From Streptomonospora salina (GTDB lineage: Bacteria > Actinomycetota > Actinomycetes > Streptosporangiales > Streptosporangiaceae), in assembly GCF_014204715.1 (NCBI RefSeq), contig NZ_JACHLY010000001.1, positions 1,829,001-1,893,000 of the forward strand: 64,000 bases of DNA. Direction: 5' to 3'. Below the pieces are notes generated by a model. That model ran no database searches. It was not told where the DNA came from and saw nothing but the letters and a program-made list of their open reading frames with translations. Below, piece by piece: positions 1-64,000 of the stretch. A program made the translations under genes and the position numbers. Each line of letters opens with the position of its first letter. Positions within the stretch are counted from its first letter, which is position 1.

Positions 1-238
1 GCGGCTTCTGTCCGGTGATCAGCGACAGGTCGTTGACAGCGCCCTGGATCAGCTTGGCATCGCGCGCGGCGTCGCCCACACCCATGTTCACCGCGATCTT
101 GGTGAGACCGGGAACCTGCATGATGTTGCGGATCTCGAACTCGTCGCGCAGAGCCGGGATGATCTCGGAGCGGTACTTCTCCTTCAGCCGCGGCATCGCC
201 GGGGCCTGCGGAGCGGAGGTCTCGGTGTCGACCGTCAT
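1..238 (-). CDS. rplE: 50S ribosomal protein L5, N-terminal part (cut by window edge)
   Basis: Large-subunit protein of the central protuberance that contacts 5S rRNA. The reverse strand reads [20 protein letters not shown] from an ATG at 238, then the conserved L5 stretches around [10 protein letters not shown] and [14 protein letters not shown]. About 79 residues are present and the rest lies beyond the left edge. The ATG shares an ATGA overlap with the rplX stop, so translation is probably coupled to rplX. The first ~15 residues are a short extension ahead of the usual L5 start region. Confidence 0.95.
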
Positions 239-543
239 GAGATGTCCTTACCGGTACGGCGGGAGACCCGAACCTTGGTTCCGTCTTCCTCGAAGCGGTA
301 GCCGACGCGGGTGGCCTTGCCGTCCTCCACGACCGCGACGTTGCTCACGTGGATGGGAGCCTCCATGGTGACGACCTCACCCTGCTGGCCGCCCGCCGGG
401 TTCGCCCGCTTGTGCTTCTTGATGAGGTTGACGCCCTCGACGACGACACGCTGCTCCCGGGGCAGGGCCTTGACGACCTTCCCGGTGGCACCCTTGTCCT
501 TGCCGGCGATGACGACGACCTCGTCGTCCTTCTTGATCTTCAT
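235..543 (-). CDS. rplX: 50S ribosomal protein L24
   Basis: Assembly-initiator protein of the large subunit, 102 residues, which is normal for the family. An N-terminal KOW motif is visible ([23 protein letters not shown]), followed by the [10 protein letters not shown] segment. ATG start. Its TGA overlaps the rplE ATG, and only a 3-base gap separates it from the rplN stop, so it is an internal gene of the spc part of the operon. Confidence 0.97.
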
Positions 544-546
544 CGC

Positions 547-915
547 CTAGAGCACCTCCGGCGCTAGCGAGATGATGCGCATGTACTTCTTGTCCCGCAG
601 CTCGCGCCCGACCGGGCCGAAGATGCGGGTACCGCGCGGGTCCCCACCGTCCTTGATGAGCACGGCCGCGTTCTCATCGAAGCGGATGTAGGAGCCGTCG
701 GGCCGGCGGCGCTCCTTTGAGGTGCGCACGATCACGGCCTTGACGACATCGCCCTTCCTTACGCCCGCGGCGGGGAGGGCGTCCTTCACCGTCGCCACGA
801 TGGTGTCGCCGATGCCCGCGTAGCGCCGACCCGAGCCGCCGAGGACACGGACGGTCAAGATTTCCTTGGCCCCCGTGTTGTCGGCGACCTTGAGTCGCGA
901 CTCCTGCTGAATCAC
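547..915 (-). CDS. rplN: 50S ribosomal protein L14
   Basis: Large-subunit protein at the subunit interface (bridges with 16S rRNA), 122 residues, full length. It opens with the highly conserved [17 protein letters not shown] and ends in the usual ISLAPEVL. The start is GTG at 915. A 106-base gap separates it from rpsQ upstream, the longest gap within the spc section, and no obvious promoter is seen in it. Confidence 0.97.
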
Positions 916-1021
916 GTCTTCTCCTGATATATGCGCGCGCGGCCCGCCGGCCTCGCGCTGCTAGGTGGTCACAACACCCCTGGGGCAGCCGATCTCCACG
1001 AACCGACCGCCGGTTCCGGGG

Positions 1022-1297
1022 CTACTTGGCCTTCTCCAGGATCTCCACGACGCGCCAGCGCTTGGTTGCGGACATCGGCCGGGTCTCCATCAGGCGGACC
1101 CGGTCGCCGACGCCGCAGTTCTCGCCCTCGTCGTGGGCCTTGTACCTGGTCGTGCGGCGGATGACCTTGCCGTAAAGCGAGTGCTTCATACGGTCTTCCA
1201 CCTCGACGACCACGGTCTTCGACATCTTGTCGCTGACGACGTAGCCCTCGCGCACCTTGCGGTAATTCCGCGTCGAGCTCTGCGTGGTCTCGCTCAT
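1022..1297 (-). CDS. rpsQ: 30S ribosomal protein S17
   Basis: Small-subunit protein that binds the 5' domain of 16S rRNA, 91 residues. The OB-fold core is recognisable from [20 protein letters not shown] and [22 protein letters not shown]. The ATG at 1297 overlaps the rpmC TGA by an ATGA junction, so it is translationally coupled to rpmC. Confidence 0.96.
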
Positions 1298-1548
1298 TCG
1301 GCTGCTTCCTTCGTCTTCTCAGCCGACTCACCGGTCAGCGGCATGATTCCGAGCTCGTGCTCGCGCATGACCGTGTAGATCCGAGCGATCTCACGCTTCA
1401 CGGTGCGCAGCCGGCTGTGGTTGTCCAGCTGCCCGGTGGCGGCCTGGAAGCGGAGGTTGAACAGCTCCTCCTTCGCCTCCTTGAGCTTGCCGACCAGGTC
1501 CTCGACGGACTGGCCGCGCAGCTCCTGGGCGGTCAGGGACTTAGCCAT
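1294..1548 (-). CDS. rpmC: 50S ribosomal protein L29
   Basis: Small helical protein near the polypeptide exit tunnel. The start chosen is the ATG at 1548, giving 84 residues beginning [18 protein letters not shown] and containing the family hallmark [15 protein letters not shown] longer open frame extends upstream through rplP but has no L29 homology. The ATG overlaps the rplP stop (TGATG). The C-terminus carries ~15 extra, mostly Glu/Lys/Ala residues beyond the usual end. Confidence 0.95.
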
Positions 1549-1964
1549 CACACCTCCACTTCGCGCTTCACGAACTTGCACTTCATAGGGAGCTTGTGCA
1601 TCGCCCGGCGCATGGCCTCCTTGGCGACCGGCTCCGGAACTCCCGACAGCTCGAACATGACGCGCCCGGGCTTGACCGGCGCCACCCACCACTCGGGCGA
1701 ACCCTTGCCGGAACCCATGCGGGTCTCGGCCGGCTTCTTGGTGATCGGCCGGTCCGGGAAGATGTTGATCCACACCTTGCCGCCACGGCGGATGTGCCGC
1801 GTCATGGCGATACGTGCGGCCTCGATCTGCCGGTTGGTGACGTAGGCCGAACCCAGCGCCTGGATACCGAACTCACCGAAGTTGACCTTCGTGCCGCCCT
1901 TGGCCCGGCCCGTGAGGTCGGGATGGTGCTGCTTGCGGTACTTGATCTTGCGGGGAATCAGCAT
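1548..1964 (-). CDS. rplP: 50S ribosomal protein L16
   Basis: Large-subunit protein next to the A-site tRNA elbow and 5S rRNA, 138 residues. The N-terminus [20 protein letters not shown] and the [18 protein letters not shown] block are diagnostic. The ATG start lies 3 bases from the rpsC stop and the TGA overlaps the rpmC ATG, a tightly packed operon arrangement. Confidence 0.97.
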
Positions 1965-1967
1965 CGG

Positions 1968-2792
1968 TCAGCTCCCCTCGTTCCCGGACTTGTCCGCGCC
2001 CTGGCCCGACTCGGCGCCGGCCTTGGCCTCGGATCCCTGGCCCTGCCCGCCGCGGCGGCGGCGTCCCGGGCGCTCACGGCGCTGGCCCTGGCCACCGCCG
2101 CCGCCACCGCCACTGCCGCCGGGGGCGCGCTGTGCGGCCTGGGCCGCCTCGCGCTCGGCGCGGGTCGCGGGAGCGTCGCCCTTGTAGATCCAGACCTTCA
2201 CGCCGATCCGGCCGAAGGTCGTGCGGGCCTCGAAGAAGCCGTAGTCGATGTCGGCACGGAGCGTGTGCAGGGGCACGCGGCCCTCGCGGTAGAACTCCGA
2301 ACGCGACATCTCGGCACCGCCGAGGCGGCCGCCGCACTGGATGCGGATGCCCTTGGCGCCGCTCTTCATCGCACTCTGCATGGCCTTGCGCATCGCCCGA
2401 CGGAACGCGACTCGGCTGGACAGCTGCTCCGCCACACCCTGAGCGACGAGCTGAGCGTCGGTCTCCGGGTTCTTGACCTCGAGAATGTTGAGCTGAACCT
2501 GCTTCTGGTTCGTCAGCTTCTCCAGGTCGGCACGGATGCGGTCGGCTTCCGAACCGCGGCGGCCGATCACGATGCCCGGCCGGGCGGTGTGGATGTCGAC
2601 GCGGACCCGCTCACGAGTGCGCTCGATCTCGACCTTGGAGATCCCGGCGCGCTCCATGCCGCGGTTCAGCATCCGGCGGATGGCCACGTCTTCCTTGACG
2701 TAGTCCTTGTACAGCTTGTCGGCATACCACCGGGTCTTGTAGTCGGTGGTTACACCGAGCCGGAACCCGTGCGGGTTGATTTTCTGCCCCAC
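1968..2792 (-). CDS. rpsC: 30S ribosomal protein S3 with long Gly/Arg-rich C-terminal tail
   Basis: mRNA-entry-site protein of the small subunit, 274 residues. The order is an N-terminal region starting [14 protein letters not shown], a KH domain with [16 protein letters not shown] (near residue 75), and the C-terminal S3 domain ([24 protein letters not shown]). It then has a low-complexity tail of about 60 residues with a run of Gly, then Arg-rich and acidic patches. Such tails occur in actinobacterial S3. The start is GTG at 2792, which shares one base with the rplV stop (TAGTG), so the genes are coupled. Confidence 0.97.
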
Positions 2793-3169
2793 TATCGGGT
2801 CCTCTCCTTCGTCTTGGCCGACGAGGCGCCCGCGGTCTCGCGCGGCTCAACGACCACGGTGATGTGGCTCGTCCGCTTGTTGACCCGGAACGCACGGCCG
2901 AAGCCGCGCGGCTGGATGCGCTTCAGGGTCGGACCTTCGTCCACCCAAGCGCCGCCGACCACCAGCGTCTCGCGGTCCAGCTTGTCGTTGTGCTCGGCAT
3001 TGGCGATGGCGCTCGCGAGCACCTTGCCCACCGGTTCACTCGCCGCCTGCGGCGCGAACCGGAGCACCGCCTGTGCCTCGTCAGCGGGCAACCCGCGAAT
3101 AAGGTCCACCACCCGGCGGGCCTTTCGGGGCGTAACACGGATGAACCGTGCCTGTGCCCTCGTTCCCAT
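2792..3169 (-). CDS. rplV: 50S ribosomal protein L22
   Basis: Protein lining the exit tunnel and binding 23S rRNA, 125 residues from the ATG at 3169 ([20 protein letters not shown]). An upstream start at 3202 is possible in frame, but a GAGGG motif 7 bases before 3169 and family length favour the shorter form. The conserved NAEHNDKLD and [12 protein letters not shown] regions are present. The C-terminal tail is a little longer than in E. coli. Confidence 0.93.
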
Positions 3170-3240
3170 CGCTTTTCCCTCGCTCACGGAAATCACCCCC
3201 ACGCACCGTGGGGAAATGGCTCTTACTCCTACTGCAACCG

Positions 3241-3519
3241 CTAGCGGCGGCTACGGCGGTCTTCCTTGACGTGGCTGCGGAAAGTGCGCGTGGGAGCGAA
3301 CTCGCCGAGCTTGTGACCGACCATCGACTCGGAGATGAACACCGGGATGTGCTTGCGGCCGTCGTGGACGGCGATGGTGTGCCCGATCATGTCGGGAACC
3401 ACCATGGACCGCCGCGACCACGTCTTGATGACGTTTTTGGTGCCCTTCTCGTTCTGCGTCTCCACCTTTTTGAACAGGTGGTCGTCGACGAAGGGACCCT
3501 TCTTCAGGCTACGTGGCAT
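3241..3519 (-). CDS. rpsS: 30S ribosomal protein S19
   Basis: Head protein of the small subunit, partner of S13, 92 residues. It begins [20 protein letters not shown] and contains the family signature around [20 protein letters not shown]. It lies between rplB (12-base gap) and rplV (71-base gap) in the S10 operon order. Confidence 0.97.
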
Positions 3520-3531
3520 CGGACGTGCTCC

Positions 3532-4365
3532 TTACCGCTTCTTCTTGCTACGCCGACGCACGATGAGCCGGTCACTGGGCTTGTTCGGCCTACGGGTACG
3601 GCCCTCGGGCTGCCCCCAGGGGGTGACCGGGTGCCGGCCGCCCGAGCTCTTGCCCTCGCCACCGCCGAGCGGGTGGTCGACCGGGTTCATGGCCACACCG
3701 CGAACGGTCGGGCGCTTGCCCTTCCACCGGCTGCGGCCGGCCTTGCCCCAGCTGATGTTGGACTGCTCGGCGTTGCCCACCTGGCCGACGGTCGCTCGGC
3801 AGGTCACCTCGACCTGGCGCATCTCGCCGGACGGCATGCGCAGCGTGGCGAAGGCGCCTTCCTTGGCCAGCAGCTGGATCTGCGACCCGGCCGACCGGCC
3901 CAGCTTCGCGCCGCCGCCGGGCTTCAGCTCGACCGCGTGCACGAACGTACCCGTGGGGATGTTGCGCAGCGGGAGGCAGTTGCCCGGCTTGATGTCGGAG
4001 TTGGGGCCGTTCTCCACGCGGTTGCCCTGCTTGAGGCCGGCGGGCGCCAGGATGTAGCGCTTCTCGCCGTCCACGTAGTGCAGCAGCGCGATACGCGCGG
4101 TGCGGTTCGGGTCGTACTCGATGTGGGCGACCTTGGCGGGGACGCCGTCCTTGTCGTGGCGACGGAAATCGATCACGCGGTAGGCCCGCTTGTGCCCCCC
4201 GCCCTGGTGGCGAGTGGTGATCCGGCCCTTCTGGTTGCGCCCGCCTTTGGAGTGGAGGGGCCGCACCAGCGACTTCTCCGGGTGGTCGCGCGTGATCTCC
4301 ACGAAGTCGGCCACGCTTCCGCCGCGGCGACCCGGAGAGGTCGGCTTGTACTTACGAATGCCCAT
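3532..4365 (-). CDS. rplB: 50S ribosomal protein L2
   Basis: Primary 23S rRNA-binding protein needed for peptidyl-transferase assembly and subunit joining, 277 residues. Visible are [18 protein letters not shown], the OB-like and SH3-like central region ([18 protein letters not shown]), and the C-terminal signature [19 protein letters not shown] with the conserved His of the catalytic-centre loop. Full length for the family. Confidence 0.97.
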
Positions 4366-4437
4366 CTTATTCGCGCATTCCTTTACGTGTTACTCGTTGC
4401 GATCGTTCGGGGACGGAACGCCGGAGCGGCGCACCGA

Positions 4438-4728
4438 TCAGGCCCCGAAAATGTCGATCCGGTCGCCGTCGCGCAGGCTCACGATCGCCCGCTTGGTGTC
4501 GGGGCGCTTGCCGTACCCGAACCGGGTGCGCTTGCGCTTGCCGGGACGGTTGATCGTGTTCACGCTGGTGACCTTCACGTCGAAGATCTTCTCCACCGCG
4601 ATCTTGATCTGCGTCTTGTTGGCCGTGGGCTGCACCAGGAACGTGTAGGCGTTCTGGTCCATCAGCCCGTAGCTCTTCTCGGAGATCACCGGCTCGATGA
4701 TGATGTCCCGAGGGTCGGGGATCTTCAC
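4438..4728 (-). CDS. rplW: 50S ribosomal protein L23
   Basis: Exit-tunnel protein that docks trigger factor and SRP, 96 residues. It shows [20 protein letters not shown] and the RNA-binding [17 protein letters not shown] strand, here [20 protein letters not shown]. The ATG at 4728 overlaps the rplD stop by 4 bases. A 72-base gap follows to rplB. Confidence 0.96.
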
Positions 4729-5405
4729 TGGTCCTCCTCCTGCGACTCCTCACGGGCCGCCTTGGCGGTGCCCTGAGCGTGAGCCAGGAACGCCTCGTAG
4801 CCGCTCTCGGTGAAGACCACGTCGTCGGCGTAGAGCACGTCGCGGGTGTTCACCTGGTCGGCGTCGAGGATGTGCACCTCGGGCAGGTTGCGCAGGGCGA
4901 GCCAGTTGGCCTCGTCCTCGCGGTCCAGCACTACGAGGACCTTGTCCGATTCGGTGATCTGCCGCAAGGCCTTCAGCGCGGTCTGCGTGCGCTTGCTCGC
5001 GACGTCCTCACCCACGAACCCGCTGACGATGTGGACGCGGTCGTGGCGGACGCGGTCGGAGAGCGCGGCCCGCAGCGCGGCGGCCTTCATCTTCTTGGGG
5101 GTCCGCTGGCTGTAGTCGCGCGGCTGGGGGCCGTGGACCGTGCCGCCGCCGACGAACTGCGGGGCGCGGGTCGAGCCCTGCCGCGCGCGGCCGGTGCCCT
5201 TCTGCCGGTAGGGCTTCTTGCCGCCGCCGCGGGTCATGCCGCGGGTCTTGGTGGCGTGCGTGCCCTGGCGGGCCGCGGCTTCCTGGCCCAGCACCACTTG
5301 GTGCATGAGCGGAATGTTCACCTGCTGGTCGAAGATCGCCTCGGGCAGCTCGACGCTACGGCCAGCCTTGCCCTGGGCGTCCTTCACCTGGATGGTCGGC
5401 GCCAT
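4725..5405 (-). CDS. rplD: 50S ribosomal protein L4
   Basis: Exit-tunnel constriction protein, 226 residues. In some bacteria L4 also represses its own S10 operon, but no matching hairpin was established here. The loop region with [20 protein letters not shown] and the C-terminal domain ([19 protein letters not shown]) identify it. The C-terminus is acidic (ESQEEDQ). It overlaps rplW by 4 bases and lies 3 bases after rplC. Confidence 0.96.
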
Positions 5406-5408
5406 GGC

Positions 5409-6059
5409 TTAATTGCCCTCCTTCACGGCGGTGCGGACGAGCACCAGTCCGCCGTTCGGACCGGGCACCGAGCCCTTGACCAGGATCAGACCCTTGTCCG
5501 CATCCACGGAGTGGACGAACAGGTTCTGGATGGTCTTGCGGACGTTGCCCATCCGCCCGGCCATCTTCGTGCCCTTGAACACGCGCCCGGGCGTGGCGCA
5601 GCCGCCGATCGCGCCGGGCGACCGGTGCTTGCGGTGGGTGCCGTGCGTTGCGCTGAGGCCGCGGAAGCCGTGGCGCTTCATCCCGCCGGCGAAGCCCTTG
5701 CCCTTGCTCCGGCCCGTCACGTCGACGTACCCGCCGGGCTCGAACGTGTCGGCCGTCAGCTCCTGGCCGAGCTCGTACTCGGCGGCGTCGCTGGTGCGAA
5801 CCTCGACGTAGTGGCGGCGCGGGGTGAGATCGTGCTTGCGCAGGTAATCGCCGAGCGGCTTGTTCACCTTGCGCGGGTTGATCTTCCCGTAACCGATCTG
5901 GATGGCGGAGTAGCCATCGGTTTCCGGAGTACGGACGCGCGAAACGACGCACGGACCGGCCTTCAGAACCGTCACGGGCACGATCTTGCCCGCGTCGTCG
6001 AAGACCTGGGTCATGCCGAGCTTCTCGCCCAGTACTCCCGTGATCTGCTTGGTGGCCAT
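5409..6059 (-). CDS. rplC: 50S ribosomal protein L3
   Basis: Early assembly protein that reaches the peptidyl-transferase centre, 216 residues. It contains [20 protein letters not shown] near the start and the family signature region around [20 protein letters not shown], with [20 protein letters not shown] after it. ATG start at 6059. It is the second gene of the S10 operon, 13 bases after rpsJ. Confidence 0.97.
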
Positions 6060-6072
6060 GTCAGTGCGTCCT

Positions 6073-6381
6073 TTAAAGCTTGATCTCGATGTCGACGCCG
6101 GCCGGGAGGTCGAGCCGCATAAGCGAATCGACGGTCTTCGGCGTCGGGTCGATGATGTCGATCAGCCGCTTGTGCGTGCGCATCTCGAAGTGCTCGCGCG
6201 AGTCCTTGTACTTGTGCGGCGAGCGGATGACGCAGTAAACGTTCTTCTCCGTCGGCAACGGCACCGGGCCGGCGACGCTCGCACCAGTCCGCGTCACGGT
6301 TTCGACGATCTTGCGGGCCGAGCTGTCGATGACCTCATGGTCATAGGCTTTGAGCCGAATGCGGATCTTCTGTCCCGCCAT
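6073..6381 (-). CDS. rpsJ: 30S ribosomal protein S10
   Basis: Head protein of the small subunit and, as NusE, a partner of NusB and NusG in antitermination. It has 102 residues and the classic sequence [19 protein letters not shown] with the conserved loop [20 protein letters not shown]. It is the first gene of the S10 operon here. The 259 bases upstream contain the tuf terminator, and a promoter must lie between the two, but I could not pick a convincing one. Confidence 0.97.
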
Positions 6382-6551
6382 GGTGGCCTTTTCGTCCTTC
6401 GCTTAGTGTCCGTAGAGGCTCTGTGCCGACGGCGCCGGCACTTCTGCCCCACAGGGGCTTGCCCTCGTGTGGCTCTATTCACCTGAGAATCTGCAACAGG
6501 GCTGTCCCCTGAGGCGCATCACCGCTACAGAGCCCGATGACGTCGGTCATG

Positions 6552-6594
6552 TCGGGGGCGGCCGGATTCCGGTGGGACTTCCGGCCGCCCCCGA
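6552..6594 (-). terminator. Strong hairpin terminator after tuf
   Basis: A perfect 15-bp inverted repeat (6552-6566 and 6580-6594, arm TCGGGGGCGGCCGGA) with a 13-base loop lies 47 bases past the tuf stop. It has no U-tract, as is usual for high-GC actinobacteria. It separates the str operon (rpsL-rpsG-fusA-tuf) from the S10 operon. Confidence 0.8.
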
Positions 6595-6640
6595 GGGCGG
6601 ATCCGACGCAGCCGCCGGATACCGCCCCCGCACGTCCGTG

Positions 6641-7834
6641 CTACTTGATGATCTTGGTCACTCGGCCCGCGCCGACGGTCCGGCCACCCTCGCGGACGGC
6701 GAACCGAAGGCCCTCCTCCATCGCGACCGGCTGGATGAGCTGAACGGTCATCTCGGTGTTGTCACCGGGCATGACCATGTCCGTGCCCTCCGGCAGCGTG
6801 ACGACGCCGGTGACGTCGGTCGTGCGGAAGTAGAACTGCGGCCGGTAGTTGTTGAAGAAGGGCGTGTGGCGGCCACCCTCGTCCTTGGACAGGATGACGA
6901 CCTGCGCCTCGAACTCCGTGTGCGGGGTCGTCGTGCCCGGCTTGATGATGACCTGGCCGCGCTCGACGTCCTCGCGCTTGGTGCCCCGCAGCAGCAGACC
7001 GACGTTGTCGCCGGCCTGGCCCTGGTCGAGCAGCTTGCGGAACATCTCCACACCGGTGACGGTGGTGGTCTGCTTCTCGTCCTTGATGCCGACGATGTCG
7101 ACGGTGTCGCTCACGTTGATGACACCGCGCTCGACGCGGCCGGTGACGACCGTGCCGCGGCCGGTGATCGAGAAGACGTCCTCGATCGGCATCAGGAACG
7201 GCTTGTCGATGTCGCGCTCCGGGTCCGGGATCTTCGCGTCAACGGAGTGCATGAGGTCGAGGATGTTCTGGGTCCACTCGGGGTCCCCCTCCATCGACTT
7301 CAGCGCGGAGACCTTGGTGACCGGAACGTCGTCGCCCGGGAACTCGTACTCGTTGAGCAGCTCGCGGACCTCGAGCTCGACCAGGTCGAAGATCTCGGCG
7401 TCGTCGACCATGTCGGCCTTGTTCAGCGCGACGACGATGTAGGGAACGCCGACCTGGCGGGCCAGGAGCACGTGCTCCTTGGTCTGCGGCATCGGGCCGT
7501 CGGTGGCGGCCACGACCAGGATGGCGCCGTCCATCTGCGCCGCACCCGTGATCATGTTCTTCACGTAGTCGGCGTGGCCGGGGCAGTCCACGTGGGCGTA
7601 GTGGCGCTGCTCGGTCTCGTACTCGACGTGCGCGACCGAAATGGTGATGCCGCGCTCGCGCTCCTCGGGAGCGTTGTCGATGTCCTCGAAGGGCGTGAAC
7701 GGGTTCAGCTCCGGATACTGCTCGTGCAGAACCTTGGTGATCGCGGCGGTAAGCGTGGTCTTACCGTGGTCGATGTGACCGATGGTGCCGATGTTTACGT
7801 GCGGCTTGCTCCGCTCGAACTTGGCCTTCGCCAC
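6641..7834 (-). CDS. tuf: Translation elongation factor Tu
   Basis: GTPase that delivers aminoacyl-tRNA to the ribosome, 397 residues, normal length. The G1 motif GHIDHGKT is at residues 19-26, DCPGH near residue 82 and NKADMVDD near 137, followed by domains II ([13 protein letters not shown]) and III ([20 protein letters not shown]). GTG start at 7834. It lies 53 bases after fusA and is followed by a strong terminator, so it closes the str operon. Confidence 0.98.
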
Positions 7835-7887
7835 TGGATTTCTCCTAGACGTACATGGTTGCTAGCTGGGACTGGATACGATCGCGG

Positions 7888-10002
7888 TCACTCGCCGCGC
7901 GCCTTCGCCACAATCTCTTCTGCGACGTTGGACGGGACCTCCGCGTAGGAGTCGAACACCATCGTGTACGAGGCTCGCCCCTGGGTACGGCTGCGCAGGT
8001 CACCCACGTAGCCGAACATCTCCGAAAGCGGCACGTGCGCCTTGATGATGCGGGTGCCCGAGCGCTCCTCCATCGACTGGACCTGGCCGCGCCGGCTGTT
8101 CAGATCACCGATCACGTCGCCCATGTAGTCCTCGGGCGTCGTGACCTCCACCGCCATGAGCGGCTCGAGAAGAACCGGCTTGGCCTTGCGCGCCGCTTCC
8201 TTGAAGGCCATGGAACCGGCGACCTTGAAGGCGAGCTCGGAGGAGTCGACGTCGTGATAGGCGCCGTCCTGCAGCGTCACCTTGATCCCCACAAGAGGGT
8301 ATCCAGCGAGAATGCCGAACTCGGCAGTCTCCTGGCAGCCCGCATCGACCGAGGGGATGTACTCCCGCGGGATGCGGCCGCCGGTGATGTTGTTGACGAA
8401 TTCGTAGCCGGCGCTGTCGCCGCCGTCGTCGGCCAGCAGCGGCTCGAGGTCGATGACGACGCGACCGAACTGCCCCTGACCACCCGTCTGCTTCTTGTGG
8501 GTGTAGTCGATCTTCTCGATCTTCTTGCGAATGGTCTCGCGGTAGGCGACCTGGGGGCGCCCGATATTCGCTTCGACCTTGAACTCGTCGCGCATGCGGT
8601 GGACGAACACCTCGAGGTGCAGCTCACCCATGCCGGAGATGACCGTCTGACCCGTCTCTTCGTCGGTGGCGACCCGGAAGGAGGGGTCCTCGTCGACGAG
8701 CCGTTGGATCGCTACGCCCAGCTTCTGCTGATCGCTCTTGCTCTTGGGCTCGATCGCGACCTCGATGACCGGGGCCGGGAACGTCATCGACTCCAGGACG
8801 ATCGGCGAAGAGGAGTCGCTCAGCGTCTCACCCGTGGTGGTGTCCTTCAGACCCATCACGGCCACGATGTCGCCGGCGCCCACGCGCTGGATCTCCTCGC
8901 GCTTGTTGGAGTGCATGCGGTAGATCTTGCCGATGCGCTCCTTGCGCCCCTTCACGCTGTTGAGCACCTGCGTCCCGGTCTCCAGCACGCCGGAGTAGAC
9001 CCGGATGTAGGTGAGCTTGCCCAGGTGGGGGTCGCTCATGATCTTGAAGACCAGAGCCGAGAACGGCTCGCTCTCATCCGGGCGCCGGGAAAGCTCGGCC
9101 GCCTCGTTCTCGTCCTTGGGGTCGTGGCCCTCGATGGCCTCGACGTCCAGCGGAGCGGGGAGGTAGTCGACCACGGCGTCGAGCAGCGGCTGCACGCCCT
9201 TGTTCTTGAAGGCCGTGCCGCACAGCACCGGGATGGCGGTACCGGCGATCGTGGCCCGCCGGATGGCCGGCTTGATCTGCTCGATCGTGGGCTCGACGCC
9301 CTCGAGGTAGAGCTCCATGATCTCGTCGTCGGCCTCGGCCAACGTCTCGATCATCTTGTCGTGCGCCTCACGGGCGGCCTCGAGGTGGGTGTCGGGGATG
9401 TCGACGGTCTCGTACATCTCACCGAGCTTGGTCTCCGCGCTCCAGACCAGCGCCTTCATGTGCACCAGGTCGATGACGCCCTTGAAGTCCGACTCCGCGC
9501 CGATCGGCAGCTGCAGCGGCAGCGGAGTGGTGTTGAGGCGCTCGCGGAACATGTCGACGCAGCGCTGGAACTCCGCGCCGATCTTGTCCATCTTGTTCAC
9601 GAAGCAGATCCGCGGGACCCCGTAGCGGTCGGCCTGGCGCCACACCTGCTCCGACTGGGGCTCGACGCCTTCCTTGGCGTCGAAGACCGCGACCGCACCG
9701 TCCAGCACGCGCAGCGACCGCTCGACCTCGACCGTGAAGTCCACGTGGCCGGGCGTGTCGATGATGTTGACCGTGTAGTCGTTCCAGTGGGTGGTCGTAG
9801 CCGCGGACGTGATCGTGATACCCCGCTGCTGCTCCTCCTTCATCCAGTCCATGGTGGCTGCGCCGTCATGGACTTCACCCAGCTTGTAGTTCACGCCGGT
9901 GTAGAAGAGGATGCGCTCGGTGGTCGTGGTCTTACCCGCGTCGATGTGCGCCATGATCCCGATGTTGCGGACCTTGGCAAGGTCAAGAGCAGTGGTAGCC
10001 AT
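7888..10002 (-). CDS. fusA: Translation elongation factor G
   Basis: GTPase that drives ribosomal translocation and, with RRF, recycling; 704 residues. The P-loop AHIDAGKT is at residues 18-25, DTPGHVDF near 84 and [10 protein letters not shown] near 138. Domains II to V follow, including [15 protein letters not shown] (domain III) and the [14 protein letters not shown] region (domain V). ATG start at 10002. It is third in the str operon, between rpsG (47-base gap) and tuf. Confidence 0.98.
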
Positions 10003-10049
10003 GAGGGCTCGTCTTCTCTCGGTCTCTCGTATCGATAAAGCCGCGGGAA

Positions 10050-10520
10050 TTACCAGCGGTAGTGAGCGAAGGCCTTGTTGGACTCCGCCATCTTGTGGGT
10101 GTCCTCGCGGCGCTTGACACTGGCGCCCAGTCCGTTGCTGGCGTCGACCAGTTCGTTCATCAGCCGCTCGGTCATGGACTTCTCACGACGCTGGCGCGAG
10201 TAGCGGACCAGCCAACGCAGAGCGAGGGTCGTGCTGCGGGACGAGCGGACCTCGACCGGCACCTGGTAGGTGGCGCCGCCGACCCGGCGGCTGCGCACCT
10301 CAAGGGCGGGCTTCACGTTGTCCAGCGCACGCTTGAGGACCACGAGCGGGTCCTGGCCGGTCTTCTCCTGGGCGCCTTCGAGCGCCTTGTACACGATGCC
10401 CTGCGCGATCGAGCGCTTGCCGTCGAGCAGCACCTTGTTGATCAGCGAGGTGACGAGCGGCGATCCGTAGACCGGGTCAGTGATGAGCTGGCGCTTCGGC
10501 GCCGGGCCCTTGCGCGGCAT
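10050..10520 (-). CDS. rpsG: 30S ribosomal protein S7
   Basis: Head assembly-initiator protein near the E site, 156 residues, starting [20 protein letters not shown]. The conserved [18 protein letters not shown] block is present. In E. coli S7 is the autoregulator of the str operon. It lies 2 bases after rpsL, so translational coupling is likely. Confidence 0.97.
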
Positions 10521-10522
10521 GC

Positions 10523-10894
10523 TTACTTCTCCTTCTTAGCGCCGTAGCGGCTGCGCGCCTGCTTGCGGTTACGGACGCCCTGAGTGTCGAGCGAGCCGCG
10601 GACGATCCGGTACCGCACACCCGGCAGGTCCTTCACACGACCGCCACGCACGAGCACGATGGAGTGCTCCTGGAGGTTGTGTCCGATCCCCGGGATGTAG
10701 GCCGTGACCTCGGTACCGCTGCTCAAGCGCACACGGGCGACCTTGCGCAGGGCGGAGTTCGGCTTCTTGGGCGTAGTGGTGTAGACACGCGTGCACACAC
10801 CACGACGCTGCGGACTCCCCTTCAGCGCCGGGGTCTTGTTCTTTGCGACCTTGTCCTGTCGGCCCTTGCGGACCAGCTGCTGGATGGTGGGCAC
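10523..10894 (-). CDS. rpsL: 30S ribosomal protein S12
   Basis: Decoding-centre protein, 123 residues, GTG start at 10894 with GGAG just upstream. The two loops that determine streptomycin response read [16 protein letters not shown] and [16 protein letters not shown]. Both hot-spot lysines (E. coli K42/K43 region and K87/K88 region) are wild type, so the sequence predicts a streptomycin-sensitive ribosome at this gene. It is the first gene of the str operon. Confidence 0.98.
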
Positions 10895-11310
10895 CGCGTC
10901 TCCGTCTTTCTCGTGACCTACGCCGGTTCTTCTTAGCCGATGTGTCCTGTGACCAGGTGGACTTACCGTCCTCCCCTACCCCCGAACCCGGGCGTGTCGC
11001 GATCTACCCCAAGCATGGTGAAAACCGGATAACGTCCGACCCTGCGGTCGTTACTCTGGGAGGAGGTGTCACGCGCCGCGCTCTGCGCAGTCCGGCGGAT
11101 ACCGTTCGCAAAGTGCGCACGTGCTGACCCGTCGACTCACGGGCACGAATTTATAGAGTACCGAAGGCCCTGTAGCAGGTCAAAATGGCGACCGCCAGCT
11201 CCGGTACTCCGTTCCGCAGCCTCATGCTGTCGTAGGTCCGGTTCCAGTGTACGGGCTCTGCGGAGTGCTTGCGCAGGATATCGCCCATCCGTGGGGCCGT
11301 TCTTACCATC
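10895..11310. other. Intergenic region upstream of rpsL
   Basis: About 400 bases between rpsL and the hairpin cluster. It must hold the str-operon promoter and leader on the minus strand, but I found no convincing -35/-10 pair. No open frame here looks coding: the plus-strand frames are rich in Arg/Pro/Ala and have no recognisable motif. The stretch 11151-11160 is a short AT-rich patch (AATTTATAGA) that could be part of a promoter. Confidence 0.4.
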
Positions 11311-11423
11311 TCCGTGCCAGGGCCGGTATCCGGCCCGGGCACGGACACGACTGTGCCCCCCGGTGTGGCGCTCGCCATACCGGGGGGCACCCGCCCGCCG
11401 GCCGTCCGCCGCAGACGGCCGGC
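11311..11423 (-). terminator. Cluster of three consecutive hairpins
   Basis: Three inverted repeats follow one another. 11311-11345 has outer arms TCCGTGCC/GGCACGGA and a nested 7-bp stem. 11353-11390 has 12-bp perfect arms GTGCCCCCCGGT. 11397-11423 has 10-bp perfect arms GCCGGCCGTC. They begin 9 bases beyond the stop of the minus-strand gene at 11432 and most likely form its terminator, insulating the str operon promoter. Confidence 0.7.
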
Positions 11424-11431
11424 GCACACGT

Positions 11432-14400
11432 TCAGGAAAGGACGACGCCCCCCGCGTAGACGGCGGTCTCCAGCAGGGACAGCCCGATTCCGACCCACGC
11501 CAGGACCGTGCCCAGCCGCACCAGGTTCAGTCCTTCCAGCCCGTCCTCCGAGCGCCGGATCGCGCGGGTGGCGCGCGGACCCGTAACCAGAGCGGCGACG
11601 CCGGTCAGCAGTCCGATCAGCGGCACCAGCGCCGAGATGCCCAGCCACAGTGTGGCCGAGGCCTCGGGCGCCGTGTCGGGCCAGTGGTCGATGTTGTCGT
11701 AACCGGGGTAGTCGTCGCCGGCCGTACCGCCCAACGGCCGGTCGAAATCGGGGAACTCCTCCCTGATCGGATCGCGCGAGGACCGGGCCTCCCGGTCCTG
11801 CCCGTCGTAGCCCGCGCCGCCGCCGTCGGGCGCGCCCTCGGCACCGCCCGGCCCGTAGGCGCCGGCGTCGTCGCCGTAGGCACCCGGTCCGGGCAGGTCC
11901 ATGGCGGCGGTGTCGGGCCCGTCCGGTCCGCCCGCCGCCGGCCGCCGGTGGGCCGACTCCTCGTCCGGAGCGCCCGGACCGGCCAGGCCGTCCCGGCCGG
12001 ATTCCGGGCCGCGCCGATCGGCGTACTCGGAGTAGCCGGGATGACTCCGGGCGAAGGAGCCGGAGGATTCGTGCCCGCCGTCGGCACCCGGTCCTTCCGG
12101 TTCCCGGCCCTGCGGACCGGAGGATCCGTATCCGTCGAAGGCCGCACCGCGCTCGGCCTCCCACGGCCCGTCCGGAGCCGATCCGGGGCTTGCGGCGGAG
12201 GCGGCGGAGGAACGGTGCTCGCCCGACTCCTCGTACTCGCCACGGCGCCCGTACGGCTCGGCCGCGGCGGAGGCGCCGTAGGGAGCCGGATCGCCCGACC
12301 GCCCTCCGGGGAAGGCCCCGTCACCGGCCGCGGGAGCGGGGCCGCCGCCGCGCCGGTCGGGACCGAGCTCGTCTCCGGCGGGCGGGCTTGAGGGACCGCG
12401 CAGGTCCGGGCCCAGCTCGTCACCGGCCGGAGCCCGGACGGGTCCGGACCCCTCCGGTTCCGGACTCCCCGGGCCGGCGGGACCGCCGTCCGTCACCGGA
12501 TCCGCGGCCGCCCCATCGGCGGCACGGGCGCGGGCCTGCTGCGCCGCGATGGCCGCCAGCGGATCGTCGCCGAGGTCGGCGGCCGGGGACGGCGCGGTCG
12601 CGCCGCCGCCCCGCCCGGACTCGGGTCCGTCCGGGGATCCGCCCTCGTCCTCCTGGCGCGTGAGGTTGGCGGTCGTGTACTCGGGCGAGCCGTCGCGCCG
12701 CTTGCGGCGCTGCTCCTCGACCGTTCGGCGCACGTCCTCGGGCAGCCGGGTGTCGTCGCGGCTGAAGGCCCAGGTGTTTCCGCTTGCGGTGCCCCCGGCG
12801 CCGTCCTGGCCGGTCCCGGGCCCCGGTGCCGGGTCGCCCAAGGCGTCCGACGGGCGGGCGGAGGGTTCCGGCGGCCGCCAGGGCTCCGGCCCACCGGAGG
12901 AGTCCGCCCCGATCCAGCGGGAGTAGGGACGGGACAGCTCGTCACCGTAGGCGTCCGCGGCGTCCGGTCCCGGCGTCGCGTCGCCGGGACCGCGGGAGCC
13001 CGCGGGATCGAAGGGGTCGCCGTCCCCGGTTTCCCGCCGCGGCTCGGATCCGGGGTCGGGGTCGAGCCGGTAGCCGGCCCCGGAGGCGTAGCGCCGCGGG
13101 TCCCCCGCGGCGGAGTCGGTGCCGTAGCCCGGGGACCGCCCGGCGGCTCCTGCCGGATCCTCGGCGCCGGACGGCGCCCTCCGCGGCTCCTCGGAACTGC
13201 CGCGGTCGGCGCGCCGGTCGCCGTATGCGGAGGTTCCCCGGTCGGCCGCGGACTCCGCCGAGCGGCGGGCGTCGCCGTACGGATCGGGCCCCGGCCCGGT
13301 CGCCGAAGCCGGCGGCGGAGCGCCCGGCGGGTCCGCCGCGGAGTCCTCATAGGAGTCAGGGCGCTGACGGCCCGTATCCCACCCGGGGCTTCCGGGGGAC
13401 GGGGCGCTCGGCGCGCTCCGCCCGGATTCGGAGTACGGACGGGGCTCGGCGGCGCCCGCGGTTCCCAGAGGGCTCGGCCCTGTACCGGCGAACGGATCCC
13501 CGGCGGGACCGTAGCCCCCGGGGCCTTCCGTCCGGCGTTCGGTGCCACCGGGTTCATCGCCGGCGACCGGGTCGCTTCGCACGTCGGAGGGGATGCCGGG
13601 CGGAACGGTTCCGGGCGCGTCGCCGTCGGCGGTGCCCGCGGCATCCGAGGGATGCCGCGGGCCGGGTGTCCCGGCCTCGGCTTCCGGCCCGCCGGCGGGG
13701 AAGGGCTCGGTGCCGGGTCCGGAGCCGTACGGGGCCGCTCCGGCCGCTGGCCACTCGCCGCTGTCCCGGCCCCGGGCCGTTCCGGCTGCGTACTCCCCAC
13801 CGGCCGGGGGCTCCCCGAGCGGTGCTCCCCGAGCCCCGTCTGCGGCGCCGCCGGTTCCGGCGCGCACCGTGGAGCCGAATCCGGGATAGCCGCCCGCGCC
13901 CTCGACCGTACTCAGCGGAGCGTCTCCGGGCGCGGCGGCCGGGGTGTCCGGCAAGCGGTAGCCGGGCCCGGTGCTGCCCGGCCCGTAGCCGGTGTCCGGC
14001 TCCGGCGCGTCGGTTTCCGCGTACCCGGCGCCGGGCGGGAACCCGGTTCCGGGAGCCTCGCCCGGGTCCGCCGGCCGGCCGACGGACCCCTCCTGGCCGT
14101 CGGCGCCGTCGGTGCCGGAGTGGCCGGCTTCGTCGGAGGGCGCGGCATAGGGGCGGGTGAACGGCGGCGGGGCCTGCCCGTCCGACGCCGGCCCGGTACT
14201 CGCGCCACGCCGATCGCCGGGCAGACCGAGGTCGCCCAGCGCCGAAGGGTAGGGCTCGGCCATACCCGGGCGATCGCCTCCCATGCCCGGGTAGCCGCCG
14301 CTGTTGGGAAACGCCGACCGCTCGCGGTCGGCCCCGGCCGGACCGGACCGGTCCGGCTCGTCCCCCTCGGCGGCGCCGTCATAGCTGTCCTGGTACTGGG

Positions 14401-14512
14401 ACTGAGTCCGATGGCGGTCGCCGCTCGGTGTGAACCACGAGTCCGCGGTCTCCGTTCGGGCGTTGTGGTCACCATCGGGCGGTATGTACCGCTGTCCCCC
14501 GTTGTCCGTCAC
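11432..14512 (-). CDS. Giant Gly/Pro/Asp/Ser-rich protein with C-terminal two-helix membrane domain (DUF4190-like)
   Basis: Function not recognised. From a GTG at 14512 (reading VTDNGGQRYIPPDGDH) it is 1026 residues; an in-frame start at 14602 is possible but less likely. Some 930 residues are disordered and low in complexity, dominated by Gly, Pro, Ala, Ser, Asp, Glu, Arg and Tyr with many YG, PG and DP pairs, and no clean repeat unit. The last ~80 residues contain two hydrophobic helices (LWLGISALVPLIGLLTGVAA and LGTVLAWVGIGLSLLETAVY) with a basic loop between, resembling DUF4190-type tails. It is probably a tail-anchored membrane protein with a long soluble arm. It sits alone between rpoC and rpsL. 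Confidence 0.7.
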   Translation of the reverse strand: MTDNGGQRYIPPDGDHNARTETADSWFTPSGDRHRTQSQYQDSYDGAAEGDEPDRSGPAGADRERSAFPNSGGYPGMGGDRPGMAEPYPSALGDLGLPGDRRGASTGPASDGQAPPPFTRPYAAPSDEAGHSGTDGADGQEGSVGRPADPGEAPGTGFPPGAGYAETDAPEPDTGYGPGSTGPGYRLPDTPAAAPGDAPLSTVEGAGGYPGFGSTVRAGTGGAADGARGAPLGEPPAGGEYAAGTARGRDSGEWPAAGAAPYGSGPGTEPFPAGGPEAEAGTPGPRHPSDAAGTADGDAPGTVPPGIPSDVRSDPVAGDEPGGTERRTEGPGGYGPAGDPFAGTGPSPLGTAGAAEPRPYSESGRSAPSAPSPGSPGWDTGRQRPDSYEDSAADPPGAPPPASATGPGPDPYGDARRSAESAADRGTSAYGDRRADRGSSEEPRRAPSGAEDPAGAAGRSPGYGTDSAAGDPRRYASGAGYRLDPDPGSEPRRETGDGDPFDPAGSRGPGDATPGPDAADAYGDELSRPYSRWIGADSSGGPEPWRPPEPSARPSDALGDPAPGPGTGQDGAGGTASGNTWAFSRDDTRLPEDVRRTVEEQRRKRRDGSPEYTTANLTRQEDEGGSPDGPESGRGGGATAPSPAADLGDDPLAAIAAQQARARAADGAAADPVTDGGPAGPGSPEPEGSGPVRAPAGDELGPDLRGPSSPPAGDELGPDRRGGGPAPAAGDGAFPGGRSGDPAPYGASAAAEPYGRRGEYEESGEHRSSAASAASPGSAPDGPWEAERGAAFDGYGSSGPQGREPEGPGADGGHESSGSFARSHPGYSEYADRRGPESGRDGLAGPGAPDEESAHRRPAAGGPDGPDTAAMDLPGPGAYGDDAGAYGPGGAEGAPDGGGAGYDGQDREARSSRDPIREEFPDFDRPLGGTAGDDYPGYDNIDHWPDTAPEASATLWLGISALVPLIGLLTGVAALVTGPRATRAIRRSEDGLEGLNLVRLGTVLAWVGIGLSLLETAVYAGGVVLS

Positions 14513-14588
14513 TGTCCTCGATCTCCCGACCGCGCGTGCGCGCTGCTCTCCCCATCGATACACGAGTATGCCGAGCCGCAACGACGAA

Positions 14589-14630
14589 CGGCGGCAGCCC
14601 ACCCGTTAAACGGGTGGACTACCGCCGCCG
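14589..14630 (-). terminator. Hairpin terminator after rpoC
   Basis: Nested inverted repeat 39 bases past the rpoC stop: outer arms CGGCGGC (14589-14595) with GCCGCCG (14624-14630), and an inner perfect 7-bp stem CCACCCG/CGGGTGG with loop TTAAA (14599-14617). It is likely the end of the rpoBC transcript. Confidence 0.7.
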
Positions 14631-14669
14631 CTCGACCAACCAATCGCTTCCGCCGATCGACTCTTCAGG

Positions 14670-18548
<3,879 letters not shown>

Positions 18549-18582
18549 TTAATTCGTCCCCTGCTCTTGAAGATCGCGGAAG

Positions 18583-22050
<3,468 letters not shown>

Positions 22051-22258
22051 CAGGGGTCCTTCCGAAGGCTTGTGGCGGTTGATGCGCGCGCACGCCGGAC
22101 GATCCGGGATGTCAGGCTGAGACCTGCCGACGGATATCGGGCAGAGGCTCGTGATGGAGAACGTACGGTGGGGTCCGGCAACACCGAGGGATCCTCGGGA
22201 TCCGGCCGCGGAGCACGGACACCGGCACACGGATCGTCAATGGGCAGCGCAAAAGGGC
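22051..22258 (-). promoter_or_regulatory. rpoB 5' leader (~200 nt)
   Basis: The interval between the proposed promoter and the TTG start of rpoB is about 200 bases and contains no gene. The GAAGGA ribosome-binding site lies at 22057-22062. No riboswitch class or upstream reading frame was recognised. The length leaves room for post-initiation control. Confidence 0.5.
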
Positions 22259-22288
22259 AGTGTAGCTGAATACTACACCGCTGTCCAA
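22259..22288 (-). promoter_or_regulatory. Promoter of rpoBC
   Basis: On the minus strand TTGGAC (22288-22283) and TACACT (22264-22259) are separated by 18 bases, a good match to the vegetative actinobacterial sigma (HrdB-type) consensus TTGACN-17/18-TANNNT. It lies ~210 bases before the rpoB start codon in an unusually AT-rich patch. Confidence 0.7.
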
Positions 22289-22886
22289 CCACAGCCCCTG
22301 AAGTCAGTCACGACACCAGGCAGCATCGCCCCAACTGGCGGATCCGTCAAGCCCGGGCCGCCCCGGGCACACGGTTCACGAGCCGTGAGAGGCCCCACAG
22401 GAAATCCGGGGTGTGCGCACCTGGGCACGGGGGAAAGTATCCCTTTTCCCAGCGTCGCCCGAGCCTTCTCTGCGCCGTGCCGCGGACCGTGCACGCGGAC
22501 ACGGGAACTCCGCTTCGGCATCCGACGCCTCACCCTTCGCCGCCGCTGTGCGCCGCATCGGTCACTCTGATTCGGACACGATTGAACCTCGCTTTCGGGC
22601 ATGTCCACAAACCGCCCGGAGCGGAGACGCCCGAAACACCGCCCCCCGCTCCGGCACGCCGCACACCCGGTGGTCCGGTGGCCCGGTGCCTCGGGGACCT
22701 CGGGCCAGGCCCACCGGACCGGCAGCCGGGTACCGGACGGCAGGAAGCGGGGCGGGCGGTGCGGCCCGCCGCGCTACCGGCCGCTCGGCTCGGTCCGATC
22801 GCTCGGGCGCCGCGGGCACCGGGCACCGCCGCACGCGCGCCGTCCCTCCCCCGCCGCAGCCCCGGGCGCCGGAGCCGGAACATGCG
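22289..22886. other. Intergenic region between rplL and rpoB
   Basis: About 600 bases upstream of the rpoB promoter and beyond the rplL terminator. Open frames here (for example the plus frame from 22411 and the minus frame from 22608) are Arg/Pro/Gly-rich without family motifs or good ribosome-binding sites, so I see no gene. Confidence 0.5.
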
Positions 22887-22918
22887 AAGGGCGGCCGCCC
22901 CGCGGGACGACCGCCCTT
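22887..22918 (-). terminator. Hairpin terminator after rplL
   Basis: An 8-bp perfect stem (AAGGGCGG at 22887-22894, CCGCCCTT at 22911-22918) with a 16-base loop containing a smaller GC inverted repeat lies ~50 bases past the rplL stop. It would end or attenuate the rplJL transcript before the separate rpoB promoter. Confidence 0.6.
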
Positions 22919-22968
22919 GCGCACAGGCCCGCCGGCCGCGCAGACGGCGCGGCGGGGCCCGCCCGGTA

Positions 22969-23358
22969 CTACTTGAGCGTGACGGTGGCGCCGGCGCCTT
23001 CCAGGGCCTCCTTGGCCTTGTCGGCGTTGTCCTTGCTGGCGCCCTCCAGCAGCGGCTTCGGGGCGTTGTCGACCAGGTCCTTGGCCTCCTTGAGCCCCAG
23101 GTCCGCGATCCCGCGGACCTCCTTGATGACCTGGATCTTCTTGTCGCCGGCGGACTCGAGGACGACGTCGAACTCCGTCTGCTCCTCGACCTCCTCCTCG
23201 GCGGCACCGCCGCCGGCCGGGGCGGCCATGACGGCGGCGGCCGGGGCGGCGGCCTCGACGTCGAACTTCTCCTCGAACTGCTTGACGAACTCCGACAGCT
23301 CCAGGAGGGTCATCTCCTCGAAGGCGCCAAGGAGCTCTTCGTTGCTGAGCTTCGCCAT
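22969..23358 (-). CDS. rplL: 50S ribosomal protein L7/L12
   Basis: Stalk protein that recruits translation GTPases, 129 residues. The order is an N-terminal dimerisation helix ([20 protein letters not shown]), an Ala/Gly hinge around residues 40-55, and the C-terminal domain with [20 protein letters not shown] and the terminal GATVTLK. It lies 89 bases after rplJ. Confidence 0.98.
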
Positions 23359-23447
23359 GATGCGGTCTGCCTTTCTCTACCAACACGCGCGCCGTGCGGC
23401 GCCGTGCCGAGCCTGACGCCGGCGCGGCCACGCCGACGGGATCGTCG

Positions 23448-23981
23448 CTAGCCCTCGGTGCCCTCGTCGGAGCGCTTGTCGTGCAGCGCCTGGGCGAGCC
23501 GCACGGCCTTGAGGGGAAGCGCCTGGAACAGCCGGGCGGCCTGGCCCTGCTTGGCCTTGAGCGCACCGGCCATCTTCGCGAGCAGAACCTCGCGGGACTC
23601 CAGATCGGCCAGCTGGGTGATCTGCTCGGGCGTCATGACCTTTCCGTCGATGACACCGCCCTTGATCACCAGCGGCGAGCTTCCCTTCGCGAAATCACGC
23701 AGGCCCTTGGCGGCCTCGACGACGTCCCCGCGGACGAAGGCGATGGCCGACGGGCCCTCAAGCAGGTCCTGGACCTGATCGTCAAGACCGGCCTCGGTGG
23801 CCGCGATCTTGGTCAGCGTGTTCTTCACGATGCGGAAGCGCGCGTTCTGGCCGAGGTTGTGGCGCAGTTGACTCACCTGCGACACGCTGAGCCCCCGGTA
23901 TTCGGTCAGCACAGCGCCCTGCGAGCTCTCGAATTCATCCTTGAGCTCGGCGACCGCGGCTGCCTTGTCCGGCCTCGCCAT
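23448..23981 (-). CDS. rplJ: 50S ribosomal protein L10
   Basis: Stalk-base protein that anchors L7/L12 dimers, 177 residues from the ATG at 23981 (MARPDKAAAVAELKDEFESS), which has AAGGAG 4 bases before it. A longer frame to 24326 has no homology. Conserved LTEYRGLSVSQVSQLRHNL and VRGDVVEAAKGLRDFAK are present, followed by the C-terminal L12-binding helix. In characterised bacteria the L10-L12 complex represses its own mRNA leader; the leader here carries an attenuator. Confidence 0.97.
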   Translation of the reverse strand: MARPDKAAAVAELKDEFESSQGAVLTEYRGLSVSQVSQLRHNLGQNARFRIVKNTLTKIAATEAGLDDQVQDLLEGPSAIAFVRGDVVEAAKGLRDFAKGSSPLVIKGGVIDGKVMTPEQITQLADLESREVLLAKMAGALKAKQGQAARLFQALPLKAVRLAQALHDKRSDEGTEG

Positions 23982-24195
23982 GGGACTCCTTCCAACTGTG
24001 AACGCCGGTCCGAAGCAAAGGCCCTGGCGGTGGGGCAGGCGGGAGGCACATAAAAAAAGCCCCGGGCGCAGGGGCACGGGGCGCGACACGGCATGGCCGT
24101 CGCTCATTCGTACACCTGCGCGGGCCGCCCATTCGCATGGGACCTTAGGCCACCCTCGGGGTGGCGACCGGCGGTCTTCGGCATCTACGAGTCTA
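23982..24195 (-). promoter_or_regulatory. L10 leader with possible promoter
   Basis: Untranslated leader of rplJ. A TAGACT -10 element lies at 24195-24190 with only a weak -35 (GCAGAC, 24218-24213). Downstream come a GGCCACC-type hairpin around 24149-24167 and the attenuator at 24052-24082, then the AAGGAG site. The layout matches the known bacterial L10 leader, in which L10-L12 binding controls expression. Confidence 0.6.
24052..24082 (-). terminator. Intrinsic terminator/attenuator in the rplJ leader
   Basis: On the minus strand a GCCCCG/CGGGGC stem (24082-24077 and 24064-24059) with a GC-rich 12-base loop is followed directly by seven T residues (24058-24052). This is a textbook rho-independent terminator, rare for this genome, and it sits 70 bases before the rplJ start codon, so it can only act as an attenuator of the rplJL transcript. 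Confidence 0.85.
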
Positions 24196-24449
24196 ACCGA
24201 CGCGCGGGGATGGTCTGCGCGTCGCCGGCGGGCGACGGGGCTCGGCAGCACCGTCCGTCCGCAGAGGCGGACTGCGGCGACCGGCAAGTGTCGGAACGGT
24301 AGCGATACCGTCACTGCCGCCCGCACAACGCCCGGTTCTTGATGGCATGTCGCATATATGGGGCAGACTCGCTCCGTGGGAGCACCCCCTCATCGACGGT
24401 GCTCCGCCATCCGTCCGAATCCCCCGAACGAAGAAAGCGAACCGTTCGC
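24196..24449. other. Divergent intergenic region between rplJ leader and lipoprotein gene
   Basis: About 250 bases between the divergent rplJ leader and the plus-strand lipoprotein gene. It probably holds the lipoprotein promoter, but no clear element was found. Open frames crossing it are not coding by composition. Confidence 0.4.
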
Positions 24450-25304
24450 GTGCAGATCCCCCGAACACCCGTGGCTTCCGCCGCCCTCGCAGCCGTCCTC
24501 GTGCCGTTGGCCGCCTGCGGCGGAACCGGCGACGCCCCCGAAGAGAGCGAGAGCACGGCGACCGCCGAACCCTCCCCGACGGAGAAGAGCGGGATCGCCG
24601 CCCTCGTCGAAGCCGTGGACGAGAGCACCGCCGAAGACGCCGACTACACGATCGAAGCCACGGCGACCGGCGTCGGCGAGGGTTCCGAGATCCCCGCCAC
24701 GACCAACACCTACGAAGTGCAGGGTCCTCAGGAGCCCGACCGCGTCACCGCGGTCGTGCCGGGGCTGGGCGAGGTCATCCTGCAATCGCTGCAGGCGACC
24801 GGCCAGGATCCCGGGCTCACCGCGGAGGAGCTGAGCAGCGTCACCATGATCGTGGAGCCCGACGGCGGCGATCCGATCATCTCCAACAGCCACGGCGGAT
24901 TCCCGGGCCGGACCGAGTGGGTCCGCGGGCTCGACGGCGTCGACAAGCCCGCGGCACCGCCCCTGACGCCCGGCGAGCTGGCGCCGCTGCTGGACGAGCT
25001 CGCCGACGAAGAGCTGATCGCCGACGAAGGCGCACAGGAGCTCGACGGGACCCCGGCCACCCTGGTCGAGGGCGAGGCCGAGCAGTCCGCGGTCGAGGAC
25101 CTCGGCGACGCCCGCGACACCGTCGAGGCCATCCTGGGCGGCCAGACCGCGGGCACCCTCGCCTTCGCCGCCTGGGTCGGCGAGGACGGGCTGCCGCTGC
25201 GCGTGGAAGCCTCCGACGACGAGATCGAGGTGGAGCTGGCGTTCTCCGCTATCGGTTCCACGTCGTTCGAAGCACCCGCGCCGGAAGAGATCCACGACCT
25301 CTGA
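24450..25304 (+). CDS. Probable LppX/LprAFG-family lipoprotein
   Basis: Secreted, lipid-anchored protein of about 284 residues; GTG start at 24450 (reading VQIPRTPVASAALAAVLV). The signal peptide ends in a lipobox LAAC at about residues 20-23. An acidic Ser/Thr linker follows, then a domain whose layout (KSGIAALVEAVDESTAEDAD, GTPATLVEGEAEQSAVEDLG, WVGEDGLPLRVEASDDEIEV) resembles LppX/LprF/LprG-type proteins that carry hydrophobic ligands in mycobacteria. A lipoprotein at this place between rplA and rplJ is also found in Streptomyces. The start has a weak ribosome-binding site, so its exact position is uncertain. Confidence 0.75.
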   Translation: MQIPRTPVASAALAAVLVPLAACGGTGDAPEESESTATAEPSPTEKSGIAALVEAVDESTAEDADYTIEATATGVGEGSEIPATTNTYEVQGPQEPDRVTAVVPGLGEVILQSLQATGQDPGLTAEELSSVTMIVEPDGGDPIISNSHGGFPGRTEWVRGLDGVDKPAAPPLTPGELAPLLDELADEELIADEGAQELDGTPATLVEGEAEQSAVEDLGDARDTVEAILGGQTAGTLAFAAWVGEDGLPLRVEASDDEIEVELAFSAIGSTSFEAPAPEEIHDL

Positions 25305-25322
25305 CCGTCCGCGCGAACGAAG

Positions 25323-25360
25323 CGAACGGCCCGGCTCCTCGCGAGGAGCCGGGCCGTTCG
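25323..25360. terminator. 38-bp perfect palindrome, bidirectional terminator
   Basis: Arms CGAACGGCCCGGCTCCTCG and its exact reverse complement abut with no loop. It lies between the convergent ends of the lipoprotein gene (25304) and rplA (25386), the expected place for a terminator serving both strands. Confidence 0.8.
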
Positions 25361-25385
25361 TCGCGCTGCCGTCACACGGCCGCCG

Positions 25386-26087
25386 TCAGGCGGCGGCGGG
25401 CCGGGTGATGTTGGGGTCGACCGGGATGCCCGGACCCATGGTCGTCGTCAGGGTCGACTTCCGCAGGTACCGGCCCTTGGCCGCGGAGGGCTTGAGCCGG
25501 ATGACCTCGTCGAGAGCGGCCCCGTAGTTCTCCACCAGCTGGCTCTCGTCGAAGGAGAGCTTGCCGACGATGAAGTGCAGGTTGCCGTGCCGGTCGACGC
25601 GGAACTCGATCTTGCCGCCCTTGATCTCGGAGACGGCCTTGGTGACGTCGGTCGTGACGGTCCCGGTCTTGGGGTTGGGCATCATGCCGCGGGGACCGAG
25701 CACGCGGCCCAGGCGGCCGACCTTGCCCATCAGGTCGGGCGTCGCCACGACGGAGTCGAAGTCCAGGAAGCCCTTCTGGATCGCCTCGACCAGGTCGTCG
25801 TCGCCGACGTAGTCGGCGCCGGCCTGGCGGGCCTGCTCGGCACGGTCACCGGTGGCGAAGACCAGGACCCGGGCGGTCTTGCCGGTGCCGTGCGGCAGGT
25901 TCACCGTGCCGCGGACCATCTGGTCGGCCTTGCGCGGGTCGACGCCCAGGCGCAGCGCGATCTCGACGGTCGGGTCGAACTTGACGACGCTGGTCTGCTT
26001 GGCCAGCTTCACCGCGTCCAGCGGCGCATAGAGCTTGTTGCGGTCGACCAGCTGACTGGCCTTGGCGTGGTTCTTGCTGCGCTTCAC
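25386..26087 (-). CDS. rplA: 50S ribosomal protein L1
   Basis: L1-stalk protein involved in E-site tRNA release and, in many bacteria, translational repressor of its own operon; 233 residues, starting [17 protein letters not shown]. The characteristic [20 protein letters not shown] and [19 protein letters not shown] blocks are present. It lies 85 bases after rplK. Confidence 0.97.
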
Positions 26088-26172
26088 TTCTGCTCCAAAA
26101 CGAGAGGTGTGGTCAGGGCCAGCGCGGGCCCTTCCACGATCGGTCCGCCGGCTGTCGGTCCGACCCGGGCGG

Positions 26173-26601
26173 TTACTTGATGCGGATGCCCATGGACCGC
26201 GCGGTGCCGGTCACGATCTTGGTCGCCAGGTCCAGGTCCTCGGTGTTGAGGTCGGGCAGCTTGGTCTGCGCGATCTCGCGGAGCTGGTCCTCGGTCACCG
26301 AGCCGGCCGTCTTGCGGCTCGGGTCGTTGCTGCCCTTGTCGAGGCCCGCGGCCTTGAGGATCAGCTTCGGCGCCGGCGGCGTCTTGGTGACGAAGCTGAA
26401 CGAGCGGTCCTCGTAGACGGTGATCTCTACGGGGATGATGCTTCCGCGCTGGGCTTCTGTAGCAGCGTTGTACTGCTTGCAGAACTCCATGATGTTGACG
26501 CCGTGCGGACCGAGCGCGGTACCGACGGGCGGCGCCGGAGTCGCCTGGCCGGCGGGAAGCTGGACCTTAACCAGCGCTGCGATCTTCTTCTTCGGAGGCA
26601 T
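26173..26601 (-). CDS. rplK: 50S ribosomal protein L11
   Basis: GTPase-centre protein and thiostrepton/RelA-control site, 142 residues. The Pro-rich N-terminal domain ([37 protein letters not shown]) and the C-terminal rRNA-binding domain ([19 protein letters not shown]) are complete. ATG at 26601. Confidence 0.98.
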
Positions 26602-26758
26602 ATCGGGTCCTTTGCCTGATCTGCTGTGTGTCGTGGATCCCGAGCGGCCGGCGCCCTGCCGGGCCGCAGCGGAAGCTTCGCGTCCGCGGTGGAGGCCACG
26701 CCTGCGCCGGATCCCCGCTCAGGCGTGGGCGCCCCCGCGCAGCGGCGCAAAGGGGCGC

Positions 26759-26797
26759 GACGGGTCCGCCCGGCGAAGGGCGAACCCGTCAAGTCTA
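26759..26797 (-). promoter_or_regulatory. Possible rplKA promoter element and leader hairpin
   Basis: In the 254-base nusG-rplK gap the minus strand has TAGACT (26797-26792), a plausible -10, without a good -35. It is followed at once by a 13-bp stem (26790-26778 with 26771-26759, one G-U pair, loop TTCGCC). The hairpin is either the nusG terminator or an element of the rplK leader, where L1 acts as repressor in other bacteria. Confidence 0.4.
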
Positions 26798-26855
26798 CGC
26801 GCCGACGGGCGGTGTCGGCGCCGACTGCTCGGCAGAGGGCTCCCGGAGGGGCTCT

Positions 26856-27695
26856 CTAGATCTTGGAGACCTGGTTGAAACCGAGCTCGACCGGCGTCTC
26901 ACGGCCGAAGATCGACACCAGAACCTTGAGCTTCTGGGTATCGGCGTTGATCTCGCTCACGGTGGCGGGCAGGGTCGCGAACGGCCCCTCCATCACCGTG
27001 ACGGACTCTCCGACCTCGTAAGCGACGTCGGCGCGCGGCTCGGCCTTCTCCTTCTGCGGCTGCTCGGGCTGCTCCTCGGGAGCGGGCGCGAGGAGGTCGG
27101 AGACCTCCTGCATGCTCAGCGGAGCCGGCTTGTTCGACAGCCCGACGAACCCGGTGACACCGGGGGTGTTGCGGATGGCGGCCCAGGACTCGTCGGTCAG
27201 TTCCATGCGCACGAGCACGTAGCCGGGCAGCACCTTCTCGGTGACCTGCTGCCGCTTTCCGCTCTTGACCTCGGTGACCTCCTGAGTGGGCACCTCGACC
27301 TGGAAGATGTACTCCTCCATGTTGAGCGACTGGGTGCGGCTCTCGACGTTGGTCTTGACCCGGTTCTCGTAGCCCGCGTACGTATGCACCACGTACCAGT
27401 CGCCGGGGAGGATCAGCAGTTCCCGCTTGAACTCCTCGGCGGGGTCGGTCGGCGGGGCCGCGGCCTGCTCCTGCTCATCGGCTTCGCCGGTCTCGTCGGG
27501 GCCGCCGGCCGCGCCGCCGTCGCCCTCGGCCGCTCCGTCCTCGGACTCCTCGGCGCCGCCCTCGTCGGGCTCGGCTCCGAGCGCGGCCTCGTCGGCGGCC
27601 TCCGTGTACTCGGCGCGCTGACCGGCCTCTTCCTCCGACGACTGGTCCCGATCCTCATTGGGGAGGTCGCCGGGGCTCAGTGGGGACTCGGACAC
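26856..27695 (-). CDS. nusG: Transcription termination/antitermination factor NusG
   Basis: RNA polymerase-associated factor, 279 residues, GTG start at 27695. Residues 1 to ~95 form a very acidic extension rich in Glu, Asp, Ala and Gly. The NGN domain follows ([40 protein letters not shown]), then a Pro/Glu-rich linker and the KOW domain ([20 protein letters not shown]). Acidic N-terminal extensions are known from actinobacterial NusG. It follows secE by 137 bases. Confidence 0.96.
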
Positions 27696-27832
27696 GGCAG
27701 CTCTTTCTCTCGTCGGTTGCGCGCTGGACGGCGCACTTGGGTAGCGCCGCCGCCGGTTACCGCCAGCTTACGGGCCGACCGGACACGTCGCGGCCATTAC
27801 GGGAACTCGCCCGCGCGCCGCCACTGACCGGG

Positions 27833-28123
27833 CTACTGACCGGGGGCCGCCCCGCCAGCGCCTGCGCCGGCACCGCTGGAGTCGGGGACGAACTGGCTGT
27901 ACAGCCACGTGACCGCCTCGCCGAACCCGAAGTCGAGCAGGGATACGTAACCGACCATGATGAGCACGAACACGATGACGACGATCGTATAGGTGATGAG
28001 CTCACGCCGCGTAGGCCAACGGACCTTGCGGAGTTCGCCGACGACCTGCTTGGTGAAGGTCACCGGACCGGTACGACGCTGGGGCTCCTTGTCCGGCTTG
28101 GCGTCCGCGTCAGTCTGTGTCAC
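27833..28123 (-). CDS. secE: Preprotein translocase subunit SecE
   Basis: Membrane subunit of the SecYEG channel, 96 residues, GTG start at 28123. It has a polar N-terminal ~35 residues, the conserved amphipathic stretch FTKQVVGELRKVRWPTRREL, and one transmembrane helix (ITYTIVVIVFVLIMVGYVSL). A short Gly/Ala-rich tail follows. It is directly upstream of nusG and downstream of tRNA-Trp, as in most actinobacteria. Confidence 0.96.
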   Translation of the reverse strand: MTQTDADAKPDKEPQRRTGPVTFTKQVVGELRKVRWPTRRELITYTIVVIVFVLIMVGYVSLLDFGFGEAVTWLYSQFVPDSSGAGAGAGGAAPGQ

Positions 28124-28238
28124 CTGAGGTCCTTAGGAGTCGACGGTTCGGCTGGACTGTTCCGGCGGAACTGCCTCGATCGAGGACGCCTGCCGCGCGG
28201 GTGCGAAGCTGCGCCGTGTCTCGCCCAAGTGTCCTTTG

Positions 28239-28311
28239 CAGGGCAGGAGGGACTCGAACCCCCAACCGCCGGTTTTGGAGACCGGTGCTCTTCCAATTGA
28301 GCCACTGCCCT
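28239..28311 (-). tRNA. trnW: tRNA-Trp (anticodon CCA)
   Basis: A 73-base cloverleaf on the minus strand: acceptor AGGGCAG/CTGCCCT, D-arm GCTCAATTGGAAGAGC, anticodon stem CCGGT/ACCGG with loop CTCCAAA, T-arm GGGGGTTCGAGTCCC. The 3' CCA is not encoded. It lies ~115 bases before secE. Confidence 0.95.
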
Positions 28312-28551
28312 TCAGCGGATACCGCGGTACCCACCCTAGCCTCCGATCCGGGGTGATCGCGCACCGAAGTACGGCCTTCGGCGCCCGGCTGTCCGGACCG
28401 TCGGTTGCACGAGTGTATGCCCAATCGCGGTACGGCACCAACCCGAATCCCCGCTCGGTCCTCCCGCGGCAGCGCACCGGCCCTGCAGCAGCCGTCGAGC
28501 GTTCCTGGCGGAGACGGAGAACGAGTGGCCCGCGCGTGCAAGCATGGTGAT

Positions 28552-29760
28552 ATGACTGACCGACCTCGCATCTCCGCACGTATCGGCGGCATCTCCGAGT
28601 CAGCGACTCTGGCCGTGGACGCCAAGGCAAAGGCCATGAAGGCCGAGGGGCGCCCCGTCATCGGTTTCGGCGCCGGCGAGCCCGACTTCCCGACCCCCGA
28701 CTACATCGTCGAAGCCGCGGCGCGCGCCTGCCGCGATCCGCGGTTCCACCGCTACACCCCGGCCGGCGGGCTTCCCGAGCTCAAGGAGGCCATCGCCGAG
28801 AAGACGCTGCGTGATTCCGGCTACTCCGTGGGCCCCTCCCAGGTGCTGGTCGCCAACGGCGGCAAGCAGGCCATCTACGAGGCGTTCGCCACACTCCTGG
28901 ACCCCGGCGACGAAGTCCTGGTCGTAGCGCCGTACTGGACGACCTACCCGGAGTCGGTCAAGCTGGCCGGCGGCGTGCCCCGCTACGTCGTCACCGACGA
29001 GTCGACCGGCTACCTCGCCTCGGTCGAAGACCTGGAGGCCGCCCGTACCGAGCGCACCAAGGTTCTGGTGTTCGTCTCGCCGTCCAACCCCACCGGCGCC
29101 GTCTACCCGCCCGAGCAGGTCCGGGCCGTGGGGCAGTGGGCCGCCGAGCGCGGACTGTGGGTACTGACCGACGAGATCTACGAGCACCTGGTCTACGGCG
29201 GGGCGCGCTTCACCTCCCTGCCGGTCGAGGTGCCCGAGATGGCCGATCGCACCGTGGTCGTCAACGGCGTCGCCAAGACCTACGCGATGACGGGCTGGCG
29301 CGTGGGCTGGATCGTGGGGCCCGAGGACGTCGTCAAGGCGGCGGGCAACCTGCAGTCGCACGCCACCTCCAACGTCGCCAACGTCTCCCAGGCCGCCGCC
29401 CTGGCCGCGGTATCGGGCGACCTGTCGGCCGTGGCCGACATGCGCGCCGCGTTCGACCGGCGCCGGCAGACGATCGTGCGCATGCTCAACGAGATCCCCG
29501 GCGTGCTGTGCCCCGAGCCCGAGGGCGCCTTCTACGCCTACCCCTCGGTCAAGGGGCTGCTGGGCCGCGACATCGGCGGCAAGCGGCCGCAGACCTCCAG
29601 CGAACTGGCCGAGGTCATTCTGGAGCAGGCCGAGGTCGCGGTGGTTCCGGGTGAGGCCTTCGGCACACCCGGATACCTGCGGCTGTCCTACGCGCTGGGC
29701 GACTCCGACCTCGCCGAGGGCGTCGGGCGCATCCAGAAGCTGATCGGCGGGGCCGCATAG
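28552..29760 (+). CDS. aspC: PLP-dependent aspartate aminotransferase family
   Basis: Fold-type I aminotransferase, 402 residues, class I/II; most likely transfers the amino group of aspartate to 2-oxoglutarate. The ATG at 28552 begins [20 protein letters not shown]. The N-terminal [15 protein letters not shown], the [14 protein letters not shown] motif, the PLP lysine in [17 protein letters not shown] (Lys242) and the C-terminal carboxylate-binding Arg in [10 protein letters not shown] are all visible. The position next to secE/tRNA-Trp is conserved in Streptomyces. Substrate choice among Asp, prephenate or others cannot be settled from sequence. Confidence 0.92.
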
Positions 29761-29784
29761 CCGCGGCCGGGCGCGGGCTCCGCA

Positions 29785-29828
29785 GCGGCGGCGCCGGGGG
29801 GGACGTCCCCAGACCCCGGCGCCGCCGC
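29785..29828. terminator. Hairpin between aspC and the deaminase gene
   Basis: A perfect 15-bp inverted repeat (GCGGCGGCGCCGGGG at 29785-29799 and its complement at 29814-29828) with a 14-base loop begins 24 bases past the aspC stop and probably terminates its transcript. Confidence 0.7.
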
Positions 29829-29852
29829 CCGCATCTGAGGCACCCTTGGGTC

Positions 29853-30881
29853 ATGGAACGTCCCATCTCCCGCCTTCCCAAAGCCCACCTGCACCAGCAC
29901 TTCACCGGGTCGATGCGGCACTCGACCCTGGTCGAGCTCGCACACCGCTACGAGGTCCACCTGCCCGAGTCGCTGGCGAGGGACTGGCCGCCCCGGCTCC
30001 GCGCGACCGACGAACGCGGCTGGTTCCGCTTCCAGCGGCTCTACGACATCGCGCGGTCGGTACTGGCCACCCCGGAAGCCATGTACCGGCTGCTGCTGGA
30101 ATCCGCCGAGGAGGAGAGCGCCGCCGGGTCGGGGTGGCTGGAGATCCAGGTCGACCCCAGCGGGTACGCCTCCCGGTTCGACGGGCTGACCTCCACTCTG
30201 GAGCTGATCCTGGACGCCGCGCGCGCCGCCGAGCGCGAGACCGGGGTGGGCATCGGGATCATGGTCGCGGCCAACCGCACCAAGCACCCGCTCGACGCCA
30301 AGGCCCTCGCCCGGCTCGCCGCCCAGTACGCGGGCCGGGGTGTGGTCTCCTTCGGCCTGAACAACGACGAGCGGCGGGGACGGGCTCTGGACTTCGAGGG
30401 GGCGTTCCGCATCGCCCGCCGCGCGGGTCTGCTCTCGGCACCCCACGGCGGCGAGCTGCTGGGGGCGCGCAGTGTGCGGGAGTGCCTGGACGAGCTCGCC
30501 GCGGACCGGCTCGGCCACGGCGTAGGCGCCACCGAGGACCCCTATCTGCTGGAGCGGATCGCCACCCAGGCGGTGACCCTGGAACTGTGCCCCAGCTCCA
30601 ATGTGGCGCTGGGCGTCTACGACGAGGCCGGCCACGTCCCGCTGCGCCGGCTCTTCGACGCCGGGGCGCCGATCGCCTTGGGAGCCGACGATCCGCTGCT
30701 GTTCGGCCCGCGGCTGGCGGAGCAGTACCGCCTCGCGCGGGAGGTGTTCGGGTTCGCCGATCCGGAGCTGGCCGAGCTGGCGCGGATGTCGATCCGCGGA
30801 TCGGCGGCGCCCGAAGCGCTGAAGAAGGAGCTGCTGGCCGGAGTCGACACATGGCTGGCGACACCGCCTCAGGACCTCTGA
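29853..30881 (+). CDS. add: Adenosine deaminase family protein
   Basis: Zinc-dependent amidohydrolase, 342 residues, predicted to deaminate adenosine or a related purine nucleoside. Metal and catalytic motifs are in order: KAHLHQHFTGSMR (HxH, about residues 11-23), LSAPHGGELLG (metal His plus proton-shuttle Glu), DRLGHGVGA (catalytic His), and IALGADDPLLFG (metal Asp-Asp). The usual DGA/EGT after HxH is TGS here, so substrate recognition may differ. Aminodeoxyfutalosine deaminase of menaquinone synthesis is an alternative within the family. Confidence 0.82.
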   Translation: MERPISRLPKAHLHQHFTGSMRHSTLVELAHRYEVHLPESLARDWPPRLRATDERGWFRFQRLYDIARSVLATPEAMYRLLLESAEEESAAGSGWLEIQVDPSGYASRFDGLTSTLELILDAARAAERETGVGIGIMVAANRTKHPLDAKALARLAAQYAGRGVVSFGLNNDERRGRALDFEGAFRIARRAGLLSAPHGGELLGARSVRECLDELAADRLGHGVGATEDPYLLERIATQAVTLELCPSSNVALGVYDEAGHVPLRRLFDAGAPIALGADDPLLFGPRLAEQYRLAREVFGFADPELAELARMSIRGSAAPEALKKELLAGVDTWLATPPQDL

Positions 30882-30944
30882 CGCCACGGGAGCGGCGGTC
30901 CGCGGCGCCTGGGGAGGCCCGGCGGCTCCGGGGGCCGGGCGGGG

Positions 30945-31535
30945 CTAGCCGGCGACGGCGCGGACGCCCTCGAACACCATGGCACCGCCCGCGAGGAAGA
31001 ACAGCAGCGCGGCGCCGATCTGGACAGCCCGTTCGGGAAGCTTCTTGCCGAGGACGACGGCCAGCCCGATCGCCAGCGCGTCGGCGGCGACCATCCCGGC
31101 CGTGGATCCGATCCACACGGGCAGCCAGTGGTAGTTGGTGCCCACGGTGATGGTGGCCAGCATGGTCTTGTCTCCGAGTTCCGCGGTGAAGAACACCGCG
31201 GCGACCGTGACGAGTCCGGAGCGGATCCGCCGCGAGGCCGCGCGCTCCTCGTCCTTGTCGCTCATCTCGTCGCCCATCAGTGTCCACACGCCGAAGCCGA
31301 CGAAGGCGATTCCGGCGGCGAGGGTGATCCAGTCCGTTGGCAGCGCCAGCCCCAGCACCTCGGCGATGAGCACGCTCAGGGCGTGCACGAGCAGGGTCGC
31401 GGCGGTGATTCCCAGAAGGACCGTCGCGGCGCGGTAGCGGCTCGCCAGGGACATGGCCACCAACTGGGTCTTGTCACCCATTTCCGCGACGAACACCACA
31501 AACGTGCCGACCGCGATCGCGGGCAGGAATTCCAT
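30945..31535 (-). CDS. GDT1/TMEM165 (UPF0016) family manganese exporter
   Basis: Membrane transporter of 196 residues with six predicted helices in two halves. Each half carries the family motif E-x-G-D-K-T (AEMGDKTQLVAMSLA near residue 18 and AELGDKTMLATITV near residue 119). Homologues export Mn2+ (or Ca2+). The ATG at 31535 has GGAGGA 3 bases before it; a longer frame to 31628 lies in the riboswitch. The gene sits behind a yybP-ykoY element, which supports the manganese role. Confidence 0.9.
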   Translation of the reverse strand: MEFLPAIAVGTFVVFVAEMGDKTQLVAMSLASRYRAATVLLGITAATLLVHALSVLIAEVLGLALPTDWITLAAGIAFVGFGVWTLMGDEMSDKDEERAASRRIRSGLVTVAAVFFTAELGDKTMLATITVGTNYHWLPVWIGSTAGMVAADALAIGLAVVLGKKLPERAVQIGAALLFFLAGGAMVFEGVRAVAG

Positions 31536-31589
31536 GCGTCCTCCGTGGTCCGTGCGGGGCGAAAGCGGGACCGGCGCCCCGCCCCGGCG

Positions 31590-31728
31590 ATGCACTGCCG
31601 GGACGAAGGTCTCGCCCGCCTGTTCCAAGCACAGGCCCCACGGCCGGGCGGATCGCGGCGGACGCTCGCGTCCGCTCGGATCGGCCGGTATGTCGACCGC
31701 GCGAATCGAGGACTACTCCCCTTCGACG
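31590..31728 (-). ncRNA. yybP-ykoY manganese riboswitch
   Basis: Transcribed leader of the GDT1 gene. The minus strand contains the family's two conserved loops: AAGGGGAGTAGTC at 31723-31711 with GTCGACATACCGGCC just after it, and GGGCGAGACCTTCGTCCCGG at 31617-31598. GC-rich variable stems lie between. These L1 and L3 motifs form the Mn2+-binding pocket in the known class. The downstream GGAGGA site (~31539) would be the expression platform. Confidence 0.85.
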
Positions 31729-31734
31729 TTTTCC

Positions 31735-31762
31735 ACGATAGCAGCGGAACGCTATTCCGCAA
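31735..31762 (-). promoter_or_regulatory. Promoter of the riboswitch-GDT1 transcript
   Basis: On the minus strand TTGCGG (31762-31757) and TATCGT (31740-31735) are 16 bases apart, and the -10 ends 7 bases before the riboswitch. The surrounding 31730-31850 is markedly AT-rich for this genome (A-runs at 31801-31830). Confidence 0.5.
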
Positions 31763-31982
31763 TTCTTGGACCGACCGGCCGAAAACACAAAGAATGGCGA
31801 ATAAAAAAGTTTGGTGCGGCCAAGAAAAAAGGTGTCCGCCGCTGCTCGGGGACGGTCCGGGCGGGATGGCCGCGCCGGGGGCCGCGGGGATCGCCGCGGA
31901 CCCCGCCGCTACGATGCCCGCATGTGCGACGCATCGGCTGATTCCCCACCGCCGGCCCCGGGCAACCGACACCGACCGCCGC

Positions 31983-32660
31983 ATGCCCGGTGACCGGGCG
32001 AGCGCGTTCGACGCGGTACTGGTGGATTGGCGCGGCACCCTGGCCCTGCCCCTGGCTCCGGAGCGCTGGGTCACCGCCGCTCTGGGAGGACTCGGCCGTC
32101 CGGCTTCTCCCGTCGACGCCGCGCCGGTTCTGGAGCGCCTGGAGGCGGTGGACGCGGACGCGCGCCTCGGCACGGCGGGGATGGACGCGGACCCGGCGCT
32201 GCACCGGCGCATCTTCATGGAGGTCCTGGCCGACGCGGGCCTCGACTCCGCACTGGCCGAGGCGCTGTACCGGGTGGAGTCCGATCCCGGAAACGACGGC
32301 TTCGCCGACGACGTTCCCGCGTTCCTCGCCCGGACCCGAGCGGCCGGTATCCGGATCGTGCTCGTCAGCGACATCCACGTCGACGTACGTCCCCGGTTCC
32401 ACGCCGCCGGTCTGAGCCCCTATGTCGACGCCTATGCGCTCTCCTGCGAGCACGGCGCGGAGAAACCCGATCCCCGCCTGTTCGAGGCCGCCCTGCACAT
32501 GGCCGGTTCCCGTCCTGACGAGGCGGTGATGGTCGGCGACCGGCACACCCACGACGGCGGTGCCGCAGCGCTGGGCGTCACCACGCTCATCCTGCCTCCC
32601 CTGCGCGCCGCGACCGACCGCCGGCTGCACCTCGCCGAGGCGCTCCTCTACGGCCGGTAG
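31983..32660 (+). CDS. HAD-superfamily hydrolase with atypical motif I
   Basis: Haloacid dehalogenase-fold protein of about 225 residues (ATG at 31983, MPGDRASAFDAVLVDWRGTL). Motif I reads DWRGT, where the second Asp of DxDGT, the general acid/base of phosphatases, is Arg. Motif II is IVLVSDIH, motif III includes Lys in GAEKPDPRLFE, and motif IV VMVGDRHTHD. The nucleophile Asp and Mg-binding Asp are kept. It could be a phosphatase with altered chemistry or a non-phosphatase HAD. The start is not fixed by a clear ribosome-binding site. Confidence 0.75.
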   Translation: MPGDRASAFDAVLVDWRGTLALPLAPERWVTAALGGLGRPASPVDAAPVLERLEAVDADARLGTAGMDADPALHRRIFMEVLADAGLDSALAEALYRVESDPGNDGFADDVPAFLARTRAAGIRIVLVSDIHVDVRPRFHAAGLSPYVDAYALSCEHGAEKPDPRLFEAALHMAGSRPDEAVMVGDRHTHDGGAAALGVTTLILPPLRAATDRRLHLAEALLYGR

Positions 32661-32679
32661 CCCGGCCGGGGCGGTCCGC

Positions 32680-33834
32680 CTACAGCTCCACGCCCACCAG
32701 AACCGGCTCGTTGGCCAACGTGATGCCGAACGCCTTGGCCACGCCGGCGCGGACCTCGCGGGCCAGCGCCAGCAGGTCCTCGGTGGCCGCTTCTCCGGGG
32801 TTGGTCAGGGCCAGGGTGTGCTTGGTGGAGATGCGCGCCGGCGCTCCGTAGCCGCGGTTGAAGCCGGCGTTGTCGATGAGCCAGGCCGCGGAGAGTTTGG
32901 CCCGGCCCTCGGCGTCGACGTGGGCCGGCGGCTGCACGCCGGGCCCGAGGTAGTCGGCCGCGCGGCGGGTGAACTCCGTGTACTCGGACGGGTCCAGGAC
33001 CGGGTTGGTGAAGAACGATCCGGCGCTGAACGTGTCGGGGTCGTCGGGGTCGAGCACCATGCCCTTGCCGCGGCGCAGCTCCAGCACGGTCTCGCGGGCC
33101 CGGTCGAGCGGCACCCGGGCGCCGGCCTCGACTCCCAGGACGCGGGCGACCTCGGCGTAGCGGACGGGCCGGCTCAGCTGCGAACGCTCCAGCTCGAACA
33201 CGACCTCGCAGACGACGTAGCGGTCGCCGCCTTTGAAGACGCTGTCGCGGTAGGCGAACCCGCAGTCGGCGTTGCCCATGGTGGCCCGCTCGCCGGTGCG
33301 GCGGTCGTAGACCAGGACCTCGACGATGCTCTGGCCGACCTCCTGGCCGTAGGCGCCCACGTTCTGGATGGGGGTGGAGCCGACGCGTCCGGGAATCCCG
33401 GAGAGGAACTCGATACCGCTGAACCCTTCGGCGACGGCGCGTGCGACCAGGGGGTCCCACGGCACCCCGGCTCCGGCACGGAGCCGGACGCGCCCGTCGT
33501 CGGTGTCGCTGCAGGAGATCGCGCGGGATTCGGCGTGCACGACCGTGCCTGCGAACCCCGTGTCGGCGACGACCAGGTTGCTCCCGCCGCCCAGGACCAG
33601 CAGCGCGTCGCCCGCCGCGTCGGTCTCGGCCACCGCGGCGATCAGCTCGTCGGTGCCGGTCGCGACGCGGAACCGCGACGCGGGTCCGCCCAGGCCGAGG
33701 GTGGTGTAGTCGGCCAGCGGCACGTCGGCGGCGATCTCCGGGCCGCGGGGTTCGAGCGGAGCGCGGCCGGACTCTCCGCCCGGCCGGGGCGCTGCTTCGG
33801 CGGCCGGGTCGGAGCCGGGCTCGGAACGGGACAC
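32680..33834 (-). CDS. murB: UDP-N-acetylmuramate dehydrogenase (MurB)
   Basis: FAD enzyme that reduces UDP-GlcNAc-enolpyruvate to UDP-MurNAc with NADPH in peptidoglycan synthesis. 384 residues from the GTG at 33834 (reading VSRSEPGSDPAAE), 6 bases after AGGGG. FAD-binding LVLGGGSNLVVAD, the catalytic loop GRVGSTPIQNVGAYGQEV, the proton-donor Ser region SAGSFFTNPVLDP and the C-terminal Glu (NEPVLVGVEL) are present. The first ~35 residues are a disordered extension. It lies downstream of hadAB, and a palindrome separates them. Confidence 0.95.
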   Translation of the reverse strand: MSRSEPGSDPAAEAAPRPGGESGRAPLEPRGPEIAADVPLADYTTLGLGGPASRFRVATGTDELIAAVAETDAAGDALLVLGGGSNLVVADTGFAGTVVHAESRAISCSDTDDGRVRLRAGAGVPWDPLVARAVAEGFSGIEFLSGIPGRVGSTPIQNVGAYGQEVGQSIVEVLVYDRRTGERATMGNADCGFAYRDSVFKGGDRYVVCEVVFELERSQLSRPVRYAEVARVLGVEAGARVPLDRARETVLELRRGKGMVLDPDDPDTFSAGSFFTNPVLDPSEYTEFTRRAADYLGPGVQPPAHVDAEGRAKLSAAWLIDNAGFNRGYGAPARISTKHTLALTNPGEAATEDLLALAREVRAGVAKAFGITLANEPVLVGVEL

Positions 33835-33859
33835 GGGAAACCCCTGCTTCGCGATGTGC

Positions 33860-33893
33860 CGGTCCCCTGCGCCGCCGGCGGCGCAGGGGACCG
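33860..33893. terminator. 34-bp perfect palindrome between hadB and murB
   Basis: CGGTCCCCTGCGCCGCC followed directly by its reverse complement. It begins 6 bases past the hadB stop and lies just upstream of the murB start, so it probably ends the rpmG/hadAB transcript and implies that murB has its own promoter or relies on read-through. Confidence 0.7.
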
Positions 33894-33899
33894 CTGGAC

Positions 33900-34328
33900 T
33901 CAGGCCAGGCGGACGACGGCGGTGGAGCGCGCCAGCACCTTGGCGCCGCCGGAGCGGGCGGTCACGGCGATACGCACCCGGTTGCCGTCGAGCTTCTCCT
34001 TGACGACACCGCTGACGGTGACTTCGGCGCCCTTGTCGTCGTCGGGCACCACGACCGGAGCCGAGAAGCGGACCTTGTACTCCACGAGGGCGCCGGGGTC
34101 GCCCGCCCACTCGGTGAGCAGGCGCCCGGCCTGGGCCATGGTGAACATGCCGTGGGCGATGACGTCGGGCAGACCGACCGCCTTGGCGGTGCGCTCGTTC
34201 CAGTGGATGGGGTTGAAGTCGCCCGAGGCGCCGGCGTAGCGGACGAGGTCGATGCGGCGCACCGGGAACACCCGTTCGGGGATCTCGGTGCCGACGTCGA
34301 CGTCGCTGTAGCGGACGGTGGCGGTCAT
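33900..34328 (-). CDS. hadB: MaoC-like hotdog dehydratase, HadB type
   Basis: 142 residues with a hotdog fold; family members are the catalytic subunit of (3R)-hydroxyacyl-ACP dehydratase in type II fatty-acid synthesis. The catalytic Asp/His signature is in GASGDFNPIHWNERTAK, with GLPDVIAHGMFTMAQAGRLL following. The ATG at 34328 overlaps the hadA stop by 4 bases, so the two are co-translated. The actinobacterial order rpmG-hadA-hadB-murB is kept. Confidence 0.88.
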   Translation of the reverse strand: MTATVRYSDVDVGTEIPERVFPVRRIDLVRYAGASGDFNPIHWNERTAKAVGLPDVIAHGMFTMAQAGRLLTEWAGDPGALVEYKVRFSAPVVVPDDDKGAEVTVSGVVKEKLDGNRVRIAVTARSGGAKVLARSTAVVRLA

Positions 34329-34825
34329 GCGCTGCTCCCCTGCCCCTTCGCCTCCTGCGCGTCCTGCTCCCGGGCTCCCTCCGCGGCGCCGCGCACGACG
34401 AGCATGTTCCGCGCGGTGAGCACGTACTCGCCTTCGACGGTGCGCATCTCGCTCTCCAGCGTCAGCAGCTCGTTGCCGCCCAGAGCCGAGATGTCGGTGA
34501 TACGGGTGACCGTCTCGACGACGTCGCCGGCCTGGAGCGGGCGGGCGTACTCGAAGCTCTGGTCGCCGTGGACCACGCGGGAGAAGTCCAGCCGCAGCTC
34601 GGGGTCGACGACCGCCTGCGACATGCCTTCCATGCCCATGATGACGGGGAAGGTCGGGGGTGCGACGACGTCGCCGTAGCCGGCGGCGCGCGCGCTGTCG
34701 GAGTCGAAGCAGACCGGGTCGGGATCCCCGATCGCCTCGGCGAACTCGCGGATTTTGCCCCGGGTCACCTCGTAGGGCTGCGGGGACCGGTACTCCCGGC
34801 CCAGGTGCTCGCGGTTGATCCCCAT
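34325..34825 (-). CDS. hadA: Hotdog-fold dehydratase partner subunit, HadA type (UPF0336)
   Basis: 166 residues, start ATG at 34825 (MGINREHLGREYRSPQPYEV) preceded by GAGGGAG. It has the N-terminal MaoC-like domain with KIREFAEAIGDPDPVCFDSD and APPTFPVIMGMEGM, lacking the full hydratase dyad, as in the substrate-binding HadA/HadC subunits. The C-terminal 20 residues are polar and probably disordered. It works as a heterodimer with HadB by family knowledge. Confidence 0.85.
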   Translation of the reverse strand: MGINREHLGREYRSPQPYEVTRGKIREFAEAIGDPDPVCFDSDSARAAGYGDVVAPPTFPVIMGMEGMSQAVVDPELRLDFSRVVHGDQSFEYARPLQAGDVVETVTRITDISALGGNELLTLESEMRTVEGEYVLTARNMLVVRGAAEGAREQDAQEAKGQGSSA

Positions 34826-34913
34826 CGGCTCCCTCTCACTGTCGTCGGGCGCCCCGCGGACGGGCGCGGTTCCGGGCCGGCGTGAGGGGCGGTGTTCAGG
34901 CGACGCACTAATG

Positions 34914-34941
34914 GCCCAGCGAGCGGGTGCGCTCGCTGGGC
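34914..34941 (-). terminator. Hairpin after rpmG
   Basis: A 12-bp perfect stem GCCCAGCGAGCG/CGCTCGCTGGGC with a 4-base loop, ~75 bases past the rpmG stop and ~90 bases before hadA. Confidence 0.6.
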
Positions 34942-35014
34942 TCCTGCGCGCGTGCCTCGATAGGGCCGCCGCCACTCGCCGGGCCGTGCCGAAGCGCCCG
35001 GTGGGCGCGGCCGA

Positions 35015-35179
35015 CTAGCGGGTTTCGCGGTGCTCGCGGTGCTGCCGGCAGTTCGGGCAGAACTTCTTCAGCGAGAGACGGTCGGGGTTGTTCCGACGGT
35101 TCTTGCGCGTGATGTAGTTACGGTGCTTGCACTCCTGGCAGGCCAGGGTGAGCTTCGGCCTGACGTCAGTGACAGCCAC
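35015..35179 (-). CDS. rpmG: 50S ribosomal protein L33, zinc-binding form
   Basis: 54 residues from a GTG at 35179, reading [20 protein letters not shown] onward. Two CxxC pairs (CQEC and CPNC) form the zinc site, so this is the C+ paralogue; actinobacteria usually also keep a cysteine-free copy elsewhere. It lies 84 bases after tRNA-Met. Confidence 0.93.
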
Positions 35180-35263
35180 GTCGGAGTGCCTTTCTCGCTG
35201 GTAACAGTGGACACAACTTCAGAACCCGCGCAGCGCCCTGCGCAGCAGGGACGGCGAGGGCAG

Positions 35264-35336
35264 TAGCGGAGGCCGGACTCGAACCGACGACACAACGATT
35301 ATGAGCCGTTTGCTCTGCCAACTGAGCTACTCCGCC
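35264..35336 (-). tRNA. trnM: tRNA-Met (anticodon CAT)
   Basis: Cloverleaf with acceptor GGCGGAG/CTCCGCT (the first pair is G-U), D-arm GCTCAGTTGGCAGAGC, anticodon stem AACGG/TCGTT with loop CTCATAA, T-arm TCGGTTCGAGTCCGG. The base-paired start distinguishes an elongator from an initiator tRNA. Confidence 0.92.
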
Positions 35337-35454
35337 GTAGACCGGGATACACCGGGCATCTGTCAAGAATACCCGACCCGGACAAACCGGGGAACACCTG
35401 TTCCACCGGTTCGCATTCCCACTTGAGCGGTCCGCAACCTCAATCAAGCGGTGG

Positions 35455-35527
35455 AGCCCCCTTACGGATTCGAACCGTAGACCTTCTCCTTACCATGGAG
35501 ACGCTCTGCCGTCTGAGCTAAGGGGGC
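35455..35527 (-). tRNA. trnT: tRNA-Thr (anticodon GGT)
   Basis: 73-base cloverleaf: acceptor GCCCCCT/AGGGGGC, D-arm GCTCAGACGGCAGAGC, anticodon stem TCTCC/GGAGA with loop ATGGTAA, T-arm TACGGTTCGAATCCGTA. It is transcribed with tRNA-Met and rpmG downstream, and accessory DNA starts directly upstream of it. Confidence 0.95.
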
Positions 35528-35615
35528 ACGCCCTGAGCGGTTCTCCCCGTCCGGGGGTTCCCGCCGTTCGCGCTGATGACGACTATACAGCCATCCGGGG
35601 GTGCTCTGCCAAATC

Positions 35616-35658
35616 GGCGGCCTCGGGGGCGCACGGGCGGTGCGCCCCCGGGGCCGCC
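35616..35658 (-). terminator. Hairpin terminator of the Rad50-like ATPase gene
   Basis: Long GC stem: an 11-bp inner arm CGGGGGCGCAC with its complement, one T/G mismatch, then a 7-bp outer arm GGCGGCC/GGCCGCC. It begins 17 bases past the stop at 35676. Confidence 0.65.
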
Positions 35659-35675
35659 GCGCTCTCCGCGATCCG

Positions 35676-37979
35676 CTATCGCCCCAGGTCGAAGAAGGGG
35701 CCCGGCTGCGGCCCGCCCTGATCGGGATCCGGTCCGGGGCGAGCGGCCGGGGCGCCCAACAGGTCGCCGCCGTACCCGGGATCCTGCCGCCCCGCCGAGC
35801 CCTCTGCGCCCGCGCCGCCGTCCGCGCCCCGCCCCGCGGGCGGAGCCGCCCCGTCAGGGTCCGGTGCCGCGCCGGCGCGGCCCGATTCCGCCACCCAGAC
35901 GTTGGAGGTCGCGTCGCGCTGGATGCGCCGGATGTCGGCAGGCAGGCCGAGCCGGTACAGGGCGTCGGACAGCCGCGTGTCGTGGGTGAACACGATCAGC
36001 TGGCGGTGGCGGCCCACCTCGGCCAGGACCGCCGCCAGCCCTTCGACGGTCTCGGTGTCCATCGCCTGCACCGGATCGTCCAGCAGCAGAAAGCCGAACG
36101 GGTTGTCGGGGACCATGGTCCGCGGCAAGCAGATCGACAGCGCCAGCGCCTGGAACTCGCCCTGGCTGAGCAGGCCGGGCGCGTTTCCGTCGTTCTCCGA
36201 GCCGTCCACGGCGACGTCGACCGCGACGCGCCGCCGCGCGCCCCGTCCCACCAGGCGCATCGCCTCCAGGTCGATGCGGCGCTCCTGGCGCAACCGGTGC
36301 CAGACCTGCTCGGCGTGCGAGGCCAGCGGACGCAACCGCTCGGCGCGGATCTCCCGGGCGATCCCGGCGAGCCATTCCAACGCGCGCTCGGCCGGGCCAA
36401 GGGTTTCCCCCGCGGCGGTCGCCTCCCGGGCATCGCGCACCCACGCGCCCAGCTGCTCGGCGAGCTCGCTCCAGCCGTCGGTGGGATCGTCCAGCTTCTC
36501 CCCGGCCTCCTTGCGCGCCGCTATCGCCGTCGAGCGCAGCCGGCGGCCCACCGTCTCGATGTGCTCGGCGAGCGCGGCGAGATCGGTGATCTCGGCACCG
36601 GCCTCCCACTCGGCCCATACCCGGCCCAGCTCGCTGTCGGGCGGCAGCCACGAGGGCATCGGCGCCATGAGGAAGCGGGCCTGGTCGCGGGCGTTGTCGG
36701 CGCGCTCGTAGGCCGCCGCCGCGTTGGCCGCGACCGGTTCCAGCGCCCTGATCTCGGCGCGGGCGCGCTGCTCCCATTCGGAGCCGAACTCGCCCGCGGT
36801 CCCGCAGGTGGGGCAGTCGGTCTCGGCGGGGTGGCGTTCACGGTGCCGCAGAGCGCTCCTGAGCAGCTCCGCGACGCCCCGGGCGCGGTCCCCCTTGGTG
36901 CCGGCCGCCATCGCGAGTTCCATCGCCGCACCGCGCAACTCGTTGACGACGTCGTTGAGCACGGTGCGTTCGGGCACCGACAGGCGGCGCAGGCGGCGCA
37001 GGACCCGGTGCTGCCGGAGGTCGGCCGGACCGTCGTCGGCGGCGACGGACGCCAGGCGGTCCAGGTCGGGGTTCTCCGACTCCAGCAGATCCGCGGCCTG
37101 GGCGGCGCGCCGGTCGTCGGCGGCCCGCAGCCTGCGCACGAGGTGGCCGTGCTCGTGGCCGGGACGGTCCCGCTGCTTGGTGAGGCGGTCGCAGGCCTTG
37201 GCCAGGCGGCGCTCGGCCTCGGTCAGATCGGTCAGTCCCAGCAGCGCCGTCAGGGTGTCGTAGAGCTCGGCGGCGCGGCCGGTGACGGCTCGGCCCAGTT
37301 CGTCGTAGGACAGGAACGGCCGGTACCGGGCCAGTTCGGGGTCCCAGCCCAGACTGCGCAGCGGCGCCGTGGTGCCGTCGGGTGAGACGACCTCGCCGCG
37401 TGCCGAGCGCACACTCTCTCCGGTCCACGCGCGGGTCACGCGGGTGGGACCGGTTTCGGCGGCGAGCTGGAGCTCGACGGTGATCTCGGTGCCTTCGTCG
37501 AAGTGCAGGTTGCGCCAGCCGTCGCGCCAATCGGCGGGCATCGCGTCCCAGCGCAGGTTCCGGCCGGTCAGAGCGGCCTCGGCGGCTTCGGCGAAACTGG
37601 ACTTGCCCGAGCCGTTGCGGCCCACGATCACCGTCAGTCCCGGTCCCGCCGCGAACTCCAGCGAACTCGGCGTGCCGATGCCGCGGAACCCCTGCACCTC
37701 GATGCGGCGCAGGAAGCTGCGCCGGGAATGCGCCGGGGCACCCGCCTCAGGGGCGTCCGCGGGTTCGGGCGGCGGTTCGGGAACCTCCTCGCCCCGTCCG
37801 CACGCCGCCACCGCATCGTCGCCCTGCAGGGCCGCCAGCACCCATCGGCGCGCGGCGGGGTCCAGGCCGGATTCGGCCAGGCGGTCCAGGAGCGAACGCG
37901 CGGCCACCGCGCTGCTGTCGTACCGGCGCGGTGCAGCGCCGGTGGAGGTCGCAGGACCCGTCGTCACTGTCCTCACCAC
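35676..37979 (-). CDS. Rad50/SbcC-like AAA ATPase with CxxC hook
   Basis: 767 residues from a GTG at 37979 (nearby GTGs at 37976 and 37967 are alternatives). The Walker A GRNGSGKS is at residues 120-127 after IEVQGFRG. A central helical region carries a single CPTC (about 389-392), the layout of the Rad50 zinc hook. The ABC signature-like LSQGEFQALALSICL precedes Walker B FGFLLLDDPVQAMD near residue 640. The tail is Gly/Asp/Pro-rich. The coiled coils are short compared with true Rad50. It lies 246 bases downstream of the Wadjet-like jetC on the same strand. No nuclease partner (SbcD-like) is seen. The role is inferred as DNA transactions or defence. Confidence 0.75.
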   Translation of the reverse strand: MVRTVTTGPATSTGAAPRRYDSSAVAARSLLDRLAESGLDPAARRWVLAALQGDDAVAACGRGEEVPEPPPEPADAPEAGAPAHSRRSFLRRIEVQGFRGIGTPSSLEFAAGPGLTVIVGRNGSGKSSFAEAAEAALTGRNLRWDAMPADWRDGWRNLHFDEGTEITVELQLAAETGPTRVTRAWTGESVRSARGEVVSPDGTTAPLRSLGWDPELARYRPFLSYDELGRAVTGRAAELYDTLTALLGLTDLTEAERRLAKACDRLTKQRDRPGHEHGHLVRRLRAADDRRAAQAADLLESENPDLDRLASVAADDGPADLRQHRVLRRLRRLSVPERTVLNDVVNELRGAAMELAMAAGTKGDRARGVAELLRSALRHRERHPAETDCPTCGTAGEFGSEWEQRARAEIRALEPVAANAAAAYERADNARDQARFLMAPMPSWLPPDSELGRVWAEWEAGAEITDLAALAEHIETVGRRLRSTAIAARKEAGEKLDDPTDGWSELAEQLGAWVRDAREATAAGETLGPAERALEWLAGIAREIRAERLRPLASHAEQVWHRLRQERRIDLEAMRLVGRGARRRVAVDVAVDGSENDGNAPGLLSQGEFQALALSICLPRTMVPDNPFGFLLLDDPVQAMDTETVEGLAAVLAEVGRHRQLIVFTHDTRLSDALYRLGLPADIRRIQRDATSNVWVAESGRAGAAPDPDGAAPPAGRGADGGAGAEGSAGRQDPGYGGDLLGAPAARPGPDPDQGGPQPGPFFDLGR

Positions 37980-38225
37980 ACCCGCTCATTTGTAGGCCTC
38001 GCACAGCAGACTAGGACAGGTCGGGTCAAAGCAGTAGCGCGCCCCGTGATCGCGGGAAGCCGCGACGCGGGCCCCGCCCCGGCGTGTCCCTGCGCACACG
38101 GCCGCGAGGTTCTCCGGAACAGCCCGGGACCGCAGCCGCGGCGGAGCCCGCTTCCGGCTCGCGAGCGTGGTGCGCCGCCGACCCCGACCGGGCCGGCCCG
38201 GTCGGACCCCTCGGCCGCCGGCCGC

Positions 38226-41200
38226 TCACACCCCCACGAGTCTGCGCCTGCTGCCGTCCCAGGTGAAATGCAGAGTGGCGATGCCGGGGACCGCCGGGTC
38301 GCGCAGGCACTCGTAGATATGCAGGCTCGGCACGCTCTCGAAGCAGCCCCATACGCGCTCGGACGTGAGCACGAAGTCGAGGTCGAGCTCGACGAGCAGC
38401 CCGAGCAGGCGGCCGTGGGTGGGCTCGTCGACCTTGGCGAAGGCGTCGTCGAGCAGGATCAGCCGCGGCGCCTGCGGCGCCTGTGCCGCCAGCGAGCCGA
38501 ACTGCGCGGCAGCGGCGGCGAACAGCACCAGGTAGGCCACCACCCGCTGCTCGCCCTGGCTCAGGGCGGTGCGGTGGCTGAGGCGCCGCTCGCGGCCGGG
38601 GTTGGTGGCGTCGGTCACATAGACCGTGAAGGCGAACCAGGAGCGGTAGTCCAGAGCCGCGCGCAGCTGGGCTCCCCCCGTGGCCGTGGGGTCCAGGCGG
38701 CGGATGGCCTCGATGCAGCGGCGCAGCGCGTCGCGCAGCCGCGTCGTCTCGACCCGGGTGCGCTGTTCGGGCGGCTTGGCCAGCAGCGGCACGACCGCCC
38801 GGATGTCCTCGTCGGCGTCGGGGGCGAGCTGCCAGTCCAGACGCACGCCCAGACCCTGGGACGTGGTGGTGTCGCCGAGGACGTCGTTCATCGTGGAGAT
38901 GAGCGCGCGCGCCTCTTCGATCTGCCCGCGCAGATGGCCCGCGAGCTCGCCGAGCAGATGGCGTTCGAACGCTTCCTCCTCGCGCTGCAGCGCGTCCTCC
39001 TCGGCGGCGCCCGCGGCCGTGTCGAGGTGCTCGGCGTAGGCGGTGATGTCGTGGCTGCCGTCGTCGCCGTGCACGGTGAGCCGCTTGATCCCGGCGGGCT
39101 CGGTCAGCTCGGTCCAGGCGCCCACCGCCTCACTGGCGGCGAGCATCCCGTGCAGGTCCTCGCGGCGGCGCAGGATGCCGCTGTCGTCGAGTTCGTCGGC
39201 GGAGGACTCGCCCAGGCCCGGTTCCAGCGCCGACAGCAGCTCTTCGAGCGCGGTGACGCGCCCGGCGAGGGCCTCGTGGTCGGCATCGGCCTCCTGCCCG
39301 GACCCGGCTGCGTCCGCAGCCGCCTGGGCCCCGAGGTGGGCGGCGAGCTCCTCGATCCCGGCCGCGGCCAGCAGCGCGGTGTCGGCGCCGCCCTCATCGC
39401 CGGCGAGCATCGCCCGCAGCACGCCGCCGGAGTCGAGCGCGCGGCGCGCCTGTGCGGCGCGTTCGAGCACGGCGGTATCCAGCCGGGTCTCGGCTGCCAC
39501 GCGGTCGTCGCGTGCACGCTGGGCCCTGCGCTCGACCTCGGGCAGCTGCCCGGCGGCGTCGTCCATCCGCTCGCGGACCTGGCCCACGGCCACGGAGATC
39601 TGGTCGGGGGCGGCCGTGCGCGCCCGGTCGGTGAGCTCGATTTCGCGCCGCACGGTGATCATGTCGGTGATGGCCGCCGTTCGGGCGTCCTCGGCGAGGA
39701 CCCGCCCGGAGCGGGCGTCCTCCCAGGCCGCAGTATGGCCGCGGTAGTCCTCCAGCAGGACGGCGAGGTCCTCCAGGTCGCGATGGGCGGCGGCAAGCTC
39801 GGTGCGCAGCCGCTCCAGCGCCGTCCGCGCGCCGGCGAGCTCGCCGGCGCCCGTTGGGAGCCCGTAGCGGGCAGCGGGCTCGGACAGCTCCGCGCGCACG
39901 CTCAAGGTGGCCTCGCGTGCCGTGTCGAAGGCGTCGCGGGCGGCGTTGTGGGCGCGTTGGGTCCGGGCGAGCCACGACCGCGCGCTGTCCAGGCTCGACC
40001 AGGCGGCGAGCACACCGGAGGGGTCGGGCAGGGACCGGTCGGTCTCGACGAGTGCGGCGTGGGTGCGCTCGATGTCGCCGCGGCGCTCTTCGGCCTCGGC
40101 CAGCAGGGCTTCGGCGATCGCGATGCGGCGGTCGACATTGGCGAGCTGGCGGTCGCTGGTCTCGGCGCGGGCCTCTTTGCCGATGTACTCGGCGCTGGCC
40201 TTGCTGTGGGCGCCGGAGGCCGCCCCCAGCCGCCAGCGGCCCTCGACCGAGACGGCGCTCGACACCGGCGGCGGACTGTCGCGGCGATGGCGGGGCTCGG
40301 GCTCCTCCTCGCCGGGCGGCGGGAGCAGGCCGATGGAGTCCAGCAGCGCCGATACCGCACCGCTGGTGATGCCGCCGGGCACCGGATCGGCGGGTTCGAG
40401 GACGTCGCGCAGGCTGCGGCCCTTGACCGGGCGGCCCGGCGCCAGTAGCAGGTCGCGGGTGGTGCCGTCGGTCAGCGAACCGTCCGCCGCGATCCAGCCC
40501 GAGAGCACGCCGCAGGCCTCCAAGGCGGCCTCCAGGCCGGAGCGTTCGTCGTGGGTGAGGTCGGAGGCGAAGTCGACGGCGAGGTAGAAGGGGGCGCCCG
40601 CCGCCTCGTCGCGCCCGGCGGTGGCCCATGCGGGCCGCTCGGGCGCGATGTGGCCGGATGCGGCGCCGCGGCGCTCGGAGAGCTCGTCGAGCTCGGTGGA
40701 CAGCTCCCGCTCCTCCCCTACGGCGGTGTCGCGGCGGGTGCGCAGCTCCCGCAGGAGGGGGTCGACGGTGCCGTGGGCGTGGCGGGCGACCCGTTCGGGC
40801 ACGTCGGCGTCGAGGACGCGGAGGCTGCCCTCCAGCGGCAGCTCGACCAGCGACTCCAGTTCGGCCAGCTGCGTGCCCAGTTCCGCGTCGGGCGCCGTCT
40901 CGCGCAGTCGGGTGCACCAGGCGCGGACCCGGTCGGTGTAGTCGGCGCTGGCCGAGCGGACGGACTCGATGGCGGTCTGCTCGCGTTCGCGGGCGCGCTC
41001 CAGCACCGCTTCGGCGGACTCGGTTTCGCCGGCGAGGGCGGCCTCGCGCTGCTCGGCGGCCGTGCGCCGCTCGGCGCGTTCGACGAGGTCGGCGACGACG
41101 GCCTCGCGCTCGGCCGCGGCGGTGTCGGCGGCGGTGAACAGGTCGTGCAACTCGGCCAGGCGCGAGCGCAGGTCGGCCACGTCGATACCGGAGACGGGTT

Positions 41201-43007
41201 CGCGCTCGACGGACTGCTCCAGCCCCTCCAGGTTGACGCGGGTGGCGCTCTCCCGGGGGGCGAGCGTGGTGGGCACGGGGTGGGGGATCCGGCCCAGATC
41301 GGCGGGGTCGACGCCGGCGGCGCGGGCGGTGGTGCACAGCCGCTCGTGGAGGCTCCCCAGCCCGTCCAGGGCGCGCTCGATGGCGGCGATGTCGGCGCCG
41401 ATGCGCTGTTGGGCCTGCTCTTCGTTGGTGTTGGCATAGCCGGCGGCACCCGACGCCGCTTCGGCGGCGCGGATGTAGGCCGAGACGGCCGCGTCACGGG
41501 CCTGCTGTTCGAAGTCGGACGCGTTCTCGGGGGCGTCGCCGCTGCGGGAGAGGGTCGCGGTGTCGGACGCGGCGGTCTCGCGGGTGCGGCGCAGCCGGTC
41601 GCGTTCCTCCTGGACGGCGCCTTCGGCGGTGACCAGTTCGTCGAGCTCGCCGGTGAGCCGCTCGACTTCGGCGTCGCGGCGGCGGTAGGCGTCGACCTGC
41701 TCACGCACGGACTCGGCCTGGATGCGCAGGGTCCGCTGCAGATATCCGCGGTAGTCGGCGAGGAAACCCGACACCTGCTCGCGGGCCGAACGCAGCGCCT
41801 GCAGCCGCGCGCGGGCCCGCTCCAGGTCGGTGATGTTGCGCGCCATCTCGTCGAGGATGGTCTCGTCCATGGGCGGCAGCGCCTCGGCGAGCACGGAGAC
41901 GAGCTCGCCGGCCTCCAGGCGCTCGCCGATGGTGGGGCGGCGCAGCCGGTACAGCAGGTGGATGAGGTTGCGGTAGCGCACCGGATCGTCGATGCCGAAC
42001 AGTTCCCGCATGACGCGCGCCCGGTAGTTCACCGGGGTGTCGTAGCAGTTGTCCGGTCCGACGTCGGCGCGCAGCCGGTCGACGGGCATGGGGCGGCCGT
42101 CGTCGACCACCCGCAGGTCGGTTCCGATTTCGCGGTCGGTGATGAAGAACACGCTGCGTGCCTCGGCGCCGGGCGAGGCGGTGACCGCGGCGCCGAGGGT
42201 GATGCGGCGGGCGGTGCCGCCGTGGGCCACGGGCCGGGCGCCGTGCTCGTCGGGGGTGCCGGGGGTGCCGGGGGTGTCCTGCGGGGTGGCGGCGGGGCGG
42301 GTGAATTCCACCCACAGGTAGCCGAGGGTCGCCGCGGGGGCGCCGTCGCCGCCGGAGTCCGGTCCGGAGGCGGCGTCTCCGGCGGCGTCCTCGCCCGCAG
42401 CGGCGCGGCCTTCCGAGGTGTCGGCCCCGGCCGCTTCGCCGGAGCGGCGCCGGGATCCGGGCGCCGCATCGTCGCCGCGGCCCTCCAGCAGCAGCCAGCG
42501 CAAGCTGGTGCGGCTGCTGCCGGTGGTGTCGAGCCGGCGTGCGTCGCCGTCGAGCAGGAACGGCAGCAGCATCTCCAGCGCCTTGGATTTGCCGGCGCCG
42601 TTGCGTCCGCGCAGCAGAAGGCGGCCGTCGGCGAAGTCGAAGACGTGGTCGTCGTAGTGCCAGACGTTGTGGATGCCGGCGCGGTTGAGCCGGTAGCGGC
42701 CGCCGTCCGGTTCGCCGCCGTCGTAGGGGGTGCCGGCCGCGGGTTCGTCGCGGGCGGGTTCGCCCGCAGCGCCCTCCGCGGCGGAGGGGGTGCCGGCCGC
42801 GGGCGTGTCGCCGGCACCGAGCGGGTCGGGGCCGGACGCGCCGCTCGCGGCCGCGTGCCCGCGGCCGTCGGGCGTGCGTGCGGTGTCCCCGGCCGCGGCT
42901 GCGTCGGCCGCTGGGGAGTTCTGGGCGCCGATGGCGCCGCCCGGCGCCTCGGTGCCGCCGCCGTGCGGCGACGGCTCCGTTCGCCCGTGGGCGTTGGCGA
43001 CGGTCAT
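38226..43007 (-). CDS. TIGR02680-family SMC-like ATPase (Wadjet JetC-like)
   Basis: 1593 residues, ATG at 43007 with GGAGGA 6 bases before. Residues 1-100 are an Ala/Gly/Pro low-complexity extension. An N-terminal RYRLNRAGIHNVWHYDD strand leads to Walker A GRNGAGKS (134-141). About 1,100 residues of coiled coil with a central hinge-like domain follow. At the C-terminus come the signature HRTALSQGEQRVVAYLVLFA and Walker B RLILLDDAFAKVDEPTHGRL, then FVLTSERVWGCFESVPSLHI. This is the MukB/JetC-type layout; in Wadjet systems it forms the loop-extruding motor that senses small circular DNA. It is 137 bases downstream of jetB. Confidence 0.85.
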   Translation of the reverse strand: MTVANAHGRTEPSPHGGGTEAPGGAIGAQNSPAADAAAAGDTARTPDGRGHAAASGASGPDPLGAGDTPAAGTPSAAEGAAGEPARDEPAAGTPYDGGEPDGGRYRLNRAGIHNVWHYDDHVFDFADGRLLLRGRNGAGKSKALEMLLPFLLDGDARRLDTTGSSRTSLRWLLLEGRGDDAAPGSRRRSGEAAGADTSEGRAAAGEDAAGDAASGPDSGGDGAPAATLGYLWVEFTRPAATPQDTPGTPGTPDEHGARPVAHGGTARRITLGAAVTASPGAEARSVFFITDREIGTDLRVVDDGRPMPVDRLRADVGPDNCYDTPVNYRARVMRELFGIDDPVRYRNLIHLLYRLRRPTIGERLEAGELVSVLAEALPPMDETILDEMARNITDLERARARLQALRSAREQVSGFLADYRGYLQRTLRIQAESVREQVDAYRRRDAEVERLTGELDELVTAEGAVQEERDRLRRTRETAASDTATLSRSGDAPENASDFEQQARDAAVSAYIRAAEAASGAAGYANTNEEQAQQRIGADIAAIERALDGLGSLHERLCTTARAAGVDPADLGRIPHPVPTTLAPRESATRVNLEGLEQSVEREPVSGIDVADLRSRLAELHDLFTAADTAAAEREAVVADLVERAERRTAAEQREAALAGETESAEAVLERAREREQTAIESVRSASADYTDRVRAWCTRLRETAPDAELGTQLAELESLVELPLEGSLRVLDADVPERVARHAHGTVDPLLRELRTRRDTAVGEERELSTELDELSERRGAASGHIAPERPAWATAGRDEAAGAPFYLAVDFASDLTHDERSGLEAALEACGVLSGWIAADGSLTDGTTRDLLLAPGRPVKGRSLRDVLEPADPVPGGITSGAVSALLDSIGLLPPPGEEEPEPRHRRDSPPPVSSAVSVEGRWRLGAASGAHSKASAEYIGKEARAETSDRQLANVDRRIAIAEALLAEAEERRGDIERTHAALVETDRSLPDPSGVLAAWSSLDSARSWLARTQRAHNAARDAFDTAREATLSVRAELSEPAARYGLPTGAGELAGARTALERLRTELAAAHRDLEDLAVLLEDYRGHTAAWEDARSGRVLAEDARTAAITDMITVRREIELTDRARTAAPDQISVAVGQVRERMDDAAGQLPEVERRAQRARDDRVAAETRLDTAVLERAAQARRALDSGGVLRAMLAGDEGGADTALLAAAGIEELAAHLGAQAAADAAGSGQEADADHEALAGRVTALEELLSALEPGLGESSADELDDSGILRRREDLHGMLAASEAVGAWTELTEPAGIKRLTVHGDDGSHDITAYAEHLDTAAGAAEEDALQREEEAFERHLLGELAGHLRGQIEEARALISTMNDVLGDTTTSQGLGVRLDWQLAPDADEDIRAVVPLLAKPPEQRTRVETTRLRDALRRCIEAIRRLDPTATGGAQLRAALDYRSWFAFTVYVTDATNPGRERRLSHRTALSQGEQRVVAYLVLFAAAAAQFGSLAAQAPQAPRLILLDDAFAKVDEPTHGRLLGLLVELDLDFVLTSERVWGCFESVPSLHIYECLRDPAVPGIATLHFTWDGSRRRLVGV

Positions 43008-43143
43008 CGCCCGTCCTCCGCTCTGTACCGTCTCGCGCCGCGCCGCCGGAGAGTCCTCCGGCGGACGGCGATCCTGCCATTGTTCCGGATACCGCGGACG
43101 CCCGGCGCAGGGTCCCCGGCTCGGGGGCGACCGGGCCACCGGG

Positions 43144-44421
43144 TCATCGCGCGGTGGTCGGCGGTGCCTCGGCGCCGTCCGGTGCTCGGTCTTCGTCGGA
43201 GGTTCCCTCGGCGGGGGAGGTCGGGAAACCGCCGGAGGGCCGCCCGCCGTAACGCGCGGCCGCGGCCCGCAGCCGCCACCCCGATCGGTCGTCGCCGCGG
43301 GAGTCGGGGCGGTGCAGCAGGCCGGTTTCGTGCAGCAGGCGCAGGGCCCGGGCCGCGAGCGTATCGGGGTCGGGCTCCTGGCGCAGTGCCGACCGCGTGC
43401 CGCGGCCGGGCTCGTCCCGGGCCTCGGCGGCGAGTACCGCGGCGAGTTCGCTCTCCAGCACGTCCTCGGGCACCGCCACTGCGCTTTCCGGGACGGTGCC
43501 CGGGCGCAGCCGGGCCACCAGCCGCTCCAGCAGCAGCAGCGCCGCCTGACCGACCGGGGTGGCGCTGGGGAAAGCGGCCACTCCTTCGGCAGCGGCCTCG
43601 CCCGGCATGATCAGGGCGACGCCCTCGGCACGGATCTCGGCCTCGCAGCCGAGCAGGCCGCCGAGCTCGGCCGCGGCCCTCCACTGGTGATTGGCGAGTC
43701 TGCGGCGCTGGCGTTCGGACAGGTCGGCGCGGTAGACGACGGCGGTCTCGGCGAGTGCGCGCCGCAGGGCGATCTCCCCGGCGTCCTCGCCCGCGGGGTC
43801 GGCGGCGCCGTGCCCGTCGACGAACGCGCGGGCGTCGGCGGTGGAGTGGGGCTGGTGGGCGACCACGCGGCGCACGATCTCCGGGTACACGTCCAGCAGC
43901 ACCTCCGCGCCGGAATCGTCGGCGTAAGCGGCCAGTGCGCCCCGCTGTTCGCCGATCGCGCCCCAGTCGGCGAGTTTGCGCAGAGCGGCGGTGAAGGCCC
44001 GGCGCTCCCCCATCCGCTCGCGCGGATCCAGAGCGAGCCCGGCCTCGGCGGCGGCCGCGCCGACGTCCTCGGCGAGCCGGTCGACGGGCAGGGTGGCGGG
44101 GGCCTCGACGAGCACGGCCAGGCACAGCGCGAGGTAGGTGTAGGTGCGCGGCGTGAAGTGGGCGCCGCTGGGCCGGGTGAGGGGGCGGGCCGTCTCCCGC
44201 GCCAGGCCGGTCTTGGCCAGGCGGGCGTAGTCGGCGGCGACGGTCAGCTCGTATCCGAGGACCCGGCGGAAACGCTGGATCAGCCAGTCGGAGTGGGCCC
44301 GGACGAGGGCGAAATCCTCGGGATGGGTGCGGTCGGTGACGATCGGATCGGCCAGCAGCCGCCGCGCGGCCGCCTGGCGTTCGCCCGTGAGGGCGATGTC
44401 CTCGGTCACGGTCGTCGCCAC
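43144..44421 (-). CDS. DUF2398/TIGR02678-family protein (Wadjet JetB-like)
   Basis: 425 residues, GTG at 44421 (another GTG at 44409 has better spacing to AGGAGG). The family pattern is clear: LTGERQAAARRLLADPIVTD, FALVRAHSDWLIQRFRRVLG, the Tyr-rich FTPRTYTYLALCLAVLVEAP, and RAFTAALRKLADWGAIGEQR. It is predicted to be the winged-helix KleE-like subunit that bridges the ATPase and the kleisin in Wadjet complexes (family knowledge). The tail of ~40 residues is disordered. Confidence 0.82.
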   Translation of the reverse strand: MATTVTEDIALTGERQAAARRLLADPIVTDRTHPEDFALVRAHSDWLIQRFRRVLGYELTVAADYARLAKTGLARETARPLTRPSGAHFTPRTYTYLALCLAVLVEAPATLPVDRLAEDVGAAAAEAGLALDPRERMGERRAFTAALRKLADWGAIGEQRGALAAYADDSGAEVLLDVYPEIVRRVVAHQPHSTADARAFVDGHGAADPAGEDAGEIALRRALAETAVVYRADLSERQRRRLANHQWRAAAELGGLLGCEAEIRAEGVALIMPGEAAAEGVAAFPSATPVGQAALLLLERLVARLRPGTVPESAVAVPEDVLESELAAVLAAEARDEPGRGTRSALRQEPDPDTLAARALRLLHETGLLHRPDSRGDDRSGWRLRAAAARYGGRPSGGFPTSPAEGTSDEDRAPDGAEAPPTTAR

Positions 44422-44533
44422 CTCCTGGCGTCGCTGTGGGCGGGGTGCTCGGGGCCGCCGCGTGGCGGGCCCGCTCGCGGGGGACGGACCGCACGGAGGC
44501 GGTGCGCTCGCGCCGGCGGGCCGGCGGGGCGCC

Positions 44534-45295
44534 TCAGTCTTCGCGTGCGAACGGCAGCGGGGTGCCGGAAGCGGGTGCGGGGCGGGAGCGGGATTCGGCG
44601 TCGGGGATTTCGGCGGTCTCGTCGGGGGCGTCGAAGGAGGTCACTCGCAGGCGTAGCCCTTCGAGGCCGAGATCGCCGTCGGCGCCGCGCAGGGTGATGG
44701 CCGCGCGGGGGTCGTGGCGGATGTGCAGGCGGACGCCGAGTTCGAGGTCGCCGGCCGAGACGGGGTGGCGTGTCGCGTCACCGGTCCCCAGCGCGGCGGT
44801 GAGCAGTTCCATCAGGACCTCCATAGCGGGCGTGGAGAGCCGGATACGGGAGTCGCCGCCGGTCGCCTCGGACAGGACCCGGCGCAGCTCCTGGGCGGCC
44901 GAGCGGCGCCAGTGGGCGGAGGACTCGGCGGCGTCGCGCAGCCGGGAGCGCTGCTCGGCGTGGTCGCGGACTTCGGCGGCGGGCAGGGCGTTGGCCAGGC
45001 GTGCGGCCGCGCCGTCGGCCAGCGGCGCCGTCCACCAGCTGGACGCGGCTCCGACCGGGTCCTCGCCGGGGCCGCCGAGGTGGGTCGCGCCGTGCACGGC
45101 GAAGGCCGCGGAGCAGATCTCGTGGGCGGAGCGGGGGTCGGCGTCCTCGAACCAGGCCGCCAGGCGCAGCAGGGCGGCACGGCCGTGCCGGGGCACCGGC
45201 CCGTCCGCCCGTGTGCGCCCGGGCACCCGTTGCCGGGCCCCTGCGGCTCCGCCGCCGGGACCCTCCGTTCTCGCCTGATCCGCTGAGACACCCAC
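44534..45295 (-). pseudogene. DUF2397/TIGR02677-family protein (Wadjet JetA-like), N-terminally truncated
   Basis: The frame gives 253 residues from a GTG at 45295, but family members are about 500. Only the C-terminal half is present: LLRLAAWFEDADPRSAHEIC, AFAVHGATHLGGPGEDP, SSWWTAPLADGAAARL, and the basic helical segment RDHAEQRSRLRDAAESSAHW to the end. The DNA upstream on this strand encodes an unrelated lipoprotein within 170 bases, so the N-terminal kleisin-type domain has been lost, not merely frameshifted nearby. It lies 112 bases before jetB. It could be a pseudogene or a minimal functional subunit. Confidence 0.7.
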
Positions 45296-45460
45296 AACTC
45301 AGCAGACTAAAGACCCCTGGCCACCGTCGCGGACCGAACCTGGGGATCCGCGGCCGCAATCGGACCGGTCGAACCCGTTTGACCTGCGATGAAACCGAGA
45401 CGGGTATTTCTCGTGCGATGCCGTCGCGCTGCGGCGGCGGCCGCGCCGCCGAGGCCGCGG

Positions 45461-45991
45461 TCACCACGCCGAGGGCAGCGTCAGCCGACCGGTACCGACC
45501 TCGCTCACCCGGTCGCGCATCCCGTCGGGGAAACCGGCGCGTCCCGCGAAGGAGTAGTGCGCGTAGAAGGCGGTGCCGTCGACGACCTCGGCGCCGCTGA
45601 GTTCGACGCGCACCGGGTAGGGGCTGTCCTGGCATTCGGGCAGGCACCAGGTGCCCCGGACTCGCCCGTCGGCGGTCGCAGGGCCCCCGCCCCAGGAACT
45701 CCACTCCAGGCCGGTGAAACTCGTGGAAGGGGTGGCGACGAGGTTCTCGGGCCGGCGTTCGGACTCGCCCTGCTCGCTGCCGTAGGTGTTGAAGACGAAG
45801 ATCCGATCCGGGGGCTCGGCCGGCGCGGACGCCTCGTCGCGCGGTCCCATCCCCGCCGTGGCCGACGGAGGCGCGGCGGGTGAAGCGTCCTGCCCGTCAC
45901 CGCGCCCGTCCGGGACCGCGGCGCAGCCGCCGAGCTGGGCGGTCAGGAACAGCGCCGCCGCGGCGCGGGCGGCCGGGGCGTCGGTGCGCAT
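45461..45991 (-). CDS. Putative secreted lipoprotein of unknown function
   Basis: 176 residues, ATG at 45991 with an AGGAGGAT-like site just before it. The signal peptide ends at a lipobox LGGC near residue 23. The mature part begins with a Pro/Ala/Ser linker, then a compact domain (PDRIFVFNTYGSEQGESERR, FTGLEWSSWGGGPATADGRV) with two Cys in GTWCLPECQDSPYPV that may form a disulfide. I do not recognise the family. It lies between the rodlin-like array and the truncated jetA on the same strand. Confidence 0.7.
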   Translation of the reverse strand: MRTDAPAARAAAALFLTAQLGGCAAVPDGRGDGQDASPAAPPSATAGMGPRDEASAPAEPPDRIFVFNTYGSEQGESERRPENLVATPSTSFTGLEWSSWGGGPATADGRVRGTWCLPECQDSPYPVRVELSGAEVVDGTAFYAHYSFAGRAGFPDGMRDRVSEVGTGRLTLPSAW

Positions 45992-46079
45992 GGGATCCTC
46001 CTGGTCGCCGGCCTTCGCCGGGATGTGCACGGGGAAATGCGCGGCGTCCGCCGCTGCGGACGGGGCCCGACACACAGCG

Positions 46080-46109
46080 GTCCCCCGGCACCCGCGGGTG
46101 CCGGGGGAC
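46080..46109 (-). terminator. 30-bp palindromic terminator after the rodlin-like array
   Basis: A GTCCCCCGGCACCC arm, CG-rich centre and exact complement, about 80 bases past the stop of the last array gene and just before the lipoprotein gene. No U-tract. Confidence 0.65.
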
Positions 46110-46190
46110 GCAGGCCTGCTGAGCGCGGATCCGCACAGCGGCGCCGCCGTGGGGCGCACCGGCCTCAGGCGGCGCCGCGCCGCGCGACCA

Positions 46191-46478
46191 CTACTCGTGC
46201 GCGTGGCCCTCGGGGATGGCGTCGTAGGCGTCCTGGGAGTCCAGGTTCACCGCCGACGGCCCGTTGGTGCAGTCGCCCGTGGTCTGCGGCGACAGCACCG
46301 GCACGGTGGCCCCGAGCACGGCCACGTTGGCGTTGCAGACGGAGACGGGCAGGACCTGCAGGTTCTGATCGAACTGCTGGTCGCCGCCGTGGGTCTGCGC
46401 CTGCGCGGGGCCGGCCAGCAGGAGCGCCCCGAGGGCGGCACCGGCGACCGTTCCCGCTGCGACGAGGTTGCGCAGCAT
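46191..46478 (-). CDS. Rodlin-like small secreted protein, copy 1 (longest tail)
   Basis: 95 residues. The signal peptide (MLRNLVAAGTVAGAALGALL to about AQAQ) is followed by the family core GGDQQFDQNLQVLPVSVCN, NVAVLGATVPVLSPQTTGDC and TNGPSAVN. Two Cys, many Val/Asn/Gln and no charges in the core suggest a secreted beta-rich surface protein. The VPVL...QxxxxC pattern recalls Streptomyces rodlins. Unlike the other copies it has a C-terminal extension with Asp/Glu/His (DSQDAYDAIPEGHAHE). It is the last of four co-directional paralogues. Confidence 0.65.
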   Translation of the reverse strand: MLRNLVAAGTVAGAALGALLLAGPAQAQTHGGDQQFDQNLQVLPVSVCNANVAVLGATVPVLSPQTTGDCTNGPSAVNLDSQDAYDAIPEGHAHE

Positions 46479-46492
46479 CTCTCGACCAGCTC

Positions 46493-46738
46493 CTAGTCGA
46501 CGTTGGCCGAGACGGGGCCGTTGGTGCAGTCGCCCGTGGTCTGGGGCGACAGCACCGGCACGGTCACGCCGATCGCAGCGGCGACGTTGGCGTTGCAGGA
46601 CTGCGCGGCCACACCCTGCAGGTTCTGGTTGTACTGCTGGTCGCCCCCGTAAGAGCCCGCGTTGGCGGGAGAGGCGGCGACAACGGCCCCGAGGGCCGCA
46701 CCGGCGATCACGCCGGCGATTCCCAGCTTGCGCAGCAT
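46493..46738 (-). CDS. Rodlin-like small secreted protein, copy 2
   Basis: 81 residues, ATG at 46738 with GGAGAGG 8 bases before (a GTG at 46747 is too close to that site). Signal peptide, then SYGGDQQYNQNLQGVAAQSC and the shared VPVLSPQTTGDCTNGPVSAN end. It differs from copy 3 by one residue in the whole protein (Ala versus Gly after CNANV). It lies 14 bases after copy 3 and 14 bases before copy 1. Confidence 0.65.
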   Translation of the reverse strand: MLRKLGIAGVIAGAALGAVVAASPANAGSYGGDQQYNQNLQGVAAQSCNANVAAAIGVTVPVLSPQTTGDCTNGPVSANVD

Positions 46739-46752
46739 CCGGATCACCTCTC

Positions 46753-46998
46753 CTAGTCGACGTTGGCCGAAACGGGGCCGTTGGTGCAGTCGCCCGTGGT
46801 CTGCGGCGACAGCACCGGCACGGTCACGCCGATCGCAGCGCCGACGTTGGCGTTGCAGGACTGCGCGGCCACACCCTGCAGGTTCTGGTTGTACTGCTGG
46901 TCGCCCCCGTAAGAGCCCGCGTTGGCGGGAGAGGCGGCGACAACGGCCCCGAGGGCCGCACCGGCGATCACGCCGGCGATTCCCAGCTTGCGCAGCAT
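46753..46998 (-). CDS. Rodlin-like small secreted protein, copy 3
   Basis: 81 residues, ATG at 46998 preceded by AAGAAGGGA; an upstream start at 47028 is possible but lacks a site. Nearly identical in DNA to copy 2. It is predicted to be exported by Sec and to assemble at the cell surface, an inference from the signal peptide and family resemblance only. Confidence 0.65.
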   Translation of the reverse strand: MLRKLGIAGVIAGAALGAVVAASPANAGSYGGDQQYNQNLQGVAAQSCNANVGAAIGVTVPVLSPQTTGDCTNGPVSANVD

Positions 46999-47056
46999 AG
47001 GGAATTCCCTTCTTACTGTGAAACGCATGGAAAGTGGATGAAGCGGGTCCGCGCCG

Positions 47057-47299
47057 TCAGTCGACGTTGGCGGTGCTGGGGCCGTTGGTGCAGTCGCCCG
47101 TGGTCTGCGGCGACAGCACCGGCACGGTCGCGCCGAGCACCGAGGCGTTGGTGTTGCAGAGCTGGATCGGCACGACCTGCAGGTTCTGGTTGAACTGCTG
47201 GTCGCCCCCGTAGGGGCCTCCGGCGTGCGCGGGGCCAGCCATCAGCACAGCGCCCATCGCGGCGCCGGCGAGCAGACCGGCAGCGGTCAACTTCTTCAT
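47057..47299 (-). CDS. Rodlin-like small secreted protein, copy 4 (first in the array)
   Basis: 80 residues, ATG at 47299 (MKKLTAAGLLAGAAMGAVLM), with GGGGG 7 bases before. The core reads GGDQQFNQNLQVVPIQLCNT then SVLGATVPVLSPQTTGDC, intermediate between copies 1 and 2/3. It is closest to the array promoter and 58 bases before copy 3, so all four are probably one transcript. Confidence 0.65.
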   Translation of the reverse strand: MKKLTAAGLLAGAAMGAVLMAGPAHAGGPYGGDQQFNQNLQVVPIQLCNTNASVLGATVPVLSPQTTGDCTNGPSTANVD

Positions 47300-47379
47300 C
47301 ACGATTCCCCCGGAATTATCAATACGAGGTGCTGGAGAAAGACGCATCGAGGCGCCCGTTGTCGCGGTGGACGGAAGCA

Positions 47380-47409
47380 ATCATCGACTCCCCGGACTGT
47401 TTTTGTCAA
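47380..47409 (-). promoter_or_regulatory. Promoter of the rodlin-like array
   Basis: A perfect -35 TTGACA (47409-47404) and GATGAT (47385-47380) are 18 bases apart on the minus strand, about 80 bases before the first start codon of the array. The -10 is weak. Confidence 0.5.
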
Positions 47410-48072
47410 CGCCGAAACCAGTGAAATCGATATGTCCGGTTCATCCGCTGATCCCTTATTTACCGGGAGCGTGGACTAATCTACCGGAATAAATTTACCC
47501 GCCTTTCCGAATGGTTTGAAGTGACCGTGACGCCGCGGCACTGAAACAAAGTCCGATTTGCCTCGGGCATTCCGGGCGTACTTCCGCCGCCCGCGGCGAC
47601 ACGCCGCTGCACACCCGGCACGCCCCGCAGCTCCCCCGCCACGGCGGCCGATCCGCCGTGGCGCCGGCACGGCCGGTTCCGGGCATGACGAAATGCGCAT
47701 CGGCGCAGAACAAGCGGCGTGCATAGGCCGGAGAGGCGGACCGCGGCGTCGGGACGACGGGCCGAGCGGCCGCTCCGAGCCTAGCCGCGGCCGCTCCCCG
47801 GAACCCGGTGGTTCCTCCGATCCCCAGCCGGTGTTCTCCACGGCCGCCGCCGGACTCCGGGACGCCGCGCGCCCCCTTTCCGGGGAATCCCGTCAGGCGG
47901 TGACCGACACGTCCGCCTTCGCCGCGTATTTCCGATCGGTGCCCCTGAGGACGGATATCGGGAATTCCCCGATCGGAAATCCAGGCCCGGCCCGGATGCG
48001 GAGATTCCCCGGACGGCGGGACCGTTTCCGCACGACACCGCACACGGCACGCACGGAAGGGGGATGAGGACC
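47410..48072. other. Intergenic region upstream of the rodlin-like array
   Basis: About 660 bases between divergent genes. 47440-47510 is AT-rich for this genome. The remainder is GC-rich and open frames (for example plus 47558-48067) are Arg/Pro/Ala-rich without motifs. I see no gene. Confidence 0.4.
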
Positions 48073-48792
48073 ATGGCCGAACCCGTGCCGGAGACGGCGA
48101 CCGAGCGGGTGGCGGACGACGGCCGGACGCAGCGGTTCCGGGCGGTGACCGCCGGAGTCCTGGCGCCGGCCGGCGCCGTCGCGACCACCGTCGGCAGTCT
48201 CCTGCAGCAGCGAGCGGAGATTCCGCGCGGCGATCCAGCCGGAGTCCTCGACCACGTCGCCGGGCATCCGTGGTTCGCCGCGGCCCTGCTCGCCGTACTC
48301 GGGACGCTGTGCTGGGCTGTGGCGTTCCCGGCCGCCGACCGCACCCTGCGGGACCCGGTCAGCAGGGCGGCCGCCCGGATGGCGGAGCCCGTCCTGATCA
48401 CGGCGGCCGCGGTCTTCGCCGTGACCTACGCCCACGACGGGCTCAGCAGCGGGGTGCTCGCCCAGGAGTGGGCGTCCGGCGAGCGCGGCGCCACGGCGCT
48501 CGCCGACATCCGGGTCGTGGAAGGACTCGTCGGAGGCACGTCGATCCTGGCCCAGGCCCTGCTCGGCCTGGCGCTGGCCCTGTACGCCCTGGCGATGCTG
48601 CACAGTCGGCAGTACCCGCGCGTGCTGTCCTGGACCGGGGTCGTCGGGACCCTCGGATGGTTCGCGGGCGGAACGGCGCTGTTCCTGCAGCTCCCCGGAG
48701 CCTCGTTCGCGCTGCTGCTTCCGTTCGTCGGGCTCGCGACGCTCTGGACGCTGGGCGTGGGGATAGCGCTCCTTCGCCAGGCACCGAACTGA
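48073..48792 (+). CDS. Six-helix integral membrane protein of unknown function
   Basis: 239 residues from the ATG at 48073; an ATG at 48064 is also possible. After a ~25-residue polar start, six hydrophobic helices follow (for example VTAGVLAPAGAVATTVGSLL, WFAAALLAVLGTLCWAVAF, VLITAAAVFAVTYAHDGL, ILAQALLGLALALYALAML, and two more at the end). The loop before helix 4 is acidic. No catalytic or transport motif was recognised. It is isolated and ends ~90 bases before the strong hairpin at 48885. Confidence 0.7.
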   Translation: MAEPVPETATERVADDGRTQRFRAVTAGVLAPAGAVATTVGSLLQQRAEIPRGDPAGVLDHVAGHPWFAAALLAVLGTLCWAVAFPAADRTLRDPVSRAAARMAEPVLITAAAVFAVTYAHDGLSSGVLAQEWASGERGATALADIRVVEGLVGGTSILAQALLGLALALYALAMLHSRQYPRVLSWTGVVGTLGWFAGGTALFLQLPGASFALLLPFVGLATLWTLGVGIALLRQAPN

Positions 48793-48884
48793 CCGGCGAG
48801 AACGAGCGCGGGGTCATCACCGCGTATTCGCCGCGACCGGCCAACCTCAGCCGGACACGGTGGGACGCAGCCGGACGGCAGCAA

Positions 48885-48923
48885 AACGCGCCCTGACCGT
48901 GTACTCCCTGGTCAGGGCGCGTT
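48885..48923 (-). terminator. Stranded tRNA-Tyr terminator
   Basis: A 14-bp perfect stem AACGCGCCCTGACC/GGTCAGGGCGCGTT with an 11-base loop; read on the minus strand it ends in TTTTGC. It starts immediately past the displaced 3' copy of tRNA-Tyr (48929-48982), so it is the terminator the tRNA gene had before the element inserted. It can also stop the plus-strand membrane-protein gene. Confidence 0.8.
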
Positions 48924-48928
48924 CCCGC

Positions 48929-48982
48929 TGGGTGGCAGGTCAAGGATTCGAACCTTGGAAGGCTGAGCCGGCGGTCTTACAG
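48929..48982. repeat. att repeat, distal copy (orphan tRNA-Tyr 3' end)
   Basis: It matches 50239-50292 at 53 of 54 positions (one C/T difference at 48976), covering the tRNA from its anticodon loop through the T-arm to the discriminator. Beyond it the sequence diverges, so this copy cannot fold into a tRNA and is not a gene. Confidence 0.9.
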
Positions 48983-49108
48983 GACTCGCGCAACCATGGG
49001 GTGACCTGCGATGACGCTAGCTGGCGCGCAACTTCGCCGCGGCCGGTGGCCGACGAAGACCGACGAAGGGTCCGGATCAAGCCCGCCCCTGCTGTCGGAA
49101 CCCGCCGG

Positions 49109-49516
49109 CTACTTGGGCTGAGCGATGAAGAACACCAAGGCGGCGGAAACACCGGTAGCGATCGTGGCGACGTTGGCCAAGGCAGGTAGTGCGGTCTTCC
49201 AGCTGGCCCAGAGGCTGGCCCCCAGTTCGCGCCAGCGACGGTAGTTCAGCAGCATGCTCAGGTTCTGCCACTTGTGCTCTTGAAAGTGGCATCCCCGCAG
49301 CAAACCAGAGGCGTTGTTGCGGCAGCGGCCTTGCTCACGACGGTTCCACGCTTGGCAGGGGCGAGGGACCTGGAAGAAGAAGTAGAACATGGAGATTGCG
49401 GCCAGTACCAGGATGACCCCCGTACCGACCTCGGGGTTGAGCCACCCTAGGAGGGCACCTGCGAACGGCAGGTACCCCCAGTACTTCCATGCGGCGCGGC
49501 GCCTGTTTCGGGCCAT
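49109..49516 (-). CDS. Small membrane protein with Cys/His cluster (element cargo)
   Basis: 135 residues, ATG at 49516. A basic N-terminus is followed by hydrophobic helices (GYLPFAGALLGWLNPEV, VILVLAAISMFYFFF). The soluble loop holds C-x9-C-x8/9-C plus two His (CQAWNRREQGRCRNNASGLL then RGCHFQEHKW), which could bind zinc. A last helix (VATIATGVSAALVFFIAQP) follows. I do not know its function. It lies inside the tRNA-Tyr element and has slightly lower GC than its neighbours. Confidence 0.6.
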   Translation of the reverse strand: MARNRRRAAWKYWGYLPFAGALLGWLNPEVGTGVILVLAAISMFYFFFQVPRPCQAWNRREQGRCRNNASGLLRGCHFQEHKWQNLSMLLNYRRWRELGASLWASWKTALPALANVATIATGVSAALVFFIAQPK

Positions 49517-49730
49517 CGGCGTGGTCTCCAGCCAGTGATCGTCGATTACGCACTGTGTTCGGTGCGCAGCCGATACTCATACGCCGTACTCGATCGATCA
49601 CAGAGACGCCGAGGAGAGAGTTGAGTGTTGAGTCGGAGACTATGACGTCACCCGGCCGAGACTATGCAGCCCGCACCGGCGACTCACCGAAACCGCCCCC
49701 GCTCGAATCCGGGGCCGGACGGTACACCGC

Positions 49731-50033
49731 ATGCAGTACTCCTGCACGAAGAGCAGCGCGCCCCGCACGAACTTGTACCCGGTCTGGAGCAAAGCCCGCG
49801 CGATCGCCCTGCCACCGGACAGGGTCGCCACTCCCCTCGCCCTGCGCCCATACGACCTGCGGCATGCGGCCGTGTCGACGTGGCTCAACTCGGGGGTGCC
49901 GGCGGCCAAGGTCGCCGAGCGCGCCGGGCACTCGGTGGCCGTCCTCCATCGGGTCTACGCGAAATGCCTCGACGGTGACGACGCGATCGCCAACGCGCGG
50001 ATTGAACGGGTCCTGGATGGCGACAACGGGTGA
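49731..50033 (+). pseudogene. int: Tyrosine recombinase (integrase), C-terminal fragment
   Basis: About 100 residues of the catalytic domain's end: LRPYDLRHAAVSTWLNSGVP holds the box II Arg (the usual preceding His is Tyr), AERAGHSVAVLHRVYAKCL holds the conserved GH and the nucleophilic Tyr. The N-terminal two thirds, including box I Arg, are gone. The fragment ends ~210 bases from tRNA-Tyr, the usual place of an integrase next to its att site. It cannot be active. Confidence 0.85.
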
Positions 50034-50191
50034 GATCGCCCGCAGAGCTGGGGGTTCCGGATGCCGGGACCCCCTTCGTGCGTCCGGGCTGACCTGCGAC
50101 AGCACGCGCGGAATCGTTCCGCGGATATTCCGCAACCAGCCGCACAGGGTTACTGCGGGTGGCCTACGGCTGCACATGCCGGATACAGAAG

Positions 50192-50233
50192 AACCCCCGC
50201 ACGTCCGCACATCTGTGCAGATCAGCGGGGGTT
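50192..50233 (-). terminator. Replacement terminator supplied by the element
   Basis: AACCCCCGC/GCGGGGGTT arms (9 bp) enclose a 24-base loop with its own smaller stem. It lies 9 bases past the 3' end of the intact tRNA-Tyr, so the element's end restored termination for the tRNA. Confidence 0.65.
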
Positions 50234-50238
50234 TCCCG

Positions 50239-50292
50239 TGGGTGGCAGGTCAAGGATTCGAACCTTGGAAGGCTGAGCCGGCGGTTTTACAG
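50239..50292. repeat. att repeat, tRNA-proximal copy
   Basis: Partner of 48929-48982. It includes the 3' half of the functional tRNA-Tyr and a few bases beyond it. Confidence 0.9.
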
Positions 50293-50324
50293 ACCGCTCC
50301 CTTTGGCCGCTCGGGCAACCTGCC
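50243..50324 (-). tRNA. trnY: tRNA-Tyr (anticodon GTA)
   Basis: 82-base class II tRNA: acceptor GGCAGGT/ACCTGCC, D-arm starting TGCCCGAGCGGCCAAAGGG, anticodon stem GCGGT/ACCGC with loop CTGTAAA, long variable arm, T-arm CAAGGTTCGAATCCTTG. The 3' CCA is not encoded. It is the integration target of the element at 48929-50292. Confidence 0.95.
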
Positions 50325-50607
50325 TGGGGTGCGGCGACTCCTCGTCGCGGCGCGGAAGAAACACTAGCGGATATGGCGCCCGGATACGAAATCGGTTCCG
50401 CAGGCGGGCCAGAGGCGAGCCGCACGCGGGCCGTAGGCGGGCCCCACGCGAGCAGGATGCGGGTGCTCCGCGCGGGCGGAGGCGGCCCCCGGTTAAGCTC
50501 GGGCCCTGTCGCAGCCTGCGGCCTCACACGGCGCACGGCTGCGCCGACAGCGCGGGCCGCGGACCTCGCGGCCCTGGAACCGCATTTGTTCGAAGGTGTG
50601 AGCGCAC

Positions 50608-51105
50608 GTGGCCGCTGAATCCAGTTTCGACGTCGTGTCCAAGCTCGACCGCCAGGAGATCGACAACGCGCTGAACCAGGCGGCCAAGGAGCTCGCGCAG
50701 CGCTTCGACTTCAAGGGCACCGGAGCCACCGTGGTCTGGCAGGGCGAACAGGCGGTGGAGATCCGCGCCAACGCCGAGGAGCGGGTCAAGGCCGCCCTGG
50801 ACGTGTTCAAAGAGAAGCTCGTCAAGCGCGGCGTGTCGCTGAAGGTCCTCGACACCGACGAGGAGCCCAAGGCCTCGGGCAAGGAGTACCGGCTGGCGGT
50901 CTCCCTCAAGGAGGGCATCTCCACCGAGGACGGCAAGAGGATCTCCAAGATCATCCGCGACGAGGGCCCCAAGGGCGTCAAGGCCCAGATCCAAGGCGAC
51001 GAGCTGCGCGTCAGCTCCAAGAAGAAGGACGAGCTGCAGACCGTGCAGAACCTGCTCAAGGAGAAGGATCTGGACATCGCGCTGCAGTTCGTGAACTACC
51101 GGTGA
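50608..51105 (+). CDS. yajQ: YajQ family nucleotide-binding protein (UPF0234)
   Basis: 165 residues, GTG at 50608. Family hallmarks: [20 protein letters not shown] at the start, [18 protein letters not shown], and [20 protein letters not shown]. YajQ proteins have two ferredoxin-like domains and bind cyclic di-GMP in Xanthomonas, or tRNA/GTP by other reports; which applies here is unknown. Single gene. Confidence 0.93.
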
Positions 51106-51183
51106 GGCTGCCCCCGTCCGCCAGACGCCGTGCGGTTCGCGTGCCGCCGGCCGCGGGGGGCGCCCTCTGCGGCCGGCGGAAGG

Positions 51184-52047
51184 TCAGATGCCGCCCCAGC
51201 GCTCGGAGAGGTCCCGCAGGCGGCGGATGCGGTCCTGGACCGGCGGGTGGGCCGCGAAGAGCTTGTTGAGGCCGCGCTGCGGGAACGGGTGGGCGATCAT
51301 CAGATGGCTCACCGCCAGCAGCGGGCGCTCGGTCGGCAGGGGGTGGGTGCGGGTGCCGATGTCGATCTTGCGCAGCGCGGCGGCCAGCGCCAGCGGTTCG
51401 CCGGTCAGCTCCGCGGCGGCGCGGTCGGCGCGGTATTCGCGCGAGCGGCGCACCCCCAGCCGGATGACGCCCGCCGCCATCGGTCCCAGCACCAGGAACA
51501 GCAGGGCGCCGAGCACACTGGGAACGTCCTCGTCCTCGGAGTCGCCCAGCGGCAGCAGCAGCGCGAGCGCGGTCAGCGACGTGATCGCCGCCGCGATGGC
51601 TCCGGCCACCGCGCACACCAGGGTGTCGCGGTTGCGGATGTGCGCGAGCTCATGGGCGAGGACTCCGCGGAGTTCGCTCTCGTTGAGGGTGCGCAGCAGG
51701 CCGGTGGTGCAGCACACGGCAGCGCAGCGCGGGCTGCGGCCGGTGGCGAAGGCGTTGGGCGCCGCGGTGGGCGAGAGGTAGACCCGCGGCATCGGCTGGC
51801 GCGCCCGAGTCGCCAGGTCGCGCACGATCCGGTACAGGTCGGGTTGCTCGATCTCGCTGACCGGTCGCGCACGCATCGCGCGCAGCGCCAGGCTGTCGCC
51901 GAAGAGGAAGACGACGGCGGTGAGCCCCACCACCGCGACGATGCCGATCTGCAGCCCCTGTACTCCCCCGGCGAGCCAGCTCGCCACCACGACCAGAGCC
52001 GAGACCCCGACCAGCAGGGCCGCTGCGCGGATCGTGTTGAGCTGCAC
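51184..52047 (-). CDS. htpX: HtpX-like membrane zinc metalloprotease
   Basis: M48-family membrane protease of about 287 residues from a GTG at 52047; GGAGG lies 9 bases before it. Two N-terminal helices, then the zinc motif HELAH (132-136) in RGVLAHELAHIRNRD, two more helices around residues 145-190, and the third zinc ligand Glu in SREYRADRAAAELTG. HtpX degrades damaged membrane proteins under stress in other bacteria. Confidence 0.92.
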   Translation of the reverse strand: MQLNTIRAAALLVGVSALVVVASWLAGGVQGLQIGIVAVVGLTAVVFLFGDSLALRAMRARPVSEIEQPDLYRIVRDLATRARQPMPRVYLSPTAAPNAFATGRSPRCAAVCCTTGLLRTLNESELRGVLAHELAHIRNRDTLVCAVAGAIAAAITSLTALALLLPLGDSEDEDVPSVLGALLFLVLGPMAAGVIRLGVRRSREYRADRAAAELTGEPLALAAALRKIDIGTRTHPLPTERPLLAVSHLMIAHPFPQRGLNKLFAAHPPVQDRIRRLRDLSERWGGI

Positions 52048-52684
52048 GGCTCCTGGCCTCCCTCGGTCCCGGGCCCCCTCCAGGCCACTTCTGGGGAGCA
52101 AACGCGCGGATCGATCCCTCGCGTTCCCGTTTCGGCAGGCGAACCCGCCGGACCCCGCTCGGACCCGTCGGCGCCGCGATCCCCCGCGGCCGCTCCGCGC
52201 GGGCGGGGCATTCCCGCCTCTGGGAAAGCCGCGGTTTCCTCCCGAACACGGGCCTTCCTGCTGTGAAATCGCCCACTCGCTTCGATTGCGGCGGGAGCGA
52301 CCGCCTATAGTGCGAGAGTGGCCGCTTTTCTTTCGACGACCGCCGAACCGGGGGTTCCGCTCACCGGTCGGCGGCACGTGGACCTCGTGCGCATAGCACG
52401 CGAGCCTTGTTGTCCCTGACACAGCGCCCATCCACGCACCGGCCGCCGCCGGCCGAACGGCTTCTCGGCAAGGGCGCCGAGCCCGCTCGGATCCCTGCCG
52501 CTCCGTCGGCGGGCGCGCCACAGCCGCGGTACGGCTGCGCGCCGGTGCCCAGGTCAGGTCCCCGCTCGAAATACCGTGTCCGGCCACCCTCCGGCCCTGC
52601 CGGTCGAAAACGTGGTGGTGAGGACTCTGCCAACCTGAGCCGTCGACCCCATACGGCGGCTCGACGAGGAGGTCGGCGATCCCC
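52048..52684. other. Divergent intergenic region between htpX and korA
   Basis: About 640 bases. The only clear signal is TATAGT at 52306-52311 with CGATTG 17 bases upstream (52283-52288), a candidate plus-strand promoter giving korAB a ~370-base leader. Frames across the region look non-coding. Confidence 0.45.
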
Positions 52685-54532
52685 GTGACCAAGCAGGTCC
52701 AGCAGATCGATCGCGTCATCATCCGCTTCGCAGGCGACTCCGGCGACGGCATGCAGCTGACCGGAGACAGGTTCACCCAGGAGACGGCGTCCTTCGGGAA
52801 CGACCTGTCGACCCTGCCGAACTTCCCCGCGGAGATCCGCGCACCGGCGGGCACTCTGCCGGGCGTCTCCAGCTTCCAGCTCCACTTCGCGGACCACGAC
52901 ATCATGACGCCGGGCGACGCCCCCAACGTCCTCGTGGCCATGAACCCCGCAGCGCTCAAGGCCAACATGGAGGACGTGCCGCGCGGCGCGACGATCATCG
53001 TCAACACCGACGAGTTCACGAAGCGCAGCATGGCCAAGGTGGGCTACGACAGCGATCCGCTGTCGGACGGCTCGCTGTCGGAGTACAAGGTCAGCCAGGT
53101 TCCCCTGACCTCGATGACCGTCAAGGCGCTGGAAGAGTTCGACATCTCCAAGAAGGACGCCCAGCGCGCGAAGAACATGTTCGCGCTGGGGCTCCTTTCG
53201 TGGATGTACAACCGGCCCACCGAGGGCACTCTGGGCTTTCTGAAGTCCAAGTTCGCCGGCAAGCCCGAGATCCTGGCCGCCAACGTGGCAGCGTTCGAGG
53301 CGGGGTGGAACTTCGGTGAGACCACCGAGGACTTCGCCGTCTCCTACGAGATCAAGCCGGCCACGCTGCCCGAGGGCACGTACCGCAACATCACGGGCAA
53401 TCTGGCGATCTCTTATGGGCTGATCGCGGGATCGCAGCTGTCGGGGCTGCCGATGTTCCTGGGCTCCTACCCCATCACGCCCGCGTCGGACATCCTGCAC
53501 GAACTCTCCAAGCACAAGCACATGGGCGTGCGCACGTTCCAGGCCGAGGACGAGATCGCCGGCGTGGGTGCGGCGCTGGGCGCCGCGTTCGGCGGTTCGC
53601 TCGGGGTCACCACGACGTCGGGGCCGGGGATGGTGCTCAAGGCCGAGTCCCTGGGCCTGGCGGTGATGACCGAGCTGCCGCTGCTGGTGATCGACGTGCA
53701 GCGGGCCGGGCCGAGCACGGGCATGCCCACCAAGACCGAGCAGGCCGACCTGCTGATGGCGATGTTCGGGCGCAACGGCGAGTCCCCGGTTCCGGTGGTG
53801 GCGCCGCAGTCGCCGTCGGACTGCTTCGACATCGCGATCGAGGCCACCCGCATCGCGACCAAGTACCGCACTCCGGTGATCGTGCTCTCCGACGGCTACC
53901 TGGCCAACGGCTCCGAGCCCTGGCGCATCCCCGACGTCGCCGGCCTGCCCGACCTGACTGTCGATTTCGCCGCCGCCTCCGACGGGCAGAGCGAGTTCCG
54001 GCCCTACGACCGCGACCCCGAAACACTGGCCCGTCCGTGGGCGGTGCCGGGAACGGCCGGGCTGGAGCACCGCATCGGCGGCATCGAGAAGAGCGACGGC
54101 ACCGGCAACATCTCCTACAGCCCGTCCAACCACGACCTGATGGTGCGCTCCCGCCAGGCCAAGGTCGACGGCATCGCCCGGGACATCCCGGAGCTGGAGG
54201 TCGACGACCCCACGGGCGACGCCGACGTCCTCATCCTCGGCTGGGGCGGAACCTACGGGTCGATCGGCGCGGGCGTGCGCCGGGTGCGGCGCGCGGGCGG
54301 CAAGGTCGCCCAAGCCCACCTGCGCCACCTCAACCCCTTCCCGGAGAACCTGGGCGAGGTCCTGCGGTCCTACGACCGCGTGATCGTCCCCGAGATCAAC
54401 CTCGGCCAGCTGGGGACGCTGCTGCGCAGCAAGTACCTGGTCGACGTCATCGGCTACACGAAGGTCCGCGGCCTGCCGTTCAAGGCCGAAGAGCTGGCGG
54501 GCGTGATTCAGGAGGTCATCGACCGTGTCTGA
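52685..54532 (+). CDS. korA: 2-oxoacid:ferredoxin oxidoreductase, alpha (with fused gamma) subunit
   Basis: 615 residues, GTG at 52685. N-terminal gamma-type domain (VIIRFAGDSGDGMQLTGDRF to about residue 190), then the pyrimidine-binding alpha domain (GSYPITPASDILHELSKHKH, FQAEDEIAGVGAALGAAFGG, TTSGPGMVLKAESLGLAVM). The layout matches KorA of actinobacteria, which oxidises 2-oxoglutarate to succinyl-CoA and reduces ferredoxin with KorB. It overlaps korB by 8 bases. Confidence 0.93.
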   Translation: MTKQVQQIDRVIIRFAGDSGDGMQLTGDRFTQETASFGNDLSTLPNFPAEIRAPAGTLPGVSSFQLHFADHDIMTPGDAPNVLVAMNPAALKANMEDVPRGATIIVNTDEFTKRSMAKVGYDSDPLSDGSLSEYKVSQVPLTSMTVKALEEFDISKKDAQRAKNMFALGLLSWMYNRPTEGTLGFLKSKFAGKPEILAANVAAFEAGWNFGETTEDFAVSYEIKPATLPEGTYRNITGNLAISYGLIAGSQLSGLPMFLGSYPITPASDILHELSKHKHMGVRTFQAEDEIAGVGAALGAAFGGSLGVTTTSGPGMVLKAESLGLAVMTELPLLVIDVQRAGPSTGMPTKTEQADLLMAMFGRNGESPVPVVAPQSPSDCFDIAIEATRIATKYRTPVIVLSDGYLANGSEPWRIPDVAGLPDLTVDFAAASDGQSEFRPYDRDPETLARPWAVPGTAGLEHRIGGIEKSDGTGNISYSPSNHDLMVRSRQAKVDGIARDIPELEVDDPTGDADVLILGWGGTYGSIGAGVRRVRRAGGKVAQAHLRHLNPFPENLGEVLRSYDRVIVPEINLGQLGTLLRSKYLVDVIGYTKVRGLPFKAEELAGVIQEVIDRV

Positions 54533-55604
54533 GGGCAACGGCAATGGGACGGGCTCGGGCTTCAAGGGCCTGAGCCTGGTCCCCGGCACCGATACCGAAT
54601 ACAAGATGAAGGACTTCAAGTCCGATCAGGACGTGCGGTGGTGCCCGGGCTGCGGCGACTACGCGATCCTCGCGGCCTTCCAGGGGTTCCTTCCGGAGCT
54701 GGGCGTTCCGCGCGAGAACATCGTGATCGTCTCGGGCATCGGGTGCTCCTCACGGTTCCCCTACTACCTGAGCACCTACGGGATGCACTCGATCCACGGC
54801 CGGGCGCCGGCGATCGCCACCGGGCTGGCGTCGAGCCGCCCCGACCTGTCGGTGTGGGTGATCACCGGCGACGGCGACGGCCTGTCCATCGGCGGCAACC
54901 ACCTCATCCACGCGCTGCGCCGCAACGTCAACGTCAACGTGCTGCTGTTCAACAACCGCATCTACGGGTTGACCAAGGGGCAGTACTCGCCGACGTCGGA
55001 ATCCGGCATGGTCACCAAGTCCTCGCCGGCGGGATCGCTGGACACCCCGTTCAACCCGGTGTCGCTGGCGCTGGGCGCCGAGGCCGGGTTCGTGGCCCGC
55101 ACCGTCGACTCCGACCGCAAGCACGTCACCAGTGTGCTGCGGGCGGCCGCCGATCATCAGGGCGCTTCGTTCGTGGAGATCTACCAGAACTGCCCGATCT
55201 TCAACGACGACGCGTTCGGGCCGCTGAAGGACGCGAGCGAGCGCGACATGCGGCTGCTGCGCATGGAGCACGGGGAGCCGCTGCGCATCGGATCCGACCG
55301 GGGCGTCGTGCAGGGCGACTACGGCGAGCTGCAGACGGCCGATGTCGCCGACGTGGGTGAGGACGCGCTCGTGCGCCACGACGCGCACCGGCAGGACCCC
55401 GGCTATGCGTTCGCGCTCTCGCGCATGGACTACCCGGCGTTCGAGCACGTGCCGATCGGGGTGTTCCGCGACGTGGACCGGCCTACCTACGACGGGCGGA
55501 TGAACGACCAGCTGGCCGACGCCCGCACGGAGCGCAGCGGCCACGCCGAGCTGGAGTCGCTGCTGGCCAGCGGCGACACCTGGACGGTGAACCACTCGGG
55601 CTGA
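54525..55604 (+). CDS. korB: 2-oxoacid:ferredoxin oxidoreductase, beta subunit
   Basis: 359 residues, GTG at 54525 inside the end of korA. The thiamine-diphosphate domain is clear: WCPGCGDYAILAAFQGFLPE with [4Fe-4S] cysteines, GIGCSSRFPYYLSTYGMHSI, and the ThDP motif GDGDGLSIGGNHLIHALRRN. The later NCPIFNDDAF segment is typical. It pairs with KorA; the 8-base overlap indicates coupled translation and equal stoichiometry. Confidence 0.94.
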   Translation: MSEGNGNGTGSGFKGLSLVPGTDTEYKMKDFKSDQDVRWCPGCGDYAILAAFQGFLPELGVPRENIVIVSGIGCSSRFPYYLSTYGMHSIHGRAPAIATGLASSRPDLSVWVITGDGDGLSIGGNHLIHALRRNVNVNVLLFNNRIYGLTKGQYSPTSESGMVTKSSPAGSLDTPFNPVSLALGAEAGFVARTVDSDRKHVTSVLRAAADHQGASFVEIYQNCPIFNDDAFGPLKDASERDMRLLRMEHGEPLRIGSDRGVVQGDYGELQTADVADVGEDALVRHDAHRQDPGYAFALSRMDYPAFEHVPIGVFRDVDRPTYDGRMNDQLADARTERSGHAELESLLASGDTWTVNHSG

Positions 55605-55888
55605 TCCGGCGGTAGACGCCGACGAGGACGGCGGCGGGCGGCTGCGCGCATGCGCGGCCGCCCGCCCCGTCGCACGGCCGGTCCCGCCGAGCGCCGGGGC
55701 GGAGGCCGGGGCCGGACGGACTCCGACCGGGGCGGCTGCACGCGCCGAACAGTTCTCGTTCTGCCGTGCGGCGATCCGTCCACAGGCCGCCGGTCGTGTC
55801 TGGCCTCCGTGCCGTCCCGCGGCCTAGGTTGGGGGTGCGTGATGCCGCAGGAGGGGCGGCACCGGCGCTCGACACGGTGGGAGGCGGC

Positions 55889-57430
55889 ATGGGAGCCGGT
55901 GAGACGGCACAGACCAGAGCGAGCACGGTCGACGGCGTGGTGCGCAGGACCGCGGCTCGGGTTCCCGACCGGACCGCGCTGCGCTTCGGCGACCGCGAAT
56001 GGACCTTCGCCGAGCTCGATCAGGGGGCGACGCGGGTCGCGGCGTGGCTGCTGGGCCTCGGGCTCACCCGCGGCGACCGGGTGGCCGCCTACGGCCACAA
56101 CTCCGACGCCTACCTGCTGGCGTTTCTGGGCTGCGCCCGCGCCGGCCTGATCCATGTTCCGGTGAACCACAACCTCGGCGGCGCCGAACTGAGCTACCTG
56201 CTGTGGCAGTCGGGCAGCATCGTCGTACTGGCCGACGCCAAGCTCGCCGGGCGGGTCGAGGAGGTCCGCTCGCAGATCCCGGCGCGGGAGGTGCTCGCGC
56301 TGCGGGGAGCCGAGGAGTCGGTGCTGGAGGTGGCGCGCGACCCCGACGCCCCCGGCGAGGTGTTCGCCGAAGTCGGCGACACCGATCTGGTCCAACTGCT
56401 CTACACCTCCGGCACCACCTCCCGGCCCAAGGGCGCGATGATGACCCACCGCGCGCTGGTGCACGAGTACCTCAGCTGCCTGCACAGCCTCGACATCACC
56501 GAGAACGACAGCATGCTGCACGCCCTGCCGCTGTACCACTCGGCGCAGATGCACGTCTTCTTGATGCCGGCCCTGGCTGCGGGCGCCTACAGCGAGGTCG
56601 TCGAGAAGCCCGAGCCCGCCGACCTGCTGCGCCGCATCGAGGAGACCGGCGTCACGGCGTTCTTCGCCGCGCCCGCCGTCTGGGCGGCGCTGTCCGACCA
56701 CCCCGATTTCTCCGTCCGCGACCTGTCCGGGCTGGCCAAGGCCTACTACGGCGCGGCGATCATGCCGGTTCCGGTGCTGGAGCGGATCCGGGAGCGCCAT
56801 CCGGGGATCGGCTTCTACAACTGCTTCGGGCAGAGCGAGATCGGCCCTCTGGCCACCGTGCTGCGCCCTGAGGAGCACGTCGAGGGGCGGATGGAGTCCT
56901 GCGGGCGCCCGGTGCTGTTCGTCGAGGCGCGCCTGGTCGACGATCGCGGAGGCGACGTCGGCCCGGACGAGCGCGGCGAGGTCGTCTACCGGTCCCCGCA
57001 GTTGTGCGCGGGCTACTGGGACAAGCCCGAGGAGACCGCCGAGGCGTTCCGCGACGGCTGGTTCCACTCCGGCGACGTCGCGCGGCGCGATTCCGAGGGC
57101 TACTTCACGATCGTGGACCGGGTGAAGGACGTGATCAACAGCGGCGGCGTGCTCGTCGCGCCCCGGGAGGTCGAGGACGTGCTGTACCAGCACCCCGCGG
57201 TCGCCGAGGCGGCGGTGATCGCGGTCCCCGACGCCGCCTGGGGCGAGGCGGTCACCGCGGTCGCGGTGCTGAAGGACCGGGTCGGCGAAGACGAGCTGAT
57301 CGCGTTCGTGCGCGGGCGCCTCGCAGGGTTCAAAACGCCCAAACGCGTGCACGCCGTCGACGAACTTCCGCGCAATGCCAGCGGAAAGCTGCTGAAGCGC
57401 GTGCTGCGGGAGCGCTTCGGCGCGTCTTGA
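55889..57430 (+). CDS. Acyl-CoA synthetase (AMP-forming)
   Basis: ANL-superfamily adenylating enzyme of 513 residues, ATG at 55889 with GGGAGG 4 bases before. The P-loop-like motif LLYTSGTTSRPKGAMMTHRA is near residue 172, the A5-type motif reads FYNCFGQSEIGPLATV, A7/A8 GWFHSGDVARRDSEGYF with DRVKDVINSGG, and the catalytic Lys in PRNASGKLLKRVL near the end. The substrate is probably a fatty or other carboxylic acid. It stands 284 bases after korB and is not clearly in its operon. Confidence 0.88.
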   Translation: MGAGETAQTRASTVDGVVRRTAARVPDRTALRFGDREWTFAELDQGATRVAAWLLGLGLTRGDRVAAYGHNSDAYLLAFLGCARAGLIHVPVNHNLGGAELSYLLWQSGSIVVLADAKLAGRVEEVRSQIPAREVLALRGAEESVLEVARDPDAPGEVFAEVGDTDLVQLLYTSGTTSRPKGAMMTHRALVHEYLSCLHSLDITENDSMLHALPLYHSAQMHVFLMPALAAGAYSEVVEKPEPADLLRRIEETGVTAFFAAPAVWAALSDHPDFSVRDLSGLAKAYYGAAIMPVPVLERIRERHPGIGFYNCFGQSEIGPLATVLRPEEHVEGRMESCGRPVLFVEARLVDDRGGDVGPDERGEVVYRSPQLCAGYWDKPEETAEAFRDGWFHSGDVARRDSEGYFTIVDRVKDVINSGGVLVAPREVEDVLYQHPAVAEAAVIAVPDAAWGEAVTAVAVLKDRVGEDELIAFVRGRLAGFKTPKRVHAVDELPRNASGKLLKRVLRERFGAS

Positions 57431-57514
57431 GCGGGCGGGCCGCAGTGGCCGCGGCTCCGCATCGATGCGGGCCGCCGCGCGGACGGTGTCGGCGCAAGGG
57501 AATACCCTGCGGGT

Positions 57515-58177
57515 ATGCGTATTGTCATCGCCGGAGGACACGGCAAAATCGCGCTGCGGCTCGAACGGCTCCTGGCCGAGCGCGGCGACACGCCGGTCGG
57601 CCTCATCCGCAATCCCGACCATGCCGACGACGTGCGCGCGGCCGGTGCCGAGCCCGTCGTGATCGACCTGGAGAGCGCCACCGTCACCGAGCTCGCCGAG
57701 AAGGTGATGGGCGCCGATGGGGTCGTTTTCGCCGCCGGTGCCGGGCCCGGCAGCGACGCCGAGCGCAAGTCCACCGTCGACCGCGACTCCGCTCGGTTGC
57801 TGGCCGACGCGGCCTCGCTGGCCGGTGTTCGGCGCTACATCATGGTCTCGGCCATCGCAGTGGACGAAGGCCCGGCGCCGGACGCCGAGCCGGTGTGGGC
57901 CGCCTATGTCGAGGCCAAGCGCGCGGCCGACGACGATCTGCGCCAGCGCAGCCTGGAGACGGACTGGACGATCCTGCGCCCGGGCCGGCTCACCGAGGAT
58001 CCGGGAACCGGGGCGGTGCTGCTTGCGCCGGAGGTGGAGCGGGCGGAGATCCCGCGCGCGGACGTCGCCGCGGTGATCGTCGCGCTGATCGACGAGCCCT
58101 CCACCGTCGGAAAGGTGCTTGAGCTGGTGAGCGGGTCCACGCCGATCGCAGATGCGGTCGAGGCCGCCGGATCCTGA
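57515..58177 (+). CDS. NAD(P)-binding atypical short-chain dehydrogenase
   Basis: 220 residues with a Rossmann fold: MRIVIAGGHGKIALRLERLL carries a GGxGxI-type nucleotide motif, followed by GVVFAAGAGPGSDAERKSTV and the YVEAKRAADDDLRQRSLETD and WTILRPGRLTEDPGTG region typical of NAD(P)-binding proteins of the YwnB/SDR-a5 type. The catalytic YxxxK is Y-V-E-A-K. The substrate is unknown. Confidence 0.85.
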   Translation: MRIVIAGGHGKIALRLERLLAERGDTPVGLIRNPDHADDVRAAGAEPVVIDLESATVTELAEKVMGADGVVFAAGAGPGSDAERKSTVDRDSARLLADAASLAGVRRYIMVSAIAVDEGPAPDAEPVWAAYVEAKRAADDDLRQRSLETDWTILRPGRLTEDPGTGAVLLAPEVERAEIPRADVAAVIVALIDEPSTVGKVLELVSGSTPIADAVEAAGS

Positions 58178-58325
58178 CCCGTCGGGGGTTTCTGGCTAGA
58201 ACTCCCGCAAAAGAGGCATGATGGGTGCGGACGTGCCCGGCGGAGTGGCTCCTCGGCTGACGTGGATGGCGGGCAACGCTCAACAGGCAGGCGAGCGCCG
58301 CACAGAGCAGATGGGTACGGGTGAA

Positions 58326-58856
58326 ATGAGCGTCACGCAGGTCGTGAGGGACAGCACTGTCGTCGAGCACGCGAAGGTCGCCGCGCAGCAGAAGCGCCGG
58401 ATGTTCATCGTGCAGCTGGACATCGACAATTACGATGAGGCGTCCAGCAAGGTCCGCCCCGGTCTGACCCGCATCCTGGAGGGGATCGAGGAAACCGGGT
58501 GGCGGCTGGATCAGATCACCCCCAGCCCGGACGAGGGCGGCGCGGCGTCGCGCCTGTTCATCTTCCGCCCGGAGGCAGCGGGCGGCCAGCAGGCACCCGG
58601 GTACCCCACGACGGGGCAGCAGGCGGCTTATCAGCACTACCCCGCCGGTGCGCAGCCGCAGCACCAGGACCCCTACGGCGGTTACCAGTACCAGACCGGG
58701 CAGCAGTACGGCCAGGGCTACCAGCAGCAGTACCAGTACCCGGGCTACGGCCAGCAGCAGTACCCCGGTTACGGGCAACAGCAGCAGCCGGGTTACGGAC
58801 AGCAGCAGCCCGGCTATGGGCAGCAGTACCCGGGCTACGGCCAGCAGGGCTGGTGA
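58326..58856 (+). CDS. Protein with conserved N-terminal domain and prion-like Gln/Tyr/Gly tail
   Basis: About 176 residues from the ATG at 58326 (MSVTQVVRDSTVVEHAKVAA); in-frame starts upstream to 58218 are possible. Residues 1-88 form a folded-looking domain (RRMFIVQLDIDNYDEASSKV, RILEGIEETGWRLDQITPSP). Residues ~90 to the end are Q/Y/G/P only, with repeats of the type PGYGQQQ. Such tails drive condensates or sticky assemblies in eukaryotic proteins and occur on a few actinobacterial proteins. Function unknown. Confidence 0.65.
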   Translation: MSVTQVVRDSTVVEHAKVAAQQKRRMFIVQLDIDNYDEASSKVRPGLTRILEGIEETGWRLDQITPSPDEGGAASRLFIFRPEAAGGQQAPGYPTTGQQAAYQHYPAGAQPQHQDPYGGYQYQTGQQYGQGYQQQYQYPGYGQQQYPGYGQQQQPGYGQQQPGYGQQYPGYGQQGW

Positions 58857-58933
58857 AACGGATCCGGCCGTAAGCGCGCCGGCGCCTGCGGATCGGGGAC
58901 GGGTCCGACCGAGGCGCCGCCCGAACGGCTCGA

Positions 58934-58962
58934 CGGCCCGCGTGCCGAGCACGCGGGCCGTT
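58934..58962 (+). terminator. Hairpin terminator after the Gln/Tyr-rich protein gene
   Basis: Perfect 13-bp stem ACGGCCCGCGTGC/GCACGCGGGCCGT with a 3-base loop, ~75 bases past the stop. The rest of 58857-59222 (about 366 bases) holds no gene; 59098-59165 is AT-rich and probably contains the promoter of the next gene. Confidence 0.65.
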
Positions 58963-59222
58963 CGCATGCCCGCACCGAAGTCCGGGGCGCCGACACGCCG
59001 ACGCCGCACGCCCGCGGCCGGAGGTGCCGCGGCGCTCGGCGGCGAGGGGCGACACGCCCGTTCTGCGCGGAAAGCCGGATCCTCGCAGTTCACGGACTAA
59101 ATAATCGTCGACGTTCTGCCCGTAATGACGTGACGCATCCGGACGACTACGTTACGTTTCTAATCGCGGGGCGGAGAGCAACGCCGTCCCCAGAAGCTTC
59201 CCGTATGTCCGAGAGGAATCCC

Positions 59223-59432
59223 ATGAACCGCATCGCCAAGGTCTCCGGCCTCGTCGCCGCCACCGCTCTCGCCTTCGGCGCCATGGCCGGCACCGCCAGC
59301 GCCGACAACAACGCCGACGTGCAGAACATCACCGTCCCGGTGTGCGTCGACGTGCTCCAGGCCTCGGGCGTCGCCCCCGACGGCTGCTCCGTCATCGACG
59401 TGCACGACGAGAAGGGCCTCGGCGTCAGCTGA
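59223..59432 (+). CDS. Small secreted protein with two cysteines
   Basis: 69 residues, ATG at 59223 (MNRIAKVSGLVAATALAFGA) with AGAGGA 5 bases before. The signal peptide ends near TASA; the mature part is ~40 residues with NADVQNITVPVCVDVLQASG and a second Cys in APDGCSVIDV. The exported Val/Asn-rich core with paired Cys resembles the rodlin-like array at 46-47 kb in style, though the sequence is not the same. Function unknown. Confidence 0.65.
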   Translation: MNRIAKVSGLVAATALAFGAMAGTASADNNADVQNITVPVCVDVLQASGVAPDGCSVIDVHDEKGLGVS

Positions 59433-59453
59433 GTCCGGTCCGCCGGAACACCG

Positions 59454-59483
59454 GGCCCGGGCGGCATCGCGACCGCCCGGGCC
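59454..59483 (+). terminator. Hairpin terminator after the small secreted protein
   Basis: An 11-bp perfect stem GGCCCGGGCGG/CCGCCCGGGCC with an 8-base loop, 21 bases past the stop, followed by TTCGTCGTCT. Confidence 0.75.
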
Positions 59484-59620
59484 TTCGTCGTCTCCGGAGG
59501 AGGACCCGCGACTGCGGCGTACACCCCCAAGCCGGGCACGCCGGCGGAGAAATCCCCGCGTACTCGCCCGTAACCCGACACCCGCCTGAATGCTGGCCTC
59601 CATGCACGTGGGGAGGCAGC

Positions 59621-60214
59621 ATGGCGGTCATGAGCATCGGGAAACCGGACCCGCCCGCCGGGAGACTGACGGTCCAGGACCTGGCCCGCACGCCGGACGA
59701 CGGCCGGCGCTACGAACTGGCCGACGGGAAACTCGACGTGTCCCCGGCGCCGGTGTTCCTGCACACCCTGATCGAGGGACGGCTGTGCACCCACCTCGGG
59801 AGCGTTGCACCGTCCGAGTTCGCGGTCCTGCCTGGGGCGGGTATCAACCTCACCGCGGACCGCACGCGCCACCGCGTCCCGGATCCGGCGGTGATCCGAT
59901 TGAGCGACGCCGACCACCCCTACCTCACACGCCCGCCCGCCCTCGCCGTCGAGGTCGTCTCCCCGGAGAGCGTGTTCCGCGACAACCACACCAAGCGACG
60001 GGAGTACGCGGAGTTCGGCATCGAGTCCTACTGGATCGTCGCCCCGGAAAAAGAGGGGATCATGGAGTTCCGCCTGGACGACGACCAGTACGTCGAGACG
60101 GCACAGGTCTACGGCGACGACGTCTTCGAGACCGACTTCCCCTTCCCCCTGAAGATCGTCCCCACCTGGCTCACCGCCGACGGCCCCTGGAAGCGGCACA
60201 TCGGCGGCGAATGA
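59621..60214 (+). CDS. Uma2 family endonuclease-like protein (DUF820)
   Basis: 197 residues, ATG at 59621 with GGGGAGG 4 bases before. The PD-(D/E)XK-type Uma2 fold is suggested by RYELADGKLDVSPAPVFLHT, VPDPAVIRL, LAVEVVSPESVFRDNHTKRR and EYAEFGIESYWIVAPEK, including the Asp...Glu-x-Val...Lys arrangement of the family. These proteins are abundant in actinobacteria and cyanobacteria with unproven roles. Confidence 0.85.
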   Translation: MAVMSIGKPDPPAGRLTVQDLARTPDDGRRYELADGKLDVSPAPVFLHTLIEGRLCTHLGSVAPSEFAVLPGAGINLTADRTRHRVPDPAVIRLSDADHPYLTRPPALAVEVVSPESVFRDNHTKRREYAEFGIESYWIVAPEKEGIMEFRLDDDQYVETAQVYGDDVFETDFPFPLKIVPTWLTADGPWKRHIGGE

Positions 60215-60299
60215 CCGCACACCGCGGATCCGCGGCCGCTCACTCCGGCAGCGGGGCCGCCGCAGTGCCCCGCGGCGGAGCCCGCCCGATCCGCCGGTG

Positions 60300-60521
60300 T
60301 CACTCGGGCGCGTGGCAGACGGCTTCGACGTTGTTGCCGTCGGGGTCGCGGACGAAGGTCCCGTAGAAATACGGGTGGTATTCGGGCCACAGCCGGGGCG
60401 CGTGCAGGACTTCGGCGCCGGCGGAGAGCGCGGCCGCGTGAAACGACTCGACGGCGGCGCGAATCCCGCTCGGGTTCTCCCGGTGCGCCTGACATTCGGT
60501 GTCAGGAATAGGCGTGACCAT
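60300..60521 (-). pseudogene. VOC/glyoxalase-family C-terminal fragment
   Basis: The last ~55 residues of a glyoxalase-type domain are present (IRAAVESFHAAALSAGAEVL, YHPYFYGTFVRDPDGNNVEA with the metal-binding Glu). The N-terminal ~70 residues are missing: upstream the reading frame runs antisense into the next gene. It is a truncated remnant. Confidence 0.7.
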
Positions 60522-61071
60522 GGCCGGCATGTACGAGACCGGCACTGAACTCGACGAACTCCAGAATCTGCTCGACGCCTCGCTGAACCGGGCGGGCACC
60601 CACTTGCGGTCGATCTACGGGGCCGACGGGGAGCGGTCGGCCACGCTCACCGCCGAACAGCTCACCCGTGTGCTCACCGGGATGTGCACACTGGCGCTGT
60701 CCACGGTGACAGCCGAGGGGGAACCCCGCATCAGCGGCGTCGACGGCCACTTCCTGCACGGACGCTGGTTCGTGGGCACCGATCGCTCCGCGGCCAAGGC
60801 CCGCCATCTGGCGGCCCGCCCCGGCGTGAGCGTCGCCCACATGCGCGGTGAGGCCGTCGGCGTTTTCACCCACGGCGCCGCGGTCCCCATCACCCCGAAA
60901 GACGCGGAGGATCCGGAGGCTTCCGGGTGGCCCGCCGTGCTGGAGCACCTCGTCGCCCACTACGGCGAGTCCCCGATGAACTGGGGCGACGACATCGTCT
61001 ACTACCGGATCGATCCGCACTGGATGACCGCCTACTGCATCGACCCGGACGCGGTGCTGTCCGCCCCCTGA
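60514..61071 (+). CDS. Pyridoxamine 5'-phosphate oxidase-fold (flavin split-barrel) protein
   Basis: About 185 residues; GTG at 60514 chosen because AGGA lies 6 bases before, with ATGs at 60520 and 60529 as alternatives. Split-barrel features: MCTLALSTVTAEGEPRISGV, GRWFVGTDRSAAKARHLAAR, PGVSVAHMRGEAVGVFTHG. Such proteins bind FMN, F420 or heme; the cofactor cannot be read from sequence. It is divergent from the VOC remnant. Confidence 0.78.
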   Translation: MTMAGMYETGTELDELQNLLDASLNRAGTHLRSIYGADGERSATLTAEQLTRVLTGMCTLALSTVTAEGEPRISGVDGHFLHGRWFVGTDRSAAKARHLAARPGVSVAHMRGEAVGVFTHGAAVPITPKDAEDPEASGWPAVLEHLVAHYGESPMNWGDDIVYYRIDPHWMTAYCIDPDAVLSAP

Positions 61072-61172
61072 AGCGCATTCCCGTTCCGCCCGGTGAGCGC
61101 CGGGCTGCAGCGCCCTCCGCGGTGCCGGGCCGGTCGGCGACCGGCCCGGCACCGCGGCATAGCCTGGACGGC

Positions 61173-62012
61173 GTGGCCGAACGAGACATCGGGGAGCCCG
61201 CGGCCGCCCCCGGGCTCCGTAGCGAAGCGCCGGGCGACGGCGCGACCGACCGGCGCACGCTCCCCCTCTACGGAGCGGGCGAGGTCGACGTGCCGTTCGT
61301 CGTCCTGAGCGGCGCCGAGACCATCGCCGCCGACACGTTCTGGGATGTGCATTCGCATCCGACCCACGAACTGCTCTGGAACGAGGAGGGTGCCTCCTCG
61401 GCGGTGATCGGCGGACGGATCTGGACGGTCACCCCCGCGGCGGGGCTGTGGATACCCGCCGGCATCCGCCATTCCGGCTGGACACCGGCGGGTATCCGCC
61501 ATCGCGCCGCACAGTTCGCGGTCGATTCGGTCCCCTCGATCTCCGACGTTCCCGTCGCCGTGGAACTCACCCCGCTGCTGCGGCTCCTGCTCGACCGGCT
61601 CGACGCCGACGGCCTGGCACCGGCCGCACGGGCGCGCACGGAGGCGGTGGTGCTGGACCTGCTGGCCCCCGCCCGCAACGAGTTGACCCTGCGGATCCCG
61701 GAGTCGCCGCTGCTGGCACCCATCGCCGCCACCGTGCGCGACGATCCCGCGGACGCCACGACGCTGGCCGCGTGGGCCGGGCGGCTCGGCGTGAACACCC
61801 GGACGATCACGCGCGCCTTCCGCGCCGAGACCGGATTGGGGTTCAGCCGGTGGGTGGCGACCGCGCGCATGCAGCACGCCGTCGCGATGCTCGCGCGGGG
61901 AGACCGGATCGACGACGTCGCCGAACGTGTCGGTTATCACTCGGCGAGCGCGTTCGGCGCCGCCTTCCGGCGGATCACGGGGGCCAGTCCCGGGCGGTTC
62001 CCCTCCCAGTGA
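61173..62012 (+). CDS. AraC-family transcriptional regulator
   Basis: 279 residues, GTG at 61173. An N-terminal cupin sensor domain has DVHSHPTHELLWNEEG and the AAGLWIPAGIRHSGWTPA strand. The C-terminal double helix-turn-helix covers TLAAWAGRLGVNTRTITRAF and ARGDRIDDVAERVGYHSASA with the FRRITGASPGRF end. It lies 260 bases upstream of the siderophore-uptake genes on the same strand, so regulation of them is plausible but unproven. Confidence 0.88.
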   Translation: MAERDIGEPAAAPGLRSEAPGDGATDRRTLPLYGAGEVDVPFVVLSGAETIAADTFWDVHSHPTHELLWNEEGASSAVIGGRIWTVTPAAGLWIPAGIRHSGWTPAGIRHRAAQFAVDSVPSISDVPVAVELTPLLRLLLDRLDADGLAPAARARTEAVVLDLLAPARNELTLRIPESPLLAPIAATVRDDPADATTLAAWAGRLGVNTRTITRAFRAETGLGFSRWVATARMQHAVAMLARGDRIDDVAERVGYHSASAFGAAFRRITGASPGRFPSQ

Positions 62013-62107
62013 GGGTGTCCGGCGCATCCAGCCGTACACGGATGTCCGTTTCGCGATGAACACTGTCGCTCTTGCGCGATTGCACACAGAGCGCGCACCC
62101 GTCTAAC

Positions 62108-62126
62108 TTCGGCTAGGCAAACCTAA
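62108..62126 (+). promoter_or_regulatory. Iron box (IdeR/DtxR-type operator)
   Basis: The reverse complement reads TTAGGTTTGCCTAGCCGAA, matching the DtxR/IdeR consensus TTAGGTTAGCCTAACCTAA at 16 of 19 positions. It lies ~150 bases before the siderophore-binding protein gene, so iron-replete repression of the uptake operon is expected. Confidence 0.8.
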
Positions 62127-62273
62127 GTCCGCCCCTGCGGCCGTGGGCGCGTGCTCGGCGCATACCGAACCGGACGTCCCCGCCGACCGGCGCCCGACCC
62201 GCGCGGGCCGACAGACGGCGAACAGGCCGGCCCCGAGGCCGACCGATCGGCTCGCCACAACCGAAGGGAAACC

Positions 62274-63299
62274 ATGCCCCGCGTTTCAAGGCTGGTCGCA
62301 CTCTCCACAGCTGCACTGCTCACCGCCGGTACCGCGGCCTGCTCCCCAGCACCGTCGAGCGACGAGGACGGCGGCTCCGGCGACTGGAGCACCGTCACCG
62401 TCGAGCACGCGCTCGGCACGACGAAGATCGAGTCCGAGCCCGAGCGCGTGGCGACCGTCAACTGGGCCAACCACGAAGTCCCGCTGGCTCTGGGCGTCGT
62501 ACCGGTCGGTATGGCCGAGGCCAATTTCGGCGACGACGACGGCGACGGCGTACTCCCCTGGGTCGAGGAGCGGCTCGACGAGCTCGACGCCGACACCCCC
62601 GTGCTGTTCGACGAGACCGACGGCATCGACTTCGAAGCCGTCGCCGATACCCGTCCCGACGTGATCCTCGCCGCGTACTCCGGGCTGACCCAGGAGGACT
62701 ACGACACGCTGAGCGAGATCGCCCCCGTCGTCGCCTACCCCGAGACCGCCTGGGGGACGCCGTGGCGGGAGATGATCGAGCTGAACAGCACGGCCCTGGG
62801 CATGGCGGAGGAGGGCGCACGACTCGTCACCGACATCGAAGGGCGGATCGAGGAGGCGGTCGCCGAGTACCCGGCGATCGAAGGCGACTCGGCGATGTTC
62901 CTCACGCACGTGGACACCACCGACCTCAGCGAAGTCAGCTTCTACACCACCCACGACACCCGCACCCGGTTTTTCGCCGACCTCGGCCTCACGGCGCCGG
63001 AGAGCGTCGCGAGCGCGTCCGCCGAAACCGGGGAGTTCTCCCTGACCCGCAGCGCCGAGCGGGCCGACTCCTTCGACGACGTCGACATCATCGTCACCTA
63101 CGGCAGTGCGGAGCTCGTCGAAGCGCTGGAAGGCGACCCGCTGCTGTCGCAGATGCCGGCGGTGGACGACGGCGCGATCGTCAGCCTCCCCGGCGACGCC
63201 CCTCTGGGCACGGCCGCGAACCCGACCCCGCTGTCGATCTCGTGGGTCCTCGACGACTACCTGTCGCTGCTGGCCGAAGCCGCTGACGGCCAGCAGTGA
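62274..63299 (+). CDS. Iron-siderophore ABC transporter substrate-binding lipoprotein
   Basis: 341 residues, ATG at 62274 after GAAGGG. The signal peptide ends in lipobox TAAC (about residue 20-23). FecB/BtuF-type periplasmic fold: VTVEHALGTTKIESEPERVA, NWANHEVPLALGVVPVGMAE, DVILAAYSGLTQEDYDTLSE, and the C-terminal PLSISWVLDDYLSLLAEAA. It binds ferric siderophore at the cell surface. The GTGA overlap with the permease start shows one operon. Confidence 0.92.
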   Translation: MPRVSRLVALSTAALLTAGTAACSPAPSSDEDGGSGDWSTVTVEHALGTTKIESEPERVATVNWANHEVPLALGVVPVGMAEANFGDDDGDGVLPWVEERLDELDADTPVLFDETDGIDFEAVADTRPDVILAAYSGLTQEDYDTLSEIAPVVAYPETAWGTPWREMIELNSTALGMAEEGARLVTDIEGRIEEAVAEYPAIEGDSAMFLTHVDTTDLSEVSFYTTHDTRTRFFADLGLTAPESVASASAETGEFSLTRSAERADSFDDVDIIVTYGSAELVEALEGDPLLSQMPAVDDGAIVSLPGDAPLGTAANPTPLSISWVLDDYLSLLAEAADGQQ

Positions 63300-64000
63300 C
63301 ACCGCACGCCGCACCGCCCGCACCGCCCGCGCCGGACACCGCCGGCCAGCGGCGCCCGGCGCGGGGCAGGGCCCTGTGGCTGGCAGTACTGCTGGGAGTG
63401 CTGGCCGCGCTCGTGTGGGCCTCGATCACCATCGGCTCCCGCGACGTCCCGTGGGCCGACGTCCTGGCGGCCCTGGGCGGCTCGACCGACGGCTTCGACC
63501 GGGCGGCGGTCGCCAAGCGGATCCCCCGCACCCTGCTCGCCCTCCTGGCGGGTTCCGCCCTCGCCGTATCGGGCGCCGTCATGCAGGGCGTGACCCGCAA
63601 CCCGCTGGCCGACCCGGGGATCCTGGGCGTGAACATGGGCGCCTCGCTCGCCGTCGCCGCCGGTATCGCCTACTTCGGGCTCGCCTCGGCGACCGGCTTC
63701 GTATGGGTGGCTATCGCCGGTGCGGGCGCAACCGCGGTGTTCGTCTACATGATCGGCTCGCTGGGGCGCGGCGGCGCGTCACCGCTCAAGCTCGCCCTGG
63801 CCGGCGCGGCGACCTCGGCGGCGCTCGCATCGTCCATCAGTGCGGTCGTGCTCCCGCGCGGCGACATCGCCGACGGGGTCCGCTCCTGGCAGATCGGCGG
63901 GGTCGGGGGCGGGACGTTCGACGACATCGCGCAGGTGCTCCCGTTCCTCGCGGTCGGCCTGCTCCTCGGCCTGCTGTCGGCGCGCGGGCTCAACCTCCTG
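63296..64000 (+). CDS. FecCD-type iron-siderophore permease (cut by window edge)
   Basis: GTG at 63296 overlapping the previous stop. 235 codons are present and the gene continues past the right edge; the family is about 340 residues. After a polar Pro/Ala-rich start come helix 1 (WLAVLLGVLAALVWASITI), the conserved RIPRTLLALLAGSALAVSG and GAVMQGVTRNPLADPGILGV, then further helices. It forms the channel for ferric siderophore with an ATPase probably encoded beyond the edge. Confidence 0.93.
   Translation, partial: MTPHAAPPAPPAPDTAGQRRPARGRALWLAVLLGVLAALVWASITIGSRDVPWADVLAALGGSTDGFDRAAVAKRIPRTLLALLAGSALAVSGAVMQGVTRNPLADPGILGVNMGASLAVAAGIAYFGLASATGFVWVAIAGAGATAVFVYMIGSLGRGGASPLKLALAGAATSAALASSISAVVLPRGDIADGVRSWQIGGVGGGTFDDIAQVLPFLAVGLLLGLLSARGLNLL

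What the first reader, a model, noticed from the sequence alone, without database searches (positions are those of the whole stretch)
35676..45295. Incomplete Wadjet-like cluster joined to a Rad50-like ATPase between two tRNA genes
Seen: an SMC-like ATPase with the TIGR02680 end (38226-43007), a DUF2398/TIGR02678 protein (43144-44421), half of a DUF2397/TIGR02677 protein (44534-45295), and a separate Rad50/SbcC-like ATPase (35676-37979), all on one strand and between tRNA-Thr and tRNA-Tyr. Known: the DUF2397, DUF2398, TIGR02680 and DUF2399 families together make a Wadjet anti-plasmid system. Inference: this is either a degraded Wadjet or a derived form in which the Rad50-like protein replaces the missing nuclease subunit.
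Basis: partly seen in the sequence, partly recalled or inferred. Interest (0 to 1): 0.75.

Follow-up and report, generated by a model that had tools for sequence, protein, structure and literature searches.

The report
Disarmed Wadjet relative with Rad50-like partner
A bacterial DNA-motor complex related to the plasmid-cutting Wadjet system has lost its cutting subunit and half of the protein that normally closes its ring, gained a Rad50-like partner, and is kept at one fixed chromosomal site across a family of actinobacteria, which suggests a weapon turned into a maintenance machine.

Summary
The four genes are at the stated coordinates. They are not a decaying Wadjet.

The 253-aa 'half' JetA is a conserved short form: 34 of 150 family genomes, 40 of 40 of one genus. 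The order short jetA-jetB-jetC-Rad50-like holds in 30 of 33 fetched short-JetA loci; the other three stop at contig ends. JetD is in 0 of 33. DUF2399 is nowhere in 17 of 35 tested genomes.

The site is fixed: tRNA-Thr within 0.5 kb of the Rad50-like gene in 54 of 54 loci with a close copy. Short JetA lacks about the first 315 residues of JetA. JetC's head-to-coil segment, by position the neck, is relaxed in the short-JetA rows.

Distant Rad50-like relatives carry a longer C-terminus (20 of 20 scored) and an adjoining partner gene (23 of 24 loci); close copies lack both.

Best reading: two defence-type ATPases, both without presumed effector parts, kept together as a non-cleaving DNA-maintenance complex. 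Conservation and loss are shown; function is inferred. 'Derived form' is right, 'replaces the nuclease' only in position.

The parts
45300..45309 (-). TAGTCTGCTG, -10-like promoter element 4 bases before the GTG of short jetA (TAGTCT itself ends 8 bases before it, so the transcript is probably leaderless)
   Evidence: exact TAGTCT upstream of 33 of 46 relatives' jetA; TAGTCTGCTG occurs twice in 64 kb (mean 0.00 in 100 shuffles) and 5 times in the 5.6 Mb genome (reversed control pattern: 2)
44534..45295 (-). short JetA (253 aa): C-terminal part of a Wadjet-II kleisin; lacks the region equivalent to about the first 315 residues of N. vireti JetA
43144..44421 (-). JetB (KITE-type subunit, DUF2398), 425 aa
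38226..43007 (-). JetC (SMC ATPase, TIGR02680), 1593 aa, Walker A, signature and Walker B motifs intact
41718..41852 (-). part of jetC for residues 386-430 (first coiled-coil segment after the head, taken as the neck): holds the five windows most relaxed in the short-JetA rows compared with full-JetA systems
38004..38013 (-). TAGTCTGCTG, -10-like promoter element upstream of the Rad50-like gene, the same ten bases as before jetA
35676..37979 (-). Rad50-like ATPase ('RAD'), 767 aa: Walker A GRNGSGKS, LSQGEF signature, DDPVQAMD Walker B, zinc-hook-like CPTC at residues 389-392
35452..35527 (-). tRNA-Thr(ggt), constant neighbour of RAD
35263..35336 (-). tRNA-Met(cat), constant neighbour
50241..50324 (-). 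tRNA-Tyr(gta), other border of the syntenic interval

Best explanation
This is a lineage-wide, nuclease-less derivative of a type II Wadjet: short kleisin (JetA C-terminal part), KITE-type JetB, SMC JetC and a Rad50-like ATPase in JetD's place. SHOWN: conservation, fixed site, absence of JetD, loss of the kleisin's N-terminal half with relaxation of the JetC segment next to the head, and a Rad50-like protein without the longer C-terminus and partner gene of its distant relatives. INFERRED: JetC can still bind ATP and DNA, with JetB and the kleisin's C-terminal domain on its head. Without the kleisin N-terminus it can neither bridge head to neck nor pair two motors, so it cannot run the dual-motor, cleave-when-fully-extruded cycle of Wadjet. 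The Rad50-like dimer (zinc hook) works with it as a second DNA-binding motor. Together they tether, clamp or compact DNA as a chromosome-maintenance function instead of cutting plasmids, by analogy with MksBEF, which is thought to be a JetD-less Wadjet descendant.
For: Conserved short JetA: 34 of 150 family genomes, 40 of 40 genomes of one genus. Same order with RAD in 30 of 33 fetched short-JetA loci (the other 3 cut by contig ends), JetD in 0 of 33, while all 4 JetD-bearing loci of that set have full-length JetA and no RAD hit. 54 of 54 genomes with a close RAD also have this JetA: 46 in the same locus (45 short, 1 full-length), 8 elsewhere in the assembly. tRNA-Thr adjoins RAD in 54 of 54. 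17 of 35 genomes have no DUF2399 anywhere. The five lowest of 226 overlapping windows for JetC conservation relative to full-JetA systems lie in residues 386-430. Foldseek's only convincing matches for short JetA are the Wadjet-II JetA chains 9qe1_E and 9qe0_E. RAD tail after the H-loop: 34-46 aa in 51 of 54 close copies against 168-178 aa in 20 of 20 scored distant ones; partner gene 0 of 54 against 23 of 24. dN/dS below 1 in all 35 pair comparisons. Shared TAGTCTGCTG element. Review PMC10586767, passages and section 7: JetABC motors pair through the kleisin N-terminus; MksBEF probably arose by loss of JetD.
Against: No function was measured. Canonical ScpA is present in 11 of 11 tested genomes, so this is not the only condensin. 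RAD has its own upstream promoter-like element, is parted from jetC by about 5 kb of other genes in G147 (L040) and has no jet gene in 9.97 kb upstream in N. endophytica (L085), so a physical complex is not proven. The JetC neck was assigned by position, not from contacts in 9qe0; two other JetC stretches (about 931-955 and 1036-1065) also score below full-JetA systems, less strongly. In the JetC tree Allonocardiopsis, which has full-length JetA, groups with the complete systems, so the neck pattern is confounded with phylogeny. The short-JetA model is confident mainly for residues about 113-222 and its Foldseek matches have E just above 0.001 and low TM-scores (0.31-0.33). dN/dS was computed by a simple method on very GC-rich genes.
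Confidence: 0.55

Rival explanations
1. It is still an anti-plasmid or anti-phage defence system: JetABC senses foreign DNA and the Rad50-like ATPase, alone or with a host nuclease such as SbcD, is the new effector or recruits one.
For: RAD sits where JetD normally is; its best PADLOC matches are defence ATPases (mad3, LmuB); two neighbours of distant relatives that I scanned match defence models (PDC-S48 in L140, Orf5/HEC-06 in L132); all core parts descend from defence-type systems.
Against: No nuclease family among the matches of the four proteins (Pfam lists complete, some NCBIfam and PADLOC lists for RAD cut at 25); RAD lacks the longer C-terminus and partner gene of distant relatives; the locus is syntenic and present in 40 of 40 genomes of a genus, unlike a typically patchy defence locus; the kleisin part needed to pair two motors is absent.
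Confidence: 0.27
2. JetABC and the Rad50-like ATPase are two independent housekeeping genes that happen to share a stable neighbourhood.
For: Own promoter-like elements; intervening genes in L040 and separation in L085; distant RAD homologues live without Jet genes (24 of 24).
Against: Co-occurrence in 54 of 54 genomes with close RAD; both have their reduced forms in the same lineage; the same ten-base element before both genes in the window.
Confidence: 0.13
3. A decaying Wadjet copy with a chance neighbour.
For: Half-length JetA and missing JetD; the same genome does hold one truly decayed Wadjet remnant elsewhere.
Against: The same short form in 34 of 150 family genomes and 40 of 40 genomes of a genus, intact JetC motifs in 30 of 30 scored rows, dN/dS below 1.
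Confidence: 0.02
4. The missing kleisin half and nuclease are supplied in trans by the genome's second, complete Wadjet.
For: A complete JetABCD exists in the same genome at 3481110-3489589, and 16 of 35 tested genomes have a DUF2399 match that is more than a short fragment.
Against: 17 of 35 genomes have no DUF2399 at all and two more only frames of 83 and 76 aa; the JetC segment taken as the kleisin-binding neck is relaxed. I did not search these genomes for full-length JetA with a DUF2397 model, and the short JetA query misses even the own genome's full JetA, so absence of a second kleisin was not tested.
Confidence: 0.03

Closest known systems
Wadjet type II (JetABCD; N. vireti structures 9qe0/9qe1)
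   Same: JetA C-terminal domain, JetB and JetC homologous, in the gene order of complete systems
   Different: no JetD; the kleisin lacks its N-terminal half; a Rad50-like ATPase stands in JetD's place; the locus is fixed and syntenic
MksBEF (P. aeruginosa-type, without MksG)
   Different: MksBEF has a whole kleisin and no Rad50-like gene (recalled); here the core is of type II
Rad50/SbcC
   Same: ABC-ATPase fold with CxxC zinc-hook-like motif; best fold matches are Rad50 and SMC heads
   Different: short coiled coil, no Mre11/SbcD gene in the operon, an N-terminal helical extension (model)
Distant RAD family with small partner gene (Pseudonocardia, Geodermatophilus and others)
   Same: 37-42% identity over nearly the whole ATPase
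   Different: about 130 more C-terminal residues and a ~126-aa partner gene, no Jet genes
Lamassu LmuB
   Same: SMC-like defence ATPase; LmuB is the second-ranked PADLOC match to RAD, and a chain of a Lamassu LmuACB complex is fold match 20
   Different: no LmuA effector or LmuC match among the four cluster proteins as listed

Membership tests
Wadjet type II | JetC SMC ATPase of the TIGR02680 family | tested here: met
   791.8 bits against a cut-off of 462.85; motifs intact
Wadjet type II | JetB (DUF2398/TIGR02678) | tested here: met
   DUF2398 258 bits; TIGR02678 105.9 bits is below its 124.65 cut-off
Wadjet type II | full-length JetA kleisin with the N-terminal region that pairs two motors | tested here: not met
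   only DUF2397 positions 300-481 present; short in 33 fetched loci (32 of them aligned)
Wadjet type II | JetD (DUF2399) nuclease | tested here: not met
   0 of 33 short-JetA loci, three of them too short to show it; 0 of 54 close-RAD loci; in the own genome only in a separate system
Wadjet type II | restriction of circular plasmids | not testable with these tools
   needs an experiment
MksBEF-like nuclease-less condensin | SMC-kleisin-KITE genes without the nuclease gene | tested here: met
MksBEF-like nuclease-less condensin | kleisin that bridges head and neck | tested here: not met
   N-terminal half missing
MksBEF-like nuclease-less condensin | role in chromosome organisation | not testable with these tools
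   needs an experiment
Rad50/SbcCD | ABC ATPase with CxxC hook motif | tested here: met
   31 of 31 rows have Walker A, Walker B and a CxxC; fold matches
Rad50/SbcCD | Mre11/SbcD nuclease gene in the operon | tested here: not met
   the four cluster proteins show no nuclease family
Lamassu | LmuA effector and LmuC beside LmuB | tested here: not met
   no LmuA or LmuC model among the matches listed for the four cluster proteins (E up to 0.01; for RAD the best 25 of 52 were shown)
RloC/PrrC anticodon nuclease | C-terminal anticodon-nuclease domain | tested here: inconclusive
   close RAD has little room for one (tail 34-46 aa in 51 of 54, 71-106 in three); the C-terminal part of the distant RADs was not identified

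The most novel reading that the evidence does not exclude
A natural SMC complex that works with half a kleisin, hence without a closed tripartite ring and without kleisin-paired motors, and that has recruited a Rad50-like zinc-hook ATPase as its partner: two separately disarmed defence ATPases joined into one essential or near-essential chromosome-maintenance machine of a whole bacterial family.
Probability: 0.35. Interest if true: 0.9.

Novelty: new variant of a known kind. Interest (0 to 1): 0.74.

Why it matters
All SMC complexes that I know of (recalled) close their ring with a whole kleisin. A conserved natural complex that keeps only the C-terminal half would test directly whether ring closure and motor pairing are needed, and for what. 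It would also be a clear case, with a possible intermediate (Allonocardiopsis: full JetA, RAD, no adjacent JetD), of a DNA-cutting immune system turned into a fixed, non-cutting one, which bears on the open question whether chromosome condensins arose from defence systems. Annotation that reads this locus as a Wadjet would credit these genomes with a plasmid defence that they may not have.

Tried and rejected
Considered and rejected. (1) Decay: see conservation. (2) A split kleisin with its N-half elsewhere: DUF2397 in the own genome gave the full JetA of the second Wadjet, the short JetA and one further piece at C1:729651-729869; six-frame reading of L007 shows this piece within what reads as a decayed Wadjet remnant followed by a JetC-like C-terminal remnant. 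N-half remnants upstream of short jetA: no hit with four full-length JetA queries in the close loci that reach jetA (46 of 54, one of them the full-length L121). A diverged N-half elsewhere in relatives was not searched. (3) RAD as an RloC- or HEPN-type nuclease: the close copies lack the longer C-terminus; the RxxxE...H pattern of the distant RADs and the LSxAxHH pattern of their partner are leads recalled from memory, and the partner's arginine is not invariant. Two partner proteins gave no Pfam match and three no PADLOC match (a third Pfam query, L150:8739-9157, missed the gene). (4) Short JetA outside the family: 394 genomes of the class searched, 41 with a match; the 23 with E below 1e-45 are all in family f1. 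Of 17 genomes with a match outside f1 I fetched 6: 5 hold a full-length JetA with B, C and D hits (L165 and L167 in several pieces) and 1 (G475, 253-aa frame) was too short to tell; the other 11 were judged only by open-frame length. (5) Plasmid or phage carriage of RAD: 3 plasmid records at 35-49% identity, 0 phage records.

Led nowhere: VIA-align library not available. My script picked a wrong small frame for JetC in L058 and L061, so these two rows were not scored for motifs. L094 (jetA) and L120 and L149 (RAD) show broken or partial frames that may be assembly errors. The profile match of the JetA alignment to 9qe0 (E 0.0022) includes the full-length Allonocardiopsis row and spans chain residues 19-377, so I do not use it to place the short form. 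The first count of distant RAD tails mixed in one unrelated frame; the recount gives 23 RAD frames for 24 loci, 20 scored, three without the motif (L133, L146, L153), none read for L152. The five lowest windows overlap each other; in fixed blocks of 25 residues, block 401-425 is the lowest of 46.
Full report
WHAT IS THERE. On the minus strand the window holds, in transcriptional order, a 253-aa JetA (44534-45295), JetB (43144-44421), JetC (38226-43007) and a 767-aa Rad50-like ATPase, here called RAD (35676-37979), followed by tRNA-Thr and tRNA-Met; tRNA-Tyr lies on the other side at 50241. JetC passes the TIGR02680 cut-off, JetB the DUF2398 cut-off, and the 253-aa protein matches only the last 180 or so positions of DUF2397.

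NOT A WRECK. A search of 150 genomes of the family with the short JetA found matches in 45. In 33 of these (the own genome included) the match has E of 4e-49 or better; a 34th, G063, is a more diverged short form. I fetched 38 neighbourhoods: 33 have a short JetA and 5 a full-length one. In 30 of the 33 the order is short jetA, jetB, jetC, RAD on one strand (in L040 with about 5 kb of other genes before RAD); the other three (L047, L064, L075) end at a contig end before RAD could be seen. JetD was found in 0 of these 33, and in 4 of the 5 full-length ones, none of which has a RAD hit. The fifth full-length one, L069, is Allonocardiopsis opalescens (named through L121): full JetA, B and C, no JetD hit, and RAD in the opposite orientation at the same tRNA site. 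Its only DUF2399 match is an 83-aa frame elsewhere, and the 16 kb fetched around it hold no jetABC hit. It looks like an intermediate.

NAMED GENOMES AND FIXED SITE. A scan of one genome per species with a RAD profile found 353 stretches that encode a relative and kept the best 80, 78 distinct loci; the scan works by two exact peptide patterns, so it can miss relatives. 54 loci are close (57-89% identity to the window's RAD): the titles name Streptomonospora, Nocardiopsis, Thermobifida, Marinactinospora, Murinocardiopsis, Marinitenerispora, Actinorugispora, Allosalinactinospora and Allonocardiopsis, a 'Nocardiopsaceae bacterium', one MAG named only as Actinomycetes and one record titled Glycomyces. 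Most of these genera belong to the family now called Nocardiopsidaceae; Allonocardiopsis is placed in Streptosporangiales incertae sedis. 24 loci are distant (37-42%), in Pseudonocardia, Geodermatophilus, Blastococcus, Frankia and others. Of the 54 close loci, 46 show this JetA in the same locus (45 short, 1 full) and for the other 8 the same genome holds it elsewhere in the assembly (one search examined 10 genomes and all 10 had it). Of the 24 distant loci, 0 show any Jet gene hit. In 53 of the 54 close loci tRNA-Thr(ggt) starts between 31 bp before and 459 bp after the end of the RAD match, and tRNA-Met follows; in the 54th (L121, RAD inverted) tRNA-Thr lies just beyond RAD's other end. The site is therefore fixed, which argues for vertical inheritance and against a mobile defence island.

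JETD. Searching 35 genomes (34 short-JetA genomes including the own one, plus Allonocardiopsis) for DUF2399 anywhere gave 18 with a match, 17 of them over the cut-off, and 17 with none; two of the 18 (G060, G132) are frames of 83 and 76 aa. The own genome's DUF2399 belongs to a complete Wadjet at 3481110-3489589. The system persists where no JetD is found.

WHAT THE SHORT KLEISIN LACKS. Full-length JetA of Allonocardiopsis aligns with residues 21-416 of the solved Wadjet-II JetA 9qe0 (N. vireti), and the conserved part of short JetA begins at the equivalent of about residue 316. So roughly the first 315 residues are missing. By fold the only convincing relatives of the short JetA model are 9qe1 and 9qe0 chain E (Foldseek E 1.3e-3 and 1.4e-3, probability 0.99 and 1.00, but TM-scores only 0.31-0.33; no match reached E 0.001); the model is confident mainly for residues 113-222. 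According to the review PMC10586767 (passages and section 7 read), JetABC forms a dimer of motors through the kleisin N-terminus. That kleisin N-termini bind the SMC neck is established knowledge, recalled. The start is real: in the window and many relatives a -10-like element, TAGTCT, ends 8 bases before a GTG (TAGTCT found within 130 bases upstream or 20 downstream of the start chosen by script in 33 of 46 jetA). TAGTCTGCTG occurs twice in the window with mean 0.00 in shuffles and 5 times in 5.6 Mb (reversed control 2), the second copy being in front of RAD (TAGTCT in 28 of 54 relatives; many others have one-base variants).

MATCHED CHANGE IN JETC. I compared conservation of JetC in 17 short-JetA rows (of 33 available with the window's own) with 7 rows from full-JetA systems. 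Over 226 overlapping windows of 25 residues short-type JetC is on average more conserved (mean difference +0.12), but the five windows with the strongest opposite sign lie in residues 386-430 (0.57 against 0.74 at 406-430), directly after the head where the neck should be; stretches at 931-955 and 1036-1065 follow with -0.08 to -0.09. Allonocardiopsis, which keeps a full JetA, keeps the conserved pattern there; leaving it out gives the same four lowest windows. The neck was assigned by position; contacts in 9qe0 were not available to me.

RAD. It has Walker A, Walker B, CxxC and THD motifs in 31 of 31 rows, and LSQGEF in 29 of 31; mean column identity over 32 rows is 67%. Its fold matches Rad50, SMC and JetC heads and a chain of Lamassu LmuACB. 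The distant relatives continue for 168-178 residues after the H-loop motif (20 of 20 scored; of 24 loci three lack the motif and one gave no frame), the close ones for 34-46 (51 of 54; three have 71-106). A small partner gene begins 282-425 bp after the end of the RAD match in 23 of 24 distant loci (the 24th is a 3-kb contig) and was found in 0 of 54 close ones. Two neighbours of distant copies that I scanned match defence models (PDC-S48, Orf5/HEC-06). In a quick RAD tree of 32 rows the 18 close rows form one clade (SH-aLRT 100; midpoint root) with Allonocardiopsis deepest. In a quick JetC tree of 25 rows the 19 short-JetA rows form one clade (SH-aLRT 95) and Allonocardiopsis falls with four complete systems; the outgroup, the own complete Wadjet, has a very long branch, so the root is unsure.

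SELECTION. Nei-Gojobori dN/dS over 8 or 9 chosen species pairs per gene: JetA 0.26-0.75, JetB 0.23-0.68, JetC 0.11-0.38, RAD 0.07-0.28. All 35 are below 1; JetA's two highest values come from the rows with the longest tails.

HOW IT PROBABLY WORKS. Shown: an operon-like set without any recognised nuclease, with intact SMC and Rad50-type ATPase motifs, kept at one site. Inferred: the half kleisin holds JetB on one JetC head but does not close the ring or pair motors, so the plasmid-measuring cycle of Wadjet cannot run; RAD, a zinc-hook-type dimer, acts with it as a second DNA-binding motor; the pair tethers, clamps or compacts DNA. The nearest precedent is MksBEF, held to be a JetD-less descendant of JetABCD (PMC10586767). 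Canonical ScpA is present in 11 of 11 genomes tested, so this is an additional machine. The main rival is that it remains a defence system with RAD or a host nuclease as effector.

IN PRINT. Searches for Wadjet with JetD and type II (17 papers), JetABC/JetD/kleisin (5), Wadjet with Nocardiopsis (1, a passing mention by the passages read), N. vireti with Wadjet (1), the TIGR/DUF names (0), phrases for a lost or missing JetD (2) and Wadjet with Thermobifida (0) listed nothing whose title, abstract start or passages read describe this variant. I read passages and one section of PMC10586767 and passages of PMC12287153, PMC12647877 and PMC11706625, and only the listing of the others, including the RloC papers. 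The library lacks most subscription journals and preprints.

VERDICT. A new variant of a known kind, well supported as a conserved entity, with an inferred function.

Noticed in passing
own genome C1:3481110-3489589 (L002): A separate, complete type II Wadjet (JetA, JetB, a long JetC-like frame and JetD with DUF2399), very distant in sequence from the window's JetC.
   Followed up: partly
own genome C1:728151-731369 (L007): What reads as a decayed Wadjet remnant: a piece of a JetA N-terminal region followed by a JetC-like C-terminal remnant, next to what reads like a superoxide dismutase gene (read by eye).
   Followed up: partly
window 46191-47347 (-): Three tandem paralogous small, apparently secreted proteins (91-96 aa, sharing ..VPVLSPQTTGDCTNGP..) upstream of jetA, without a Pfam match.
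   Followed up: no
window 49731-50033 (+): A fragment of a tyrosine integrase (Pfam Phage_integrase, 18.7 bits, below cut-off) beside tRNA-Tyr, perhaps the trace of an old integrated element.
   Followed up: no
L129-L153 (without L149): An apparently uncharacterised two-gene unit in other actinobacteria and a few other phyla: an ~800-920-aa Rad50-like ATPase with a longer C-terminus and an adjoining ~126-aa partner with the pattern LSxAxHxxxYELxPT; in some loci beside a DEDDh exonuclease (PDC-S48 match) or other defence-type genes.
   Followed up: partly
L168 (G008 C43): A second system in a short-JetA genome with JetA hits over the N-terminal half, B and C hits but no JetD hit in the 19 kb fetched; the genome's DUF2399 is on another contig.
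   Followed up: no
L040 and L085: The jetC-RAD junction is broken by what reads like an ABC transporter and regulator insert in G147, and RAD has at least 9.97 kb of other genes upstream in N. endophytica (read by eye).
   Followed up: partly
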